Made by a program: the position numbers and the translations under genes
NCBI RefSeq assembly: GCF_019443425.1
Contig: NZ_CP080382.1
Coordinates: 3,162,001-3,226,000, forward strand
DNA from: Arthrobacter sp. PAMC25284
Lineage (GTDB): Bacteria; Actinomycetota; Actinomycetes; Actinomycetales; Micrococcaceae
DNA length: 64,000 bases
Direction of reading: 5' to 3'
Notes under the pieces: generated by a model
Database searches by the model: none
What the model saw: the letters and a program-made list of their open reading frames with translations, nothing else
What the model was told of the DNA's origin: nothing
In this document: positions 1-64,000 of the stretch, piece by piece
Position numbering within the stretch: the first letter of the stretch is position 1
How the letters are laid out: the number at the start of each line of letters is the position of its first letter

Positions 1-2370
1 GGTATCGTCCGCCGGTGTCCGGGCTGCCAGCGCCGCCTCAACGTCGGTGCCGTCCGAGAGCAGCATCCGGGGGATGTGACGGCGGCGCATTTCGAGGGCG
101 TAGGTGTGCCGGCGCTCGGCCACGGCCTCGCGCAGGTCCGCGCCGCGCAGCGCCACCCGGGCCTCGGCCAGGTCGAGGAAAAACACGTCATCGGGTTCGC
201 TGATCCGGCCCGCGGCGGCGAGGTCCTTGCCGACCATTGCGAGTTGGCGCCGGACTTCGGCAAAGCACATGATCAGCGCGAACTTCGGTGATTCACGCAG
301 GCCGGCGGTCTGCCGGGCCTGGCGCAGTCCGTGGGCAACCAGCCGGCCGCGGAGCGTGCCCTTGGTGCGGGCCCGGGCGGAGAGCTCCTTGACCCGCTCC
401 TCGGCGGTGGCTTCTGCGCGGGCAAACTGCCGGTCCGGAGTCTTTTTGGGATCCGTCACGCGCAGGTAGTTGGCCAGGACGTTGAGGATGTGGCTCGGGT
501 CCTCAGCCCAGCGCGGTACGCCGAGGTCGATTTCCGCCACGGCGCGGTGGCCGTAACGGCCCAGAAACGCCGCGATTCCCTGCTGCGCGGCGGCCGGCAG
601 CGAACCGTCGAGGTAGCGGCGGGTCAGTTCCGGCGGCGTGCCGGTCCCGAATTCCTGTGCCGAGTCGGGGTCATCCCGGATCAGGGTGGCGGTCCGCCAG
701 AGCTCCAGGTCCATCTCGGTGGTGACGTTGCCGGGCAAACCCCGCAGCACGGCTTCCAGGTCACCCGGTTTGGCCAGCCCGTCCAGGAGCCAGCGCGCAA
801 TCCCGAGCCATGCGTAGCCGGCAGCCGGCGGTGGAAGCTGCATCATGAGGCCGGGAAGGATGTCCTTGCCGAGGACTCGTTCCACGAAGTCCAGGCGCTT
901 GGTGGCGCTGGCGGGTTCTTCCAGCACCAGCGCCCGCCGGAACTTTTCCTCCGCCCGCCTGAGCCGTTCCAGGGCAGCGTCCGGCCGGATCATGGCCGCC
1001 GGCAGATACGGGAGGACCGCGAGTTGCGGCAGGGACTTGAAGACCACCCGCGCGGACAGCCGGTTTCCACCGCTCCTGCCGCGGGCCACGGCGAACCGCG
1101 GATCGGCCATGAGGTATTCCAGAACGTCTACGGAACGGGCATCTGCGAGCTTCATGAGCCGGGGGATGATCCGGCGGCTGCGCTTGGCGCGCAGGAGTTC
1201 GGTGACGTCCACAAAAAGCCGCATGCCGACCACGAGGTAACGGAACGGGACGGGATCACCCGGGCGGTCGACGCCGGCCCGGTAGCTGACAGTCAGGAAC
1301 TCCATGACGGAGCACCCCATCGGCGTCAGGGGGCGGGTCAAGCCCTGCATCAGGCTGCCGTTCATGTAGGAGCGGGTGCCGCCGCTGAGGTTTTCCCCCA
1401 GAGCCGCGTCCGGGACGGGGTAGAGGGTGGTGATGGGGCGGGACTGGAGGGCCAGGACCTGTCCGTCCGCATCGATGGACCATTCCAGGTCCTGGGGCCG
1501 GCCGAGGGCCTGTTCGGCCCGCTCGCCCAGCGCTGCCAGTTCACGGAGCTGGCCGTCCGTCAGGCACAGGCTGCGGCCCGGCGCGGGGTCTGTTGCGGTG
1601 CCCGCGGTGCCCGCGGTGCCCGCGGTGCCCGCGGTGCGCTCAAGGATGGTGCCGCTGGCGGTGTCGAGCACAAAATGGTCCGGGTTGATGGCACCGCTGA
1701 CAACAGCGTCGCCCAGGCCCGGGGCGGCGTCGATCACGGCTTCCCTGCGCCGGCCGGTGAGCGGGTTGGCGGTAAAGAGCACACCGGAAATATCCGCCTC
1801 CACCATCCGTTGGACAATGACGGCGATGCCCGCAGTTTGCTGCTCGACGCCGTGCTCGTGCCGGTAGGCCACGGCCCGGCGTGTCCACAACGAGGCCCAG
1901 CAGCGCCTGACCGCATCGAGGACGGCGTCCGCGCCGGTCACGTTGAGGTACGTGTCCTGCTGGCCGGCGAAGCTCGCCTCGGGCAGGTCTTCGGCCGTCG
2001 CGGAGGACCGCACGGCCACCGGGACGTCCCGTCCGTCGCCGCCGCCCAACCGGGCGTAGGCGAAGCGGATGGCAGTGGCGAGATCCTCCGGGACGGGGAC
2101 GGCGGCAATACTCTCACGGGTCCGGTCCGCGAAGGCGCCGGGATCCCCGCCGGAGGTGCCCGCCAGCTGTGCGGCTTCGGCCGCCGCCGCGATCCGATGA
2201 TAAGCCGCCGTTGTGATGCAAAAACCGGGCGGCACGGGCAGGCCTGCGGCGATCAGACCGCCCAGCCCCGCGGCCTTGCCGCCAATCAGGGGGATCAGGT
2301 CCGGCCCGGCATCGGCCAGATCGATCACACTGCTGTCTTCGCGCTTGCTCCGCCTGGTTGAACCGTGCAC
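1..2370 (-). CDS. PEP synthase / rifampicin phosphotransferase-like enzyme (partial, C-terminus beyond window)
   Basis: The gene runs off the left edge after 790 codons. The N-terminal ~330 residues form a pyruvate phosphate dikinase-type ATP-grasp domain: an IGGKAAGLG glycine loop, LPVPPGF, AVRSSATAEDLPEASFAGQ and, near residue 310, LQSRPITTLYP are all readable. In the family this domain uses ATP to phosphorylate a mobile His domain. The next ~450 residues (SYMNGSLMQGLTRPLTP onward) resemble the substrate domain of rifampicin phosphotransferases; the His domain would lie outside the window. PEP synthase is the alternative. Start: GTG at 2370, because an in-frame TGA lies just upstream of 2400 and GGGGCG precedes it; GTG at 2328 is possible. 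A (Thr-Ala-Gly)n tract from a 9-bp tandem repeat sits near residue 250. Confidence 0.8.
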   Translation of the reverse strand, partial: MHGSTRRSKREDSSVIDLADAGPDLIPLIGGKAAGLGGLIAAGLPVPPGFCITTAAYHRIAAAAEAAQLAGTSGGDPGAFADRTRESIAAVPVPEDLATAIRFAYARLGGGDGRDVPVAVRSSATAEDLPEASFAGQQDTYLNVTGADAVLDAVRRCWASLWTRRAVAYRHEHGVEQQTAGIAVIVQRMVEADISGVLFTANPLTGRRREAVIDAAPGLGDAVVSGAINPDHFVLDTASGTILERTAGTAGTAGTAGTATDPAPGRSLCLTDGQLRELAALGERAEQALGRPQDLEWSIDADGQVLALQSRPITTLYPVPDAALGENLSGGTRSYMNGSLMQGLTRPLTPMGCSVMEFLTVSYRAGVDRPGDPVPFRYLVVGMRLFVDVTELLRAKRSRRIIPRLMKLADARSVDVLEYLMADPRFAVARGRSGGNRLSARVVFKSLPQLAVLPYLPAAMIRPDAALERLRRAEEKFRRALVLEEPASATKRLDFVERVLGKDILPGLMMQLPPPAAGYAWLGIARWLLDGLAKPGDLEAVLRGLPGNVTTEMDLELWRTATLIRDDPDSAQEFGTGTPPELTRRYLDGSLPAAAQQGIAAFLGRYGHRAVAEIDLGVPRWAEDPSHILNVLANYLRVTDPKKTPDRQFARAEATAEERVKELSARARTKGTLRGRLVAHGLRQARQTAGLRESPKFALIMCFAEVRRQLAMVGKDLAAAGRISEPDDVFFLDLAEARVALRGADLREAVAERRHTYALEMRRRHIPRMLLSDGTDVEAALAARTPADDT
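1595..1637. repeat. 9-bp in-frame tandem repeat (about 4.5 units)
   Basis: Unit GCGGTGCCC on the plus strand, read on the minus strand as repeated Thr-Ala-Gly inside the PEP-synthase-like gene. It lies in a probable linker, is a multiple of three and could vary in copy number without breaking the frame. Confidence 0.85.
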
Positions 2371-2493
2371 GTTTCGCCCCGATGTCTTGGTGAAGACCAG
2401 TCATCCGAATCTATCGCCGGGGGAGGGGGAACTCAACGCCCGGCGCTTACGCCCGGACCGGCGCAGACGGATCCGAAGGCAACGATTTGCCGA

Positions 2494-2528
2494 AAATGGC
2501 CGGAATGACGTCCTCATTCCGGCCATTT
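2494..2528 (-). terminator. Strong hairpin terminator after the M50 protease gene
   Basis: A perfect 15-bp inverted repeat, AAATGGCCGGAATGA / TCATTCCGGCCATTT, with a 5-nt loop. It lies 38 bp beyond the stop of the protease gene and upstream of the PEP-synthase-like gene. A and T runs flank the GC-rich stem, so it could terminate in either direction. Confidence 0.8.
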
Positions 2529-2565
2529 GAGGCAAATGGAGCCAGTCCAGGTACCCGAGACACCT

Positions 2566-5007
2566 CTATGGCGCGGGCGGGGCGGTGCCCGTTGCCGAAC
2601 CCGTGGCCGGGGCGGTGCCCGTGGGGGTTGGTGTCGGCCCGGCCGGTTGCGTGGTGGGAGCGGGCTGGCTCGGGGCCGGGGTCGCCGTTGTGGCTGGGGC
2701 AGGACTGTTCGACGCCGTTCCTCCACTTGTGGGGGCGGGCTGGGTAGCCCCGGGCGATGCCGTGCCGCCCGGAGTCGGGCTCCCGCTGGTGGCGGGCTGC
2801 GTCGCCGGCTTGGTTGCCGTGCCGGTGCCGCTGACGGGAGTGGCGCTGGGATCGGTCTTGATGATCTCCTTGATCTGGTCCTGGAACGCGGCCAGGCGTC
2901 CCTGGATCTCGGAGAGCGGCACGTTTTGCAGGTTCCGGCCGTAGTCCGCGATTTCCTGCCACAGCGCGCTGAGCTTGCCCATGCTGTCCGCGCCGAGCGG
3001 ACCGTCCAGGGTGAGGACCAGTTGGCTCGCCAGGGCGTAGGTCAGGCAGCGGACGCAGTCGTAGTTCGCCGCAGTCGAGAGGTTCTGCGGCACGATCACG
3101 TTCGTCTGGCCCACGATCAGCACCACCTGGAAACCGACGGCCACCGCGGCGCAGTCGGTGCAGTTCGCGTAGGCGTAAGCCTCGTTCTTGGTGTCCACGG
3201 GCTGCCCGTCATCGGCCCAGACAAGGGCGAACGCGACGTCGTAGATGGTGGTGCCATCGGTGGTGTTGACGGCCAGGGCCTGGCTGTCGCCCTCTTCGGC
3301 GGCGGCGGGTTTATCGAAGGGGAATACCCACGACGGCGCCGCGGTGCCTGCGGTGCCGGATCCGGCGTCGCGCGGGACCAGGACCATGCTCAGCTGAGGA
3401 TCGTCGCGGGTGGGTTTCGTGGCGCCGGCCGGCCACAGGGCGACCGTCCGTCCGGGCCGGCCCTCCTGGATCCGGCCCGCGGAGGAGTACGGGAAGAACG
3501 CGGTGGTGGCGTCGGAAAGTGTCCCGCGTTCGTAGGACTGGACCGGGCGGTAGGTTTCGGCCGCCGGCCACCAGGCCCAGGCGAGACCGGCCACAACGGC
3601 TGCCACCGCGGCGAGGGCGGTGCCGCGCTGGACGGCCTTCCCCTGGGTTTTCTGCCAGAGCGCGGTGAGCAGTTGCCGGCCGAGCCGGATCAGGATGTAG
3701 AAGATGCCCAGGACGGGAAGCGCGATCGCGATGATAGCCAGGACCCGGACGGCGGCGTCGAGGACGTCGCCGTTGGCGAGGCTGCCGTTGAACTGGGCGT
3801 ACTGCTTTTGCGTGCCCGACCAGGCGGTGCCCAGAAGCCGCGGCAGGGAGAGCACCATCATGACCAGGCTGAAAATGAGCAGCGGCACGGTCACCAGCAC
3901 CCAGGCGGTCACCGCGGTCCGGGCCCAAGGCTTCAGGACCTGCGCCGCAGGGTCGGCCGGGCGCCACGGCAGCAGGGACAGCAGGGTCGGTTTGATGCGC
4001 TGGAAGAGGTCCGGGACACCGGTCGCGTCGGCGAGGATGTGGTAGCCGTCAAAGCGCACCAGGGGCAGCAGCTGACGGACCATCTGAATGAGCTGGGTGA
4101 CCACTACCAGGAGCAGGGCGTCGAAACCGGTGGCCCACCAGATGCCCATGATCGCCACAGCCACTATGGCGTTGAAGTACAGTCCGCCGAGATCGGTCCG
4201 GATCCGGCCGCCCCGGCCCAGACGGTAGGAATCGGTGACGTCGGTGTAGAACGCGGGCCAGATCAGGTAGAGGCCCGCGCCCATGGCCCCGGGCGTGGCA
4301 CCGCCGCGGCGGGCCGCTGCCGCGTGGCCGAATTCGTGGAACCCTGCGGACAGGACGGTGACTGCCACCACCAGCAGGACGAGCGCCGGGTTGGCGAACG
4401 CCTCGTGCGTGGCGGAGGCCAGGCCCTTGACCATCAGCACCCACCAGCAGATGGCAAGGAACGCCGCGGTGACAGCGACGACGATCAACGGGTTGAAGAG
4501 GACGGCGAAGGGTGCCGTGAGCTTGCGGGTGCGTTCCGGGTCCGTCACCGAATACCGGAAGCGCATGCCCAGCAGCGGGTTGGCTTTCTTGACCTCGGGC
4601 TGGGACCCGTCCGCCAGTTGCAACAGGCCCAGCGGCAGCAGTTGGGAGTCGATCAGGGTCCGCACGTTGTCCGCGCTGACGAGCCGTCCCGAGCCGGTGC
4701 TTGCCCGCTCGGCGATGTCCTCCAGGCTGCGCTGGCCATCAATGGCGTCGAGGATCAGGTACAGCAGCGTGGTGAGCTGCAGGGTCTGTCCGTCGGCGCG
4801 CCGCACGAGCGATGGCGCCTCGCGGTAGCCCGAGCCCTTGGCTTCGCCGAGCAGCTGGACGCCGTCCGCGCGGACGGGGACGTCCGGCGGCTGAATGGTA
4901 CCGGCGACGGCGAAGCCGGAGGGGGCCGGCGCGCTTCCGGATGCGGCGGCGGGGGCAGCGGCCAGCGGGCCGTCCGTGGAGGACGGCCCGCCGTGGGGGG
5001 TGCTCAT
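2566..5007 (-). CDS. PqqD-like / M50 membrane zinc metalloprotease with cysteine-containing external domain
   Basis: 813 aa. Residues ~55-135 fit a PqqD-like winged helix (DAIDGQRSLEDIAERA, then a VRTLIDSQLLPLGLL helix), the fold that binds peptide leaders in RiPP systems. Residues ~170-460 hold several membrane helices with the M50 zinc motif HEFGH near residue 222 and a likely third ligand in VRFDGYHILAD near 320. Residues ~480-700 form a predicted external domain with two Cys pairs (NCTDC and YDCVRC), followed by a Pro/Thr/Gly/Ala-rich tail of ~80 residues. M50 proteases cut substrates in or near the membrane; related peptide zinc metalloproteases act in peptide export. The gene starts 7 bp after the repeat-protein stop, so the two are co-transcribed and that protein is the obvious candidate substrate. 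Protease call firm; substrate inferred. Confidence 0.85.
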   Translation of the reverse strand: MSTPHGGPSSTDGPLAAAPAAASGSAPAPSGFAVAGTIQPPDVPVRADGVQLLGEAKGSGYREAPSLVRRADGQTLQLTTLLYLILDAIDGQRSLEDIAERASTGSGRLVSADNVRTLIDSQLLPLGLLQLADGSQPEVKKANPLLGMRFRYSVTDPERTRKLTAPFAVLFNPLIVVAVTAAFLAICWWVLMVKGLASATHEAFANPALVLLVVAVTVLSAGFHEFGHAAAARRGGATPGAMGAGLYLIWPAFYTDVTDSYRLGRGGRIRTDLGGLYFNAIVAVAIMGIWWATGFDALLLVVVTQLIQMVRQLLPLVRFDGYHILADATGVPDLFQRIKPTLLSLLPWRPADPAAQVLKPWARTAVTAWVLVTVPLLIFSLVMMVLSLPRLLGTAWSGTQKQYAQFNGSLANGDVLDAAVRVLAIIAIALPVLGIFYILIRLGRQLLTALWQKTQGKAVQRGTALAAVAAVVAGLAWAWWPAAETYRPVQSYERGTLSDATTAFFPYSSAGRIQEGRPGRTVALWPAGATKPTRDDPQLSMVLVPRDAGSGTAGTAAPSWVFPFDKPAAAEEGDSQALAVNTTDGTTIYDVAFALVWADDGQPVDTKNEAYAYANCTDCAAVAVGFQVVLIVGQTNVIVPQNLSTAANYDCVRCLTYALASQLVLTLDGPLGADSMGKLSALWQEIADYGRNLQNVPLSEIQGRLAAFQDQIKEIIKTDPSATPVSGTGTATKPATQPATSGSPTPGGTASPGATQPAPTSGGTASNSPAPATTATPAPSQPAPTTQPAGPTPTPTGTAPATGSATGTAPPAP

Positions 5008-5014
5008 CGGTTGG

Positions 5015-5764
5015 CTACTGCTTCAGATCGGACTGCTGGTCGGCCGTGGCCGTAGCTTCGCCCTCGATGTTCTGGTTAATGATGGCGTCCTGCTGGGAGA
5101 CGGCGAACGCGTTGCTGTCGATCGAGCCGATGTTGGCGGCGACGGCGGCGTCGATCGGGGCGGCGACGTTGGCGTTGGCGGCCACGGCTCCGTTGATCGG
5201 GGCGGCGATGTCGGCCTGCGCGGCGAGATCGACGTTGACGTTGAGCAGGTTGCCGTTGACCGCGCCGGCAGCGTCGGTGAGTCCGCCGTCGGTGGGCAGG
5301 GCGCCGAGGTCCGGGGCGGTGCCGTCGGGCAGGAGTCCGCCGGTGCCGGCGCCGGCTGTGGTGCCCGCGGCACCGTCAACCGAGCCTGCATCCGCTGTGC
5401 CGGTACCGGCAGTGTCAGCGGTTCCGGCCGGGGCGCTGGCGGCCTGGTCGAGGGTGCTGTCCTGCGTGGATTCCGCGGTGGCGTCGGCCGTGATGCCCTG
5501 GTTGATGATGACGCCCTGGTCCGAGAGTGCCTGGGCCTCGGAACCGAAGGAAAGGATGTTGGCCGAGGCGGCGGCGTCGATCGGTGCGGCAACGTTCGCG
5601 TTGGCCGCGACGGCGAGATCAATCGGGGCAGCGGCGTTGATGCCGAGGTCCAGGTCGGCGTTCAGGTCCAGGACCGAGGCGACTTCCTTGTCCGGGAGGG
5701 CCGTGCCTTCCTGTGCCAGCAGTTCCTCATCGCTCAATGGGGTCATTCCGGGCTCAACGCTCAT
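5015..5764 (-). CDS. Duplicated AAPIDAA-module protein with leader-like N-terminus (candidate M50 substrate)
   Basis: 249 aa, not recognised as a named family. The first ~30 residues are acidic (MTPLSDEELLAQEG) and resemble RiPP leader segments of the LSDEEL type. Two homologous ~65-residue modules follow, near residues 35-105 and 175-245; both carry AVAANANVAAPIDAA-like stretches and end in IINQ and DATAEST- or EATATAD-like text. A Gly/Ala/Thr/Asp-rich linker separates them. There is no Cys, classic signal peptide or clear membrane helix. Start ATG 5764 is chosen for a GGAG six bases upstream; GTG at 5785 or ATG at 5776 would add 7 or 4 residues. It lies directly upstream of the M50 protease gene. 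It may be a peptide precursor, a secreted wall-associated protein or a protease partner. Confidence 0.75.
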   Translation of the reverse strand: MSVEPGMTPLSDEELLAQEGTALPDKEVASVLDLNADLDLGINAAAPIDLAVAANANVAAPIDAAASANILSFGSEAQALSDQGVIINQGITADATAESTQDSTLDQAASAPAGTADTAGTGTADAGSVDGAAGTTAGAGTGGLLPDGTAPDLGALPTDGGLTDAAGAVNGNLLNVNVDLAAQADIAAPINGAVAANANVAAPIDAAVAANIGSIDSNAFAVSQQDAIINQNIEGEATATADQQSDLKQ

Positions 5765-5850
5765 AGCAAACTCCATTTCCGGCACCTACGTGCCTGTTGC
5801 TGTTCCTCGACGCCCGGGCCCCAGCGGACCGGTTCCACGTCGCAGTGCCA

Positions 5851-5877
5851 ATCATGCCAGTAAATAGTAAGCATGAT
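5851..5877 (-). promoter_or_regulatory. Inverted repeat with possible -10 upstream of the repeat-protein gene
   Basis: ATCATGC and GCATGAT arms (7 bp) flank an AT-rich 13-base centre. On the minus strand the centre contains TACTAT, a plausible -10 about 90 bp before the repeat-protein start. No convincing -35 was found. It could be an operator for the two-gene unit. Confidence 0.35.
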
Positions 5878-5908
5878 GACCATTAATTCGCGAGGAGAGG
5901 GTGTTCGG

Positions 5909-8125
5909 CTACTTCAGCCCGGCTCCCGGCAGCAGTTCCGTGGCGCCGAGTGAGTCCGCCACGAACGCGTAATCCCAGGCGCGTTCACGCCATTGCACGT
6001 ACCGGCCCGATGCCCCGCCGTGGCCGCCGTCCATCTCGATCTTCATCACAATCGGTTCGTTGCCGGTGGTCAGTTCGCGGAGCCGCTGCACCCACTTGGC
6101 GGGCTCCACGTAGAGCACCCGGGTGTCGTTGAACGAGGTCACGGCAGCGATCTTCGGGTAGGCGACGGCGCGGACGTTTTCGTAGGGGGTGTATGACTTC
6201 ATGTACGCGTAGACGTCCGCGTCCGTGATCGGGTTGCCCCATTCCTCCCATTCCAGGGCGGAAAGCGGAAGTTCGGGGTCGAGGATGGTGGTCAGTGCAT
6301 CCACGAACGGGACCGCCGCCACGATGGCCGCGTACTTCTCCGGCGCGAGATTGGCGATGGCGCCCATCAGCAGTCCCCCCGCGGAGCCGCCCATCGCGGC
6401 GATCCGGGCCGGGTCGACCCAGCCGGAACCTGCCAGCCAGTCGGTGGCAGCGAGGAAGTCCGTGAAGGTGTTCTTCTTCTGCAGCTTCTTGCCGTCGTCG
6501 TACCAGTGCCGGCCGAGCTCACCGCCACCGCGGATATGGGCGATCACAAAAACCACTCCGCGGTCCAGCAGCGACAGCCGGGGGATGCCGAAGCCCGGGT
6601 CCATGCTCAGTTCGTAGGAACCGTAGCCATAGACCAGACCTGCCGCCGTCGAGTCCTGTGCGACGGAGGCGTGCCGCAGCACCGAGAGCGGGATCCGGGT
6701 TCCGTCGACGGCCACAGCCCATTCCCGGGTGGCAACGTAGTCGGACGGTTCATAGCCGCCCAGCACAGGGCTCTCCTTGCGCAGCAGCAGCACCCCGGCA
6801 GGCTGGTCCGCCGTTGGCAGCACGAAATCGTAGACCCGGGACGGTGTGAAGTAGGAGGTATAGCCCATCCGGATCACGGGAGCCTCGTAGTCAGAACCCG
6901 CAACGCCTGCCGTGTAGAGCTCTTCTTCGAATACCGGCTCGACGATCGGGCCCTGTGCGGGTGTCCCGAGCCCGGCCAGGGGCATGACCTGGACCCGTTC
7001 GATGGTGTCCTGGCGGACGGAGAGGATGAGGTGCGTGGAGGTGACGCCGGCGCCGTTGACCCGGATGTCATCGGAATGCGCGACGACGGTGGCCCAGTGC
7101 TGCTCCGCCAGCGGCTTCGCGAGTTCCGCCGGATCCAGGAGCGAGACCATCGAGTTGATGGCATCCTTGTTGTGGGTCAGCAGGATCCGTTCCTGCGGTG
7201 TCCCGACGCCTGTGTCCAGCAGGAACGGCTCGGCCTCGTACAGGATCTCTTCGTCCCGGGAGATCACGGTCTGGAGCCCGGCGCCGGGGGCATCGAAGCG
7301 CAGCAGCCGGGTTTCGCTGAATTCGGAGCAGCCGATGCCCAGCACGAGGTGGCGCCGGTCCGCCGAGAGGTCGAAGCCGAGCCACATGGCGACGTCGTCC
7401 TCCTGGTAAATCACCTCATCGTCAGAGACCGGCGTGCCCAGCACGTGGGCCTTGACCTGGTAGGGCCGCCACGCGTCGTCCACAACGGTATAGAAGACGC
7501 GGGTGCCGTCGGGGGAAAAAGCGATCCCGTAGAAGACATTCTCGATCACGTCCGGAAGCAGCTCTCCGGTCCTCAGGTCCCTGATGCGCAGGGTGAAGCG
7601 CTCGTCTCCGGCGTTATCCACGGCGAAGGCGAACAGGTTCCCGTCGATGGTGGTGGCGGCCCCGCCGACGGCGAAGAACGGCTGGCCCTCGGCCTCGACG
7701 TTGCCGTCGAGCAGGATCTCTTCGCCGGCAATCTCGACGCCGGCTTCCACTGCCGGGGGAGTCCAGTCCGCGACACGGTCCCCGCTGTCCTGCGCGCGGA
7801 CCCGGCAGTGAATGCCGTATTCCTTGCCCTCGACAGAACGGGAGTAGTACCACCACCCGTCCTTGCGGTTGGGCACGGAGAGGTCGGTCTCCAGGGTGCG
7901 GCCTTTGATTTCCTGGAAAAGCGCCTCGCGCAGCGGCTCCTGATGCGCGGTAACGGCTTCCTGGTAGTCGTTTTCGGCCTTCAGGTGCTCCACCACGTCC
8001 GCGGATTCCTTCGCGCGCAGCCACTCATAGTTGTCCTCGAAGGAGTCTCCGTGGTGGGTGCGGACGGTACGGACTTTCTTGGCGACAGGGGGCTGTGGCA
8101 GCGGCTGTCCGGAATTCTGGGTCAT
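5909..8125 (-). CDS. ptrB: Oligopeptidase B (S9A prolyl oligopeptidase family)
   Basis: 738 aa, normal family length. An N-terminal beta-propeller (~residues 1-440) gates a C-terminal alpha/beta-hydrolase domain. The catalytic Ser sits in MGGSAGGLLMG near residue 580, Asp in SFNDTRVLY near 665 and His in DGGHGGASGRY near 700. Oligopeptidase B is a cytosolic serine peptidase cutting short peptides after Arg/Lys. It is preceded by the LCP gene and followed by the repeat-protein/M50 pair on the same strand; the 144-bp gap to the pair argues for separate transcription. Confidence 0.93.
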   Translation of the reverse strand: MTQNSGQPLPQPPVAKKVRTVRTHHGDSFEDNYEWLRAKESADVVEHLKAENDYQEAVTAHQEPLREALFQEIKGRTLETDLSVPNRKDGWWYYSRSVEGKEYGIHCRVRAQDSGDRVADWTPPAVEAGVEIAGEEILLDGNVEAEGQPFFAVGGAATTIDGNLFAFAVDNAGDERFTLRIRDLRTGELLPDVIENVFYGIAFSPDGTRVFYTVVDDAWRPYQVKAHVLGTPVSDDEVIYQEDDVAMWLGFDLSADRRHLVLGIGCSEFSETRLLRFDAPGAGLQTVISRDEEILYEAEPFLLDTGVGTPQERILLTHNKDAINSMVSLLDPAELAKPLAEQHWATVVAHSDDIRVNGAGVTSTHLILSVRQDTIERVQVMPLAGLGTPAQGPIVEPVFEEELYTAGVAGSDYEAPVIRMGYTSYFTPSRVYDFVLPTADQPAGVLLLRKESPVLGGYEPSDYVATREWAVAVDGTRIPLSVLRHASVAQDSTAAGLVYGYGSYELSMDPGFGIPRLSLLDRGVVFVIAHIRGGGELGRHWYDDGKKLQKKNTFTDFLAATDWLAGSGWVDPARIAAMGGSAGGLLMGAIANLAPEKYAAIVAAVPFVDALTTILDPELPLSALEWEEWGNPITDADVYAYMKSYTPYENVRAVAYPKIAAVTSFNDTRVLYVEPAKWVQRLRELTTGNEPIVMKIEMDGGHGGASGRYVQWRERAWDYAFVADSLGATELLPGAGLK

Positions 8126-8201
8126 GGCCCCAATCTATCGAGCCGCGGCACCGCTGACCGCGCGCGTTCGCTACCGGGGTAGCGGCGGCGCCGGAGTCAA
8201 C

Positions 8202-9257
8202 TCAGTTGCCCTTGGTGAGACCGTTTGCCGCCACATAATCTCCGAGCTTGCCGGCCGCCAGGGCGTCGGAGATGCCCTGGATGGCCTCGGGGTCAGTCAG
8301 GACAATTGACTGCCCGTCACTGGAGGTGCCAATGCCGTTGGTGGGCAGCGTGAACATTACGGTGTTGGCCGGGCGCACGTCCTTCAACTCCACTGCCAGG
8401 CCGGCCACGGTGGCAGCGTCCAAGGACTCGTCCACACTGATAAACGGCGAAAGGGAGCTCACCATATTGTTGATCGTGACGGGGTTGGTAAGCGTCTGTC
8501 GATTGACCGACTTCTGCATGATGGCTTTGAGGAACTCCTGCTGGTTCCGGACCCGCTGGTAGTCGCCATCGGTAAAGGCGTACCGCTCCCGGACGAAGAC
8601 CAGGGCTTCCTCCCCGTTGAGGGTGTTTTTCCCTGCCGTGAACTGCCGGTCCAGACTGCTGGACGTGAAAGGCACCTTGACGTCCACAGTCACGCCGCCC
8701 AGGGCATCGGTGAGGCCCTTGAAACCTTCAAAGTCGATCATGGCCACGTGGTCGATGCGCTGGTTGAAAATCGACTCGACCGTCTGGACCATCAGCGGCG
8801 TCCCTCCCAGGGCGAGTGCGGCATTGATCTTCGCCTCGCCGTGGCCCGGAATGGTGACCCACAGATCCCGCATCAGGGACATGGTGTAAATGTTCTTGCG
8901 GTCCGCCGGAATATGCATCAGCATCAGCGTGTCGGCGCGCTGGTTGGTGGCCTGGCCGTCGGCTGCGTCCTCTCCGGTGGCGCCCCGGCTGTCGCTGCCC
9001 ATCACGAGGATGTTCATTGCGCCATCCGTCTTCTTGGGCCGCGTGGATTCATCCGGGAAGGCCTGCTCGATCTTCGTTGTCCCGGAATCGAACGTGCGGC
9101 CAAGGTTGAACAGGTAGCCTGCGGCGACCACCGTAACCAGTGCAACAAGGGCGGCGACGACAATCAGTACCATCCGGCCTTTGCGTTTCTTGGCGTTACG
9201 CCGGCGCCTCGTAGCGGGCGCGGGCGGGAGGCCGTCGGTATCGTGCGGGTACGTCAT
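8202..9257 (-). CDS. LytR-CpsA-Psr (LCP) family cell-wall glycopolymer transferase
   Basis: 351 aa. A Lys/Arg-rich cytoplasmic N-terminus precedes one membrane helix (~residues 29-50) and an external LCP domain with the family signatures NILVMGSDSRG, RADTLMLMHI, SLMRDLWV, AKINAALALGG and an FVRERYAF region. LCP proteins transfer undecaprenyl-linked anionic polymers to peptidoglycan. ATG start at 9257. Likely monocistronic; 76 bp separate it from ptrB downstream. Confidence 0.93.
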   Translation of the reverse strand: MTYPHDTDGLPPAPATRRRRNAKKRKGRMVLIVVAALVALVTVVAAGYLFNLGRTFDSGTTKIEQAFPDESTRPKKTDGAMNILVMGSDSRGATGEDAADGQATNQRADTLMLMHIPADRKNIYTMSLMRDLWVTIPGHGEAKINAALALGGTPLMVQTVESIFNQRIDHVAMIDFEGFKGLTDALGGVTVDVKVPFTSSSLDRQFTAGKNTLNGEEALVFVRERYAFTDGDYQRVRNQQEFLKAIMQKSVNRQTLTNPVTINNMVSSLSPFISVDESLDAATVAGLAVELKDVRPANTVMFTLPTNGIGTSSDGQSIVLTDPEAIQGISDALAAGKLGDYVAANGLTKGN

Positions 9258-9436
9258 CTGTTCCTCAAGTCCGGGGGGTTTGCCGCAATTCTACCAATCG
9301 GCGCTTCCATGCCCGGTGCTGTTCTTTCCCGGCAGTTCCGACGTCGACGGCGGGTCACAATGTTGCCTGCGTCACATTCATTCCCTATGTTGGTTAATGG
9401 CCGCAGCGTCGCGGCCACGCGCGATAGGGGTAGCAC

Positions 9437-9760
9437 GTGCACGAAAAGCTCAAGGTTCTTGTCCGGCTCGACCTTGACGGCGGCGAGGCGGAAGTGGCCG
9501 CGCACGGTCATGTGACTGAGCAAAGTGTTCAGGCCCTGTATGTGGTGATGAAGCGGGCCAATCACTTGCGCGAAGGGCTGCGGCTGGTCGTGGATGTCAG
9601 CCACGCACGTGTGGAGCGGGCTGCACTGGAACAGTTGCAGGCCTGTTCAGAATCCCGCCATCTGCCTGCCTCCATTGATCCCCTGCAGTCCGACTGCCAG
9701 CTCCGGGTCCTGGCTCCCGCCGCCGCTCCGCAGACAAGGGCCCTGCGGCTCGCGGCCTGA
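9437..9760 (+). CDS. Small STAS-like protein of unknown function
   Basis: 107 aa from a GTG preceded by AGGGG. The layout VRLDLDGGEAEVAAHG / ALYVVMKRANHL / RLVVDVSHARV resembles the beta-strand/helix order of STAS (anti-sigma antagonist-like) domains, but the usual phosphorylatable Ser motif is not seen. It is divergent from the LCP gene. The family call is an inference from pattern only. Confidence 0.55.
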   Translation: MHEKLKVLVRLDLDGGEAEVAAHGHVTEQSVQALYVVMKRANHLREGLRLVVDVSHARVERAALEQLQACSESRHLPASIDPLQSDCQLRVLAPAAAPQTRALRLAA

Positions 9761-9769
9761 GAGGCCGCG
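9751..9769 (+). terminator. GC-rich hairpin at the end of the STAS-like gene
   Basis: CGCGGCC / GGCCGCG, a 7-bp stem with a 5-nt loop overlapping the stop codon. No T-tract follows, so termination is uncertain. Confidence 0.35.
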
Positions 9770-10032
9770 GCACGGGAGCTTTCCTTTCCGGGCCCCAGCC
9801 TTCCTCGTCAGGTTCCAGGCGGCGCCCTGTCGGATTCCCTGTCGGGTTTCCTGCTGCGTTTCCGGCACGCCTGTTGCTGCTCTCCGCTTGGTCCCCGGGT
9901 TCCCTCGGATGGGTCCGGCCAGGGCGGCGGAGGCGTCGCCGGTCGGGCTGGGAGCCCTACCGCCGCGCCTCCTGCGTCTGCGCAGGCTCCTGCGCCGGCG
10001 CCCTCCGCTTCGACCTGCACCCGGTGTCGTCC
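9770..10032. other. Intergenic region upstream of the paa operon
   Basis: Pyrimidine-rich, GC-rich DNA between the STAS-like gene and the paa promoter. Open frames across it lack a ribosome site and family resemblance. No RNA gene or strong inverted repeat was recognised. Confidence 0.5.
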
Positions 10033-10078
10033 TTGACGCGCGTCCCACCCGCCGCATATCCTGAACGAACGGTCGGTA
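10033..10078 (+). promoter_or_regulatory. Predicted paa operon promoter with possible overlapping repressor site
   Basis: TTGACG (10033-10038) and TATCCT (10057-10062) are 18 bp apart. GAACGAACGGTCGGT lies just downstream, where a repressor would cover the transcription start. TetR-family PaaR proteins control paa genes in related bacteria; assigning this site to PaaR is a guess, and no paaR lies in the window. Confidence 0.5.
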
Positions 10079-10108
10079 ATTATTTATCGGAATTGCATAG
10101 GAGCAACC

Positions 10109-11118
<1,010 letters not shown>

Positions 11119-11122
<4 letters not shown>

Positions 11123-11418
11123 CAAGCACTACTGAAGGCAACGTCTGGCCGATCTGGGAAGTGTTCGTCCGCTCCAGCCGCGGACTGTCCCACGTCCACG
11201 CGGGGTCCCTGCACGCGCCCGACGCGGCCATGGCCCTGCGCAACGCCCGCGATTTGTACACCCGGCGCAACGAGGGTGTGTCCATCTGGGTGGTTCCGGC
11301 GGACGCCATCGCCGCGAGCGATCCGGATGCCAAGGGCTCGTTCTTCGAGTCCCCGCAGGGCAAGGACTACCGGCACGCGACGTACTACACCAAGAGCGAG
11401 GGCGTGAAGCACCTGTGA
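11119..11418 (+). CDS. paaB: 1,2-phenylacetyl-CoA epoxidase, subunit B
   Basis: 99 aa, full length. A small structural subunit bridging PaaA/PaaC heterodimers in the oxygenase. The family opening [20 protein letters not shown] and an [11 protein letters not shown] stretch are readable. ATGA overlap with paaA upstream and a 4-bp overlap with paaC downstream. Confidence 0.96.
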
Positions 11419-12380
11419 GCACCCCCCAAGCAACGGACGAAGCAGCAAACGAAGCAACCCACACGGACGCCGCGGAAGACTCCCACGGCGACATTTCCGT
11501 CGGCGTGAGCGGCGCCGGGGCCAGCGGGGACGGCTCCGCCAGCGCCACCCGGATCACACCCGGTAATGCGCTCCGCCCGGAGGATATCGCGCTGGCGGTC
11601 AGCCGCGGTGCTGTCCCGGACCAGGACGCTGCGGAGCTGGCCCTGCGCCTGGGCGATGACGCACTGATCCTGGCCCAGCGCCTGGGCCACTGGATCTCCC
11701 GCGCCCCCGAACTCGAAGAGGACGTGGCCCTCGGCAACATCGCGCTGGACCAGCTGGGCCACGCGCGGTCCTTCCTCAGCTATGCCGGCGGGGCCTACGC
11801 CGCAGAGGGGAAGCCCGGCAAGACCGAAGACGATCTCGCCTACTTCCGCAGCGAGCACGAGTTCCGTTCCGTGGAGCTCTTCGAACAGCCCAACGGGGAC
11901 TTCGCCGCCACCATCGCCCGGCAGTTCGTGGTCAGCTACTACCAGTTCGAGCTCTACCGGCGGCTCGCGCAGTCCACGGACTCCACCCTGGCCGGCATCG
12001 CAGCCAAGGCCGTCAAGGAAGTGGACTACCACCGCGACCACAGCGCCCAGTGGGTGCTGCGCCTGGCCCTCGGAACGGACGAGTCCCGGGCCCGGATGAT
12101 CCAAGGCTTCAAGACCATCTGGCCCTATGTGGACGAACTGTTCCGCGACGATGAGCTCACCGCCCGCCTCAGCGCGTCCGGCGCCGCCGTCGAGCCGTCC
12201 AGCCTGCGCGCTGACTTTGACCGGCTCATCGGGGAGGTCCTGGCCGAGGCCGAGCTGGACCTCCCGCAGGTACCGGCTGCCCGGGGCGGCGGACGCCAGG
12301 GCCAGCACTCCGAGCACCTCGGCTACCTCCTGGCCGAAATGCAGGTGCTCGCCCGCCAGCATCCCGGAGCGAGCTGGTAG
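11415..12380 (+). CDS. paaC: 1,2-phenylacetyl-CoA epoxidase, structural subunit C
   Basis: 321 aa from a GTG overlapping the paaB stop. The first ~55 residues are low-complexity Ala/Thr/Gly/Ser-rich and longer than usual; homology begins around LALRLGDDALILAQRLGHW. The ferritin-like fold (NIALDQLGHARSFL, VKEVDYHRDHSAQW) is kept. PaaC pairs with PaaA and is thought to help CoA-substrate binding without catalysing oxidation. Confidence 0.95.
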   Translation: MSTPQATDEAANEATHTDAAEDSHGDISVGVSGAGASGDGSASATRITPGNALRPEDIALAVSRGAVPDQDAAELALRLGDDALILAQRLGHWISRAPELEEDVALGNIALDQLGHARSFLSYAGGAYAAEGKPGKTEDDLAYFRSEHEFRSVELFEQPNGDFAATIARQFVVSYYQFELYRRLAQSTDSTLAGIAAKAVKEVDYHRDHSAQWVLRLALGTDESRARMIQGFKTIWPYVDELFRDDELTARLSASGAAVEPSSLRADFDRLIGEVLAEAELDLPQVPAARGGGRQGQHSEHLGYLLAEMQVLARQHPGASW

Positions 12381-12382
12381 CC

Positions 12383-12943
12383 GTGCCGGAGATGTACGTC
12401 AGCCATCCCTCCGCGGCCACCAGCCGCCCGGACAACAGGACGCCCGAGCAAAAAGCCTGGGACCTCGCGGCCACCGTGGTGGACCCGGAGATCCCGGTGC
12501 TCAGCATCGCGGATCTCGGGATCCTGCGCGGGGTCACGCTGTTCGACGACGGCGGCATCGTCCCCGCTGTCCGCGTCACCATCACGCCGACCTACTCCGG
12601 GTGCCCGGCGATGGACGCGATCCGTGACGACCTCAAGGCGGCCTTCGCCCGCGAAGGGTATGGCGGCGTCGACGTCGACCTGGTCCTCTCCCCGGCCTGG
12701 ACCACGGACTGGATGAGCGAGGACGGCAAGGCCAAGCTGGAGCAGTACGGCATCGCCCCGCCGTCGGGACACTCCAATGCCGCCCGGCACGCCGGGCCGG
12801 TCCGGCTGTCCCTCGCCGTCAAATGCCCGCAGTGCTCATCGCTGAACACCAAGGAACTCACCCGCTTCGGCTCCACCTCCTGCAAGGCGCTCTACGCCTG
12901 CCAGGACTGCAAGGAGCCGTTCGATTACTTCAAAGTCCTCTAA
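12383..12943 (+). CDS. paaD: PaaD-like iron-sulfur/maturation protein of the epoxidase
   Basis: 186 aa from GTG 12383, two bases after paaC; ATG at 12392 is an alternative with poorer spacing. The N-terminal ~100 residues are a MIP18/DUF59 domain (VVDPEIPVLSIADLGI, TPTYSGCPA). The C-terminus has a Cys-rich metal site (CPQCSS and CQDC). PaaD is required for epoxidase activity, probably for Fe-S insertion into PaaE. Confidence 0.94.
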   Translation: MPEMYVSHPSAATSRPDNRTPEQKAWDLAATVVDPEIPVLSIADLGILRGVTLFDDGGIVPAVRVTITPTYSGCPAMDAIRDDLKAAFAREGYGGVDVDLVLSPAWTTDWMSEDGKAKLEQYGIAPPSGHSNAARHAGPVRLSLAVKCPQCSSLNTKELTRFGSTSCKALYACQDCKEPFDYFKVL

Positions 12944-12952
12944 GGAAACACT

Positions 12953-14179
12953 ATGACTGTTGTCCGCCAGACCGCCGCCGAGCAGGCCGCAGCCACCGGC
13001 CGCCGTCGCGCCTCCTTCCACACCCTGGCCGTGGATGAGGTCCGCCGGCTCACGGACGACGCGATCGAAGTGACCTTCGCCGTCCCCGCGGAGCTGGCCG
13101 GCCAGTACGACTACCTCCCCGGCCAGTACGTGGCCCTGCGCACCACCATGCCGGATGCGAACGGCGACCCGCATGAGGTGCGCCGCAGTTATTCCATCTG
13201 CGCCGAGCCGCGGAGCTTCGCGGACGGCACCAGCGAGATCCGCGTGGCCATCAAGAAAGACCTTGGCGGGCTGTTCTCCACGTGGGCCAACGCCGAGCTC
13301 AAGTCCGGCGACGTACTGGACGTGATGAGCCCCATGGGTGCGTTCGTCTCCAAGCACGGCCGGGACGGCAAGCCGGTGGAACAGAACGTGATGAATTCGA
13401 TGAACCATCCCGAGGAGCTGGCGGGGGAGCCCGGGAGCTTCGTGGCGATCGCCGCAGGCTCCGGTATTACACCGGTCATCGCCATTGCCCGGACCCTGCT
13501 GGCGGCACACCAGGAGACCCGCTTCGACCTGATCTACGCCAACAAGGCCGCCATGGACGTGATGTTCCTGGAGGAACTCGCGGACCTGAAAGACAAGTAC
13601 CCGTCGCGGCTGGCCCTGCACCACGTGCTCTCCCGTGAGCAGCGGATCGCGCCGCTGCTGAGCGGACGGATCGACGCCGAAAAGCTCCAGGCGCTGCTGG
13701 GTACCGCCATCCACGCGGACGACGTCGACGAGTGGTTCCTGTGCGGGCCCTTCGAGCTCGTCCAGCTCTGCCGGGACACCCTGGCCGACCGTGGCGTGAA
13801 GCCCGAACACATCCGCTTCGAGCTGTTCACCTCGGGCAAACCGGACCGCCCCGAAGGCAACATCGGCCGGCCCGTGACCGCGGACGAATCCCAGGACACT
13901 TACAAGATCACCTTCACGCTGGACGGTCTGCAGGGCGAGGTTTCGAGCCCCACCCACGCCCGCGAATCCATCCTCAACGCCGCGCTCCGGGTCCGCCCCG
14001 ATGTTCCGTTCGCCTGCGCCGGAGGCGTCTGCGGCACATGCCGCGCCAAGGTCATCACCGGCAAAGTCACAATGGACGAGAACTACGCCCTGGAACAGGA
14101 CGAACTGGACAAGGGATACGTCCTGACCTGCCAGTCCCACCCGACCACCCCGGACGTCACGGTCGACTTCGACGTCTAG
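12953..14179 (+). CDS. paaE: 1,2-phenylacetyl-CoA epoxidase, reductase subunit E
   Basis: 408 aa. It passes electrons from NAD(P)H to PaaA. Order: FAD domain (RRSYSICAEP, residues ~80-85), NAD(P) domain (AAGSGITPVIAIARTLL), then a plant-type [2Fe-2S] ferredoxin domain with CAGGVCGTC near residue 353 and a final Cys in VLTCQSHP. AAGGA precedes the ATG. Confidence 0.96.
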   Translation: MTVVRQTAAEQAAATGRRRASFHTLAVDEVRRLTDDAIEVTFAVPAELAGQYDYLPGQYVALRTTMPDANGDPHEVRRSYSICAEPRSFADGTSEIRVAIKKDLGGLFSTWANAELKSGDVLDVMSPMGAFVSKHGRDGKPVEQNVMNSMNHPEELAGEPGSFVAIAAGSGITPVIAIARTLLAAHQETRFDLIYANKAAMDVMFLEELADLKDKYPSRLALHHVLSREQRIAPLLSGRIDAEKLQALLGTAIHADDVDEWFLCGPFELVQLCRDTLADRGVKPEHIRFELFTSGKPDRPEGNIGRPVTADESQDTYKITFTLDGLQGEVSSPTHARESILNAALRVRPDVPFACAGGVCGTCRAKVITGKVTMDENYALEQDELDKGYVLTCQSHPTTPDVTVDFDV

Positions 14180-14220
14180 TTCTTTCCCTGCCCTCTGCCT
14201 TCCCCCTTGCAAGGAGCCCC

Positions 14221-15000
14221 ATGATTTCCCTCTCCATCGCCGGCGGCATCGCCGACGTCGTGCTCGACGCCCCGCACAAGCTCAACGCGCTGGACGAGCA
14301 GGCGCTTGCAGAACTGTCCCAGGCGTACGACGACGCCGCTGCTGCCGCCGCACGCGGAGAGGTCCGGGCGCTCCTGCTCCGCGGGGAGGGGCGCGCCTTC
14401 TGCGCGGGACGTGACATTGCGGGCGTCACGCCGGAGAGCGACGACGCCCAGGCGTACCTCGGCGGGCTGGTGCAGCCGCTGCTGCAGAAGATGAGTGCCT
14501 TCCCGGCCCCGACCTTCGCCGCGGCCCAGGGTGCCTGTCTCGGTGTGGGACTCGGCCTGCTGCTGGCCACGGACGTGGTGTACGTGGCGGAGAACGCGAA
14601 GTTCGGCTCGCCGTTCGCCAAGCTCGGCGCCACGCTGGACTCCGGCGGGCACTGGTACTTCACCGAGCGCCTCGGCATGCACCGCACGCTGGACCTGATA
14701 TATACCGCCGAGCTGATGAGCGGCGCCGAGGCCGTAGCGCAGGGAATGTTCAGCCGCGCCATGCCCGCGGGGGAACTGCTCGAGTCCACCCGCGCCATTG
14801 TGGGCCGGGTGGCCGCCGGAGCCACCGGAGCCTTCACCGCCAGCAAGGAGCTCGTGGCGCACATCCGCGATCAGCGGCTGGGCCTGTGGGAATCAATGGC
14901 GGGAGAAAACGCCGAGCAGGCCCGGCTGTGCAAGAGCGAGGACTACGCCGAGGGCTTCCGCGCCTTCCAGGAGAAGCGCACCCCGGTTTTCAAAGGCTAG
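14221..15000 (+). CDS. paaG: Enoyl-CoA hydratase/isomerase, probably the PaaG ring-opening isomerase
   Basis: 259 aa, crotonase fold. FCAGRDIAG and GACLGVGLGLLLATD form the oxyanion-hole regions. LGATLDSGGHWYF aligns with the DSGG region of PaaG, which converts the epoxide to an oxepin, more than with PaaF hydratases. The start is set by AAGGAG six bases before ATG 14221, although the frame stays open upstream through paaE. The gap to paaE is 41 bp and it is the last gene of the operon here. Confidence 0.82.
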   Translation: MISLSIAGGIADVVLDAPHKLNALDEQALAELSQAYDDAAAAAARGEVRALLLRGEGRAFCAGRDIAGVTPESDDAQAYLGGLVQPLLQKMSAFPAPTFAAAQGACLGVGLGLLLATDVVYVAENAKFGSPFAKLGATLDSGGHWYFTERLGMHRTLDLIYTAELMSGAEAVAQGMFSRAMPAGELLESTRAIVGRVAAGATGAFTASKELVAHIRDQRLGLWESMAGENAEQARLCKSEDYAEGFRAFQEKRTPVFKG

Positions 15001-15076
15001 CGTCCGAATTCACCCCGACGGCGGCACTGGCCTGGTAGCCGGAGAGGCAGAATCCCCAAGTGCTTTCGGAAATTCA

Positions 15077-15106
15077 TTGCATGGTTCCTACAACAATTTG
15101 TATGGT
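15077..15106 (+). promoter_or_regulatory. Predicted galU promoter giving a leaderless transcript
   Basis: TTGCAT (15077-15082) and TATGGT (15101-15106) are 18 bp apart. The ATG at 15113 lies where transcription would begin and has no ribosome site, which suggests a leaderless mRNA. Confidence 0.45.
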
Positions 15107-15112
15107 GCAGCT

Positions 15113-16003
15113 ATGACTTTGGGGAAACCAGTGAGAAAAGCCGTCATTCCTGCCGCCGGATTGGGAACCAGATTCCTGCCGGCTACCAAAGCCATGCCGA
15201 AGGAAATGCTGCCGGTCGTTGACCAGCCCGCCATCCAGTATGTGGTGGAAGAGGCCGTTAAAGCCGGCCTGACGGACCTTCTGATGATCACCGGACGGCA
15301 GAAGCGTGCCCTCGAAGACCATTTCGACCGGGCTCCCCAACTGGAGCGCACCCTTGAACTCAAGGGCGATTCGGCACGATTGGAGGCCGTGCAGTACGCC
15401 TCCAGCCTGGGCCCCATCCACTACGTCCGGCAGGGCGAACCGCTTGGACTCGGGCACGCCGTGCTGTGTGCCCGGCAGCATGTGGGGGACGAACCGTTTG
15501 CTGTCCTGCTGGGCGATGACCTCATCGACGAGCGGGACGAACTGCTAAGCACCATGATCGACGTCCAGGCCACGACAGGCGGTTCTGTGATTGCTCTGAT
15601 CGAAGTGGACCCGGCCCAGATCAGCGCCTACGGGTGCGCGGACATTACTGCGGTGGACGGAACGGATTACTTCCGGGTGAACCGGCTGGTGGAAAAGCCG
15701 GCGGTGGAAGAGGCCCCGTCCAACCTGGCGGTGATCGGCCGCTACGTCCTGCACCCGGCAGTGTTTGATGTCCTGGAGCACACCAAGCCGGGACGCGGCG
15801 GCGAAATCCAGCTGACTGACGCGCTAGAGGTCCTGGCCACGTCCGGCGGCGAGGGCGGCGGGGTCTACGGCGTAGTCTTCCGCGGACGGCGCTACGACAC
15901 CGGCGACAAGCTCAGCTACCTGAAGGCCGTCATCTCCATCGCCTCCGAGCGCGTGGACTTCGGCGAAGAGCTCAAGAGCTGGATGAAGGACTTCATAAAG
16001 TAG
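15113..16003 (+). CDS. galU: UTP-glucose-1-phosphate uridylyltransferase
   Basis: 296 aa. It makes UDP-glucose from UTP and glucose-1-phosphate for wall and storage polysaccharides. The nucleotidyltransferase loop AAGLGTRFLPATKAMPKEM, LLGDDLID (metal Asp) and NRLVEKP are readable. GTG 15131 is an alternative start with GGGGA upstream. The 3' end overlaps the convergent VanZ gene by 11 bp. Confidence 0.95.
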   Translation: MTLGKPVRKAVIPAAGLGTRFLPATKAMPKEMLPVVDQPAIQYVVEEAVKAGLTDLLMITGRQKRALEDHFDRAPQLERTLELKGDSARLEAVQYASSLGPIHYVRQGEPLGLGHAVLCARQHVGDEPFAVLLGDDLIDERDELLSTMIDVQATTGGSVIALIEVDPAQISAYGCADITAVDGTDYFRVNRLVEKPAVEEAPSNLAVIGRYVLHPAVFDVLEHTKPGRGGEIQLTDALEVLATSGGEGGGVYGVVFRGRRYDTGDKLSYLKAVISIASERVDFGEELKSWMKDFIK

Positions 16004-16418
16004 CCGTTTCGTCTGGGACCAGCCGTCGTGCGATGAGCGCGCCGATGGCGGCCCCAGCCGTGTTGAGGGCAAGATCGGCGAGGCTCGGATAACGCTGGCT
16101 CAGAAACATCCACTGACCCAGCTCCATGCAGCCCGACACCAGAGCGCCGAGCGTGGCTATCTGCCACCATTTCTGCCATGGGAAGGCCAGCACCGCGACC
16201 GCCCCCAACGGTACGAAGAGCGCCACGTTGGCTATGCGTTCAACGAACGCGTAATCGACCCAGCCGGGGACGCCGTGGGCATGGAGCTTCCGGAGCGCAC
16301 GCGCGATGAGGCCTCTAAGGGGCTTGTCCACCGGGCTTGGCCAGAAACCAATCAGCGCCAGCAGCGACACCATGGCGGACAGCAGGGCCCGCCATCCCCA
16401 CCTGGCCCGGGATATCAC
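15993..16418 (-). CDS. VanZ-like membrane protein
   Basis: 141 aa with about four membrane helices and the VanZ-family signatures ANVALFVPLGAVAV, ELGQWMFL and SLADLALNTAGAAIGAL. The family is widespread; its founder gives low-level teicoplanin resistance by an unknown mechanism. It lies 31 bp beyond the Lrp regulator and its end overlaps galU. Confidence 0.85.
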   Translation of the reverse strand: MISRARWGWRALLSAMVSLLALIGFWPSPVDKPLRGLIARALRKLHAHGVPGWVDYAFVERIANVALFVPLGAVAVLAFPWQKWWQIATLGALVSGCMELGQWMFLSQRYPSLADLALNTAGAAIGALIARRLVPDETATL

Positions 16419-16449
16419 GGCGCGCCCCGAGGGCCGGCGGGCGTGCTGC

Positions 16450-16914
16450 TCACCGCGTGTCCAAATCCTCGAAGACGAGGAACGTCTGGGTGTCCAGTAC
16501 CCCGGGCATGGACTGCAACTGGTCGAAGATCACGCGGCGCAGATCCACGTTGTCCACGGCCCGCACCAGCAGGATCACGTCGAAATCCCCGCCCACGAGG
16601 GCAATGTGGTGTACCTCGGGGATGGCGCGCAGCTTCTCCCGCAGCTCGCGCCAGGAGTGCTGGCGCACCTTGAGCGTGACATAGGCGGAGGACTTGAGCC
16701 CGGCCCGGATCGGGTCAACGAGCGCTGTGAACTTGGTGAGCACGCCCTCGCCCGTCAACCGGGCGATCCGGGTGTAGGCGTGCGCCCGCGAAATATGGAC
16801 GTTTTCCGCTACCTGCGTTACTGACATCCGGCCATCCCGGGTCAGCTCCGCAATGATGCGACGGTCCACCTCGTCCAGCGGCACGGCCTCCTGCTCCGCT
16901 TCCACCTCTGCCAT
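16450..16914 (-). CDS. Lrp/AsnC-family transcriptional regulator
   Basis: 154 aa from ATG 16914; GTG 16947 would add 11 residues. An N-terminal HTH (LDEVDRRIIAELTRDGRMSV) is followed by an RAM effector domain (LVGGDFDVILLVRAVDN). It is divergent from the 2-oxo acid dehydrogenase operon and probably regulates it in response to an amino acid or keto acid, as BkdR does elsewhere; this is inferred from position. Confidence 0.9.
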   Translation of the reverse strand: MAEVEAEQEAVPLDEVDRRIIAELTRDGRMSVTQVAENVHISRAHAYTRIARLTGEGVLTKFTALVDPIRAGLKSSAYVTLKVRQHSWRELREKLRAIPEVHHIALVGGDFDVILLVRAVDNVDLRRVIFDQLQSMPGVLDTQTFLVFEDLDTR

Positions 16915-17073
16915 TTGTCTACGACTCCCGCCCGTAACCCAGCTCACACTTACAGATCGTCTTCTAGACTAAGCCAAAAGCTGTGACTTCTCCATGATTT
17001 CGGCTAGGACTGGATACGAAACATCCCCAAGGACGATACTGGGAAAGATTAGTGGCAACAGAAGGACGGACCA

Positions 17074-18348
17074 ATGACGATCTCCGCAGACCACGCTTCC
17101 CAGCATTCTCCGGCGGACAGCGCGACGCCAGGGAATGTACCGGGCACTGAGCGGGACACCGAGCAAGAAGACGCCGCGCAGGAAAACGCAGCCTCGGCGG
17201 CCGTGCGCAAGTTTGGCATCACGGTGGAAGACTACATGCTCCCCGCCCGTCACCAGATCCAGATGGTGGACCAGGACGGCACTCTGAACCCGCACGCCGC
17301 GCAAGGCACCCAGCCGGGCCACGAGTACAGCATCCCCGGCGACGCCGAACTGCTGGCCGCCTATGAGCAGCTCGTCGTCGGACGCCGTGTCAATGACCAG
17401 AACTCCGCCCTGGTCCGGCAGGGCCGGATGGCCGTCTATCCCTCGAGCCACGGCCAGGAGGCGTGCCAGGTCGCAGCCGCCTTGTGCCTGTCCGAGGGCG
17501 ACTGGATCTTCCCCACCTACCGCGACTCTGTGGCCGTGATGGCCCGGGGCGTGGACCCCGTGCAGACCATGACGCTGTTCCGCGGTGACTGGCACGGCGG
17601 TTATAACCCCGCCAAGCACAAGGTGGGCATCCAGTGCACACCGCTGACCACCCAGTTGCTCCACGCCGTCGGGGTAGCCCACGCCGCCAAACTCCGCGGC
17701 GAAGACACCGTGGTCCTGGCCATGTGCGGCGACGGCGCCACAAGCGAAGGCGATTTCCACGAGGCGCTGAACTTCGCCGCCGTCTTCCACCTGCCGGTGG
17801 TGTTCTTCGTGCAGAACAACCAGTACGCCATCTCCGTCCCGCTGGCGCACCAGTCCGTGGCGCCCTCGCTCGCGCACAAAGCCGTCGGCTACGGCATGGC
17901 TGGCGAACGCGTGGACGGCAATGACCTCGTCGCGCTCCTCGCCGTCCTGGACCGTGCGGTCAAGCTCGCCCGCGACGGCTCCGGACCGCTGCTCGTCGAA
18001 GCCCACACCTACCGGATGCAGGCCCACACCAACGCCGACGACGCCACCCGCTACCGTCAGGACAGCGAAGTCGCCGAATGGGTCGCCAAGGATCCGCTGA
18101 CCCGGATGACGACCTATCTCACCGACCGCGGACTGCTCGACGACGGCGCCGCGGCCCGGATCGCGGAGAAGGCCGAAGCCGTGGCCACACAGCTTCGCGA
18201 GGGCCTGGGCGAAGAGGTCCCGGTCGACCCGCAGGACCTGTTTAAGTACGTCTTCGAAAGCCCCACGCCGCAACTGCGGGAGCAGTCCGCCCTGCTCGCC
18301 GACGAACTCGCCCGCGAAGCAACCAGCGCTGAGGAGACCAGCAAATGA
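17074..18348 (+). CDS. 2-oxo acid dehydrogenase E1 component, alpha subunit (pyruvate or branched-chain type)
   Basis: 424 aa. Thiamine-diphosphate E1 alpha with the TPP motif GDGATSEGDFHEAL near residue 218 and NNQYAISVP. The N-terminal ~45 residues are low-complexity. With E1 beta and E2 it decarboxylates a 2-oxo acid to an acyl-CoA. The absence of an adjacent E3 and the Lrp neighbour favour a branched-chain keto acid complex, but sequence alone does not separate this from pyruvate dehydrogenase. A 4-bp ATGA overlap couples it to E1 beta. Confidence 0.9.
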   Translation: MTISADHASQHSPADSATPGNVPGTERDTEQEDAAQENAASAAVRKFGITVEDYMLPARHQIQMVDQDGTLNPHAAQGTQPGHEYSIPGDAELLAAYEQLVVGRRVNDQNSALVRQGRMAVYPSSHGQEACQVAAALCLSEGDWIFPTYRDSVAVMARGVDPVQTMTLFRGDWHGGYNPAKHKVGIQCTPLTTQLLHAVGVAHAAKLRGEDTVVLAMCGDGATSEGDFHEALNFAAVFHLPVVFFVQNNQYAISVPLAHQSVAPSLAHKAVGYGMAGERVDGNDLVALLAVLDRAVKLARDGSGPLLVEAHTYRMQAHTNADDATRYRQDSEVAEWVAKDPLTRMTTYLTDRGLLDDGAAARIAEKAEAVATQLREGLGEEVPVDPQDLFKYVFESPTPQLREQSALLADELAREATSAEETSK

Positions 18349-19470
18349 GCCCCACCATCACCACCTCCTCCGAGGCCAACGGCAACGTCAGCTCCGCCAC
18401 CGCCCGCGCCGCCGCGAAAGCCGCAACTGCCTCCGAGCAAAAGGCAGCCCAGACCGGCCCGCAGCCTGTCACCCTGGCGAAGGCGCTGAACGCGGCGATG
18501 GCCGATGCCATGCATGCCGATGACTCCGTGCTGGTCTTCGGCGAGGACGTCGGCATGCTCGGCGGCGTCTTCCGGATCACCGACGGACTGACCAAAACTT
18601 TTGGGCAGACCCGCTGCTTCGACACCCCCTTGGCCGAGTCCGGAATTGTCGGCATGGCCGTGGGCATGGCCATGAACGGCATGCGCCCGGTGATCGAAAT
18701 GCAGTTCGATGCCTTCGCCTACCCGGCGTTCGAACAAATCGTCAGCCACGTCGCCAAGATGCACAACCGCACCAAGGGCGCCGTGAAGCTGCCGATGGTC
18801 ATCCGCGTCCCGTACGCCGGCGGCATCGGGGGAGTCGAACACCACTGCGACTCCTCCGAGGCCTACTACGCCCACACGGCCGGCCTCAAAGTGTTCACCC
18901 CGGCCACCGTGGCTGACGGCTATCGGATGCTTCGGGAAGCCATCGACTCCGATGACCCGGTGATGTTTATGGAGCCGAAGAAGCTCTACTGGTCCAAGGA
19001 CCAGGTGGACTTGGGCGCATTGCGCGCCGAGCATGCCGCCAACGTCGAGCGCGGCACGTCCTCCGAAGGCCGCGCCGCCGTCGCCCGTCCCGGCACCGAT
19101 GCGACGCTCATCGCCTACGGCCCATCCGTGCCCACCGCGCTCGCGGCTGCTGCAGCGGCCGCGGAGGAAGGCCGCTCCCTCGAAGTCATCGACGTCCGCT
19201 CGATTGTCCCGTTCGACGACGAGACCGTCTGCGCCTCCGTCCGCAAGACCGGCCGCGCCGTGGTCATCGCCGAGGCCCCACGGCTTCGCGTCGGTGTCCT
19301 CGGAAATCGTCGCCCGGGTCCAGGAACGCTGCTTCCACCATCTCGCCGCGCCGATCCGCCGCGTCACCGGCTTCGATGTGCCGTACCCGGCGCCCAAGCT
19401 CGAGCACTACTATCTGCCCGGCGTGGACCGCATCCTCGACGCCGTTGACGATCTCCAGTGGGAAGACTGA
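18345..19470 (+). pseudogene. 2-oxo acid dehydrogenase E1 component, beta subunit (frameshifted)
   Basis: Residues up to GRAVVIAEA read in one frame. The conserved C-terminus (GFASVSSEIVARVQERC through VDDLQWED) continues in another. Removing one C from the CCCC run at 19276-19279 gives IAEAHGFASVSSEIV and an intact protein of about 374 aa ending at 19470, two bases before E2. TPP-site features (FGEDVGMLGGVF, IEMQFDAFAYPAF) are intact. E2 directly follows, so the break is probably a sequence error. As written, the frame ends at 19448 with an aberrant tail. Confidence 0.88.
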
Positions 19471-19472
19471 CC

Positions 19473-20999
19473 ATGAGCGAACCGAAAGTATTCCTCCTCC
19501 CGGACCTCGGCGAAGGCCTGACCGAAGCCGAACTCGTGAACTGGCTCGTGGCCGTCGGCGACGAGATCCGCGTGGACCAGCCGATCGCCGAGGTCGAAAC
19601 TGCCAAGTCCATGGTGGAGGTGCCTTCCCCGTACGCCGGGACCGTTGCCGTGCTGCACGGCGAGCCCGGCCAGACGCTCGACGTCGGCAAGCCGCTGATT
19701 TCTGTTACTCCCGTCGGTTCCCCGGCTAGCGCCGTCGCAGATGATGCCGCCCCCGCCCCTTCGCCGGACGGCATTCGTCCTGCGGACGATGCTGCCGGCT
19801 CCGGAAGGCCCGATGCCACTCCCGGGGCGGCATTGCCTGCGGCGGCTGAGGTTTCTGCTGAAACGTACCGCGAGGAAGAGAAAGCCGGATCCGGCAATGT
19901 CCTGATCGGATACGGAACGCCTGGCGGGCACGGGGTTGCGCGGCGGAGCCGGGCTCCGAAGCGGGCGGTTGCGTCCGCTGCCGCTTCGGCTCCGGCCCGG
20001 ATCTCGGCGGAGGAAAAGGCCGCCGATGATTTGCTGTTGATGCGCACCCGGGTGCCCGGGAAGCTGGGCGCCGTGATTTCTCCGCTCGTTCGGCGGATGG
20101 CCCGGGACCATGGAGTCGATTTGGGGGGACTCCAAGGATCGGGCGCCAGCGGGTTGATCATGCGCAAGGACGTCGAAGCGGCGATCGCGCCGGCCAAGAC
20201 AGAACCTGCGGGCACCGCCGCGGTTGAAACCACGGCGTCTCAGCCGGAGCCTTCCGGCGACACGGACTCCCGCACCGGCCTGGGGATCACCGGGCGCACC
20301 GCTGTCCGGGGCGTGCGCAAGGCTGTTGCCGCAAACATGACGCGCAGCCGGTCGGAGATCCCGGAAGCCACGGTGTGGGTGGACGTTGACGCTACCGCGC
20401 TCGTGGAGATGCGGGCCGCGCTGAAGAAGGCAGACCCGCACCATACGCCCGGGCTGCTGGCCTTCATCGCCCGCTTCGTCACCGCCGGGCTGAAGAAGTA
20501 CCCGGCGCTGAACACCAGGATCGTCACCACGGAGGACGCCGCCGGCGGGGCGATGCAGGAGATTGTGGCGTTCGACGGCGTCAACCTCGGCTTCGCGGCC
20601 CAGACCGACCGTGGGCTGATGGTCCCCTCCGTGCGCAACGCGGACAAGCTCAGCGCCCGTGAACTGGACGCGGAGATCCGCCGGCTCACCGCCGTCGTCC
20701 GTGAGGGCAAGGCTACCCCGGCGGAACTGGGCAGCGGCACCTTCACGCTGAACAACTACGGCGTTTTTGGGGTGGACGGCTCGGCCGCCATCATCAACCA
20801 CCCGGAGGTGGGGATCCTCGGCGTCGGGCGGATCATCGACAAGCCCTGGGTGGTGGACGGGGAGCTCGCGGTCCGCAAGGTCACCGAGCTGACCCTCACC
20901 TTTGATCACCGGGTCTGCGACGGCGGCACCGCGGGCGGGTTCCTGCGCTACGTCGCCGACGCGATCGAGAACCCGGGGACCGCGCTGGCGGATATGTAG
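19473..20999 (+). CDS. 2-oxo acid dehydrogenase E2, dihydrolipoamide acyltransferase
   Basis: 508 aa from ATG 19473; an in-frame GTG at 19458 would overlap E1 beta. A lipoyl domain (residues 1-80, lipoyl-Lys in VETAKSMVEVP near 42) is followed by a flexible linker, a peripheral-subunit-binding domain (SPLVRRMARDHGVDL, ~195-235) and a catalytic domain with FDHRVCDGG near residue 477. The usual HRxxDG core is kept. The hairpin at 21042-21068 lies 42 bp downstream. Confidence 0.94.
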   Translation: MSEPKVFLLPDLGEGLTEAELVNWLVAVGDEIRVDQPIAEVETAKSMVEVPSPYAGTVAVLHGEPGQTLDVGKPLISVTPVGSPASAVADDAAPAPSPDGIRPADDAAGSGRPDATPGAALPAAAEVSAETYREEEKAGSGNVLIGYGTPGGHGVARRSRAPKRAVASAAASAPARISAEEKAADDLLLMRTRVPGKLGAVISPLVRRMARDHGVDLGGLQGSGASGLIMRKDVEAAIAPAKTEPAGTAAVETTASQPEPSGDTDSRTGLGITGRTAVRGVRKAVAANMTRSRSEIPEATVWVDVDATALVEMRAALKKADPHHTPGLLAFIARFVTAGLKKYPALNTRIVTTEDAAGGAMQEIVAFDGVNLGFAAQTDRGLMVPSVRNADKLSARELDAEIRRLTAVVREGKATPAELGSGTFTLNNYGVFGVDGSAAIINHPEVGILGVGRIIDKPWVVDGELAVRKVTELTLTFDHRVCDGGTAGGFLRYVADAIENPGTALADM

Positions 21000-21041
21000 G
21001 CCGCACCAGCTTCAAACCGCGTTCCCAGCGACCAGCATGTA

Positions 21042-21068
21042 ACCCCGGGCCTACCTCTGGCCCGGGGT
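21042..21068. terminator. Bidirectional hairpin between E2 and aldose epimerase
   Basis: ACCCCGGGCC / GGCCCGGGGT: perfect 10-bp stem, 7-nt loop. It lies between convergent genes and reaches the epimerase stop codon. There is no long T-tract. Confidence 0.65.
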
Positions 21069-22012
21069 CACACGCTTTGGTACGCGATGCTCCAGGAAAG
21101 CTCCCACTCTTCCCCGGGCCGCAGCCAGCGGAGCCCTTCGCCGCTGTTGAGCGCGTCGGCCGGGGCCGTCATGGGCTCGAGGGCTACCGCGGTCACCATC
21201 CCGCCGTCCGTGACGAAATTATCGGTGGTGAAGGCCTGGACGTACCCGAAGGAGCCGTCCATGTGCAGCCGCACCCGGCTGCCGTCCGGGGCTTCGAGGT
21301 AATGCGTTGAGCCGCCGTCGCCGTTCCGCCGGACGCCCGCCCAGGCGTCGTCAAGGTCCACGTCCCGGACGAGCCGCCCGGTGCGGAAGTCGTGCCGGGT
21401 GCCGGTGACGTCCGTGACGGTGCCGGTGGGGATCAGCCGTTCGTTGATCTCGATGTGGGTGTCCGCGTCAATGACCAGTTTCAGGTCCCGGGTCGGAACC
21501 TCACCGATGCGCAGGAACGGGTGCGCCCCGAGCCCCACCGGAGCAGGCTGGGAGCCCGTGTTCCGGACCATATGGCTGACATGGATGCCGTCAGCCGCCA
21601 GCTCATAACGGACGGACGTCTCGAGCTCGAACGGGTAGCCGGCCTGCGGGCGGACCTGCGCGGCGAGCGTGATGGCGCCCGGGGTCCGTTCCGTGACGCG
21701 GTAGGGCGTTTCGGTGAGCAGGCCGTGCAGGGCGTTGGCGCCGCCGGGCTCGGTGCATTCGAGCTGCTGCGGCACGCCGTCGTACGTCCACAAACCGTCC
21801 GCCACCCGGTTGGGCCAGGGCACCAGGACCCAGCCGGCGCAATACGGCGGCCTGGCATCAACGGGATATTCCTGAATCAGGGCCACACCGTCCACGGCGA
21901 GGCTGCGCAGGCTCGCGGCGACTTCCGTCACGACGGCGTGCTGGCGGCGGCCGTCAATGGTGGCCGTCAGGTCAAAGAATTCGCCCATGGGCGAGGAGCT
22001 GGTGCCGGGCAT
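21068..22012 (-). CDS. Aldose 1-epimerase (galactose mutarotase family)
   Basis: 314 aa. Interconverts alpha and beta anomers of aldoses. Conserved features: PWPNRVADGLW, ANALHGLL (His), GLGAHPFL (catalytic His) and ALEPMTAPADALN (Glu). It follows the ROK repressor with one base between stop and start, so it belongs to the minus-strand arm of the xylose region. Confidence 0.9.
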   Translation of the reverse strand: MPGTSSSPMGEFFDLTATIDGRRQHAVVTEVAASLRSLAVDGVALIQEYPVDARPPYCAGWVLVPWPNRVADGLWTYDGVPQQLECTEPGGANALHGLLTETPYRVTERTPGAITLAAQVRPQAGYPFELETSVRYELAADGIHVSHMVRNTGSQPAPVGLGAHPFLRIGEVPTRDLKLVIDADTHIEINERLIPTGTVTDVTGTRHDFRTGRLVRDVDLDDAWAGVRRNGDGGSTHYLEAPDGSRVRLHMDGSFGYVQAFTTDNFVTDGGMVTAVALEPMTAPADALNSGEGLRWLRPGEEWELSWSIAYQSV

Positions 22013-22013
22013 G

Positions 22014-23237
22014 TCAGCCTTCCAGGAGTGCGGGCGCCGGGAGGGTGCCCAGGCTTGCGGGATCGGCCAGGAACCGGGTGAAGGCGAGCTCGGCGGCGCC
22101 GATCATCATCAGGTCCGGGCCGAGCGCTGAGTGGTGGATGTTGAATTCGTCGGCGGGACCGTCCAGGGCCTGGGCCCGGATGAGCCGTTCCAGGGTGCCG
22201 GGGGCGAGTCCGTGCAGGACGCCCAGGAACCCGTCCAGAACCAGCGCCTCCGGGTTGAACATGTTGACGGTGTTCCGCAGGGCGATGGCCAGGTACTCCA
22301 GCTGCCGGTCCACTTCCTCGGACACCCCGGAGCCGGGGGTGTTCCGGAGGGCGTGTTCCAGCTCCACGGCGTCGCCGCCGGCGAGCCCGGCAAGGTCGAA
22401 GAGCCGGGACTGGGAAACCTCCGTCTCCAGACACCCGGTGGCTCCGCAGTGGCAGGTGTGCCCGGCGGTCCGTACGAAAGTGTGGCCGAGTTCGCCGGCG
22501 TAGCCGGAGGCCCCGCGCAGCAGAACACCGTCGCAGATGACCCCGCCGCCGATGCCGGAGGCGCCGCCGTTGACGTAGACCAGGTTTTCCCGGCCGGCGC
22601 CGGCGCCGAAGATGAGTTCGGCCTCCGCGGCCAGGGAGGCGTCGTTGGCGGCGCTGCACTCATAACCGGTGGCGTCGGCGAGCATTTGGGCCACGGGTTC
22701 GTTGCGCCAGCCCAGGTGGGGGGCGTGCCGGACGACGCCGTCCGCCCGGTTGACCAGCCCGGGCACGGCAATGCCGATGCCCGTGATCCGGTAGGAGGCC
22801 TCAAGTTCGGAGCGCATCCCCTCGATAACTGCCGCGGCGCTGTTGACGGCCTCCCGGGCGGTGGGGATCCGCTCCGTGGCGAAGCGGATCTTCCGCTGGA
22901 CTTTCCCGCCGAGGCTCACCAGCCCGATCGTCACCGCATCGATCTCCGGGTTGACCGCAATGGCCGCCGTCGACCGGCACGGGTGCACCTCGGGGCTGGG
23001 CCTGCCCACCTGGGCCTCTCCGGTGGGGGCAGTCTCATAGACCAGCCCCCAGGCCACGAGCTGACCGATCAGGGTTCCCACCGTGGACCGGTTCAGGCCG
23101 GTCCGCTTGGTCAGCTGGGCCCGGCTGAGGACGCCGTGGTGGTGGATAAGGGAGGTGATCAGCGCCAGGTTGTTCCGCCGTGACGGATCCGGCTCGGCGG
23201 ACGGCGGTGCGGGGCGCGGGATTGAGGTGGGCATCAT
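22014..23237 (-). CDS. ROK-family repressor (XylR-like)
   Basis: 407 aa. An N-terminal winged HTH (SRAQLTKRTGLNRSTVGTLI) precedes a ROK sugar-kinase-like domain with the zinc motif CHCGATGCLE and DVD/NDASLAAEAE sites. Members of this type repress xylose genes and release DNA on binding xylose; the role is inferred from xylA-xylB on the divergent strand. Its start may be the first or second ATG. It lies 10 bp after the alditol oxidase. Confidence 0.88.
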   Translation of the reverse strand: MMPTSIPRPAPPSAEPDPSRRNNLALITSLIHHHGVLSRAQLTKRTGLNRSTVGTLIGQLVAWGLVYETAPTGEAQVGRPSPEVHPCRSTAAIAVNPEIDAVTIGLVSLGGKVQRKIRFATERIPTAREAVNSAAAVIEGMRSELEASYRITGIGIAVPGLVNRADGVVRHAPHLGWRNEPVAQMLADATGYECSAANDASLAAEAELIFGAGAGRENLVYVNGGASGIGGGVICDGVLLRGASGYAGELGHTFVRTAGHTCHCGATGCLETEVSQSRLFDLAGLAGGDAVELEHALRNTPGSGVSEEVDRQLEYLAIALRNTVNMFNPEALVLDGFLGVLHGLAPGTLERLIRAQALDGPADEFNIHHSALGPDLMMIGAAELAFTRFLADPASLGTLPAPALLEG

Positions 23238-23247
23238 CGCGAGATTA

Positions 23248-24526
23248 TCAGTTGCCGAAGACGGTGCGGTCCAGGAAGCTGTTCCGGAACTTCCCGGCCG
23301 GATCCAGGCGGTCCGCCAGGGCGGTGAAGTCGCCGAAGCGCGGGTACAGCGGCGCGAGGGTGCCGGCGCCGGCGTCGAACAGCTTGCCCCAGTGCGGGCG
23401 GGCCCCGAACGGGGCCAGTTCCGCTTCGATCAGCGGCAGGATGGCCTGGACGGCGGGCTGGTCCGGGCGCCAGGTGAAGTGCAGTGCGATGCCGTCGCGG
23501 CCGTAGTTCGGGCTCATCCACAGCCTGTCCGCGGCGACGGTGCGGATTTCGCCGACCAGCAGCAGCGGGGTGACCACGTCCGATAGCCGGCGCATGGTGC
23601 GGAGCGCGTCCGCGGCGTGCTCGCGGGGGAGGAGGTACTCGCTCTGGAGCTCATCGCCGTTGCTGGGGGTGAATTCCATCCGGAAATGGGCCAGCCGGTC
23701 CGACCACGGCCCCGGCACGCCGAGCTGTTGGGTGCAGTTGCTGCCGGAGACCCCGGGCAGCGGGTGCAGGGCCGCGGTGGCCGGGGTGCCGCCGAAGAAC
23801 CCTGCCTGGTCCGGGGCAGGGCCGCCGATGCGGCTTTTGAGCCAGGGCCTGCCCCACCGTTGATCCGCTCCAGTCGGTGAACAGGCTCACGCTGTAGGCG
23901 GCGGACGTGACGGCGTCGAAGTTCTCCAGAACCTGGTCCCAGTCGAGATTTTCAAACACCTGCTGACTGACCTCGAAGCTGGGTTCGATGTCCAAGGTCA
24001 GGCGGGTGACGATGCCGAGGGCTCCAAGTCCCACCACCATGCCGTCGAAGTAGGGGTCGCCCCGGCGGGCGGAAAGGAGTGCGCCGTCGGCGGTGACCAG
24101 TTCCAGGGCCCTGACGGCGGTGGCGAGGTTGCCGTTGGTATCCCCGGAGCCGTGCGTGGCCGTGGCGACGGCGCCGGCCACGGAAATGTGGGGCAGGGAC
24201 GCCAGGTTGTGCAGGGCGAAGCCGCGGCGCTGCAGCTCCGCGGCGAGGGTTCCGTAACGGACGCCCGCACCGACCGTCACCGTCATGCCGGCCGGGTCCA
24301 CGCTGATCCCGGCGTCCGTCCGGTCGGCATCCAGCCGGTCCAGGACAGCCAGGGTGCCGGAGGTGTCCGCAATGTCATTGAACGAATGCCGGGAGCCCAG
24401 CGCCCTGACGTGGTCTGCGCCGGCCAGCAGTTCCTGCAGCTCCGCCACACTGGCCGGGTGGGCGATCCGGGGTGCGCGGTAGGTGTGGTTCCGGGCCCAG
24501 TTACGTTCGGTCACGAGCTGCTCCAT
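23248..24526 (-). pseudogene. FAD-dependent alditol oxidase, AldO-like (frameshifted)
   Basis: The N-terminal ~225 residues match AldO/VAO-type flavoproteins: ALGSRHSFNDIADTSG, ASLPHISVAGAVATATHGSG (His for covalent FAD) and YSVSLFTDWSG. The rest (VPGPWSDRLAHFRMEFTPS, RPHWGKLF, LDPAGKF) is in another frame. Deleting one base of GGG at 23845-23847 restores GQAWLKSRIGG and a ~425-aa protein. Alditol oxidases oxidise xylitol or sorbitol with O2. It heads the minus-strand arm divergent from xylA. Confidence 0.85.
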
Positions 24527-24568
24527 TACAGGCCATCCTTAGCTTTGAGCCTCCAGGCCCGGGTTTGG

Positions 24569-24582
24569 TGTTTTCTAGAACA
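24569..24582. promoter_or_regulatory. Possible ROK operator, alditol-oxidase side
   Basis: TGTT-TTCTAG-AACA, an inverted repeat 43 bp before the oxidase start. It resembles the TTGTT/AACAA site on the xylA side, suggesting one repressor controls both arms. Confidence 0.4.
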
Positions 24583-24662
24583 TAACCCTACCGGCAGGAC
24601 GGGTTCGCTGGGAAGCGTTTTTCCTGCGGATGCTGCCGCCAAGGAAAGTTTTGCGGAAGTGG

Positions 24663-24704
24663 TTGACATCACCACAATTTCGAATATGTTTGTTTGCAGA
24701 ACAA
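24663..24704 (+). promoter_or_regulatory. xylA promoter with overlapping palindromic operator
   Basis: TTGACA (24663-24668) and TATGTT (24685-24690) are 16 bp apart. TTGTT-TGCAG-AACAA (24690-24704), a perfect 5-bp-arm palindrome, starts at the end of the -10. This is a typical repressor position; the ROK protein encoded across the divergent region is the likely ligand. Confidence 0.65.
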
Positions 24705-24771
24705 TTTATGCGGGCCGCCTCAAAGCGGACCGGACCGGCACCATCCACCACCACACTCCTTGGAGCTTTCA

Positions 24772-25963
24772 ATGGCGATTCAGCCCACCCGTGAAGACAA
24801 GTTCTCGTTCGGCCTCTGGACCGTGGGCTGGCAGGCCCAGGACCAGTTCGGGTCCGCCACCCGCCCGCCGCTGGACACCGTGGAGGCCGTCAACCGGCTC
24901 AGCGACCTCGGCGCCTACGGCATCACCTTCCACGACGACGACCTCTTCCCCTTCGGCTGCACCGCGGCTGACCGCCAGCGCGAAATCGACCGCCTCACCG
25001 GTGCGCTCAAATCCACCGGGATGGTCGTCCCGATGGTCACCACCAACCTGTTCAGCCACCCCGTGTTCAAAGACGGCGGCTTCACCAGCAACGACCGCGG
25101 CGTGCGCCGCTTCGCCCTGCGCAAGGTCCTCGACAACATCGACCTCGCCGCCGAACTGGGCGCCGAGACGTTCGTGATGTGGGGTGGACGCGAAGGCAGC
25201 GAATACGACGCCGCCAAGGACATCCGCGGCGCCCTGGAACGCTACCGCGAGGCCGTGAACCTGCTGGGCGACTACGTGACGGACAAGGGCTACAACATCC
25301 GGTTCGCGATCGAACCCAAGCCCAACGAACCCCGCGGCGACATCCTCCTCCCCACCCTCGGCCATGCGCTCGCGTTTATCGAGACCCTGGAACGCCCCGA
25401 ACTGGTAGGCGTGAACCCCGAAACCGGGCACGAGCAGATGGCCGGGCTGAACTTCACCCACGGCATCGCCCAGGCCCCTGTACCAGGGCAAGCTCTTCCA
25501 CATCGACCTCAACGGCCAGCGAAGCATCAAGTTCGACCAGGACCTGGTGTTCGGCCACGGCGACCTCCAGAACGCCTTCTCCCTCGTGGACCTGCTGGAA
25601 AACGGCGGACCCGACGGCGGCCCGGCGTACACCGGTCCGCGCCACTTCGACTACAAGCCCAGCCGCACCGAGGACATCGACGGCGTCTGGGACTCCGCGG
25701 CCGCCAACATCCAGACCTACCTGCTGCTCAAGGAACGCGCCAAGGCCTTCCGCGCCGACCCCGAGGTCCAGGCAGCCCTGCTGGCCTCCCGCGTGGCCGA
25801 AATCAACGAGCCCACCCTCAATCCGGGCGAAGGCTACGAGCAGCTCCGGGCCGACCGGGCTTCCTACGAGGACTTCGACTCCGGCGCGTACTTCGGCGGC
25901 AAGGGCTTCGGGTTCGTGAAGCTGCAGCAGCTCTTCATCGAGCACCTGCTCGGCGCGCGCTGA
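24772..25963 (+). pseudogene. xylA: Xylose isomerase (frameshifted)
   Basis: Converts D-xylose to D-xylulose. [13 protein letters not shown] (catalytic His), [24 protein letters not shown] and [15 protein letters not shown] metal-binding regions are all present, the last in a different frame. Removing one C from CCCC at 25475-25478 gives [13 protein letters not shown] and an intact ~396-aa protein. GGAG six bases before ATG 24772 sets the start. First gene of xylA-xylB-oxidoreductase. Confidence 0.92.
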
Positions 25964-25967
25964 TCCG

Positions 25968-27488
25968 GTGACGGCTGTTCCCATGACACTGGTTGCCGGG
26001 GTGGACTCGTCCACGCAAAGCTGCAAGATCGTCGTCCTGGATGCCGGCAGCGGGGCCCTGGTCCGCGAGGGCCGTGCCGGGCACCCGGACGGCACCGAGG
26101 TCCACCCCGACCACTGGTGGCAGGCCCTGTCCGAGGCCATCAACGACGCCGGCGGGCTGGGCGGCGTCAGCGCGCTCTCCGTCGGAGGACAGCAGCACGG
26201 TATGGTGCTGCTCGACGCCGAGGGCAACGTGGTGCGGCCCGCACTGCTCTGGAACGACACCCGCTCGGCCGGATCCGCCGCGAACCTCACCGCCGAAGTC
26301 GGCGCCGAGGACTTCTCCCGGCGGACCGGACTGGTCCCGGTGGCGTCCTTCACCGTCACTAAGGTCCGGTGGGTGCGCGACCACGAACCGGAAGCCGCCG
26401 CCCGGGTTGCCGCCGTGGCGTTGCCGCACGACTGGCTCACCTGGCGCCTACGCGGCTACGGCCCCGCCGGGTCCAGCCCACTGGGCCCGGACCTGGAACA
26501 GCTGACCACGGACCGCTCCGATGCCAGCGGCACCGGCTACTGGAGCCCTTTCTCCGGCAGCTACGACCTGGACCTGTTCAAGCTGGCGTTCGGGCGCGAT
26601 GCCCGGGAGGCCGGGGCAGCGGGGGAGCGTGGCGATGCGGTCATCCTGCCGCGGGTTGTGGCCCCGGGGGATTCCGCCGGACGGGTCCACCCGGATTGCT
26701 TCGGTGCCGACAGCGGCACCCTGGTGCACGGAGCCGGAGACAACGGCATCCTGCTTGGCCCCGGCGCCGGTGACAACGCCGGTGCCGCGCTCGGGCTCGG
26801 CGCCGGGCCAGGTGACGTGGTGGTCTCGGTCGGGACCAGCGGGACGGTTTTCGCCGTCGCCGCTGAACTGCATTCGGACACCACCGGCACTGTGGCGGGA
26901 TTCGCCGACGCCGGCGGAGCGTACCTGCCGATCGCGGTGACCCTGAACGCCGCCCGGGTCCTGAGCTCCATTGCCGGGATGCTGGACGTGGACTTCACGG
27001 AACTGGCACGTCTGGCCCTCGATGCCGAACCAGGCGCCGGCGGTGTAGTCCTGATCCCGTATTTCGAGGGCGAACGGACCCCCAACCTGCCGCACGCCAA
27101 GGCAAGCTTCCACGGCCTGAGCATCGAGTCCACCACCCGGCCAAACCTGGCGCGCGCCGCGATCGAAGGCATGCTGTGCGGGCTGTCCGGAGGCCTGGAC
27201 GCGCTGCAGGAGCTGGGCTACCCGGCCCGGCGGCTGCTGCTGATCGGCGGCGCCGTGCAGAACCCGGCGGTGCAGCGGATCGCCGCGCAGGTCTTCGACC
27301 TGCCGGTGGTCATCCCCACCCCGGGGGAGTACGTTGCCCGGGGAGCGGCCGTGCAAGCGGCCTGGGCGCTCACCGGCACCCGTCCCGGCTGGGACGTGGC
27401 GCTGGACGCGACGCCCGAGCCGGACTTCCAGGCACTCATCAGCACGAACTACAAAAGGGCGGCCAGCCACAGTGATGCCGGTAACTGA
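25968..27488 (+). CDS. xylB: Xylulokinase (FGGY family)
   Basis: 506 aa. Phosphorylates D-xylulose. The FGGY fold shows [57 protein letters not shown] and [18 protein letters not shown] 25968 lies 4 bp after xylA; ATG 25983 is an equally possible start. The end overlaps the next gene by 14 bp. Confidence 0.92.
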
Positions 27489-28554
27489 ACCGCAGCTTGT
27501 CCGGACACCGTTGCTGGCAGCAGGTCTCGATGACCCGCTGCCGGCCACGGGCCGTGCGTTGCGCTGGGGCGTCATCGCCACCGGACGGATCGCGTCCATT
27601 GTGGTCAGCGACCTGGCCCTGCTCTCCGACGCGGTTCTGCAGGCCGTGAGCTCGCGGACGCAGGCCGGCGCCGACGCCTTCGCCGCGGAGCACGGCTTCG
27701 CTAGTGCTTACGGCGACAAGGCCGACGGCGGCCTGTCCGGCTACCAGCGACTGCTGGCGGACCCCGCCGTCGACGTCGTGTACATTGCGACGCCGCATGC
27801 CAACCACTACCAGGTGGGGCTGGAGGCCCTGGGCGCCGGCAAACACGTCCTGTGCGAGAAACCGCTGACCCTGAACGCGCGGCAAGCGGAGCACCTCGTC
27901 AGCGTGGCCCGGGAGCAGAACGTGTTCTTCATGGAAGCGGTCTGGTCCCGGTTCCTGCCCAGCATCCAGCGGGTAGCCGGGATCATCGCGTCGGGCGAAC
28001 TGGGGGAGGTGCGCTGGATCCAGGCCGACCTTGGCTTCCCGGCGCCCTTTGACCCGGAAGCCCGGCTGTGGAAGCTGGAGGACGGCGGAGGTGCCCTCCT
28101 GGACCTCGGTGTCTACCTGCTGACCTGGGCACAGATTGCGCTGGGCCAGCCCCGGTCGCTGACGGCCACGTCCCACCTGAACAGCTCCGGGGTGGACACT
28201 GAGACCGCCATGTCCCTCGTCTACGACTCCGGGGCGCAGGTGCAGCTGATGACGTCCCTGACCACGGTATCCACACAGACAGCCACGCTGTCAGGGACCA
28301 AGGGGACGCTCAAATGCAACGCGCCGCTGTTCAATCCGACGGAACTGACCATCACGACGGGTCCGGGCGAGACCCGCGTGGAGAAGTTCCTTCTTGCCGG
28401 CCGCGGCTACACGTACCAATTGCGCGAAGTGACCCGGTGCATCCAGCAGGGCATGACCGAGAGCCCGACGATGCCGCTGGCGGACACGCTGACCATCATG
28501 TCCCTCCTGGACGAGGTGCGCAGCCAAGCCGGCATCCGGTACCCGGCGGACTAA
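27475..28554 (+). CDS. Gfo/Idh/MocA-family NAD(P)-dependent oxidoreductase
   Basis: 359 aa from ATG 27475; GTG 27472 is one codon upstream. Rossmann start [30 protein letters not shown] and [11 protein letters not shown] resemble dihydrodiol/D-xylose dehydrogenase-type members. Being third in the xyl operon it may oxidise xylose or a related pentose, giving an oxidative side route; substrate not proven. Confidence 0.85.
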
Positions 28555-28663
28555 GACCGTTCGGGGCCGGGGCTAGTGCCCTGGTGCTGACGGTCACGGA
28601 CAAGCACTGCCACTCTGGCGCCCGCCGTCACGGCCCCTGAATCTCACACAAGAAAGACAGCCA

Positions 28664-28873
28664 ATGACCACACTCCCTGACCGCATCGAAATCCGTGTCA
28701 CCACCCGCCAGACTCTCGACGATGAACTCGAGCAAGCCGTGCGGGACCTGCAGGAAGCCGCCTTGCAGACACGGACACGCGGAATACTCATCACTTGTCA
28801 CGAGGCCGGCCGCTACATGGCCGAGCTATCCGATCAGGTTCCCTTCGGGATCACGCGCGAACTCGTCCACTGA
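28664..28873 (+). CDS. Small conserved-looking protein of unknown function
   Basis: 69 aa. A charged helix (DDELEQAVRDLQEAALQ) is followed by a beta-like TRGILITCHEAGRYMAEL. No family recognised. AAGAAAG lies upstream of the ATG. Codon use matches the neighbours. The next gene is convergent. Confidence 0.5.
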   Translation: MTTLPDRIEIRVTTRQTLDDELEQAVRDLQEAALQTRTRGILITCHEAGRYMAELSDQVPFGITRELVH

Positions 28874-28935
28874 CCCCACCACACTCCGCGCCTCCGGCGA
28901 GGCGTTGCCAGGCGGCTGGCTGCCGCATGAGGTGT

Positions 28936-29656
28936 TCAGTTGGTTCGCGAAGCCTCTGACTGGATGACCTGGGCGAGATCGCGGGGACTGCTCCACATAG
29001 GCCAATGGCCCGTCGGCAGGTCAATGACGTCGAGGTGTTCAAGGTTCGCGACTTCGGTGAACATTGGATGACCGGTTTGGGCCAGCTCCAGCACCTGCGC
29101 ACTAGGGATTGAGCAGCAGACCAGGGTGGTCCGGACCTTGCGGCGGGCTTCGTTGGTGAGCTCGACGGGCTGGCGAAGTACGGGGCCGGGCTCCGGGACG
29201 GCCCTGGCCCGAAACTGCTCGAGGACCTCTGCGCTCAGGCCCTTCGAGGCTCGCCTGCTGTCCGAGGACCTCGAAAGGCGGCAGCGGAAGCTCCTCCAAC
29301 TCCGCCGGGAGGTCTGGGGCGAAGACACTTCCCGTCGCCACAGGGCCGGAATCGACCCACACCACCCGGTGGACAAGCTCAGGGTGCCGGTCTATCACGA
29401 GGCTGACGGGAGCGTTAGCCCCACTATGGGCGACGAGAACTGCAGGCTGATTACCGTGTTCAGCAATGACGCCCAGGATTGCTTCAGCCTGGGCGTCGAG
29501 GGTTTTAGTCGCACGCTCAGGGTCCTGCGCGTCGAGACCGGGCAGCGTCATCGCAATGGCACGAGGTTGGTCGGTTTTCAGGTGTTCAAGAACTTCATCC
29601 CACGCCCAGGCACCCAGCCAGTGGCCGGCGATGAGAATGATGGTGGGGCTGGTCAT
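28936..29656 (-). pseudogene. Alpha/beta-hydrolase family protein (frameshifted)
   Basis: The N-terminal half has ILIAGHWLGAWAWDEVLEHL, TLPGLDAQDPE and LVAHSGANAPVSL; Ser in AHSGA is the probable nucleophile. The C-terminal half (GLSAEVLEQFRARAVPEPG, PTGHWPMWSSP with the His) is in a second frame. Deleting one base of the CCC run at 29240-29242 joins them into ~240 aa. This esterase/salicylate-esterase-like group has varied substrates. Divergent from the WYL regulator. Confidence 0.78.
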
Positions 29657-29700
29657 AGCGGTTGTAATGGCACAACTCTCGCAGGCCCTCCGGACAACGG

Positions 29701-29719
29701 TATGTCACTATTTATGTCA
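29701..29719. promoter_or_regulatory. Direct repeats between the hydrolase and WYL regulator genes
   Basis: TATGTCA occurs at 29701-29707 and 29713-29719, a 12-bp period, in the 102-bp divergent gap. This fits a tandem binding site for the adjacent regulator. Confidence 0.4.
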
Positions 29720-29758
29720 TGAATTCCCCTCGGTCTAAGTAATGAAGCGGTCTGAGCA

Positions 29759-30457
29759 GTGAAGCGGGCAGAACGGCTCCATGCTCTATCAGAGACGTTG
29801 CGCCGCAGCGGCACGCGGGGGGTCTCCGCCGAACGGTTGGCGGAAGAGTTCGAGGTGTCCGTGCGCACCATCAAGAGGGACCTCGATGCTCTGGAGAACA
29901 GCGGCGCACCGCTCTGGTCGCGTCCAGGTCCGGGCGGTGGCTACGGATTTGCTGTCGGCGCGTCCCTGCCACCGGTCAGTCTGTCTCCGGCACAGGCTGT
30001 GGCGCTCATGGCCGCTGTGTCCGCCGCGGCTGATGCCCCCTACGCTGATCTGGCAGCAGCCGGTATCCGGAAGATCCTGGACGTCCTCGACCCCGGAACC
30101 CGGGCAAGAGCTGACGAGCTGGCCCGCCGTGTGTGGGTCAACGCGCTTCCCTCGTCTTCACGCGCGACTAAGTCGGCACTGGAAGAGGCGATGGCCGAGC
30201 AGCGGGTGATCCGTATCCGCTACACATCGGGGGACGAGTCTACGACCACCCGTGACGTTGAGCCCGTGCTGTTCGCGTCCGCCAACGGCCAGTGGTACCT
30301 CATCGGATGGTGCCGGATGCGCGACGCAATGCGGTGGTTCACTGTGTCGCGCATCGAGCAGGCCACCATAACCAAGGCGGTCTGCAGCGGCCATACCATC
30401 CACGAGGTCGGAGAACCACCGGCGAACGCCAGACCGGTACACGGTCGTGGCGAATGA
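29759..30457 (+). CDS. HTH/WYL-domain transcriptional regulator (YafY-like)
   Basis: 232 aa from a GTG. A DeoR-like HTH (VSAERLAEEFEVSVRTIKRD) precedes RPGPGGGYGF and a WYL domain (EEAMAEQRVIRIRYTSGDES, QWYLIGWCRMRDAMRWF). Such regulators sense small ligands through WYL. It probably controls the divergent hydrolase and itself. Confidence 0.88.
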   Translation: MKRAERLHALSETLRRSGTRGVSAERLAEEFEVSVRTIKRDLDALENSGAPLWSRPGPGGGYGFAVGASLPPVSLSPAQAVALMAAVSAAADAPYADLAAAGIRKILDVLDPGTRARADELARRVWVNALPSSSRATKSALEEAMAEQRVIRIRYTSGDESTTTRDVEPVLFASANGQWYLIGWCRMRDAMRWFTVSRIEQATITKAVCSGHTIHEVGEPPANARPVHGRGE

Positions 30458-30489
30458 GCCACTGACTCGACCCTCCGGTCAGGCCCTTG

Positions 30490-31629
30490 CTAGGCGACGA
30501 TCTCCTGCACCTGCCCGTCCGCGGGGGTCTCCTCCGCGGAGCCTGCCAAAACGGTCAGTTCTACCAGGGCCGGCCGGGCCGCGGTGCTTTGGATCTGCAC
30601 GGCCGCTCCGCTGCGGGCTGATTCCAGCACGGATTCCATGACCTCGAGCGCGTGGTAGGCCAGCTGCCCGCCGGCCCGCGGTTCTGATCCGGCAGGGGTC
30701 GCGGCCAGGTCCGCGATGCCGAAGCCGCGGCCCGAGTCCACATACCCGGCCGAGACCGGCAGGGTCTCCCACGCGTCGGCGCCCAGGGTGAAGAGTTCCA
30801 CGGCGCCTTCGAAGTAGTTGGGGTCCGGAACCACCAGGGAGCCGAGCTCGCCGTGGATCTCGATGTTCGAGGATTTGGTGTTCACTGCGTCGAAGCTCAT
30901 GACCAGGGTGGAGAGTGCCCCGGAGGCGTGGACCAGGATCCCGGTCACGTGCGAGTCGGTGGCGACCGGAATCACCTCGCCTTCGCGCGGGCCCGTGCCG
31001 ATGGTGCGCTCGGTCCGGGTGTGGCTGGCGGCGCCGATGACCGATACCACCGGACCCAGCATGTTGACGAGGGCGCTGACGTAGTAGGGGCCCATATCCA
31101 GCAGCGGGCCGCCGCCGGGCTGGTAGTAGAAGTCCGGGTTGGGGTGCCAGCGTTCGTGGCCGGGGGTGACCATGGTGGCCGTGGCCGAGATCGGGGCCCC
31201 GATCAGGCCATCGTCGATGGCTTTGCGGGCCGTCTGCACCCCGGTCCCCAGGACGGTGTCCGGGGCGCAGCCGACGGCGACCCCGGCCTCGCGTGCCGCG
31301 TCCAGGACCTGGCGTGCTTCGGCCGTCGTGGCCGCCAGCGGCTTTTCGCCGTACACGCTCTTGCCGGCGGCAATCGCTTTGAGGGCGACGTCGGCGTGCG
31401 CGGCCGGAATGGTCAGGTTCAGGACCAGGTCCACGTCCTCGGCGGCCAGCAGGTCCTCGACGGAGACGGCCCGGACGCCGTCGTAGCCGTCGGCCACGGC
31501 CTGGGCGCGGGCCGGATCAAGGTCCGCGACGGCCACCAGTTTGAGTGCCTCGAGGCGGGGGATGTTGGCCAGGTACTGGGCGATGATTGCGCCGCAGCCG
31601 ATGATTCCTACATTTAACGGCTTGCCCAC
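30490..31629 (-). CDS. Gfo/Idh/MocA-family oxidoreductase
   Basis: 379 aa. Start GTG 31629 with GGGG six bases upstream; the open frame extends further but overlaps ThuA. The Rossmann segment NVGIIGCGAIIAQYL, VYGEKPLAATTAEA (family Lys) and HPNPDFYYQPGGGPLLDMG place it with sugar or inositol dehydrogenases. Last gene of the minus-strand ABC/sugar operon; overlaps thuA by 16 bp. Confidence 0.86.
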   Translation of the reverse strand: MGKPLNVGIIGCGAIIAQYLANIPRLEALKLVAVADLDPARAQAVADGYDGVRAVSVEDLLAAEDVDLVLNLTIPAAHADVALKAIAAGKSVYGEKPLAATTAEARQVLDAAREAGVAVGCAPDTVLGTGVQTARKAIDDGLIGAPISATATMVTPGHERWHPNPDFYYQPGGGPLLDMGPYYVSALVNMLGPVVSVIGAASHTRTERTIGTGPREGEVIPVATDSHVTGILVHASGALSTLVMSFDAVNTKSSNIEIHGELGSLVVPDPNYFEGAVELFTLGADAWETLPVSAGYVDSGRGFGIADLAATPAGSEPRAGGQLAYHALEVMESVLESARSGAAVQIQSTAARPALVELTVLAGSAEETPADGQVQEIVA

Positions 31630-32312
31630 AGCAGGCCCCTTTCGATGATGGTGCGGACGTTGCTGTCCTGGAGGATTTCGATGTTGTGGCCGGGAGTGGC
31701 GACAAAAATGCGGCCCTGGCCCCACTGCCGGGTCCAAATGGCGGGCGAGGTCACTTCACGGTTCCAGGGGTCCCATTCGCGGACCTTCTGCGTGGTGGTG
31801 GCCAGGACGTCGATGTAGTCGTCGGTCAGGACCCAGTACTGTTCGGTGACCAGGTCGAAGTCGCCGATGCCCTGGGTGATCGGGTGGTCTGCCGCGGCCG
31901 GGAGCATGTTGACCGTGTAGGGAACGTAATTGTCCGGCTGCTCTCCCGTGAGTTCGTCGGGGTGCTTGCCGGGGTGGCAGGCGAACTGGCCGCCGATCAA
32001 GTGGAGGTAGTCCGAGGTGTTCCGGTAGGAATCGGCGATCCCGCCGTGCCAGCCGGCCATGCCGGTGCCGTTCTCAACGGCCGTGCGCAGGCCTTCGAAT
32101 TCGTCTTTTTCGATGGTGGTCATGGTCATGCACTGCATGATGAGGTCCACGCCGGCCATGTACTCGGCGTCGGCATAGATTTTGGTGGATTCCTCGACCC
32201 GGACGTCGTAGCCGTTGTCCTTGAGGAACGGGATGAACAGTTCCGTGGCCTCCAGGGGCTGGTGGCCGTCCCACCCGCCCCGGACCACGAGTGCGGTCTT
32301 GTTCTCTGTCAT
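31614..32312 (-). CDS. ThuA-domain protein
   Basis: 232 aa, class I glutamine-amidotransferase-like fold. VVRGGWDGHQPLEATE, AGWHGGIADSYR and NIEILQDSNVRTIIERG are typical ThuA features. ThuA homologues act with ThuB (Gfo/Idh) in 3-keto-disaccharide metabolism in rhizobia. Here it lies between a Gfo/Idh gene and a sugar isomerase, so a keto-sugar step is likely but unproven. Confidence 0.85.
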   Translation of the reverse strand: MTENKTALVVRGGWDGHQPLEATELFIPFLKDNGYDVRVEESTKIYADAEYMAGVDLIMQCMTMTTIEKDEFEGLRTAVENGTGMAGWHGGIADSYRNTSDYLHLIGGQFACHPGKHPDELTGEQPDNYVPYTVNMLPAAADHPITQGIGDFDLVTEQYWVLTDDYIDVLATTTQKVREWDPWNREVTSPAIWTRQWGQGRIFVATPGHNIEILQDSNVRTIIERGLLWASR

Positions 32313-32358
32313 GGCATTTCCTTTGTTTGGATTGCGGTCCGGAGACCGGAAGTGGTGG

Positions 32359-33363
32359 TCAGCGGCTCGCGAAGGCAGAGTCGAAGGCGGCGACGGGAGG
32401 GGCGATGCGGGCGAGTTCCTGGACCATGGCCAGGGCCTGGGGCGCTCCGATCATCCGGTCCATGCCCGCGTCTTCCCATTCGATGCTGGTGGGTCCGCGG
32501 TAGCCGATCGCGTTCAGGGTCCGGAAGATGGGTTCCCACTTCACGTCGCCGTGACCGGCCGTGACGAAGTCCCAGCCCCGGCGCGGATCCGCCCACGGCA
32601 GGTGCGATCCCAGCCGGCCGTTGCGGCCATCGAGCTGCCGGATGGATTCCTTGACATGTACGTGGAAGATCTTCTCGGCGAAGTCCTGCAGGAACATGAC
32701 CGGGTCCAGGTCCTGCCAGATGAAGTGTGAGGGATCGAAGTTCAGGCCGAAGTTTTCCCGGGGGCCGATTGCCTCCAGGGTGCGCTTGGCGGTCCAGTAG
32801 TCGTAGGCGATTTCGGAGGGGTGGACCTCCAGGGCGAAGCGGACTCCGGCGTCGTCGAAGACGTCCATGATGGGGTTCCAGCGGTCCGCGAAATCCTGGT
32901 AGCCGCGTTCGATCATGGCTGCGGAGGCCGGCGGGAACATGGCCACTGTCTTCCAGATGGAGGATCCAGTGAACCCGGTGACCGTCTTGGCACCCAGCCG
33001 GGCCGCGGCCCGGGCCGTGTCCTTCATGGCCTCGGCGGCCCGTGTGCGGACGCCCTCCGGATCGCCGTCGCCCCAGACGCTGTCCGGGAGGATGTCCCGG
33101 TGGCGCTCGTCGATGGGGTCGTCACAGACGGCCTGGCCGGCGAGGTGGTTGGCGATGGCGAAGACCTTGAGGTTGTTCTTTTCCAGGATGTCCAGCCGGC
33201 CCTGGAGGTAAAGGTCGTCTTCGACGGCGCGCCGGGGGTCAAGGTGGTCGCCCCAGCAGGCGATTTCCAGGCCTTCGAAGCCCCACTCGCCGGCGAGCCG
33301 CGCCACCTCCTCGAAGGGCAGGTCAGCCCACTGGCCGGTGAACAGGGTGATGGGTCGTGTCAT
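32359..33363 (-). CDS. Sugar phosphate isomerase/epimerase-family TIM-barrel protein
   Basis: 334 aa from ATG 33363, preceded by GAGGGA; the frame is open further upstream but without a ribosome site. AP-endonuclease-2-type barrel with metal ligands in [29 protein letters not shown] and [12 protein letters not shown]. The family includes inosose dehydratases, epimerases and keto-glycoside-cleaving enzymes. Context with two Gfo/Idh enzymes and ThuA suggests action on a keto-sugar. Confidence 0.85.
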
Positions 33364-33415
33364 GGGGCGTCCCTCGTTTTCGGGTTCAAGTCTGTGGTCG
33401 GTTCCGGCATGGTGC

Positions 33416-34595
33416 TCAGACGGATTGCCAATGGCTGGAGTTCGCGGCGCTGGTTTCCACGGCGGCCAGCACGCGCTGGACCTGGAGGGCATCGGCGAAC
33501 GACGGTTCCGGCTGGCGCTGTTCAGCGACAGCGTTCACCAGGTCCACAACCTGGTGGGTGAAACCGTGCTCGTAGCCGAGACCGTGGCCGGTGGGCCACC
33601 AGTTGCCGGCGTAGGGGTGCTCGGGTTCGGTGACGAAGATCCGGCGGAAGCCGGCATCGGGGGATTCGGCGGCGTCGTAAAAGGACAGGACGTTCATTTC
33701 CTCGAAGTCGAAGGCCAGCGATCCCTTGGTGCCGTTGATCTCGATCCGCATGGCATTCTTGCGGCCCAGCGCGTAGCGCGTGGCCTCAAAAACGCCGATC
33801 GGACCGCCGTCGAACCGTGCCGTGAAAATCGCGGCGTCGTCCACGGTGACTGCCCCGCGCGGAGTGTCGGCGCCGGCGTCGCCGTGTCCGCCCAGGGCCC
33901 ACCATGTCACCGGCGAGCGGGCGCTGGTCGACGAACGTTTCCAGGAGGGCCGAGACGCCGGTGATTTTTTGGCCGGTGATCCATTGGGTGGCATCGATGA
34001 TGTGCGCCCCGAGGTCCCCCAGGGACCCGGACCCGGACTTGGCCTTGTCCAGCCGCCAGGTCATGGGCGCGTTCTCGTCGCTCAGCCAGTCCTGCAGGTA
34101 CTGGGCCCGGACGTGCCGGACTGTTCCCAGCCGTCCCTGTTCCACGAAGCGCCGGGCCAGTGCCAGCGCCGGAGTGCGGCGGTAGCTGAAGCCGCACATG
34201 GCGAACACGCCGCGCGTGGCGGCAGCGTCGGCGGCTGTTGCCATGCGCTCAGCCTCGGCGACCGAATTGGCGAGCGGCTTTTCGCACAGGACGTGCTTGC
34301 CGGCCTCAAGGGCCGCAATCGCGATCTCCGCGTGGGTATCACCCGGGGTGCAGATGTCGATCAGGTCGATGTCCTCGCGTTCGATCAGCCGCCGCCAGTC
34401 CGTCTCCGTGGAGTCCCAGCCGAGCTTGGCCGCTGCCGCCCGGACGCCGTCCTCATTGCGGCCGGCGACGGCGGTGAGCTGGGGTTCCAGCGGCAGGTCA
34501 AAGAACCGGGGCGCGGTCCGCCAGGCGTGGGAGTGGGCGGCGCCCATGAAGGCGTAGCCGACCATCCCGACCCGTAGGGGCTGGGCGGTGGTCAT
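33416..34595 (-). pseudogene. Gfo/Idh/MocA-family oxidoreductase (frameshifted)
   Basis: The N-terminal 250 residues (VGMVGYAFMGAAHSHAW, ICTPGDTHAEI, VLCEKPLANSVAEA, GSLGDLGAHIID) end in a frameshift. The C-terminal ~140 residues (AIFTARFDGGPIGVFEATR, GTKGSLAFDFEEMN) lie in another frame. Deleting one base in the GGGCCC run at 33895-33900 gives DMVALGGHGD and an intact ~392-aa protein. Probably works with the neighbouring isomerase and dehydrogenase on an imported sugar. Confidence 0.86.
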
Positions 34596-34622
34596 GATGG
34601 TTCCTTTCGGGGCGTGGGCCGG

Positions 34623-35525
34623 TTACTTGCTGAACCCGGCGGTGAGTCCGCTGATCAGTTGGCGGCGGGCCACCACGTAGAGCACCAGCAGGGGCAGGGT
34701 GGCGAGCACCACGGAGGCCAGGACGGCCGGGATGTTGACGCTGAATTCGCCCTGGAAGGTCCATAGGGACAGCGGCAGCACCCGGGTGGAGGGGCTTTGG
34801 GTCAGGATGAGCGGGAACAGGAAGCCGTTCCAGACACCCAAGGCGTTGTAGATCCCGACGGTCACCACGGCCGGACGGGTCATCGGCAGCGCCAGGCGCC
34901 ACATCATGGCCCAGTCGGAGCACCCGTCCAGGCGCATGGACTCGAACAGCTCGTTGGGCACGTCACGCATGAAGTTGGAGAGGATAAGGACCGAAATCGG
35001 GATGGCGAAGGCGATCGAGGGCAGGATGAGCGCCAGCAGGGTGTCATACAGGCGGGCCTGAGTGATCATCCAGTAGATCGGGATGATCGTTGCGTGCAGC
35101 GGAACCGCCAGGCCGAGGAGGAAGAGGCTGTTGGTCCAGCTCAGGAACCGGGACTTGCCGCGCACGATGGCGTAGGCGGCCATAAAGGACACCAGGAGGG
35201 CCGGGATTACGCTGCCGATCGTGACGATCAGGGAGTTCGTGAAGTACTTGACGAAGTCGTTTTCCAGGACGAGCTTGTAGTTGTCCAGGGTCGGCTCGGT
35301 GGGCGGCAGCATCGGGTTCGAGGTGAAAAAGCCCGCCTGGTTCTTCAGGCTCGTCACCACGACGTAGTAGATCGGCACGATGATGACGGCGAGCCAGGCC
35401 CATCCGGCCGCCCCGCCCAGAAGGTTCGGCCGGCTGCGTCCCGGGCCCTTCGCCCGCCGGCGGGGCGTTCCGCCGTCGTGCGTGGGGGTTGTAGGCGGGG
35501 CGGGAAGCTGGGTTGTGGAAGCCAT
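34623..35525 (-). CDS. Carbohydrate ABC transporter permease (MalG type)
   Basis: 300 aa with six predicted helices and the EAA loop (ELFESMRLDGCSDWAMMWRLALPM). MalG-type end KQLISGLTAGFSK-like (RRQLISGLTAGFSK). A Pro/Thr-rich N-terminus of ~35 residues precedes helix 1. Shares one base with the upstream permease gene. Confidence 0.93.
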   Translation of the reverse strand: MASTTQLPAPPTTPTHDGGTPRRRAKGPGRSRPNLLGGAAGWAWLAVIIVPIYYVVVTSLKNQAGFFTSNPMLPPTEPTLDNYKLVLENDFVKYFTNSLIVTIGSVIPALLVSFMAAYAIVRGKSRFLSWTNSLFLLGLAVPLHATIIPIYWMITQARLYDTLLALILPSIAFAIPISVLILSNFMRDVPNELFESMRLDGCSDWAMMWRLALPMTRPAVVTVGIYNALGVWNGFLFPLILTQSPSTRVLPLSLWTFQGEFSVNIPAVLASVVLATLPLLVLYVVARRQLISGLTAGFSK

Positions 35526-36394
35526 CAGGCACCTTCCAATTGGCTGTCGTTGCGGTTCTTGCCGCCGATGCGCTGCAGGATCAGGGCCAGGGCAAGGCCG
35601 ATCACCACGAGGATGACGCCAAGGGCGCTGGCTGCGCCCATGTCATTGGCCTTGAAACCGGTCAGGTACATGTGCAGGGGCAGCAGGCGCGTGGCGTACC
35701 CCGGCCCTCCGCCGGTCAGGACGAAGATGAGGTCGAAGTAGGCGAGCGAGCCGACCACCATGAGGGTGGAGGAGGTGATGATCGTGTACTTCAGCTGCGG
35801 CAGGGTGATGCTGAAGAACTGCTGCATGCGCCCGGCGCCGTCGATCTGTGCCGCCTCATACAGTGACGTGGGAATCTGGCGGACGCCGCCCTGGTAGATG
35901 AGGGTGTGGAACGGGACGAACTGCCACGCGATCACAAAAACCACCACGAAGAGCACGAGGTCCGAGTTGCCGAGCCAGTCCTGAGTGAGGAAGGGCAGGC
36001 CCAGCCCCGCGCCCAGGCCGAAGTTCGGGTCCAGCAGGGCCTTGAAGGCGATCGCGACCGCCGCGGAGGACAGCAGCAGCGGCACGAAGTACAGGACCGC
36101 CAGGGCCGCCCGGTATTTGTGGCCGGTGGAGGTGAAGACGCCCAGCAGCAGGCTGATTGGCGCCTGGACGATGAAGGAGAAGAACATGATCTTCGCCGTC
36201 ACCACGAGGGCGTTGGCGGTGATCGGGTCCGTCAGCGCCGAGATCCAGCTGGAGAACCCTTCAAGCTGGATCTCGCCCAGCCCGTTCCATTTCGTGAAGC
36301 TGAGGAAGAGGACGCCGAACAAGGGAATGATCGCGAAGGCGAGGAAGAAGACGAGGGCTGGTACGGCCAGCCACCCCGACGGGGCCCGTTTCAA
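35525..36394 (-). CDS. Carbohydrate ABC transporter permease (MalF type)
   Basis: 289 aa with six helices. The EAA loop is SLYEAAQIDGAGRMQQFFSI and the family motif LTGGGPGYATRLLPLHMYL follows. Start is taken as TTG 36394, 37 bp after the solute-binding protein gene; no ATG or GTG fits better. No ATPase gene lies in the operon, so a shared MsmK/UgpC-type ATPase encoded elsewhere is expected. Confidence 0.92.
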   Translation of the reverse strand: MKRAPSGWLAVPALVFFLAFAIIPLFGVLFLSFTKWNGLGEIQLEGFSSWISALTDPITANALVVTAKIMFFSFIVQAPISLLLGVFTSTGHKYRAALAVLYFVPLLLSSAAVAIAFKALLDPNFGLGAGLGLPFLTQDWLGNSDLVLFVVVFVIAWQFVPFHTLIYQGGVRQIPTSLYEAAQIDGAGRMQQFFSITLPQLKYTIITSSTLMVVGSLAYFDLIFVLTGGGPGYATRLLPLHMYLTGFKANDMGAASALGVILVVIGLALALILQRIGGKNRNDSQLEGA

Positions 36395-36431
36395 GGACCC
36401 GTCGGGACGTTCCGGTTGAGGCAGACACTGG

Positions 36432-37757
36432 CTATTTTCCGATCGTGGCGTTCATGGTGTCGATGAACTGCTCGGGGCTGATCTTCTGCAGGAAGATCTG
36501 GTCCAGGTTGGAGAGCATTGCGTCGCCCTGGGCGGGGCTCAGCGCCTGGTCCCAGGACATCGTGAAGTCCGGAGCGTCCTTGGCCATGCTGTAGACGAAG
36601 GTCAGGAAGTCCTTGTCCGGGGAGGCAGCCAGTTTGCTTTCGATGCCGGTGGTCACGGGGACGGCTCCGGAGTCGATCAGGGCCTGGGTGTCGGCCTCGG
36701 TGAACATCCCGTCCTTGATGTACTCGAGGGCGGCTTTCTTCTGGCTGTCGGAGGCCTTGGACGAGATGGACCAGAAGTTGGAGGGGTTGCCCACCACGTT
36801 CGCGGGGTCGCCCTTGCCGCCGGCGACGGTCGGGAACGTGGTGAAGCCGAGCTTGCCGCTGGAGACGAACTCCGCAGCGTCCTTCTTCATGCCCTGGTAG
36901 ATCCATCCGCCCTGCAGGACCATAGCGGCCTTCCCGGTGTACAGCAGGGCCTGGTCGGCGTTGCTGTCGGCGGCGATGGAGGAGAATCCGCTGATGAATC
37001 CGCCCGCGTCCACCAGTTCCTGGATTTTGGTGAGAGCCTCCTTCACGGCCGGGTCAGACCAGGCGCCCGGCTTGTCCGCGGCGATGTTGGCAAAGACCTC
37101 CGGGCCGCCGATCCGGTCAACGAGGTACTCCAGCCACATCAGGTCCGGCCACTTGGACTGCCCGCCGAGGGAGAACGGTGCCACGCCGGCTTCTTTGAAC
37201 TTGGGCACCAGAGCCATCAGCTCGTCCCACGTCTTGGGGGGCTGAGCGCCGATCTTTTCGAAGACCTCCTTGTTGAAGTACAGGACGACGGGCTGGACGT
37301 TGTTGTTGGGCACCGCGTACATCTTGCCGTCGATCTTGCCGTTTTCCAGGATGGACGGCAGGTAGCGGTCCGCGACGTCGGGGTTTTCCTTGAGGAAGTC
37401 CGTCAGGTCGGTTACCTGGCCGGCGTCCACGTAGGACTTCAGGACCCCGCCGCCCCACCCGTAGATGAACGTGGGGCCCTGGCCGGCGCCGACGGCGGTG
37501 CGGACCTTGGTCTTGTAGGCATCGTTCGCGAAGAAGTCGAGTTTTATTGTCTGGTCGGAGTGCGCCGTGTTCCAGGCCTCCACCGACTGCTGCAGTACGG
37601 GCTGGTTGCCGCCGGTGAGGCCCCACATGGTGGCCGAGTCCGCGCTGGCCGCCGTTCCTGCGGGGCCGCTGGAGCCGCAGGCGGCGAGGGAGAGCGACAG
37701 CGCCGCGGCGGAGAGGGCCATCGCGGCTGAGCGCAGTTTACGATTAGTCATTTGCAT
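36432..37757 (-). CDS. Extracellular solute-binding lipoprotein of sugar ABC transporter
   Basis: 441 aa from ATG 37757, with AAGG nine bases upstream; ATG 37766 or 37751 are alternatives. Lipoprotein signal with a lipobox ending in SLAACGSSG. Family-1 solute-binding fold (LDFFANDAYKTKVRTAVG, TWDELMALVPKFKEAG, GGWIYQG). First gene of the minus-strand sugar operon, divergent from the LacI regulator. Confidence 0.93.
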   Translation of the reverse strand: MQMTNRKLRSAAMALSAAALSLSLAACGSSGPAGTAASADSATMWGLTGGNQPVLQQSVEAWNTAHSDQTIKLDFFANDAYKTKVRTAVGAGQGPTFIYGWGGGVLKSYVDAGQVTDLTDFLKENPDVADRYLPSILENGKIDGKMYAVPNNNVQPVVLYFNKEVFEKIGAQPPKTWDELMALVPKFKEAGVAPFSLGGQSKWPDLMWLEYLVDRIGGPEVFANIAADKPGAWSDPAVKEALTKIQELVDAGGFISGFSSIAADSNADQALLYTGKAAMVLQGGWIYQGMKKDAAEFVSSGKLGFTTFPTVAGGKGDPANVVGNPSNFWSISSKASDSQKKAALEYIKDGMFTEADTQALIDSGAVPVTTGIESKLAASPDKDFLTFVYSMAKDAPDFTMSWDQALSPAQGDAMLSNLDQIFLQKISPEQFIDTMNATIGK

Positions 37758-37866
37758 TCCATTCATCCTTAGGGCTCGACGCTGGTGGCCCGTTGTGTGT
37801 TCGGAAGTCCGGCCTTTGGAACAGGCAGCACTGCCGGGGAAGTGGTCGGTCAAACTAGTCGAACCG

Positions 37867-37887
37867 AAGTTTTCGAAATATTTCGCT
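37867..37887. promoter_or_regulatory. LacI operator copy 1
   Basis: A 21-bp sequence centred on the perfect palindrome CGAAATATTTCG (37874-37885). The same 21 bp recurs inverted at 38016-38036. About 110 bp upstream of the solute-binding protein gene. Confidence 0.75.
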
Positions 37888-37948
37888 AAAACTTGCGATC
37901 CGTTTAGACAAAGTTAGCCGCGCAGCGGACGAGCGTCAAGCCTTTTTA

Positions 37949-37962
37949 GTGAGAGGGCTCAC
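37949..37962. promoter_or_regulatory. Inverted repeat GTGAG/CTCAC in the divergent region
   Basis: GTGAG-AGGG-CTCAC, a perfect 5-bp-arm inverted repeat midway between the two palindromic operators. It could be a third regulatory site or part of a promoter. Confidence 0.35.
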
Positions 37963-38015
37963 AATTACGCGGTCCGAGGGTTGACGTTGGGCCAAAAGCA
38001 ACGCAAGCTGATTTC

Positions 38016-38036
38016 AGCGAAATATTTCGAAAACTT
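38016..38036. promoter_or_regulatory. LacI operator copy 2
   Basis: Inverted copy of the site at 37867-37887 with core CGAAATATTTCG at 38018-38029, ending 18 bp before the LacI start. Suits autoregulation and control of the divergent sugar operon, possibly by looping between the two sites about 150 bp apart. Confidence 0.75.
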
Positions 38037-38054
38037 GAGGAGACGAGTATCGCC

Positions 38055-39095
38055 GTGGAACATCAGGAAAAGCTGACGCTGGCCGCCGTAGCCCGCGAGG
38101 CCGGCGTTTCTGCGCCGACAGTTTCAAAGGTCATCAACGGGCGCGACGACGTCTCCGCTGACACCAGGGCGAAGGTGCTGACCGTGCTTGCGCGGACCGG
38201 ATACAAGTCGCCGCTGCAGCAACGCAGGAACGTCTCCGGCCGGCAGGCCGTGGAAATCGTCTTCGACTCGCTGAACTCGGCCTATGCAGTTGAGGTGCTC
38301 AATGGCGTCCTGGAGTATGCGGCTGAATCCGACATTGAGGTGCTGCTCAACGTCACGGGCAAGCAGGGCGCCTCGACCCTGACGGCGGAGCAGCGCGCGC
38401 AGCGGATTATCGACGAAGGACGCTGCGGGATGATCGTGGTGACGTCGGCGTTCGGCGCGGCCCATCTGGATGCCTTCCATCGCCGGGGGATTCCCGTGGT
38501 GGTCATCGACCCGCTCAATCCGCCGCCGGGGGATGTGGTCAGCGTCGGCACCACCAACTGGGCCGGTGGCAAAGACGCCACCTCACACCTGCTGGAGCTG
38601 GGCCACCGGAGGATCGCCTACATTGGCGGGCCAGATGCCGCCGAATGCAATGAGGCCCGGCTGCACGGATATATGGCCGCACTGAGGGCGGAAGGAGTAC
38701 CGGTCGAAGACCGGTACATCATCTCCGGCCAGTTCCGGTCCGAGCACGGTGCCAACGGCATGAAGGCCCTGCTCCAGCTCGAGCAGCGGCCGACAGCCAT
38801 CTTTGCGGCAAGCGACAGCATCGCCCTGGGCGTACTCGCCGAGGCGCGCCGGCAGAAAATCCGGGTTCCTGAGGACATGAGTTTGGTGGGATTCGACGGC
38901 ACGTACCAGGCCGAGGAGTCAGTACCCGCCCTCACTTCCGTGACCCAGCCGCTGCAGGAGATGGGCCGGGCCGCGCTTCGATTCATCCTGCGCCAGATGC
39001 GCGGGGAGGTGCTGGATTCCCGGAGGGTGGAGCTCGTCACGCGCCTGGTCGTCCGGGAATCCACCGCTCCGCCCCGGGATTACCAGCGCGGGTGA
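38055..39095 (+). CDS. LacI-family transcriptional regulator
   Basis: 346 aa from a GTG, with GGAG upstream. HTH (LAAVAREAGVSAPTVSKVI) is followed by a periplasmic-binding-like sensor domain (EIVFDSLNSAYAVEVLNG, GHRRIAYIGGPD, AIFAASDSIALGVL, VGFDGT). Probable repressor of the divergent sugar ABC operon. Its end overlaps the convergent aldo/keto reductase by 16 bp. Confidence 0.93.
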   Translation: MEHQEKLTLAAVAREAGVSAPTVSKVINGRDDVSADTRAKVLTVLARTGYKSPLQQRRNVSGRQAVEIVFDSLNSAYAVEVLNGVLEYAAESDIEVLLNVTGKQGASTLTAEQRAQRIIDEGRCGMIVVTSAFGAAHLDAFHRRGIPVVVIDPLNPPPGDVVSVGTTNWAGGKDATSHLLELGHRRIAYIGGPDAAECNEARLHGYMAALRAEGVPVEDRYIISGQFRSEHGANGMKALLQLEQRPTAIFAASDSIALGVLAEARRQKIRVPEDMSLVGFDGTYQAEESVPALTSVTQPLQEMGRAALRFILRQMRGEVLDSRRVELVTRLVVRESTAPPRDYQRG

Positions 39096-40067
39096 ACGGC
39101 CTCGCGGAAGTACCGGTCATAGATGTCCCGGACGCCGTTGCTGAAGTCCCGGCCGACTGACGGCACCACCGCGGCTGCGGCGGCGTTGGACCGGGCCTGT
39201 TCCTGGTTCCTGGCCCCGGGGATGACAGAGCTGACCCCGTCCTGCGCAGCGATCCAGGCGATGGCGGCCTGGGCTGTGGTGGCCCCGGCCGGGACGAGGT
39301 TCCCGAACTCCGCGACGGCCTGCAGTCCCTGTTCGAAGTCGACGCCGGAGAAGGTCTCGCCGACGTCGAAGGCGGCACCGTTGCGGTTGTAATTGCGGTG
39401 GTCGTCCGCGGCAAAGGAGGTCTCCCGGGAGTATTTTCCGGACAGCAGCCCGGAAGCCAGCGGGACCCGGGCGATGATCCCGACGCCGGCGGCCTGCGCG
39501 GCCGGGAGAACCTCCTCCAGCGGCTTGAGGCGGAAGGCGTTCAGGATGATCTGCACGGTGGCCGTGCCCTCATGGCTGATGGCCTTCAGCGCCTCATCCG
39601 TCCGTTCAACACTGACGCCGTAGTTCCTGATGGCGCCTTCGCTGACCAGAGTGTCCAGCGCATCGTAGACTTCCGGGCGGCTGTAGACGGGGGTCGGCGG
39701 GCAGTGCAGCTGCACCAGGTCCAGGCAATCGGTCTGCAGATTCCGCCGCGAACGGTCCACCCACTGGCGGAAATTGGCCAGTGTGTAGTTCTCCGGCTGC
39801 TGTTCCACGCGCCGGCCCATCTTGGTGGCCACTGTGATGTCCAGGCCGGGGTTGGCGGCGAGGTAGGGCCCCGATGGTCTGCTCGCTGCGGCCGTCGCCG
39901 TAGACGTCCGCGGTATCAAAAAACGTCACGCCTGCGTCCACCGCGGCTGCCAGGATCCGGCTGGCCTCGGCCTGGTCCACACTGCCCCAGTCGGCCCCCA
40001 GCTGCCACGTACCGAGACCCACCACAGAGACCGAACGCCCTGTCTTGCCTAATATTCGTTGCTCCAT
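39080..40067 (-). pseudogene. Aldo/keto reductase (frameshifted)
   Basis: The N-terminus (ILGKTGRSVSVVGLGTWQLG, FFDTADVYGDGRSEQTIG) and the main body (VATKMGRRVEQQPENYTL, LDLVQLHCPP, VIPGARN) are in different frames. Deleting one base of GGGCCCC at 39866-39872 gives an intact ~328-aa enzyme. The catalytic Asp, Tyr and Lys (FDTADVY, ATKMG) and the His in VQLHCPP are all present. Small carbonyl or keto-sugar substrate likely; divergent from the GntR gene. Confidence 0.9.
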
Positions 40068-40176
40068 CCTCCGACTATAAGTGCAGTCCGGAGGGGCCCG
40101 GCGCCCGGAAGGGGGGTCGGTAAGTCCTACGAACGACGGCGGCGGGACGGACCGGCGGCCCGCACCGGGGGAGTGG

Positions 40177-40186
40177 TCCTATAGGA
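40177..40186. promoter_or_regulatory. GntR operator copy 1 (TCCTATAGGA)
   Basis: Perfect 10-bp palindrome 8 bp before the GntR start; also found upstream of the downstream operon. Position fits autorepression. Confidence 0.7.
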
Positions 40187-40194
40187 TTCTGTTC

Positions 40195-40893
40195 ATGCAA
40201 CCAGCTTCCCCGGGCGGCCGCCCCGCAGGCCGTACCGTCAGCCGCCAGGTCCTCGCGGACCACGTGTATGAAGAGCTTCTGGCGTCGCTGATGGACGGCC
40301 GGCTGGAGCCGGGGGCCGTGGTGAGTATTGACGGAACCGCGCGGGAACTCGACGTTTCCCCCACCCCGGTGCGGGAGGCGCTGGCCCGGCTTGAACACAC
40401 CGGCATGGTGCGCCGCGTGGCGCTCAAGGGCTACCGGGTGGCACCGGTGTTCACCCGGGAAGACTTCGCCGAACTCATGGAGGCGCGGCTCGCAATCGAG
40501 CCAGTTAATGCCCGCCTGGCCTGCGACCGACAGACACCGGAGGACCTTTCCGAGCTGGAGCGGGCCGTCGCCGACCTCAGGACGGCGCCGCGGGGTCCCT
40601 CGTTTGCCGAATACCGCGACTACCTGGAAGCCGATGAAAGGTTCCACCGGCTCATCGCGGAACAAACCGGCAACCAGTTCATGGCAGCCGCCTACGAGGC
40701 CCTCGGCGGGCAAGTCCAGCGCTTCCGCCTCTTCGGGGGAGTGGGGATCACCGACGCCGAGCACGCCATCGCCGAGCACCAGGCCGTCCTGGACGCCTTC
40801 GCCACAGGCGATCCGGAGCAGGCGGCGCAGGCCATGGCCGAGCACGTCCAGCAGGTGCGCGGCCGGGCAATCGCGGACGCTCCCGCCGGCTAA
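40195..40893 (+). CDS. GntR-family (FCD) transcriptional regulator
   Basis: 232 aa from ATG 40195; the frame is open further upstream but the operator lies there. HTH (ARELDVSPTPVREALARLEH) is followed by an all-helical FCD ligand domain (ADERFHRLIAEQTGNQ, AIAEHQAVLDAFATGD with metal-binding His). Likely repressor of the sugar-acid/tetrose operon that follows, via TCCTATAGGA sites. Confidence 0.9.
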   Translation: MQPASPGGRPAGRTVSRQVLADHVYEELLASLMDGRLEPGAVVSIDGTARELDVSPTPVREALARLEHTGMVRRVALKGYRVAPVFTREDFAELMEARLAIEPVNARLACDRQTPEDLSELERAVADLRTAPRGPSFAEYRDYLEADERFHRLIAEQTGNQFMAAAYEALGGQVQRFRLFGGVGITDAEHAIAEHQAVLDAFATGDPEQAAQAMAEHVQQVRGRAIADAPAG

Positions 40894-40933
40894 ATCAGCT
40901 CCGCAGACCGGGCCCCGAGGCCCTCTGCCACCC

Positions 40934-40945
40934 TCCCTATAGGAT
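40934..40945. promoter_or_regulatory. GntR operator copy 2 (partial)
   Basis: CCCTATAGGAT, matching the CCTATAGG core (40936-40943) of the two full palindromes; 42 bp after the GntR stop. Confidence 0.5.
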
Positions 40946-40977
40946 CTTCGATTGCCTCCGCCAAGCCGGATGTGATC

Positions 40978-41012
40978 TTGACAACGTTCTTTCGATAGTA
41001 AATCCTATAGGA
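40978..41012 (+). promoter_or_regulatory. Operon promoter with GntR operator copy 3
   Basis: TTGACA at 40978-40983 is followed by a perfect TCCTATAGGA (41003-41012) that covers the expected -10 region. A strong GGAG lies before the ATG at 41039. Arrangement suits repression by the GntR protein and release by a pathway intermediate. Confidence 0.65.
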
Positions 41013-41038
41013 AACAGGATTCCACGAAGGAGTGACCC

Positions 41039-42043
41039 ATGGCTTACACAGCCGAGAACTGGCCCATCACCGCAGCGCTGCTGCAGTTCCCGGGCGTCAA
41101 CGCCGCCGGGCTGCACATCAACGATGCCCCCGCCGCGGCCTGGGCCGAGGTCCTACAGGAGGTCAAGGACGCCGGCTTCGCCCACGCCGACCTCACCGAC
41201 AGCTGGGTCCGCCCCGGCGACCTGAGCCCTGCCCGCATTGCAGAGTTCCAGCAGACCGCCAAGACCGTCGGCATCGGCATCCCCGTCATCTCCGCCATCC
41301 GCCGCAGCGTCATCGAGGCCGGCAACTGGGAAGCCAACCTGGCCTACAGCCACCGCACCATCGACGCTGCCGCGGAACTCGGCTGCGAGCTGGTCTCCTT
41401 CGGCCTGCACCAGGCGCTCACCGCCGAGCAGCAGAAACAACTCTGGTTCTGGACCGTCGAAGGACACCAGGACCCCGTGGGGGATAAGGAAACCTGGGCC
41501 AACGCCGTGACCCGGCTCCGCGAACTCGGCCGGCACGCCGCCGACGTCGGCGTCCTGCTTTCCCTGGAAATGTACGAGGACACCTACCTCGGCACCGCGG
41601 ATTCATCCGTCCAGCTGGTCCAGGACATCGGCCTGGACAACGTCGGCCTGAACCCGGACCTCGGAAACCTGATCCGGATGCACCGGCCGATCGAGGACTG
41701 GCGCGAGATGGTCGCCAAAACCCTGCCGTACTCGAATTACTGGCACATGAAGAACTACATCCGCGACGAGGACGTGGCACGGGACATGTACGTCGCAATG
41801 CCCGCGCCAATGGACAGCGGCCTCATCAACTACCGCGAGGCCTTCAAGCTGGCGATCTCCGTCGGGTTCCAGGGCATCCTCTGCACCGAGCACTACGGCG
41901 GAGACGGCCTCACAGTAACGGCCGCCAACCAGGACTACCTGCGCCGCCACATCCTGCCCAAGACCGACGGGTACGCCCTCGGCCGGAGCCAGGTGGCCCA
42001 GGGCCGGCAGCAGCCGGTGGCCACGGAACTCGCCACCGTCTGA
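41039..42043 (+). CDS. Sugar isomerase/epimerase-family TIM-barrel protein
   Basis: 334 aa; AP-endonuclease-2 barrel. Metal ligands probable in LLSLEMYEDTYLG, GLNPDLGNLIR, YWHMKNYIR and ILCTEHYGGDG. First gene of the GntR-controlled operon, directly before the erythrulose-type kinase. It may be an isomerase of a C4-C5 ketose or, like some apionate-pathway relatives, a decarboxylase yielding erythrulose; both are inference. Confidence 0.82.
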   Translation: MAYTAENWPITAALLQFPGVNAAGLHINDAPAAAWAEVLQEVKDAGFAHADLTDSWVRPGDLSPARIAEFQQTAKTVGIGIPVISAIRRSVIEAGNWEANLAYSHRTIDAAAELGCELVSFGLHQALTAEQQKQLWFWTVEGHQDPVGDKETWANAVTRLRELGRHAADVGVLLSLEMYEDTYLGTADSSVQLVQDIGLDNVGLNPDLGNLIRMHRPIEDWREMVAKTLPYSNYWHMKNYIRDEDVARDMYVAMPAPMDSGLINYREAFKLAISVGFQGILCTEHYGGDGLTVTAANQDYLRRHILPKTDGYALGRSQVAQGRQQPVATELATV

Positions 42044-42093
42044 GCCTTTTCTTCAGGACAGATCCACTTCCACCACGGATTCAAAGAGGAACC

Positions 42094-43875
42094 ATGACCC
42101 AGATCTTCGACAACCCCGCCGACTTCGCGGATGAGGCACTGGACGGCTTTGTCGCCGCCAACCGCGGCTACGTCGCGCGGGTGGACGGCGGCGTCGTCCG
42201 CTCCACCGAGGTCCCCGCCGGGCAGGTGGCCCTGGTAGTGGGCGGCGGCTCCGGCCACTACCCGGCCTTCGCCGGCCTCGTCGGGCCCGGCCTGGCTACC
42301 GCCTCAGCGTGCGGAAACATGTTCGCATCCCCCGCCGCAGGACAGGTCTACCGGGTGGCCAAGGCCGCCAACGCCGGCGGCGGCGTCCTGCTCAGCTACG
42401 GCAACTACGCCGGCGACGTCCTCCACTTCGGCCAGGCGCAGCTCCGGCTCAACGCCGAAGGCATCGAGACCCGCACCGTCCTCGTCACCGACGACATCGC
42501 CAGCGCACCTCTCGGGGAGATCGACAAGCGCCGCGGCATCGCCGGGGACCTGACGGTCTTCAAGATCGCCGGCGCCGCCGCCGAGGCCGGATTGATCCTG
42601 GACGACGTCGAACGGCTGGCCATCAGGGCCAACTACCGCACCCGTTCCCTCGGTGTCGCTTTCGACGGCTGCACCCTCCCCGGCGCCAGCGAACCACTCT
42701 TCCACGTCCCCGCCGGTCAGATGTCCCTGGGCCTGGGCATCCACGGCGAACCGGGCATCTCCGAACACCCGATGCCGACCGCCTCTGAGCTCGCCGAAAT
42801 CCTGGTCTCCAGGCTGCTCGCGGACAAACCCGACGACGCCGGCCGGCGCGTTGTGGCGATCCTCAACGGACTCGGTACGGTCAAGTACGACGAACTGTTC
42901 CTGCTCTTCGGCAAGATCGAAAAGCTCCTCGTCGCGGCCGGACTCACCGTTGTGGAACCGGAATGCGGGGAGCTGGTCACCAGCCTGGACATGTCCGGAC
43001 TCTCCCTGACCCTGCTCTGGCTCGATGACGAACTCGAACAGTACTGGGCGGCCCCGGCCGACACCCCGGCGTTCCGCAAGGGCAACCTGGCACCCGGCGC
43101 CCGGCGCGAGCTGGCCGGGCCGGCCGCCGACGTTGCGGCCGACGTCGAACACCCCACCGCGGCCGCGGCCGACCTCGGACGGCAGGCTGTCAGCGTGCTC
43201 GGACAGGTGCGGGACGTCGTCGTTGAGCATGAGGAGGAACTCGGACGCCTGGACGCCATTGCCGGCGACGGGGACCACGGCATCGGGATGCGGCGCGGTG
43301 TGGACGCGGCGGTCGCGGCAGGGCAGGCGGCGGCCGGCGACGGCGGCGCCTCGGCGGCACGGGTCCTGACCGCTGCGGGGGAGGCCTGGAGCGAACGCGC
43401 AGGGGGCACCTCCGGGGCGCTCTGGGGCTCCGCAGTGATCGCCGCCGGACTCGCCCTGGGAAACCGGGACAGTTATTCGGGCGAGGACGCGGCCGCCGCA
43501 GTCACCGCCTTCGTAAACGCCATCACCGAACTCGGCAAGGCCGAACCGGGGGACAAGACCATGGTGGATGCGCTGCTGCCGTTCCGGGACACCTTCCTCA
43601 CCGCGTTCGACGGCGGCGCCCCGGTGGGCGCTGCACTCGCCGCAGCCGCGGATGCCGCCATGGCAGCGGCCGAGCAGACGGCCGGACTCCGGCCGCTGAA
43701 GGGCCGCGCCCGGCCGCTCGCCGAGAAGAGCCTGGGGCACCCGGACCCCGGAGCGGTCTCCTTCGCGCTCATCGCGGCGCGGGTTTCAGCCCACCTCGAT
43801 TCCGACGCAGGCACCACACACATCGACCTCCCGTCCGCCCACCCCGGACTGGCACAGCAAGGAGCAAAGGCATGA
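42094..43875 (+). CDS. Dihydroxyacetone/erythrulose kinase (DhaK-DhaL fusion)
   Basis: 593 aa. DhaK domain (residues 1-335) has [14 protein letters not shown] and [12 protein letters not shown], whose His forms the covalent hemiaminal with the ketose. The DhaL domain (~365-570) has [12 protein letters not shown]g-ATP Asp residues and [12 protein letters not shown]-dependent kinases of this fusion phosphorylate dihydroxyacetone or D/L-erythrulose. The adjacent RpiB-type isomerase, and a TIM-like fragment further down, favour erythrulose. ATGA overlap with the next gene. Confidence 0.88.
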
Positions 43876-44354
43876 GCACAGCAACAGGCTGGCGCGTCGT
43901 CATCGGCAACGACGAGGCCGGCGTCGAATACAAGAACGCGCTGAAGACGCTGCTGGAGGCGGATCCCCGCGTGGCCTCCGTCCAGGACGTGGGGGTCGGC
44001 GCCGACGACTCCACCGACTACCCGCACGTGGCCGTCGACGCCGCCCGGAAAGTCGCCGGCGGCGAAGCCGACCGGGCGCTGCTGATCTGCGGCACGGGAC
44101 TCGGCGTGGCCATCGCTGCCAACAAGGTCCCCGGGATCCGTGCCGTCACCGCCCACGACACCTACTCCGTGGAACGATCGGTCCTCAGCAACAACGCCCA
44201 GGTGCTCACCCTCGGGCAGCGCGTGATCGGCCTCGAGCTCGCCAAGAAGCTCGTGGGCGAATGGCTGGCCCACCGCTTCGATGAAAACTCCTCCTCCGCC
44301 GCCAAGGTGGACGCCATCTGCTCCTACGAGCCCGAATACACAAAGGCAGTCTGA
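43872..44354 (+). CDS. RpiB/LacAB-family sugar-phosphate isomerase (probable D-erythrulose-4-phosphate isomerase)
   Basis: 160 aa, full family length. [20 protein letters not shown], the active-site [20 protein letters not shown] and [18 protein letters not shown] define the family. RpiB homologues in erythritol/threitol operons convert D-erythrulose-4-phosphate to D-erythrose-4-phosphate; ribose-5-phosphate isomerase is the default alternative. Its start overlaps the kinase stop, supporting a shared pathway. Confidence 0.88.
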
Positions 44355-44356
44355 CC

Positions 44357-45367
44357 ATGACCGAAAACGCAAGCAGCGCGGCTGCACCCTCAATCGACGC
44401 CGCAGGCGCCGTCAACGCCGCCCGGAAGATCGCCGTCGTCGGCTCCGGCTACATGGGCGGCGGGATCGCCCAGGTCCTGGCGCTCGGCGGGGCACGGGTT
44501 GCCCTGGCCGATGTCTCCGCCGAGGTGGCACAGAAGAACTACGACCGCTTGCTGGCCGAATCGGACGAATTCGTCGCGGCCGGGCTCTTCCCCGAAGGCT
44601 CCACCGAAATCCTGAAGAAGAACCTCTGGGCCGCCAAGGACATTGAGGAAGCCGTGGCGGACGCCGACTTCATTGAGGAAGCAGTCCCCGAGCTCATCGC
44701 GATCAAGCACCAGACACTGGCCCGCATCAGCGCCGCGGCCAGTCCGGACGCCATCATCGGGTCCAACACCTCCACGATCTCCATCGCGGACCTGTCCGAG
44801 CCCGTCGCCCACCCGGAGCGTTTCCTCGGTGTGCACTTCTCCAACCCGTCCCCGTTCATCCCCGGCGTGGAAATCATCCCTCACGCCGGCACCTCGGTGG
44901 CCACCGTCGGCGCTGTCCGCGAACTGGTCCACGCCGCCGGCAAGCAGACCGCGGTTGTTAAGGACGTCACCGGATTCGTGCTCAACCGCCTCCAGTACGC
45001 GCTGTTCCACGAGGCCGCCCAGCTGGTGGAGCAGGAGATCGCGACCGCGGAGGACATCGACACGCTGGTCCGCACCACCTTCGGCTTCCGGCTGCCGTTC
45101 TTTGGCCCGTTCGCCATCGCCGACATGGCCGGGCTGGACGTCTACAACTTCTGCTACAAGTCGCTGCAGACCGAATTCCCGGAGCGCTTCGCGACCCCGA
45201 AAATCCTCAGCGACCTCGTCGACGCCGGGAAGCTGGGCACCAAGACCGGCGCCGGCTTCCTCAACGTCCCTGCAGAGCGGACGCCCGAGCTCATCGCCTA
45301 CCGGAACAAGGCATACGTGGCCATGCAGAAGCTCATCGACGAGCTTGGCCCCGCCCCGATCAGCTGA
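44357..45367 (+). CDS. 3-hydroxyacyl-CoA dehydrogenase-family oxidoreductase
   Basis: 336 aa. The N-terminal Rossmann VVGSGYMGGGIAQVLAL, the GVHFSNPSPFIPGVEII His region and a C-terminal VKDVTGFVLNRLQYAL domain are readable. No thiolase or CoA enzymes lie nearby. Members such as L-gulonate 3-dehydrogenase act on sugar acids, so a sugar-acid or polyol hydroxyl is the likely substrate here. Two bases after the isomerase. Confidence 0.85.
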   Translation: MTENASSAAAPSIDAAGAVNAARKIAVVGSGYMGGGIAQVLALGGARVALADVSAEVAQKNYDRLLAESDEFVAAGLFPEGSTEILKKNLWAAKDIEEAVADADFIEEAVPELIAIKHQTLARISAAASPDAIIGSNTSTISIADLSEPVAHPERFLGVHFSNPSPFIPGVEIIPHAGTSVATVGAVRELVHAAGKQTAVVKDVTGFVLNRLQYALFHEAAQLVEQEIATAEDIDTLVRTTFGFRLPFFGPFAIADMAGLDVYNFCYKSLQTEFPERFATPKILSDLVDAGKLGTKTGAGFLNVPAERTPELIAYRNKAYVAMQKLIDELGPAPIS

Positions 45368-45401
45368 TTCCTTCACCTTTTAGACTTTCAGGAGCTTCGC
45401 C

Positions 45402-46169
45402 ATGAGCATTTTCCCCGCAGAACGCACCGCGATCATCACCGGCGCCGTGTCCGAGCGCGGCATCGGCCGCGCCACCGCCAACTACCTGGCCGCGCAGGGC
45501 TGGAACATCGGCATCATTGATCTTGACGACGCCCTCTGCAAGGCGGCGGCCAAGGAACTCGCCGCCGAGCACGGCGTCAAAGCGTCCGGCGCCGGCGCCA
45601 ACGTCGCCGACGAAGCATCCGTCCGCGCCGCAATCGACGCGATCGAAGCCGAACTGCCGCAGATCCTCGCCCTGGCCAACGTCGCCGGCGTCAGCTCCCC
45701 GGTCCCGTACCTGGAACTCGACGCGGCGGAATGGGACCGGGTCCTGAACATCAACCTCAACGGCGTCCACTACGCCACCCGCCGGGTCGCCGAGTCCATG
45801 GTCAAGAACCGGATCGGCCGGATCGTCAACATCTCCTCAGTCTCCGCCCAGCGCGGCGGCGGCACCTACTCCAAGACGCCGTACTCCGTGGCCAAGGCCG
45901 GGGTGATCGGGCTGACCCGATCCACCGCCCGCGAACTCGGCGAATACGACATCACCGTCAATGCCATCTCCCCGGGCCCCATCGACACCGACATCATGGG
46001 CGGCACCCTCAGCCAGGAACGCAAGGATGACCTCACCAAGGACCTCGTCGTGAACCGGGTGGGCTCCACCCGGGACATCGCGGCCGCCATCGCCTTCCTC
46101 ATCAGCGAGGACGCCGGCTACATCTCCGGCCAGACGCTGAATGTGGATGGCGGACTCTACATGCACTAG
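45402..46169 (+). CDS. Short-chain dehydrogenase/reductase (possible tetritol dehydrogenase)
   Basis: 255 aa classical SDR. The cofactor loop TGAVSERGIGRATA, NVAGVSSP, NISSVSAQRGG (Ser) and YSVAK (catalytic Tyr/Lys) are present, with the C-terminal GYISGQTLNVDGGLYMH. SDR-type D-threitol dehydrogenases supply erythrulose in mycobacterial operons of this kind; this role is inferred. Confidence 0.87.
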   Translation: MSIFPAERTAIITGAVSERGIGRATANYLAAQGWNIGIIDLDDALCKAAAKELAAEHGVKASGAGANVADEASVRAAIDAIEAELPQILALANVAGVSSPVPYLELDAAEWDRVLNINLNGVHYATRRVAESMVKNRIGRIVNISSVSAQRGGGTYSKTPYSVAKAGVIGLTRSTARELGEYDITVNAISPGPIDTDIMGGTLSQERKDDLTKDLVVNRVGSTRDIAAAIAFLISEDAGYISGQTLNVDGGLYMH

Positions 46170-46178
46170 GGAAGCACC

Positions 46179-47099
46179 ATGAACCGGAAGATCACTGTCA
46201 GCCTGCCGGATGCGTCGCTGCGCGAGTTCCTCCAGCCGCACCCGGACGTCACCGTTCTCGAATGGGACTTCGCCGGTGAGCCGCCGCAGTCCCGGATCGA
46301 CATTGCGGTGCCTCCCTACATGGGCGGTCCGCAGCCCCTGCGGAGTCTGGAGGCTGTGGAAACGGCGCTGGTGCAGAGCCAGTCGATTGGTTACGACGGG
46401 GCCGTGGACTTCCTCCCGGCCGGCCGGGTCCTCGCCAACGCCGCCGGGGTCCATGAAACCTCGACGGCGGAACTGGCTCTTGCCTTGATCCTCGCCAGCC
46501 AGCGCGAATTCCCCCGCGTGCTGCAGAACCAGCAGGAGGGCCGGTGGGATGCCCGGCCCACCGCCAGCCTGGCCGACCGCCGCGTCCTGATCGTCGGCTA
46601 CGGCGGCGTGGGCAAGGCGATCGAGGACCGGCTGCTGCCCTTCGAAGCCAGTGTGACCCGGGTGGCGAGCCGGGAACGGACGGACGGGCGGGGCCACATC
46701 CACGGCATTGCCGGGCTGCACGCGCTGCTGCCGGAGCACGACATCGTGGTGGTGGGGGTTCCGCTGAGCGATGCCACCCGGCACCTGATTGATGACGCCT
46801 TCCTCGCGGCCATGCCGGACGGTGCCCTGATCGTGAACGTTTCCCGGGGGCCGGTGGCGGACACGGATGCCCTGGTCCGGCACACCGCCTCCGGACGGAT
46901 CCGTGCCGCCCTTGACGTCACCGATCCCGAGCCCCTGCCGGAGGATCACCCGCTGTGGCGGACCCCCGGCGTGATCATCAGCCCGCACGTGGGCGGGGCC
47001 AGTTCGGCGATGCGGCCGCGGATGGGACGGCTGCTCCAGCGGCAGATTGAGCTCATGCTGGCGGGGGAGCCGCCGGTGAATGTGGTGCTGAACGGCTGA
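46179..47099 (+). CDS. D-isomer-specific 2-hydroxyacid dehydrogenase-family protein
   Basis: 306 aa. NAD motif IVGYGGVGKAIEDRL; catalytic Arg in IVNVSRGPVADTD, Glu in TDPEPLPEDHP and His in ISPHVGGASS. Last intact gene of the operon, 9 bp after the SDR. Substrate unknown; it might reduce or oxidise a 2-oxo acid formed in the pathway. Confidence 0.86.
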   Translation: MNRKITVSLPDASLREFLQPHPDVTVLEWDFAGEPPQSRIDIAVPPYMGGPQPLRSLEAVETALVQSQSIGYDGAVDFLPAGRVLANAAGVHETSTAELALALILASQREFPRVLQNQQEGRWDARPTASLADRRVLIVGYGGVGKAIEDRLLPFEASVTRVASRERTDGRGHIHGIAGLHALLPEHDIVVVGVPLSDATRHLIDDAFLAAMPDGALIVNVSRGPVADTDALVRHTASGRIRAALDVTDPEPLPEDHPLWRTPGVIISPHVGGASSAMRPRMGRLLQRQIELMLAGEPPVNVVLNG

Positions 47100-47109
47100 G
47101 GCGCCGAAG

Positions 47110-47477
47110 TCAGAGCCCGAACAATGCCCCGGTGATTTCCTGGGTGAGCTGGTGGATGAGGTCGATGCGGGCGTCGCTGTCGGCGTCGTCGGGACCCCAG
47201 GTGTAGATCACGACGGCGTAGCTGCGGCCGCCGGATTCCAGCAGCACGAGCGCCATGTCCTGAGGGGTCAGGAGGTTCTCTTCCGGGTCGTAGCCGATGC
47301 CCAGGGAGGAGACGTTGTCGCCGTAGGTCTGCAGCATTCCGCCGGCGGTGTCCATGATAGCGACGCCGATCCGGTGCCCGGGGTTCTCTGCAATGATTTT
47401 CCGGAGGGCGGCGGCAGGGCCGACGGCCGTGTGGGGGTGCGGCCTCCGGACTGTTGGCAGGTTCGAGGCTGCTGCTC
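47110..47477 (-). pseudogene. Remnant of a class A beta-lactamase-like serine hydrolase with internal deletions
   Basis: Read in one frame: an N-terminal part (ALRKIIAENPGHRIGVAIMD, GGMLQTYGDNV), then a piece from late in the fold (SSLGIGYDPEENLLTPQDMA), then the C-terminal strand/helix (GGRSYAVVIYTWGPDDAD, LTQEITGALF). The region with the catalytic SxxK motif and much of the domain is missing, and there is no start codon before an internal ATG at 47355. Two apparent in-frame internal deletions make function very unlikely. Identification is by family pattern. Confidence 0.5.
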
Positions 47478-48056
47478 GGTGCCCAGAACTGCGGCTGGGC
47501 GGATGGCCCCTGGACAGGGGAAACCGCCCCGTCCATGCTTTCGGAACTCGGTGTCGGCCTCGTCGAAATCGGCCATGCAGAACGCCGGAACCACCTCGGC
47601 GAAGACGACGCCATGATTGCCCGCAAGGTCAGGGCTGCCGATGCTGCCGGGCTCCCGCTGCTGCTCTGCGTGGGAGAGCTTGGCGCCGGCACGACCGCTG
47701 ACGCCGCGGACTTTGTGTTCGGCCAGATTGAGACAGCAGTTTCCGGTGACTGGACCCTGGCCGCCCGACTCATGGTCGCCTACGAACCCGTCTGGGCCAT
47801 CGGCGCTGCGGAACCCGCCGCTGCCTGGTATGTGTCCGACGTCGTCCGCCGGCTTCGGGGACGGCTTGGCGCAACCGGGGTGCGGGCGTTGCCTGTTATC
47901 TACGGCGGCTCGGCCAAGCCCAGGCTGCTGCCAACGCTCGACGGTGTCTCCGGCCTCTTCCTGGGCCGCTTTGCGCACGATCCCGCGAATTTCGGCAAAG
48001 TCCTGGACGAGGCACTCGCCCTGAGCCTGCGCGCCGGGCCAGTCCCTGCGCGTTGA
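47454..48056 (+). pseudogene. Triosephosphate-isomerase-family fragment lacking its N-terminus (possible L-erythrulose-1-phosphate isomerase)
   Basis: About 200 residues in frame from a TTG. LLLGAQNCGWADG, VGLVEIGHAERRNHLGEDD (catalytic His region), MVAYEPVWAIGA (catalytic Glu) and VIYGGSAKPRLL (phosphate loop) are TIM hallmarks. The first ~55 residues, with the catalytic Lys, are missing; the frame upstream runs into the hydrolase remnant. TIM homologues isomerise L-erythrulose-1-phosphate in erythritol pathways, fitting the operon upstream. Truncation suggests the step is lost here or the locus is misassembled. Confidence 0.7.
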
Positions 48057-48115
48057 CGGGGCGGAACGAACAACTCGGGATGTGCGCGGCCGACGCTCTC
48101 CGTTATGCTTTCGTT

Positions 48116-49336
48116 ATGCAATTTGGGGAGCGCTCTGTTGTTGGCGCGCAGGCAGAAAAACTTCATTCGCTGACAAGTCTGCGGTTCTTCGCCGCACTGC
48201 TGGTCGTTATGCACCACACCTTCCGGGACCTCGTGAAGGTTCCGGGACTCTCAGACGTAGTCTGGCTCGGGACCGTGGGGGTGAGCTTCTTCTTCGCGTT
48301 GTCCGGCTTCGTCCTGACCTGGTCGCTTCGCGAGGACGATACGAAGCGTGCCTTCTACCGCCGAAGGTTCGCCCGCGTCTATCCCCTGCACTTGATTGCC
48401 CTGGTGCTGGGGGTCGGAGTTTTCCTGTTCGTGGGGAAGGGCTTTGACGCCCGGCAGTTCCTTGCCGGCGCCGCCCTGCTGCAGGCCTGGATTCCGGACA
48501 GCAAGGTCTACTTCGCCCTGAACGCCCCCAGCTGGTCGCTCTCCTGCGAAGCGCTGTTCTACGCGGCATTTCCCTTCTTCGCGGCGCGCCTGGTCCGGAT
48601 GGGCCGGCCGGGGCTGTGGAAGATGCTGGCCGCCACTGTCGGCTTGTCGCTGGTCATCGCGGGCACAGTGACAATGGCGCTGACGCCCGGAGACGGCGCC
48701 CAATTCTGGCTGTACATCTTCCCGCCGTTCCGCATCCTGGAGTTCGTTGCCGGGTGCCTCCTGGCGCTCCTGATCAAGTCCGGGTGGCGCAGCCCGTTCA
48801 CGTTGCCCGCTGCGGCGGTCTCGGCCGGCGTCATCTATACCGTCCTGATGGGCAGCAACCGCCAGGGGTTTGCGCTGGGCAATGGACTGGAAGATGCCAT
48901 CATGCTGCCGTTCATTCTGGCGGTGATCGCGTCGGCAGCCACGGCGTCCCTCACCGGCAGGGAGGGGTTCCTCGCGCACCCGTGGGCGGTCCGGCTGGGC
49001 GAATGGTCGTTCGCCCTCTACATCACGCACTGGCTGCTCCTGTTGCTGGTAGAGCATCTGGACCCCGGCTCCAAGGCCAGGCCGGTAGCTTTTCAGCTGT
49101 TGGAGGGGTGCTTGTTTGTGCTGCTGGCTGTTGCCATTTCAGCGGCGGCCTACACCTGGATTGAAAAGCCGCTCGAGAAGCGGCTCCGGGGGCCGCCGTC
49201 CGCGGCCTGTGGGCCCGATGCGGCAGCTCCACTTGACGCACGCCCCGTCGCAGCTGATCTCCTCCGAGGGAAAAGCAGACAGGCCGGCGGTGCGCTAGGC
49301 CGGTGCCAACCGGCCCGGATAGCGGCCGTCGCGTAG
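48116..49336 (+). CDS. Acyltransferase 3 family membrane protein
   Basis: 406 aa from ATG 48116. It has about ten membrane helices with family motifs HSLTSLRFFAALLVVMHH, RRFARVYPLHLIAL and WSLSCEALFYAAFPFF. Such enzymes O-acylate wall sugars, exopolysaccharides or natural products. TATGCT six bases before the ATG suggests a leaderless transcript. The C-terminal ~40 residues are soluble and Ala/Arg-rich. Confidence 0.88.
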   Translation: MQFGERSVVGAQAEKLHSLTSLRFFAALLVVMHHTFRDLVKVPGLSDVVWLGTVGVSFFFALSGFVLTWSLREDDTKRAFYRRRFARVYPLHLIALVLGVGVFLFVGKGFDARQFLAGAALLQAWIPDSKVYFALNAPSWSLSCEALFYAAFPFFAARLVRMGRPGLWKMLAATVGLSLVIAGTVTMALTPGDGAQFWLYIFPPFRILEFVAGCLLALLIKSGWRSPFTLPAAAVSAGVIYTVLMGSNRQGFALGNGLEDAIMLPFILAVIASAATASLTGREGFLAHPWAVRLGEWSFALYITHWLLLLLVEHLDPGSKARPVAFQLLEGCLFVLLAVAISAAAYTWIEKPLEKRLRGPPSAACGPDAAAPLDARPVAADLLRGKSRQAGGALGRCQPARIAAVA

Positions 49337-49368
49337 GATGACGCAGACATCCGGTCGCAGGGGGGAAC

Positions 49369-50517
49369 ATGCGGGAACTCGCGGCGGCGCGGCGGCCCTG
49401 CAATACAACGCTCCCGGCGCTGACCGGGTTGCGGTTTCTGGCGGCCCTGGCTGTCCTGGTTTCGCACTTCGATTACAGCGGGCTGATTTCAGTCCCAGCA
49501 GAGGCCGTCGAGTTCCTCGACCGGGGCCGCACGGCGGTTGCCCTTTTCTTCGTCCTGTCAGGGTTCATCCTGACGTACAACTACATGGGCCTCTCCGGTT
49601 CCGAAGACCGGACAAAGTTCTATGCCAGCAGGCTCGCCCGGGTTTACCCCGTCACCCTGCTCGCGCTCGGACTCGGTGCAGTCGGCGTTGTGTATGCGCT
49701 CACGCACCCTGGGAGCGGCCGGCTGGTGGAATGGTATTCGCTGGAGGGCGCCAGCCCATTCGCCCTTCCCAGCAGTTTCCTGGCTCAAGTGACCATGACA
49801 ACCGCGTGGTTTCCTGTGGGCTCGTTGAATCAGCCGTGGAACGGCCCGGCGTGGGGCATCGCTTGCGAGATATTCTTCTATGCCCTGTTCCCGCTCCTGA
49901 TTGTGAAGCTGCGCAACCTGCGGTTCGTCCGGATCGCATACGTCCTGATCGGAGGTTGGGCCTTTCAGATGCTGGCGATCCTGACGGCGCGGTCCTTCGC
50001 GCCGGCTGAACAGGTCGGCTTTCTGGCGTACCAGTTCCCGCTGATGCACCTCTTCGAATTCGTCCTCGGTATAGCGACGGCTGTGGTCTTCCTCCGCGGT
50101 GGCCGGGAATGGGCCTCCCCCGGATCCCGGCGCAGCCTGCTGCTCGCGGGGGCCCTCATTCCTCTTGTCCTGCTGGCATTCTTCCGGCCGGCGCAGCCTG
50201 CCTACCTTCTGATGAGTCCGCTCTTTGCCCTGCTTATCTTCAGCCTGGCCGTTCCGCCGAGGGGCCGCCGCAGCTTTCTCGCATCGGCGCCTCTCGTTCT
50301 CCTCGGCGAGGCGAGCTTCGCGCTCTACATGATCCACACCCCGCTGATGAACCTCTACAGCATCGCGTACCCCCCGGAAGCCGTGGGATGGTTGCTGATG
50401 GCCGGCACCGCCGGCGTGAGCATCGCGGTGTTCCGCTGGTTCGAAACGCCGGCCCGGATCTGGACGCGCGCAACCGTCCTGAGAATCGTGCCGCAGCCTG
50501 CCCGGAAAGCAGCCTAG
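49369..50517 (+). CDS. Acyltransferase 3 family membrane protein (paralogue of the preceding gene)
   Basis: 382 aa with about ten helices. LPALTGLRFLAALAVLVSH, RLARVYPVTLLALG and WGIACEIFFYALFPLL match the preceding protein but the two differ widely elsewhere. GGGGGGAAC precedes the ATG, 32 bp after its neighbour, so both are probably co-transcribed. Confidence 0.88.
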   Translation: MRELAAARRPCNTTLPALTGLRFLAALAVLVSHFDYSGLISVPAEAVEFLDRGRTAVALFFVLSGFILTYNYMGLSGSEDRTKFYASRLARVYPVTLLALGLGAVGVVYALTHPGSGRLVEWYSLEGASPFALPSSFLAQVTMTTAWFPVGSLNQPWNGPAWGIACEIFFYALFPLLIVKLRNLRFVRIAYVLIGGWAFQMLAILTARSFAPAEQVGFLAYQFPLMHLFEFVLGIATAVVFLRGGREWASPGSRRSLLLAGALIPLVLLAFFRPAQPAYLLMSPLFALLIFSLAVPPRGRRSFLASAPLVLLGEASFALYMIHTPLMNLYSIAYPPEAVGWLLMAGTAGVSIAVFRWFETPARIWTRATVLRIVPQPARKAA

Positions 50518-50637
50518 CCACGTTCGTGCGGCTGGCCGGGATGCCGGCCCGGGGCCACACCCCCGGGCGCGTCCAGCTTCGATGGGTACAATCGAGGACT
50601 GAACACCGTAACGCCAATGCCGGAACACGGAGATCTA

Positions 50638-51453
50638 ATGTCACGATGGCTCGAGGTCGGACCGGACAACTACGTCCTGACAACACAAGGTTCACTGCTG
50701 AACACCGGTCTGGTGGTGGGCTCTGAACGCGCGATGGTGATCGACACCGGCGGCGGCCCCCGGCAGGGACGCGAGATCCTGGCCGCAGTGAGGGAGAAGA
50801 CCCAACTGCCGCTCGTCGTCGTTAACACGCATGCGCACTATGACCACTTTTTCGGCAATGCCGTGTTCGCCGACGACGGCGTCACAGAGTTTTGGGCGCA
50901 CGCCAACTGCGCAGCGGGTATCGAAGAAAACGGTGACCGGCAGCGCCGTGCCGTCGCCGGAGACGAACCCGAAATGGCCGCTGGCGAAGGCCCGGAGGCG
51001 GAGCTCGTGGTCCCGAACGCGATCGTGAAGGACCAGCCGGTCCTCGTGGATCTGGGGGGCCAGCGGGTCACACTGTTCTACCTTGGACACGGGCACACCG
51101 ACGGCGACCTGCTGGTCGGCTCTGCCACCACGCTCTTCGCCGGCGATCTCGTGGAACAAGGAGCGCACCCGTCGTTTGAGGACTCCTACCCGGAAGATTG
51201 GGCGGACGCCCTCCGGCACCTGTCGGCCCTGCGGCACCGGTACGAATTCCTGATTCCCGGGCACGGCGAGCCGGTGGGAGACAAGTTTGTCCGGACGATG
51301 GCCGACACCATGGGCACCGCGGTCCGGCAGGCCACCCAATCGATCCGTGACACGCCTGGCGATGCCACCAAGGCAATCCCGATCCTGCCCTACGGCCCGG
51401 AACAGTCGCGCTGGTTCATCAAGCGTCTGCAGGACACCCGGCCTCACCACTAG
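50638..51453 (+). CDS. MBL-fold (metallo-beta-lactamase superfamily) hydrolase
   Basis: 271 aa from ATG 50638, chosen for CGGAG five bases upstream; ATG 50617 would add 7 residues. The zinc motif THAHYDHFFGN (HxHxDH), then GHGHTDGDLL, LFAGDLVEQG (Asp) and LIPGHGEPVG (His) complete the site. No specific substrate can be read. Confidence 0.88.
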   Translation: MSRWLEVGPDNYVLTTQGSLLNTGLVVGSERAMVIDTGGGPRQGREILAAVREKTQLPLVVVNTHAHYDHFFGNAVFADDGVTEFWAHANCAAGIEENGDRQRRAVAGDEPEMAAGEGPEAELVVPNAIVKDQPVLVDLGGQRVTLFYLGHGHTDGDLLVGSATTLFAGDLVEQGAHPSFEDSYPEDWADALRHLSALRHRYEFLIPGHGEPVGDKFVRTMADTMGTAVRQATQSIRDTPGDATKAIPILPYGPEQSRWFIKRLQDTRPHH

Positions 51454-51631
51454 TCCGTGGCCGTGTTCCGCGGCCGCGGGCGCCTTCGGATACGGAGCGG
51501 GTCTGCGATGCTGTTCTGCGCGACGGCGCACCGCCTGTCGATCAGGCGTGGTGTAAGCGCCTAGACTTGCAGTTTGGACCAAATCAAACGAGAAGCGCAG
51601 CGGAATCGCTGCGAGTTCTAGGGGAGCAACT

Positions 51632-53000
51632 ATGCCTGAGTCGGTGGACACTTCAGCCAACGCCGCGGCGGAGACAGAGCAGCCGGAACTCCAGCGCCGG
51701 CGCGACCGCCGCCGCGACGGCACGGACCCTGCGACCGGGACCCTTCCGGTGATCGTCCCGGGAGTTAAGGGAGCCGGCAAGAGCGCAGGGAAAGGCTCCG
51801 GCAAGAGTGCCGGCAAGTCCAGCCCTTCGCCCCGCACCGTCCGCAGCAGCTCCTGGGCCGAAGCCGCAGCCGCCGCGGATGCTCCCAGCGCCCCGCAAGC
51901 TGCCGGCGTCGATACGGAGCCCGTGACCCGGGCCGACGCGGCGTCGGTCGCTGCCGCAGCTTCGGAGCTCACCGTGCCCGAGGCGCCGGAAGCAGCTCCC
52001 GCCGTGCCTGCCCGCCCCGCGCGCTCAACCCGATCCGCCGGCCGCTCAGCAGCCCTGTCCGACGGTCCTGTGCCCGACTTCATCAGTTCCCCGGGCCTGT
52101 TCGTCCGCGAGCAGAAGCCCCGGCCCGTCGGGGGCCTCCGCGGCGCCCTGTACAACATGACCGGTGGCGGACTGAACCTGGGCCCGAGCGCCAAGCAACG
52201 CGAGGAAGACGAGCTGGCCCGGCGGATCTCGCGCCAGCTGCAGGGCAGCTACAACACCGCCATCCTGAGCCTCAAGGGCGGCATCGGCAAAACCTCAACC
52301 ACCGTCGGCGTCGGGCTGACGCTGGCCGAATTCCGCGGCGACCCGCCGTGTGCGATCGACGCAAATCCGGACTCCGGTGACCTGGTGGAGCGTGCCCTCG
52401 GCGAGGGCATCTACCAGCAGGCGAGCCCTCGCACTATCACGGATCTGCTGAAGAACATCGATTCGGTCGATTCGCTGACGAACCTGGGCCCGTTACATGC
52501 ACCATGCCGGCCGGCTGCACCTGATCGCCGGCGAGCAGGACCCCGAGGTCTCGGATTCGCTGACAGCTGCCGAATACCTGCGGATCCGCAAGCTGATTTC
52601 GTCCTACTATTCCGTGGCACTGATCGACTGCGGCACCGGCGTCACACACAACGCCATGAGCGGCATCCTGCAGTCGGCGGACAACCTCATCATCGCGGCC
52701 GGTTACGCCGTCAGCGGCGCCAAGCGCGCGCGCAGTACCCTCCACTGGCTCGCCAGCCACGGCTATTCGGAGCTCGCCCGGAACGCGATCGTCGTCATTA
52801 CCGATAAAGACGAGGTCTCATCCCGGGTGGACAAAGACGCAATCGAGGACCACCTGTCCGGGATCTGCCGCCAGCTCATCGCCGTGCCGCACGACCGCGG
52901 CGTGGCCGACGGTGACCTTGTGACCCTGGATTCGCTCCGCCCGGAAACCCGCCGCGCGTACAGGGAAATCGCGGCCGCGATCGTCGACGGATACGTGTAG
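51632..53000 (+). pseudogene. ParA/MinD-like ATPase with long disordered N-terminus (frameshifted)
   Basis: Residues 1-~180 are Ala/Ser/Pro/Lys-rich with GKSAGK-type repeats. The ATPase follows: deviant Walker A in LKGGIGKTSTTVGVGLTLAE near residue 215, CAIDANPDSGDL, then in another frame ALIDCGTGVTHNAMSGIL and VVITDKDEVSSRVDKDAI. Deleting one base of GGGCCC at 52486-52491 gives LTNLARYMHHAGRLHLIAG and ~455 aa. No ParB-like gene is adjacent. GGGGAG precedes the ATG. Related proteins are found near type VII secretion and in polar positioning; role unknown. Confidence 0.85.
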
Positions 53001-53024
53001 CGGTCGGAGCGGGCCTGTCGTGGC

Positions 53025-53126
53025 TTAGAAGCGGTTCATGACCGCAGCCATGGCGCCGCGGTTGACCGCTTCCACGGGGTGGAAAGACCGGCTGCGGTCG
53101 GCCGCAGTCCAGCTGGTGCTGAAGGC
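53025..53126 (-). pseudogene. C-terminal remnant of an SLH-like surface domain
   Basis: About 33 residues ending at TAA 53025 read STSWTAADRSRSFHPVEAVN followed by RGAMAAVMNRF. This is the usual ending of actinobacterial SLH-like repeats on secreted wall hydrolases. No start or upstream domain is present in frame, so it appears to be a leftover of a deleted gene. Confidence 0.35.
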
Positions 53127-53199
53127 CGCCGGCGAAGACGCTTCCGCGGTGACCTGTGCGGGTGCGTTGTCCGCGGCCGGGCCGGTGCCGGGATGCCCG

Positions 53200-53772
53200 T
53201 TACCGGTGTGCTCCCAGCAAGGCCTCTTTCAACCCGGCGCTTAGCCCGGAAGGAACATCGACCTCCACAACCAGGGCGAGCATGACCCGGCTGAAGTAGG
53301 TGCATGCACCAGCTGCCAGCGTAATGTCGAGGATCTCGCGGTCGTTAAAGCCCTGGTCGCGGAGGATGAGCGAATCGACGTCGGACATGGACGCCGGATC
53401 GGTGCTGGCTTTCGCCGCGAAGTCCATCATGGCCACCTCGTCCGGGGACAGCCCGGCGCTGCGGAAGTCCTTGGCGATGTGGCGCAACTGGTCCTCATCG
53501 AAGACCTCGAGAGCTCTCAGGCCATGTTCCAGCAGGTAGTGCTCCGAGCCGGCGGCCTTTGCCGCGGCCAGCACCACGAGCTCGTACCGGCGCGGGCCCA
53601 GGGAAGTGCTGATGGCGTGGACCAGGGACTCCCAAGCACGGTAGGCCTCGGGGTTGAGGGCGGCTGCCTTGGTTTGGCTGGGCACATGGCCCAGCGAGCG
53701 GAGGTTCTCCTGGTAGATCTCGGCAGTGAGGCCGGTGGCGCCTGCATCTGACGGTGTGTGCAGAATGCTCAT
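53200..53772 (-). CDS. Carboxymuconolactone decarboxylase / peroxidase-related family protein
   Basis: 190 aa from ATG 53772. Helical AhpD-like fold (YRAWESLVHAISTSLGPRRY, ELVVLAAAKAAGSEHYLLEH). The AhpD CxxC is replaced: the motif region reads GSEHYLLEH without Cys, so a thiol peroxidase role is doubtful. The frame stays open upstream, but the gene start is set by the family N-terminus. Confidence 0.8.
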   Translation of the reverse strand: MSILHTPSDAGATGLTAEIYQENLRSLGHVPSQTKAAALNPEAYRAWESLVHAISTSLGPRRYELVVLAAAKAAGSEHYLLEHGLRALEVFDEDQLRHIAKDFRSAGLSPDEVAMMDFAAKASTDPASMSDVDSLILRDQGFNDREILDITLAAGACTYFSRVMLALVVEVDVPSGLSAGLKEALLGAHR

Positions 53773-53963
53773 AGGGTAGTAGGGTCCTCTCCGGGCTGCG
53801 TGCCAGGACGGCCGTCGAGTCACGGAGCCCGCCAAATGACGCAGCCCGCCGAGGTCCGGGGTCGTTCCAGTGCTGTGGTGGAACCATTCTCGCCCCGCGG
53901 CGGCTCCGCGTAAACCACCGGGCAGGCCGCCGCGCATCGGCGGGGAAACCCGCTGTCGGGCGC

Positions 53964-54887
53964 TTAGCGTGCGTCCTCGTGTCGTGCGGCATGGCCGAAC
54001 AGCCACACGCCGGCGACGGCGGTGAGATAGCCGGTGATAACAATCAGTGAGGTTCCGGCCCAGAAATAGCTGGTGGTGCTCTCCTGCTGCCAGGGGCTCG
54101 GGGCGATGATCAGCAGCGCAATGGCGGCGACAGCCGCCGCGGCCAGTCCCAGCAGCACCGGCAGCGCCACCCAGAGCCGCGCGGACGCCCAGTGCCTGTT
54201 GTAGCCATCCCAAACGTTCCACTGAGGTCCCATCCGGATGACCAGCCAGCCGGCCGGGAGCATAAACGCGCCCACGAGGAGGAAAGCGGCAACAACGTCG
54301 GCGGGACGGTGCCACTGGTTGACCAGCGTGGACACGCCTGTGGCGACGGCAAACGTCCCGCCCAGAAAGCCGGCGAGCGGCCGCCACCGGGGTGAAACCA
54401 GGAGGAACACGGCGGCCGCGGCCGATGCCGCCAGCGTCGTGTGCCCGGACGGGAGGGAATTGAAATCGAGCGTCTCGATACCGCGGTCCGGCCGGACCGG
54501 AACCAGGTCCTTCAGGATCTGCGTGGCTACGTTGGCGCCCACGCATGCGGTCAGGGCAATACCGGCCGCGACCCAGCGGCGCCGCAGCACGGTGACAAAG
54601 AGGACCACAACGCTGGCGATCAGCACGGACAGGGCCGGCAGCCAATCAAGGAGCTGGGTGGCGGCCTTGCCGGCGGTTCCGCTGAGGGCGACGGCTTCCA
54701 CGAGGGCTGACTCGTCGATGAACTGCCCCATGGAAGTCCGGACGAAGAAATAATAGGTAGCGGCGAGGGCGGCCAGTGAACCGAGAGTGGCGATCACAAA
54801 CAGGAAGGTTGTCCATTTCCCGGGCCGGGGGGCCGCGACTCGGGGCGCGCGCGAAGGCATCCGCGGGTATTCCGCCGATGGGGTCAT
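53964..54887 (-). CDS. PAP2-family phosphatase
   Basis: 307 aa from ATG 54887, with AGGAG nine bases upstream; the longer open frame has no support. Five to six membrane helices. The three-part phosphatase signature is KDLVPVRPDR, SLPSGHTTL and STLVNQWHRPADV. Such enzymes dephosphorylate lipid phosphates such as undecaprenyl pyrophosphate or phosphatidate. Confidence 0.88.
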   Translation of the reverse strand: MTPSAEYPRMPSRAPRVAAPRPGKWTTFLFVIATLGSLAALAATYYFFVRTSMGQFIDESALVEAVALSGTAGKAATQLLDWLPALSVLIASVVVLFVTVLRRRWVAAGIALTACVGANVATQILKDLVPVRPDRGIETLDFNSLPSGHTTLAASAAAAVFLLVSPRWRPLAGFLGGTFAVATGVSTLVNQWHRPADVVAAFLLVGAFMLPAGWLVIRMGPQWNVWDGYNRHWASARLWVALPVLLGLAAAAVAAIALLIIAPSPWQQESTTSYFWAGTSLIVITGYLTAVAGVWLFGHAARHEDAR

Positions 54888-55066
54888 GCTGGTACTCTCC
54901 TGCCGAAAACTCATCGCTAAAAGGTTCCCACAGAAGCCTGCAAGCGGCCTGATGGGGGCGCTGCGGGCCGTCCAACGTGTCGCGTGCTCTCTGGTGGTGG
55001 CCAACAGCCGCGGGTCGCCGATGTTTGCCTGCCCCCGGGCATACCTGCACCCGGGCTTAACGGAGC

Positions 55067-55101
55067 AGAAGGCCCACCATTGGGGGGCTGGCGGGCCTTC
55101 T
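55067..55101. other. Long-loop hairpin in the PAP2-GH32 intergenic region
   Basis: AGAAGGCCC and GGGCCTTCT pair perfectly across a 17-nt G-rich loop. It lies 180 bp upstream of the PAP2 start and may be a 5' leader structure of that gene or a terminator. No T-tract. Confidence 0.4.
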
Positions 55102-55176
55102 ACGCCCCAAACGTTACCGCACTGTGACATTTGCGTCGAATTGGCGCGCGGGCGACGGCGGGCGCCGGCGACGCGC

Positions 55177-55258
55177 AAAATATCCCGCGACGCGCATCCT
55201 GCCCGTAGACGCGGGAATTCCGGTCGCGCATAGTTTTTTGCGTGTCGAGGGATATTTT
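55177..55258. promoter_or_regulatory. Paired inverted sites upstream of the GH32 gene
   Basis: AAAATATCCCGCGAC (55177-55191) and GTCGAGGGATATTTT (55244-55258) are inverted copies with one mismatch, 52 bp apart. The second ends 45 bp before the GH32 start. Paired sites of this kind suit a repressor, probably sugar-responsive; no regulator is adjacent. Confidence 0.5.
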
Positions 55259-55303
55259 CCGGCGCGTGGGCGGGCCGAGGCCACACGCGCGTAACCTGTG
55301 GAT

Positions 55304-56740
55304 ATGGACAGTGCCACGGAGCATCCTGATCCGGCCTTCCCACGATTTCATCCGCGGCCCCCGCAAGGCTGGGTCGGTAATCCGTGCGGGCTCAGCCACC
55401 TGCACGGCAGCTACCACGTCTACTTCCAGTACAGTCCGGAAACGGAGCCCCGCCAGCGGATCTGCTGGGGACACCTGAGCTCCCCGGACCTGGTCAGCTG
55501 GCATCAGGAACCCTTAGCGCTCCGGCCGCAGTCCGGCGGCCCGGACGCCTTCGGCTGCGGGACGGGCGTCGTGACCGACGACGACGGTGTTGCCGTTGCC
55601 GCGTACACGGGTATCCAGGACGACGCCGGGCAGTCCCGGGTGGTCCTGGCCCGCAGCTCCAGTGATCCCGCCGTCTGGGCGCAGGAGGGCCGGGTGGCTG
55701 CGGACGTGACGACGGACCCGGAGGTCGCCGTGGCGGGGGACCCTTACATCTTCCAGTTCCAGGGCCGTCGCTTCGCCCTCCAGGGGGCAGGGCTGGCCGG
55801 CGGGCACGCCGCGGCGCTCCTGTACAGCCTCGAGGACCTGCGGTCCTGGCGGTACGAAGGCATCTGGCTGACTTCCGCCGGCGGACCCGCCGCGGAGCAT
55901 CTTGCGGCGGCAGCCTGGGAATGCCCCCAGCTGGTGCCGCTGCCGGATTCTTCCGGCGCGGAAAACTGGTTGCTGATGGCCTCGCTCCGGAACGCCGACG
56001 ACGCCGCCCGGCGCCGGGCCGGCGTCGGCTACCTGCTCGGGTCCCTCTCCGCGGACGCCCGAACGGGCCTGCCGGTATTCCTGCCGGCCACTGGCGGCAA
56101 GGCCGATCTCGGTCCGGATTTCTATGCCCCGCAGATCCTCTCCCTGCCGGACCGCGCCTTGCTCTGGGGGCGGTCTCCAGAGGTGGTGGAAGGTGCCGTG
56201 ACCCGGCCAACCGATCCGGCCGGCGGGGACCGGCCCGGACGCAGCGAGCGCGGGATCGACGACGCCGGCTGGTCCGGTGTGCTGACGTTGCCCCGACGGC
56301 TCTCGGTGCACGGCGGAGCGCTCGCCGTAGAGCCCGCCGTGGAACTCGCGGCGTACCGCGGACGGAAGCTGCTCAGCAACGCCGCGGGAACCGTGCAACT
56401 GCCGCGGCAGGCCGAAGCCCACGTCGCCGGCGGCGAGGGCGGGCTCCGCCTGGACCTGGCCACTGCCTCGTCGCGCCGCACGGTTTTCGCCGAAACAGTC
56501 GCGGGCGGGGATGAGCTTCGGATCTTCGTCGATTCGTCCATCGTGGAGGTCTTCCGGCACGGAACTGTTGCCGCCACCGTTCGGGCCTACCCCGGGGCAG
56601 GTGAGAACTGGCAGTTGGTGTTGCCGCACGGTGCCGCCGCCATCGTCTGGGAGCTCCGCGACCCGGCCGGAGAGTCGGCGGGGGAACCGGCCGGTGAGCC
56701 TGCGGGAGGGCCTTCCGCCGGACGGGCTGCACGCCGTTAG
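55304..56740 (+). CDS. GH32-family protein (beta-fructosidase-like) with altered nucleophile motif
   Basis: 478 aa from ATG 55304; GTG 55298 is possible. Five-bladed propeller plus C-terminal beta-sandwich. Acid/base Glu is kept in AAWECPQLVPL near residue 210, and the transition-state Asp in VAVAGDPYIFQF near 150; LRIFVDSSIVEVF marks the sandwich. The usual WMNDPNG motif reads WVGNPCG: the nucleophile Asp is Asn (AAT). In known GH32 enzymes this abolishes hydrolysis. No signal peptide. A Gly/Glu/Pro-rich tail ends the protein. menC starts 8 bp later. Confidence 0.85.
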   Translation: MDSATEHPDPAFPRFHPRPPQGWVGNPCGLSHLHGSYHVYFQYSPETEPRQRICWGHLSSPDLVSWHQEPLALRPQSGGPDAFGCGTGVVTDDDGVAVAAYTGIQDDAGQSRVVLARSSSDPAVWAQEGRVAADVTTDPEVAVAGDPYIFQFQGRRFALQGAGLAGGHAAALLYSLEDLRSWRYEGIWLTSAGGPAAEHLAAAAWECPQLVPLPDSSGAENWLLMASLRNADDAARRRAGVGYLLGSLSADARTGLPVFLPATGGKADLGPDFYAPQILSLPDRALLWGRSPEVVEGAVTRPTDPAGGDRPGRSERGIDDAGWSGVLTLPRRLSVHGGALAVEPAVELAAYRGRKLLSNAAGTVQLPRQAEAHVAGGEGGLRLDLATASSRRTVFAETVAGGDELRIFVDSSIVEVFRHGTVAATVRAYPGAGENWQLVLPHGAAAIVWELRDPAGESAGEPAGEPAGGPSAGRAARR

Positions 56741-56748
56741 AGTGGATC

Positions 56749-57822
56749 ATGCCCACCGATGCTGCCCCCGTTCCGCCCGCCGTGCACACCGCAGAGGGTT
56801 CTCTTTCGCCCGGACGGCTGCCGGCGCTTGAGGAGCTCCTGGCCGGCGCCCGTGTGGTGAGCCTGCCGATGCGGGTGAAGTTCCGCGGAATCATGCAGCG
56901 CGAGGCCCTGCTGCTCGAGGGCCCGCTGGGCTGGGGTGAGTTTTGCCCCTTCCCCGAGTATCCGGATGCGGAAGCCTCCCGCTGGCTGGCCGCCGCCATC
57001 GAGGCTGGCTGGCAGGGCTTTCCGGCCCCGCAGCGGGACAGCATCCCGGTTAACGCCACCGTGCCCGCCGTCCCGGCCGGCCGCGTCCCGGAGATCCTCG
57101 CCCGTTTCGGCCGCGTGGACGCCGTCAAGGTCAAGGTAGCCGAACGCGGCCAGAGCCTCGAGGATGACCTCGCCAGGGTCAATGCCGTCCGCGAAGCCCT
57201 GCCCCACGCGGCGATCCGGGTTGACGCGAACGGCGGCTGGTCCGTCACGGAGGCCGTTGACGCGCTCACCCGGCTTGCCGCCGTCGGGCTGGAGTACGCC
57301 GAACAGCCGGTGCCGGACGTCGACGGCCTGGCTGAGGTGAGGCGCCGGCTCCGATCGGCGGGAAACCCGGTGCTGATCGCCGCGGACGAGAGTGTGCGCC
57401 GGGAGGATGACCCTCTCAAAGTCGCCCGCGCCGGCGCCGCGGACTTGATCGTGGTCAAAGTGGCCCCGCTGGGCGGGGTGCGCCGCGCCCTGGACATTGT
57501 GGCGCAGGCCGGGCTTCCCGCCGTCGTCAGCTCCGCACTGGACACCTCCGTGGGAATCCGGGCCGGGCTGGCGCTGGCCGCGGCGCTGCCGGACCTGCCC
57601 TACGCCTGCGGGCTCGGAACCGTCTCGCTGCTCGCCGCAGATATCACGAAGGACTCGTTGGTGCCGGCCGATGGGGCCATCCGGCTCCGGGACGTTCATG
57701 CCGATCCTGAGCTGCTCAGCGAGTTTGCCGCGTCCCCGCAACGCTGTGATTGGTGGCTGGACCGGCTGCGCCGGACGTATGCGCTGCTCGCTGCTGGACC
57801 GCAGGGCGCCACTCGACAGTAA
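56749..57822 (+). CDS. menC: o-Succinylbenzoate synthase
   Basis: 357 aa, enolase superfamily. It dehydrates SHCHC to o-succinylbenzoate in menaquinone biosynthesis. Active-site Lys pair in DAVKVKVAERG, metal ligands in IRVDANGGW, YAEQPVPD and IAADESV, and the second Lys in LIVVKVAPLGGV. It shares its last step order with menD further right, so the men genes are loosely grouped. Confidence 0.93.
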   Translation: MPTDAAPVPPAVHTAEGSLSPGRLPALEELLAGARVVSLPMRVKFRGIMQREALLLEGPLGWGEFCPFPEYPDAEASRWLAAAIEAGWQGFPAPQRDSIPVNATVPAVPAGRVPEILARFGRVDAVKVKVAERGQSLEDDLARVNAVREALPHAAIRVDANGGWSVTEAVDALTRLAAVGLEYAEQPVPDVDGLAEVRRRLRSAGNPVLIAADESVRREDDPLKVARAGAADLIVVKVAPLGGVRRALDIVAQAGLPAVVSSALDTSVGIRAGLALAAALPDLPYACGLGTVSLLAADITKDSLVPADGAIRLRDVHADPELLSEFAASPQRCDWWLDRLRRTYALLAAGPQGATRQ

Positions 57823-57823
57823 C

Positions 57824-57845
57824 GTTTACCCGCACTTCATCTGGG
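57824..57845 (+). promoter_or_regulatory. Candidate PHO box upstream of phoX
   Basis: GTTTACCCGCA followed by CTTCATCTGGG, two 11-bp units resembling the GTTCACC direct repeats bound by actinobacterial PhoP (6/7 and 5/7 matches). It begins right after the menC stop and lies 73 bp before the phosphatase start. Confidence 0.45.
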
Positions 57846-57917
57846 AGACGCCTCTCGGTAGTCCGGGACTGGAACGGTGACCGGGAACGTTCGTCCCCCA
57901 GAGAAGGTCTCCTCCCG

Positions 57918-60011
57918 ATGTCTGACACCGCCCGCAAGTTCGGCCTCCTGCCCATGCTCGGCCACACCAAAGGCAAACGCAGCGCCGTCACCTGCGCCCT
58001 GAAATGCGATAACGCCTGCGCCAGTGCCGTCTGCAACACCAGCTCCAACAGCTACTTCCGCGACATTGCCTCCGCCAGCGTCTCCCGGCGCGCGGCCCTG
58101 GGCTTCGGGGCAGCCGGCGCGCTCGCAATCGCCTTCGGCGGTTCCGTCGCTTCGGCCGAACCGGCGCTGGCCGACGGCGGACCCGGCCTGGCCGCCGCCG
58201 CGAAGGACGGCTTCGGCAAGTCCAAACTGACGTTCACCGCGATCGCCCCGGTCGATGCCGCCGTCGATGCTTTCACCGTCCCGGAAGGCTTCGGCTGGCA
58301 ACCGATTATCCGCTGGGGTGACCCGCTGTTCAACGATGCCCCGGACTTCGACCTGTTCGGCCAGAGCGCCGCCGCCCAGGCACGCCAGTTCGGCTACAAC
58401 AATGACTACACGGATATCCTGCCGCTGGAGGGCGCGAAGGACCGCCGTGCGGTGCTGTTCACCAACCACGAGTACACGAACGAGTCGATCATGTTCCCGG
58501 CCGCACTGCCCGCTTCCGAAGCGAGGGCCATCAGCCGTGCCGCCCACGGCCTGACCGTCGTCGAACTCGAACGCAAGAACAAAAACGCGCCATGGAGCTA
58601 CGTCAAGGGCGCCAGGCTCAACCGCCGGTACCTCTCCGACACGGCCTACGAACTCACCGGACCCGTCGCCGGTTCCCCGCTGGTCCGCACCGTGGCCGAC
58701 CCGGTCGGCCGGACCATCCGCGGAACCCTCGGCAACTGCTCCGGCGGCACCACGCCGTGGGGCACCATCCTCTCCGGCGAGGAAAACTTCAACGGCTACT
58801 TCGTCTCCGCCGGCACCTCGGACCAGGACAAGCGCTACGGCCTGACCAGCAAGCCCACCGCCCGCCAGTGGGAACTCGACGACCCGCGCTTCGACACCCG
58901 CAATTCCGGCTATGAGAACGAGGCCAACCGCTTCGGCTGGATCGTGGAAGTGGACCCCTTGGACCCGGTCTCGACGCCGAAGAAGCGCTCCGCGATGGGC
59001 CGCTTCAAGCACGAGGGTGCCAACGTCATCATCGCCAAATCCGGCCACGTGGTGGCCTACATGGGCGACGACGAGCGGTTCGACTATCTCTACAAGTTCG
59101 TCTCGAAGAACACCTACCGGGACGGCAAGGCTGCGGCCGACCGTCGTCACAACATGGACCTACTCGCCGAAGGCGACCTCTACGTCGCAAAATTTAGCGG
59201 GGATTCCCCGGCCGGTGAGATTGACGGCTCCGGCACGCTTCCGGCCGACGGTGCCTTCGACGGCGCCGGGGAATGGCGTCCGCTGGTGGTTGGCGGCAAA
59301 TCCGCTGTGGCCGGCATGGGTGTCGAAGACGTCCTGGTCTATACCCGCCTGGCGGCGGACAAGGTCGGGCCCACCAAGATGGACCGTTGCGAGGACGTCC
59401 AGCCGAGCCTGCACACCGGCAAGGTCTACGTCGCCTGTACCAACAACACCGACCGCGGCAGGATCGGCAAGGAAGGCGCTACCGAAGTAAACCCGCGCAA
59501 TGACAACCGCGACGGGCACGTTGTGGAAATCACCGAACGCGGCGGCCAGACTTCCACGAGCTTCGACTGGAACCTCCTGCTGGTCTGCGGTGACCCGGCC
59601 GTGAACAAGACCGTGTACTTCAGCGGCTTCCCGGCGGACCGGGTCTCGCCCATCTCCTGCCCGGACAACCTGGCCTTCGACTCCGTCGGCAACCTGTGGA
59701 TCTCCACCGACGGTGCGCCGTCCAAGACCGGCCTCGCAGACGGCCTGTTCAAGGTCACCCTCGACGGTGCCGAGCGCGGCCGGGTGGAACAGTTCCTGGC
59801 CGTTCCCCGCGACGCCGAGACCTGCGGCCCGATCATCCACGACAACGAACGGACTGTTTTCGTCGCCGTGCAGCACCCGGGCGAGGACGGTTCGTTCGAC
59901 GCCCAGACCTCCTTCTTCCCCGACTACGTTCCGGCCGGGACGACGCCGGCCGCCGGCCAGGTGCGCGCCCCGCGGCCGGCCGTTGTGCAGGTGTTCCGGA
60001 CGAAGGGCTGA
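57918..60011 (+). CDS. phoX: PhoX-family (DUF839) alkaline phosphatase
   Basis: 697 aa from ATG 57918. A Tat signal lies unusually deep, with SRRAALGFGAAGALAIAFGG around residues 55-75 after a Cys-containing N-terminal segment. The secreted DUF839 propeller has FTNHEYTNESIMFP, GNCSGGTTPWGTILSGEENF, DNLAFDSVGNLWISTDG and CGPIIHDNERTVFVAVQHPG. PhoX enzymes use Ca/Fe to release phosphate from esters and are usually induced by phosphate starvation. No ribosome site closer than GAAGG. Confidence 0.93.
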   Translation: MSDTARKFGLLPMLGHTKGKRSAVTCALKCDNACASAVCNTSSNSYFRDIASASVSRRAALGFGAAGALAIAFGGSVASAEPALADGGPGLAAAAKDGFGKSKLTFTAIAPVDAAVDAFTVPEGFGWQPIIRWGDPLFNDAPDFDLFGQSAAAQARQFGYNNDYTDILPLEGAKDRRAVLFTNHEYTNESIMFPAALPASEARAISRAAHGLTVVELERKNKNAPWSYVKGARLNRRYLSDTAYELTGPVAGSPLVRTVADPVGRTIRGTLGNCSGGTTPWGTILSGEENFNGYFVSAGTSDQDKRYGLTSKPTARQWELDDPRFDTRNSGYENEANRFGWIVEVDPLDPVSTPKKRSAMGRFKHEGANVIIAKSGHVVAYMGDDERFDYLYKFVSKNTYRDGKAAADRRHNMDLLAEGDLYVAKFSGDSPAGEIDGSGTLPADGAFDGAGEWRPLVVGGKSAVAGMGVEDVLVYTRLAADKVGPTKMDRCEDVQPSLHTGKVYVACTNNTDRGRIGKEGATEVNPRNDNRDGHVVEITERGGQTSTSFDWNLLLVCGDPAVNKTVYFSGFPADRVSPISCPDNLAFDSVGNLWISTDGAPSKTGLADGLFKVTLDGAERGRVEQFLAVPRDAETCGPIIHDNERTVFVAVQHPGEDGSFDAQTSFFPDYVPAGTTPAAGQVRAPRPAVVQVFRTKG

Positions 60012-60012
60012 C

Positions 60013-60108
60013 CCGGCCGATCCGACGCTTCCGCAGGTTTCGCAGGTTTAGAGTCGACGCCCCCTCACATTCAGCGCCTTTACGGCCGACGCTTCCCCAT
60101 GTTCTGCG
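60013..60108 (-). repeat. 32-bp repeat array A, three units, minus orientation
   Basis: Three consecutive 32-bp units (60108-60077, 60076-60045, 60044-60013) on the minus strand. They start GCAGAACATGGGG, GCTGAATGTGAGG and GCGAAACCTGCGG, then share an AAGCGTCGG-like core. The array begins directly after the phoX stop. Confidence 0.75.
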
Positions 60109-60147
60109 GGTGTGGGGCGGGCGCTTCGCGACGGTCTGCGTCGAACT

Positions 60148-60243
60148 GCGAAAGGTGGGGCAGCGTCGGCTGGGTTTCTGCGAAAGGTGGGGAAGGGTTC
60201 GTTGGTTTCTCGCGAAGGTGGGGCTTGCGGTGTTGCTCTATCA
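60148..60243 (+). repeat. 32-bp repeat array B, three units, plus orientation
   Basis: Units at 60148, 60180 and 60212 begin GCGAAAGGTGGGG, GCGAAAGGTGGGG and GCGAAGGTGGGG. The spacing is exactly 32 bp. Array B is inverted relative to array A across a 39-bp centre, so the RNA of either strand could form a long imperfect hairpin. Confidence 0.8.
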
Positions 60244-60381
60244 GCGCCGAGTGGCATGCTCACTCATCACCAAAAAGGCGCAGGCGAATTTGTTGCCTCC
60301 TGCCGTTAGCAATCGCACCCCTCTTCATTTTCATTGGAATAGCTCACTTGCCTTTCAACGAACGGCCCGTAGACTCGGCCC

Positions 60382-60927
60382 ATGTCAGGTCGTGGGGGAT
60401 CGAAACATGTCCGCTGTTATGCGGCGGGGGTGCTGAGCTTTTTGATAGCAGGCTGCCTGGCAGGCTGTGCCTTCGGCGGCGCGGGCGATGCTCCGTCAAC
60501 GGCAAGTACTGAGCCCAGCGGGGAGCCTGCGCCAATCGTGCCGACTAAAGGTCTGGAGATACGGGACATCGAAGCGGGCAACTACACCGAACTGGAAAAG
60601 CGCCTTGCGGTAGCCCGCGGGCTTGTCATCCTGGACGATTCCGGCCCCGTGGACGGTCCCGAGGTGGGTTTCCGCGCGACAGCAACAGTGAGCGCCGCCG
60701 GGGCGTATACCGTTACGGCGGCCTGCGTGGGACTGCCGGACGCACAGATCTTCGTCGCCCGCCCAGGGTCGAGCGCAGAGCGGTTGGCGTTCGACCTTGA
60801 TTGTTCCGGGGTCTTGTCGCAGGTCATCGAACTGCAGGAGGGATACGTCGTAGCCGGGGTAACGCGACGGGACCCGACTGGTCCTTGGACCGGGGCCGTC
60901 GCTGGGGTTCGAATAACCGTCGAATGA
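60382..60927 (+). CDS. Putative secreted lipoprotein of unknown function
   Basis: 181 aa. The signal peptide ends in a lipobox (LAGCLAGCAFGG, Cys near residue 29), then a Ser/Pro/Glu-rich spacer and a ~110-residue beta-rich domain (FRATATVSAAGAYTVTAACV). Two Cys in the mature domain may pair. It lies between the two 32-bp repeat loci and has lower GC than its neighbours at its 5' end. Not a recognised family. Confidence 0.7.
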   Translation: MSGRGGSKHVRCYAAGVLSFLIAGCLAGCAFGGAGDAPSTASTEPSGEPAPIVPTKGLEIRDIEAGNYTELEKRLAVARGLVILDDSGPVDGPEVGFRATATVSAAGAYTVTAACVGLPDAQIFVARPGSSAERLAFDLDCSGVLSQVIELQEGYVVAGVTRRDPTGPWTGAVAGVRITVE

Positions 60928-61184
60928 CGCCGGAGATTTGACTCGGCGGCAAGCCGGTATCGAGACCGGACATGGCCAATAAGCCCGGGCAGGATTCAGC
61001 AAACGGGACGGGCTTTGAATCTGGCTTAGTGGCCGATAGATCCCTTTTCGGAGGTCGCTCACAGGGCGGTAGTCAGAGGGCGGTAGCAGGACTGAGTCCT
61101 GCCCCTTTTAGAGTGTCACTTCCCGAGACTGGTACCTAGTACAGGCTGGACACTGCGAACTACCGCCGCGATTCACAAATTTCC
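60928..61184. other. Intergenic region between the lipoprotein and repeat array C
   Basis: No gene supported. GGGCGGTAG occurs at 61064-61072 and 61078-61086 (14-bp period). The terminator-like hairpin at 61086-61109 follows the second copy. No tRNA-like fold was recognised. Confidence 0.5.
61086..61109 (+). terminator. Intrinsic terminator downstream of the lipoprotein
   Basis: GCAGGAC-TGA-GTCCTGC followed by CCCCTTTT: 7-bp stem, tight loop and a short T-tract. Confidence 0.6.
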
Positions 61185-61280
61185 GCGAAACGTGGGGAAG
61201 GGTCGGGTGGGGTGCCGCGAAACGTGGGGGAGCGTCCGATGGTTTTCTGCAAAAGGTGGGGGAGGGCCCGGTTTAGGGGC
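61185..61280 (+). repeat. 32-bp repeat array C, three units, plus orientation
   Basis: Units at 61185, 61217 and 61249 begin GCGAAACGTGGGG, GCGAAACGTGGGG and GCAAAAGGTGGGG. They are followed by RAGSGTCSG-like text, in exact 32-bp register. The array ends 6 bp before the argS -10. Confidence 0.8.
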
Positions 61281-61285
61281 GAACT

Positions 61286-61291
61286 GATAAT
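61286..61291 (+). promoter_or_regulatory. argS -10 element, probably leaderless
   Basis: GATAAT lies eight bases before the GTG start of argS and no ribosome site intervenes. Transcription would begin at or next to the start codon. No good -35; repeat array C ends just upstream. Confidence 0.5.
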
Positions 61292-61299
61292 TTGGGACT

Positions 61300-63138
61300 G
61301 TGAATAATCCGGCCGCATTGGTTGTCCCCAGAGTCCAGACTGCAATTGCCAGTGCGTTCGGCAACGAGTTCCGCGAGACGGATCCGGTGATCAGGCCCTC
61401 GCAGTTCGCCGACATCCAGATCAACGCCGCCATGGCGCTCGCGAAGAAGGTCGGGGTGCCGCCGCGGGAGGCCGCCGCGCGCATCGTCGCCGGCCTTGAC
61501 CTCGACGGGCTCTGCACCTCGATCGAAATTTCCGGTCCGGGCTTCATCAACCTCACCTTCGACGGTACCTGGATCGAGGAACTGCTCAACGCCGAGGTTG
61601 CGGCCACAGCTGCGGGCGCGGAGACAGGCCGGACCGCCAAGCCGCAGCGCGTCGTCGTCGACTATTCCTCCCCGAACGTTGCGAAGGAAATGCACGTCGG
61701 GCACCTGCGCACCACCGTTGTCGGGGACAGCCTCGTCAGGGTCCTGGAAGCGCTGGGCCACACCGTGATCCGGCAGAACCACATCGGCGACTGGGGCACC
61801 CCGTTCGGGATGCTGATCGAGCACTGGCTGGAGATTGGCGAGGATTCCCCGGAGGCTGCCCTGCTGGTGGAGGACCCGAGCGCGTTTTACCAGGCCGCGC
61901 GGGCCAAGTTCGATAACTCCGCCGACGGCGAGGACGGCTTCGCCACCCGGGCCAGGCTCCGCGTGGTGGCGCTGCAGGGCGGGGACGCGGAAACTTTCGC
62001 GGTCTGGGAACGCCTGGTGGCGCAGTCAAAACGCTACTTCAACGCGATCTACCGCATCCTCGGCATCAGCCTCACCGACGACCACATCGCCGGCGAAAGC
62101 TCCTACGACGCCCACTTGGCACAGCTGTGCCAGGAACTTGAGAACCGCGGAATCGCCCGCGTCAGCGACGGCGCCCTCTGCACCTTCCCCGCAGGCTTCA
62201 TCGGCCGCGACGACCAGCCGCTGCCGCTGATCATCCGCAAGTCCGACGGCGGCTACGGTTACGGCACCACCGACCTCGCAACCATCCGCTACCGGGTCCG
62301 TGAGCTCCAGGCCAACCGCGTCCTCTACGTCGTCGGCGCCCCGCAGAACGTCCACCTGAGGATGGTCATCGCCACGGCCACCGACGCCGGCTGGCTGCCG
62401 GACACCGTCGAAGCCACGCATGTGCAGATCGGCAATGTGCTGGGCGAGGACGGCAAAATCCTCAAGTCCCGCTCCGGGGCGCCGGTCAAGCTGATGGCCC
62501 TGCTCGAGGAGGCGGTGGATCGTGCCCGCGCCGTCATCGACGCCAGCCGCCCCGAACTCAGCGACGCCGAACGCGCCGTCACAGCCCGCCAGGTGGGGAT
62601 CGGGGCCGTGAAGTACGCCGACCTCGCCACCGGCCACGACACCGAGTATGTCTTTGACTTCGACCGCATGCTCGCCCTGACCGGCAACACCGGACCGTAT
62701 GTGCAGTACGCGGCGGCGCGGATCCGCTCCATCCTTCGCAAAGCCTGGGTACTGGCGGCGGCGAACTTCGACGGCGGTACGGCCGGTTCCGGCCCGGGCA
62801 GCGCAGGTCCCGGCGGCGAGGGTTCCGGCAGCGTGGGTTCCGGCAGCGCAGCGCCGGCGGCGATCGCCGTCGTCGAACCCGCCGAACGTGCCCTCGCCCT
62901 GCACCTGCTCGAATACGACGCCATGCTGGAGAAGGTCGGCAAGTTCCTGGAACCGCACCGGCTCTGCGGCTACCTGTTCGAGCTCGCGCAGCTCTTCACC
63001 GCGTTCTACGACCAGTGCCCGGTACTCAAGGCCGAGGCGGGGGTCCGGGAATCACGACTCGCCCTGTGCGGCCACGTGCTCCGGCGGCTCTCCGGCGGCC
63101 TGGAGCTGCTGGGCATCGAGACACCGGAGAACATGTGA
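61300..63138 (+). CDS. argS: Arginyl-tRNA synthetase
   Basis: 612 aa from a GTG. It has an N-terminal Add-1 domain, and a class I catalytic core with the HIGH motif as HVGH in KEMHVGHLRTTVVGDSL. The KMSKS-like segment is GKILKSRSGAPVKLM. The C-terminal anticodon-binding domain carries an extra ~45-residue Gly/Ser/Ala-rich insertion (near residues 490-530). It charges tRNA-Arg. Its stop overlaps the menD start (ATGTGA), an unusual pairing. The usual lysA/hom neighbours of actinobacterial argS are absent, so this may be a second copy. Confidence 0.92.
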   Translation: MNNPAALVVPRVQTAIASAFGNEFRETDPVIRPSQFADIQINAAMALAKKVGVPPREAAARIVAGLDLDGLCTSIEISGPGFINLTFDGTWIEELLNAEVAATAAGAETGRTAKPQRVVVDYSSPNVAKEMHVGHLRTTVVGDSLVRVLEALGHTVIRQNHIGDWGTPFGMLIEHWLEIGEDSPEAALLVEDPSAFYQAARAKFDNSADGEDGFATRARLRVVALQGGDAETFAVWERLVAQSKRYFNAIYRILGISLTDDHIAGESSYDAHLAQLCQELENRGIARVSDGALCTFPAGFIGRDDQPLPLIIRKSDGGYGYGTTDLATIRYRVRELQANRVLYVVGAPQNVHLRMVIATATDAGWLPDTVEATHVQIGNVLGEDGKILKSRSGAPVKLMALLEEAVDRARAVIDASRPELSDAERAVTARQVGIGAVKYADLATGHDTEYVFDFDRMLALTGNTGPYVQYAAARIRSILRKAWVLAAANFDGGTAGSGPGSAGPGGEGSGSVGSGSAAPAAIAVVEPAERALALHLLEYDAMLEKVGKFLEPHRLCGYLFELAQLFTAFYDQCPVLKAEAGVRESRLALCGHVLRRLSGGLELLGIETPENM

Positions 63139-64000
63139 GCCCGTCAGATTCCGGCGGCCAGGACACTGCGGGGCCGCTGGGTTCCCTGGAGGCCGCGCGG
63201 CTCGCCGTGACGGCACTGCTGGACGCCGGGGTGCGCCACGTGGTGGTGGCGCCGGGCTCCCGTTCGGCGCCGATGGCCTACGCCCTGGCGGAGGCTGATG
63301 CAGCAGGCCGCGTGGAACTCCTGGTCCGGATCGACGAGCGCTCGGCCGGGTTCACGGCCCTGGGTCTGGCGCTGGCATCCAGGGCCCCGGCCGCCGTCCT
63401 CACCACCTCAGGGACCGCCGTCGGGAACCTGCTGCCGGCCGTGATGGAGGCCAACCACGCTGCAGTCCCGCTCGTAGTCCTCTCCGCGGACCGGCCCGAG
63501 GAACTGCGCGGCACGGGGGCCAACCAGACCACCTTCCAACTGGACCTGTTTGGCGAGCACGTCCGCTTCGCCGCCGACATCCCGGCCGGCAGTGATCCGC
63601 GGCGGGCGGTGGAGACGGCCCTGAGCGCCGCCACCGGGGCATTCCAGGACAGCCCGCCCGGCCCCGTCCAGCTGAACCTGGCCTTCCGCGATCCGTTGGT
63701 CCCGGCCCCTGGCGAGCGGCTCCCGCCGGAGTCCGGCCGCCGCATCTACCGTCTCCCGCCGGTACCGGAAACGCTGGATCTCCCGGTCGCCGGCGCCGGC
63801 CTGCCGGAGCGGCGCACCGTGGTTCTCGCCGGGCACGACGCCGGACCGGTCGCCGAGGCCTTCGCGCGCGCCCACGGGCTGCCGCTGCTCGCCGAACCGT
63901 CCTCCAACGCCCGGTTTGGGCCGAACGCCGTGGGCCCGTATCGGGTGCTGCTGGAACACTTCGGTCCGGACTCCGCGCAGCCGATCGAACGTGTGGTCCT
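63135..64000 (+). CDS. menD: SEPHCHC synthase (partial, 3' end beyond window)
   Basis: 288 codons from GTG 63135 to the window edge. The N-terminal TPP (Pyr) domain shows HVVVAPGSRSAPMAYAL, VRIDERSAGFTALGLAL (TPP-activating Glu), VLTTSGTAVGNLLPAVMEA and LSADRPEELRGTGANQT. MenD joins isochorismate and 2-oxoglutarate in menaquinone synthesis. A 4-bp overlap with argS suggests translational coupling. Confidence 0.95.
   Translation, partial: MSPSDSGGQDTAGPLGSLEAARLAVTALLDAGVRHVVVAPGSRSAPMAYALAEADAAGRVELLVRIDERSAGFTALGLALASRAPAAVLTTSGTAVGNLLPAVMEANHAAVPLVVLSADRPEELRGTGANQTTFQLDLFGEHVRFAADIPAGSDPRRAVETALSAATGAFQDSPPGPVQLNLAFRDPLVPAPGERLPPESGRRIYRLPPVPETLDLPVAGAGLPERRTVVLAGHDAGPVAEAFARAHGLPLLAEPSSNARFGPNAVGPYRVLLEHFGPDSAQPIERVV

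Follow-up and report, generated by a model that had tools for sequence, protein, structure and literature searches.

The window analysed here is a stretch of 64,000 nucleotides from Arthrobacter sp. PAMC25284 (NZ_CP080382.1, positions 3,162,001-3,226,000), and all positions given below refer to it. Two genes lie side by side on its minus strand, separated by the 7 bp expected from the earlier note on this DNA (positions 5008-5014). The first, on the 5' side, encodes a substrate-like repeat protein of 249 residues (5018-5764, minus strand, stop codon at 5015-5017), delimited by its reading frame, its homologues and two alignments, A1 and A4. Its open reading frame spans 5015-5785, and the start was taken as the ATG at 5764, ahead of which stands a GGAG. 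The second encodes a membrane protease of 813 residues (2566-5007, minus strand, stop codon included). A hairpin on the 3' side of the protease gene (2494-2528, minus strand) stands out by its folding energy, a 66-nt stretch reaching -34.9 kcal/mol against a mean of -16.0 for shuffled sequences (z -6.8); it is proposed only as a possible terminator because it is not among the matches of a consensus terminator scan. A scan for sigma-70 promoters found none. The nearby genes that were scanned encode a PPDK_N-domain protein, an S9 prolyl oligopeptidase and a LytR-CpsA-Psr protein, none of which is a RiPP enzyme, and a genome-wide search (3.88 Mb in one contig) found a single copy of each gene of the pair.

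The repeat protein begins with an acidic leader, MSVEPGMTPLSDEELLAQEGTALPDKEV, followed by two copies of one module, as had been proposed. The leader motif itself, ELLAQEGTALPDKEV, occupies residues 14-28 (5681-5725, minus strand); in alignment A4 (49 sequences, all except that of the window picked by the pattern LP.[KR]E) the residues L23, P24, K26, E27 and V28 are invariant. Module 1 (residues 33-107, 5444-5668, minus strand) and module 2 (residues 175-249, 5018-5242, minus strand) align without gaps at 43 of 75 identical positions (57%, E 3e-08), and the linker between them (residues 108-174, 5243-5443, minus strand) corresponds to gapped and variable columns of A1. After residue 32 the core is 26% alanine, with 27 acidic residues and a single basic one; the whole protein contains no Cys, His, Trp, Tyr or Arg. 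The structure model is poor (pLDDT 55), too poor for a structure search, and suggests a leader helix at residues 12-18 and two like sets of strands. Homologues are numerous (3545 at E 0.001 or better). The window protein has no match in Pfam or NCBIfam at E 1 and no signal peptide apparent from its sequence; together with six to seven short substrates from other loci it was also scanned for Pfam matches or known domains, and none was found. Some homologues carry the public-database name 'peptidoglycan-binding protein', for which the window protein has no supporting domain. Assignment to peptidoglycan-binding or LPXTG-type wall proteins was likewise rejected: no such domain is present, the LP motif lies near the N-terminus, the wrong end, and the C-terminus is hydrophilic.

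The protease combines an N-terminal PqqD-like domain, or RiPP recognition element (RRE; residues 41-135, 4603-4887, minus strand), an M50 site-2-protease core and a C-terminal domain with two CxxC pairs. The first of these had been proposed as PqqD-like, and structure comparison with PqqD indeed matches residues 41-135 of the predicted model, which show a beta3-alpha3 winged helix with the strand and helix order of PqqD and other RREs. At the sequence level, the Pfam PqqD family matches the RRE segments of 13 of 33 relatives (E up to 1, best 4.9e-4) and gives no match at E 1 to that of the window protease. The M50 core carries HEFGH (residues 224-228, 4324-4338, minus strand) and a downstream DG (residues 320-321, 4045-4050, minus strand), both in membrane helices as in site-2 proteases. 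Its identification by the earlier note agrees with these motifs and with matches to NCBIfam and to known structures; the catalytic histidine, there numbered His222, is His224, since HEFGH occupies residues 224-228. H224, E225, H228, D320 and G321 are invariant among 54 aligned protease sequences, and so are the cysteines C616 and C619 (3151-3162, minus strand) and C651 and C654 (3046-3057, minus strand), which place the two expected pairs within a domain predicted to be external (residues 537-720, 2848-3399, minus strand). A low-complexity tail rich in P, T, S and A (residues 725-813, 2569-2835, minus strand; pLDDT <50) ends the protein. The structural neighbours of the M50 core are SpoIVFB and mjS2P, with the SpoIVFB:pro-sigmaK complex ranked first; the Pfam Peptidase_M50 match reaches E 0.46 only. 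A Foldseek search with the whole model gave no match with E <0.001, and sequence profiles compared with the PDB gave no convincing relative. The domains of the model were told apart only by a second aligner, whose list was filled by residues 41-133 and 379-477 and is therefore silent on the CxxC domain.

The gene pair is not a chance neighbourhood, as judged from its distribution among genomes. Within the genus, 16 of 25 genomes (that of the window included) hold both genes and 9 hold neither, three of the latter containing only distant M50 matches (E 3.5e-12 to 4.0e-11). When 14 genomes of the order are added to these 25, the repeat protein is again found in 16 of the 39, with the protease adjacent every time. 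A protease-profile search extended this comparison: among the best 80 of 349 named confirmed loci, 78 have a leader-bearing gene as the immediate upstream neighbour of the protease, and the other two lie at contig ends, where the sequence preceding the protease core is just 717 and 259 bases long. Homologues of both genes are thus found together in other genomes, on which the earlier proposal had been made to depend. The substrates of these long-type relatives range from 200 to 488 residues. Their leaders have E at position -9 in 76 of 78, L at -8 in 74 and E at -5 in 62, and these counts are unchanged when EL is dropped from the search pattern. In the substrates of L112, L115, L118, L129 and L131, of Nocardioides type (428-488 residues), an additional tandem repeat (VVDSAGNVIGxLD-like) stands between the two modules. 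Within the genus, G013:C38, G015:C4 and G044:C1 encode protease cores only 42-47% identical to that of the window, as second copies in G013 and G015.

The system extends beyond the class and is found in many genera, according to the sequence searches. Within the class, 48 of 197 genomes, belonging to 27 of 90 genera, have a match to the protease core at E 1e-8; in 36 of them it is better than 1e-16, and the other 12 have distant homologues only. Across the phylum it was found at 1e-30 in 18 of 198 genomes, 13 of them outside the class. Short genes with the leader motif, between one and three per locus, occur in every one of the 17 distant loci with enough upstream sequence; the count excludes an eighteenth locus, L151, which sits at the edge of a contig. 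In the 17 loci, 34 open reading frames with the motif were observed against 0.84 predicted from the rest of the same loci, using a leader pattern that was itself derived from them. Outside the class, leader-bearing genes were recognized, partly by eye, beside the protease in 14 of 15 loci (13 genomes). The first pattern identified nine of these and a looser one three more; of the remaining two, L195 has LE or LQ where LP would stand, and in L190 the gene is on the opposite strand. None was seen beside the protease in L194. Upstream open reading frames with core-like N/S/Q repeats and no leader motif occur in L194 (-505 to -250) and L195 (-1356 to -1158, relative to the core).

The distant substrates have very unlike cores, consisting of Ala/Asn repeats, of Ser/Asn/Gln repeats, of Gly/His-rich sequence or of hydrophobic sequence. 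Their leaders (24, hand-picked to avoid near-duplicates and selected on LP.[KR]) nevertheless tend to share a glutamate at -9 (20 leaders), a leucine at -8 (21) and a second glutamate at -5 (17). A motif of roughly ELxxE-x4-LPx(K/R) thus persists across distant families while the cores change, and a leader conserved before variable cores is as expected of RRE-dependent precursors. A leader-bearing candidate precursor gene occurs with an RRE-bearing predicted processing enzyme, an arrangement that would suit a RiPP locus, in 78 of 80 long-type loci and 17 of 17 distant ones.

The CxxC domain behaves as a third, separable part. In 11 of the 18 distant loci a frame of its own, downstream of the protease, encodes it (matches at E 2.6e-38 to 4.3e-11; three of the 11 helped to build the profile, and start codons were fixed for some only). 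It was not found at 0.001 in the other seven (L143, L146-L150 and L156). In the 15 loci from outside the class, some of which are cut short, it is fused in two (L188 and L191) and separate in two (L190 and L193). The separate genes of L140, L153 and L154 start with a Sec-like signal, as judged by eye. Because it exists as a separate downstream gene with such a start, the CxxC domain is a detachable partner and probably acts outside the cell. Its repeats also weakly resemble the substrate core, which is to be taken as a lead. A profile of 25 short cores, excluding the differing substrates of L143, L146-L150 and L156, matches the CxxC domain at 63.8% with a score of 28.2, the maximum in 60 column shuffles being 13.7. 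With HMMER, the best-domain score exceeded all 100 shuffles, which break any alternating pattern, in 52 of 56 regions and was reached by shuffles in four (L134, L138, L105 and L079). Against the long modules the CxxC domain scores 18.7 (3.6%), with shuffles reaching 16.0, too weak a match to be used as support; the short cores and the long modules are related to each other (95.3%, score 43.4, without a shuffle control). A second copy of the CxxC domain, devoid of RRE or M50 core, is found in L009 (480-1337, plus strand) upstream of a substrate gene. L151-L154 share a further gene, lipoprotein-like by eye, on the 3' side of the CxxC gene and about 2.1-3.2 kb after the start of the core.

The earlier note presented the pair as a candidate undescribed unit; the fusion of an RRE to an M50 protease is itself already known from daptides. 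PMC10036551 describes daptide clusters with an RRE-site-2-protease fusion (MpaP/DapP) beside short leader-bearing open reading frames, and this fusion served there as the entry point to the daptides. The two systems have in common the N-terminal RRE, the site-2 protease, the nearby leader open reading frames and an acidic EL leader, the daptide motif being ELExMEAP (PMC10036551). The NCBIfam daptide_HExxH model (NF041824) matches residues 63-339 of the window protease at 8.8e-29; membership of that family was rejected, the 100.8 bits obtained being far under the cut-off of 300. Daptide precursors are short peptides with an invariant C-terminal Thr, whereas the cassette described here has repeat substrates of 200 to 488 residues, and the window substrate and the A4 consensus both end in Q. 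The cassette further differs by the added CxxC domain and by its neighbourhood. Daptide clusters encode ABC transporters, an aminotransferase, a dehydrogenase and a methyltransferase (PMC10036551), whereas no oxidative decarboxylase, aminotransferase or methyltransferase of daptide type was found among the three scanned neighbours or widely in 19 loci compared for linked genes.

A second comparison is offered by the epipeptide protease EpeP (YydH/LiaK), also an M50 membrane protease, which processes its precursor and is thought to export it as well (PMC10885120, PMC12871923). Deletion of EpeP did not abolish production (PMC10885120). The NCBIfam RiPP_HExxH_LiaK model (NF058609) matches residues 179-330 of the window protease, leaving the RRE outside, at 3.7e-9; with 36.6 bits against a cut-off of 225, membership was again rejected. 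The epe operon includes a modifying epimerase (PMC12871923), whereas no enzyme is widely conserved beside the cassette. The window RRE resembles PqqD, TbiB1, TruD and other RREs in strand and helix order and by structural match; it differs in forming part of a protease, and the cassette yielded no cognate modifying enzyme. A search of the literature, with subscription papers and preprints mostly outside its scope, retrieved no description of the protease/repeat-protein pairing, which is not proof that it is unpublished. The cassette belongs to an already known fusion architecture, of which it forms a widespread branch that is poor in enzymes and has repeat substrates the size of proteins.

The two genes probably constitute a minimal RiPP-like cassette, in which the RRE binds the leader, the M50 protease cleaves it off and the repeat protein ends up outside the cell. 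The repeat protein would be made with its acidic leader, and the protease's own cytosolic RRE would bind this leader, presumably by strand addition, the mode of leader binding in other RRE complexes. The M50 centre would then cut off the leader at the membrane, and an unmodified, acidic repeat protein rich in Ala, Asn and Gln would be released outside, where it may be received, scaffolded or nucleated by the CxxC domain, fused or, as in many relatives, encoded separately downstream. The fold, the co-occurrence of the genes and the conservation of the leader all point to leader binding by the RRE. Cleavage by the M50 centre is the step that we infer from the intact catalytic residues and from MpaP, described in PMC10036551 as an intramembrane peptidase that depends on an RRE. 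That the protease itself exports the protein is a guess, with EpeP as its one partial precedent (PMC10885120, PMC12871923), and assembly on the external CxxC domain is speculative.

A further extension of this cassette model, at present doubtful, would have unmodified repeat proteins recognized, cut and passed out by an RRE-guided site-2 protease, with the outer CxxC domain or a secreted partner nucleating an amyloid-like or solenoid surface material; such a route of export and surface assembly would, with the same reserve, be widespread in Actinomycetota. Curli-type secreted proteins have alternating repeats rich in N, Q, S and A and a second protein with weakly similar repeats, a comparable arrangement. 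The window substrate differs from them in having no Pfam match, as do the six short substrates scanned, and no apparent signal peptide; any assembly of it would be hypothetical.

It is unlikely that the protease only trims its substrate on the cytosolic side, the protein then staying inside or being moved by Sec, an ESX-type system or a distant ABC exporter. M50 proteases are not commonly known to be exporters, which speaks for such an arrangement, as do the separate ABC transporters encoded by daptide clusters (PMC10036551). No exporter is widely conserved beside the pair, however, and the CxxC domain, external by prediction, is either part of the protease or the product of an adjacent gene, a link between the pathway and the outside.

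A true RiPP, whose core would be modified by enzymes from other parts of the genome while the RRE protease does no more than remove the leader, is a still fainter prospect. The logic of RRE, leader and protease is that of RiPPs, several distant loci have tandem precursors, and daptides use the same fused protease (PMC10036551). The surroundings of the pair argue against it. Apart from the two genes themselves, no third gene recurs widely when open reading frames of at least 110 residues are compared (E 1e-12, with low-complexity sequence masked) over flanks of up to 10 kb in 19 loci, the window included, mostly of different genera; one family occurs in four of them and another in three. With crude patterns, the usual radical-SAM form (C...C.[FYWH]C) was seen in 4 of 80 flanks, the bare C...C..C in 19 and an ABC-ATPase motif in 5. 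The reported absence of standard RiPP enzymes next to the pair is thus borne out by its own neighbours and by these 19 loci and 80 flanks, and the window substrate, lacking Cys, His, Trp, Tyr and Arg, likewise argues against modification. Regulated intramembrane proteolysis, in which the M50 enzyme would free a small signalling or regulatory factor as SpoIVFB does with pro-sigmaK, has that top-ranked structural neighbour in its favour and is very improbable, given that no known domain was detected in the window substrate or the short substrates scanned and that one leader precedes cores of very different kinds.

RREs are mainly regarded as handles for peptide-modifying enzymes. In the cassette favoured here, which occurs in many genera, only a protease carries the handle, its predicted substrates are repeat proteins and no linked enzyme is widely conserved; the cassette apparently offers a minimal route by which a surface protein is matured, and perhaps exported, with none of the usual peptide-modifying enzymes alongside. 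If true, this would separate leader recognition from modification, provide a simple two-gene test bed for RRE-protease function, prompt one to ask whether M50 proteases are able to export what they cut, and give a testable role to a large family of repeat proteins, some of which bear an unsupported name. One variation on the fusion is seen in L144 (core at 9455 after orientation), where the RRE-M50 frame continues into an ATPase, VVVMSRKGGVGKTT, which we take to be ParA/MinD-like, in a single open reading frame of 791 residues; L145 (core at 9291 after orientation) contains an open reading frame 86% identical to it.
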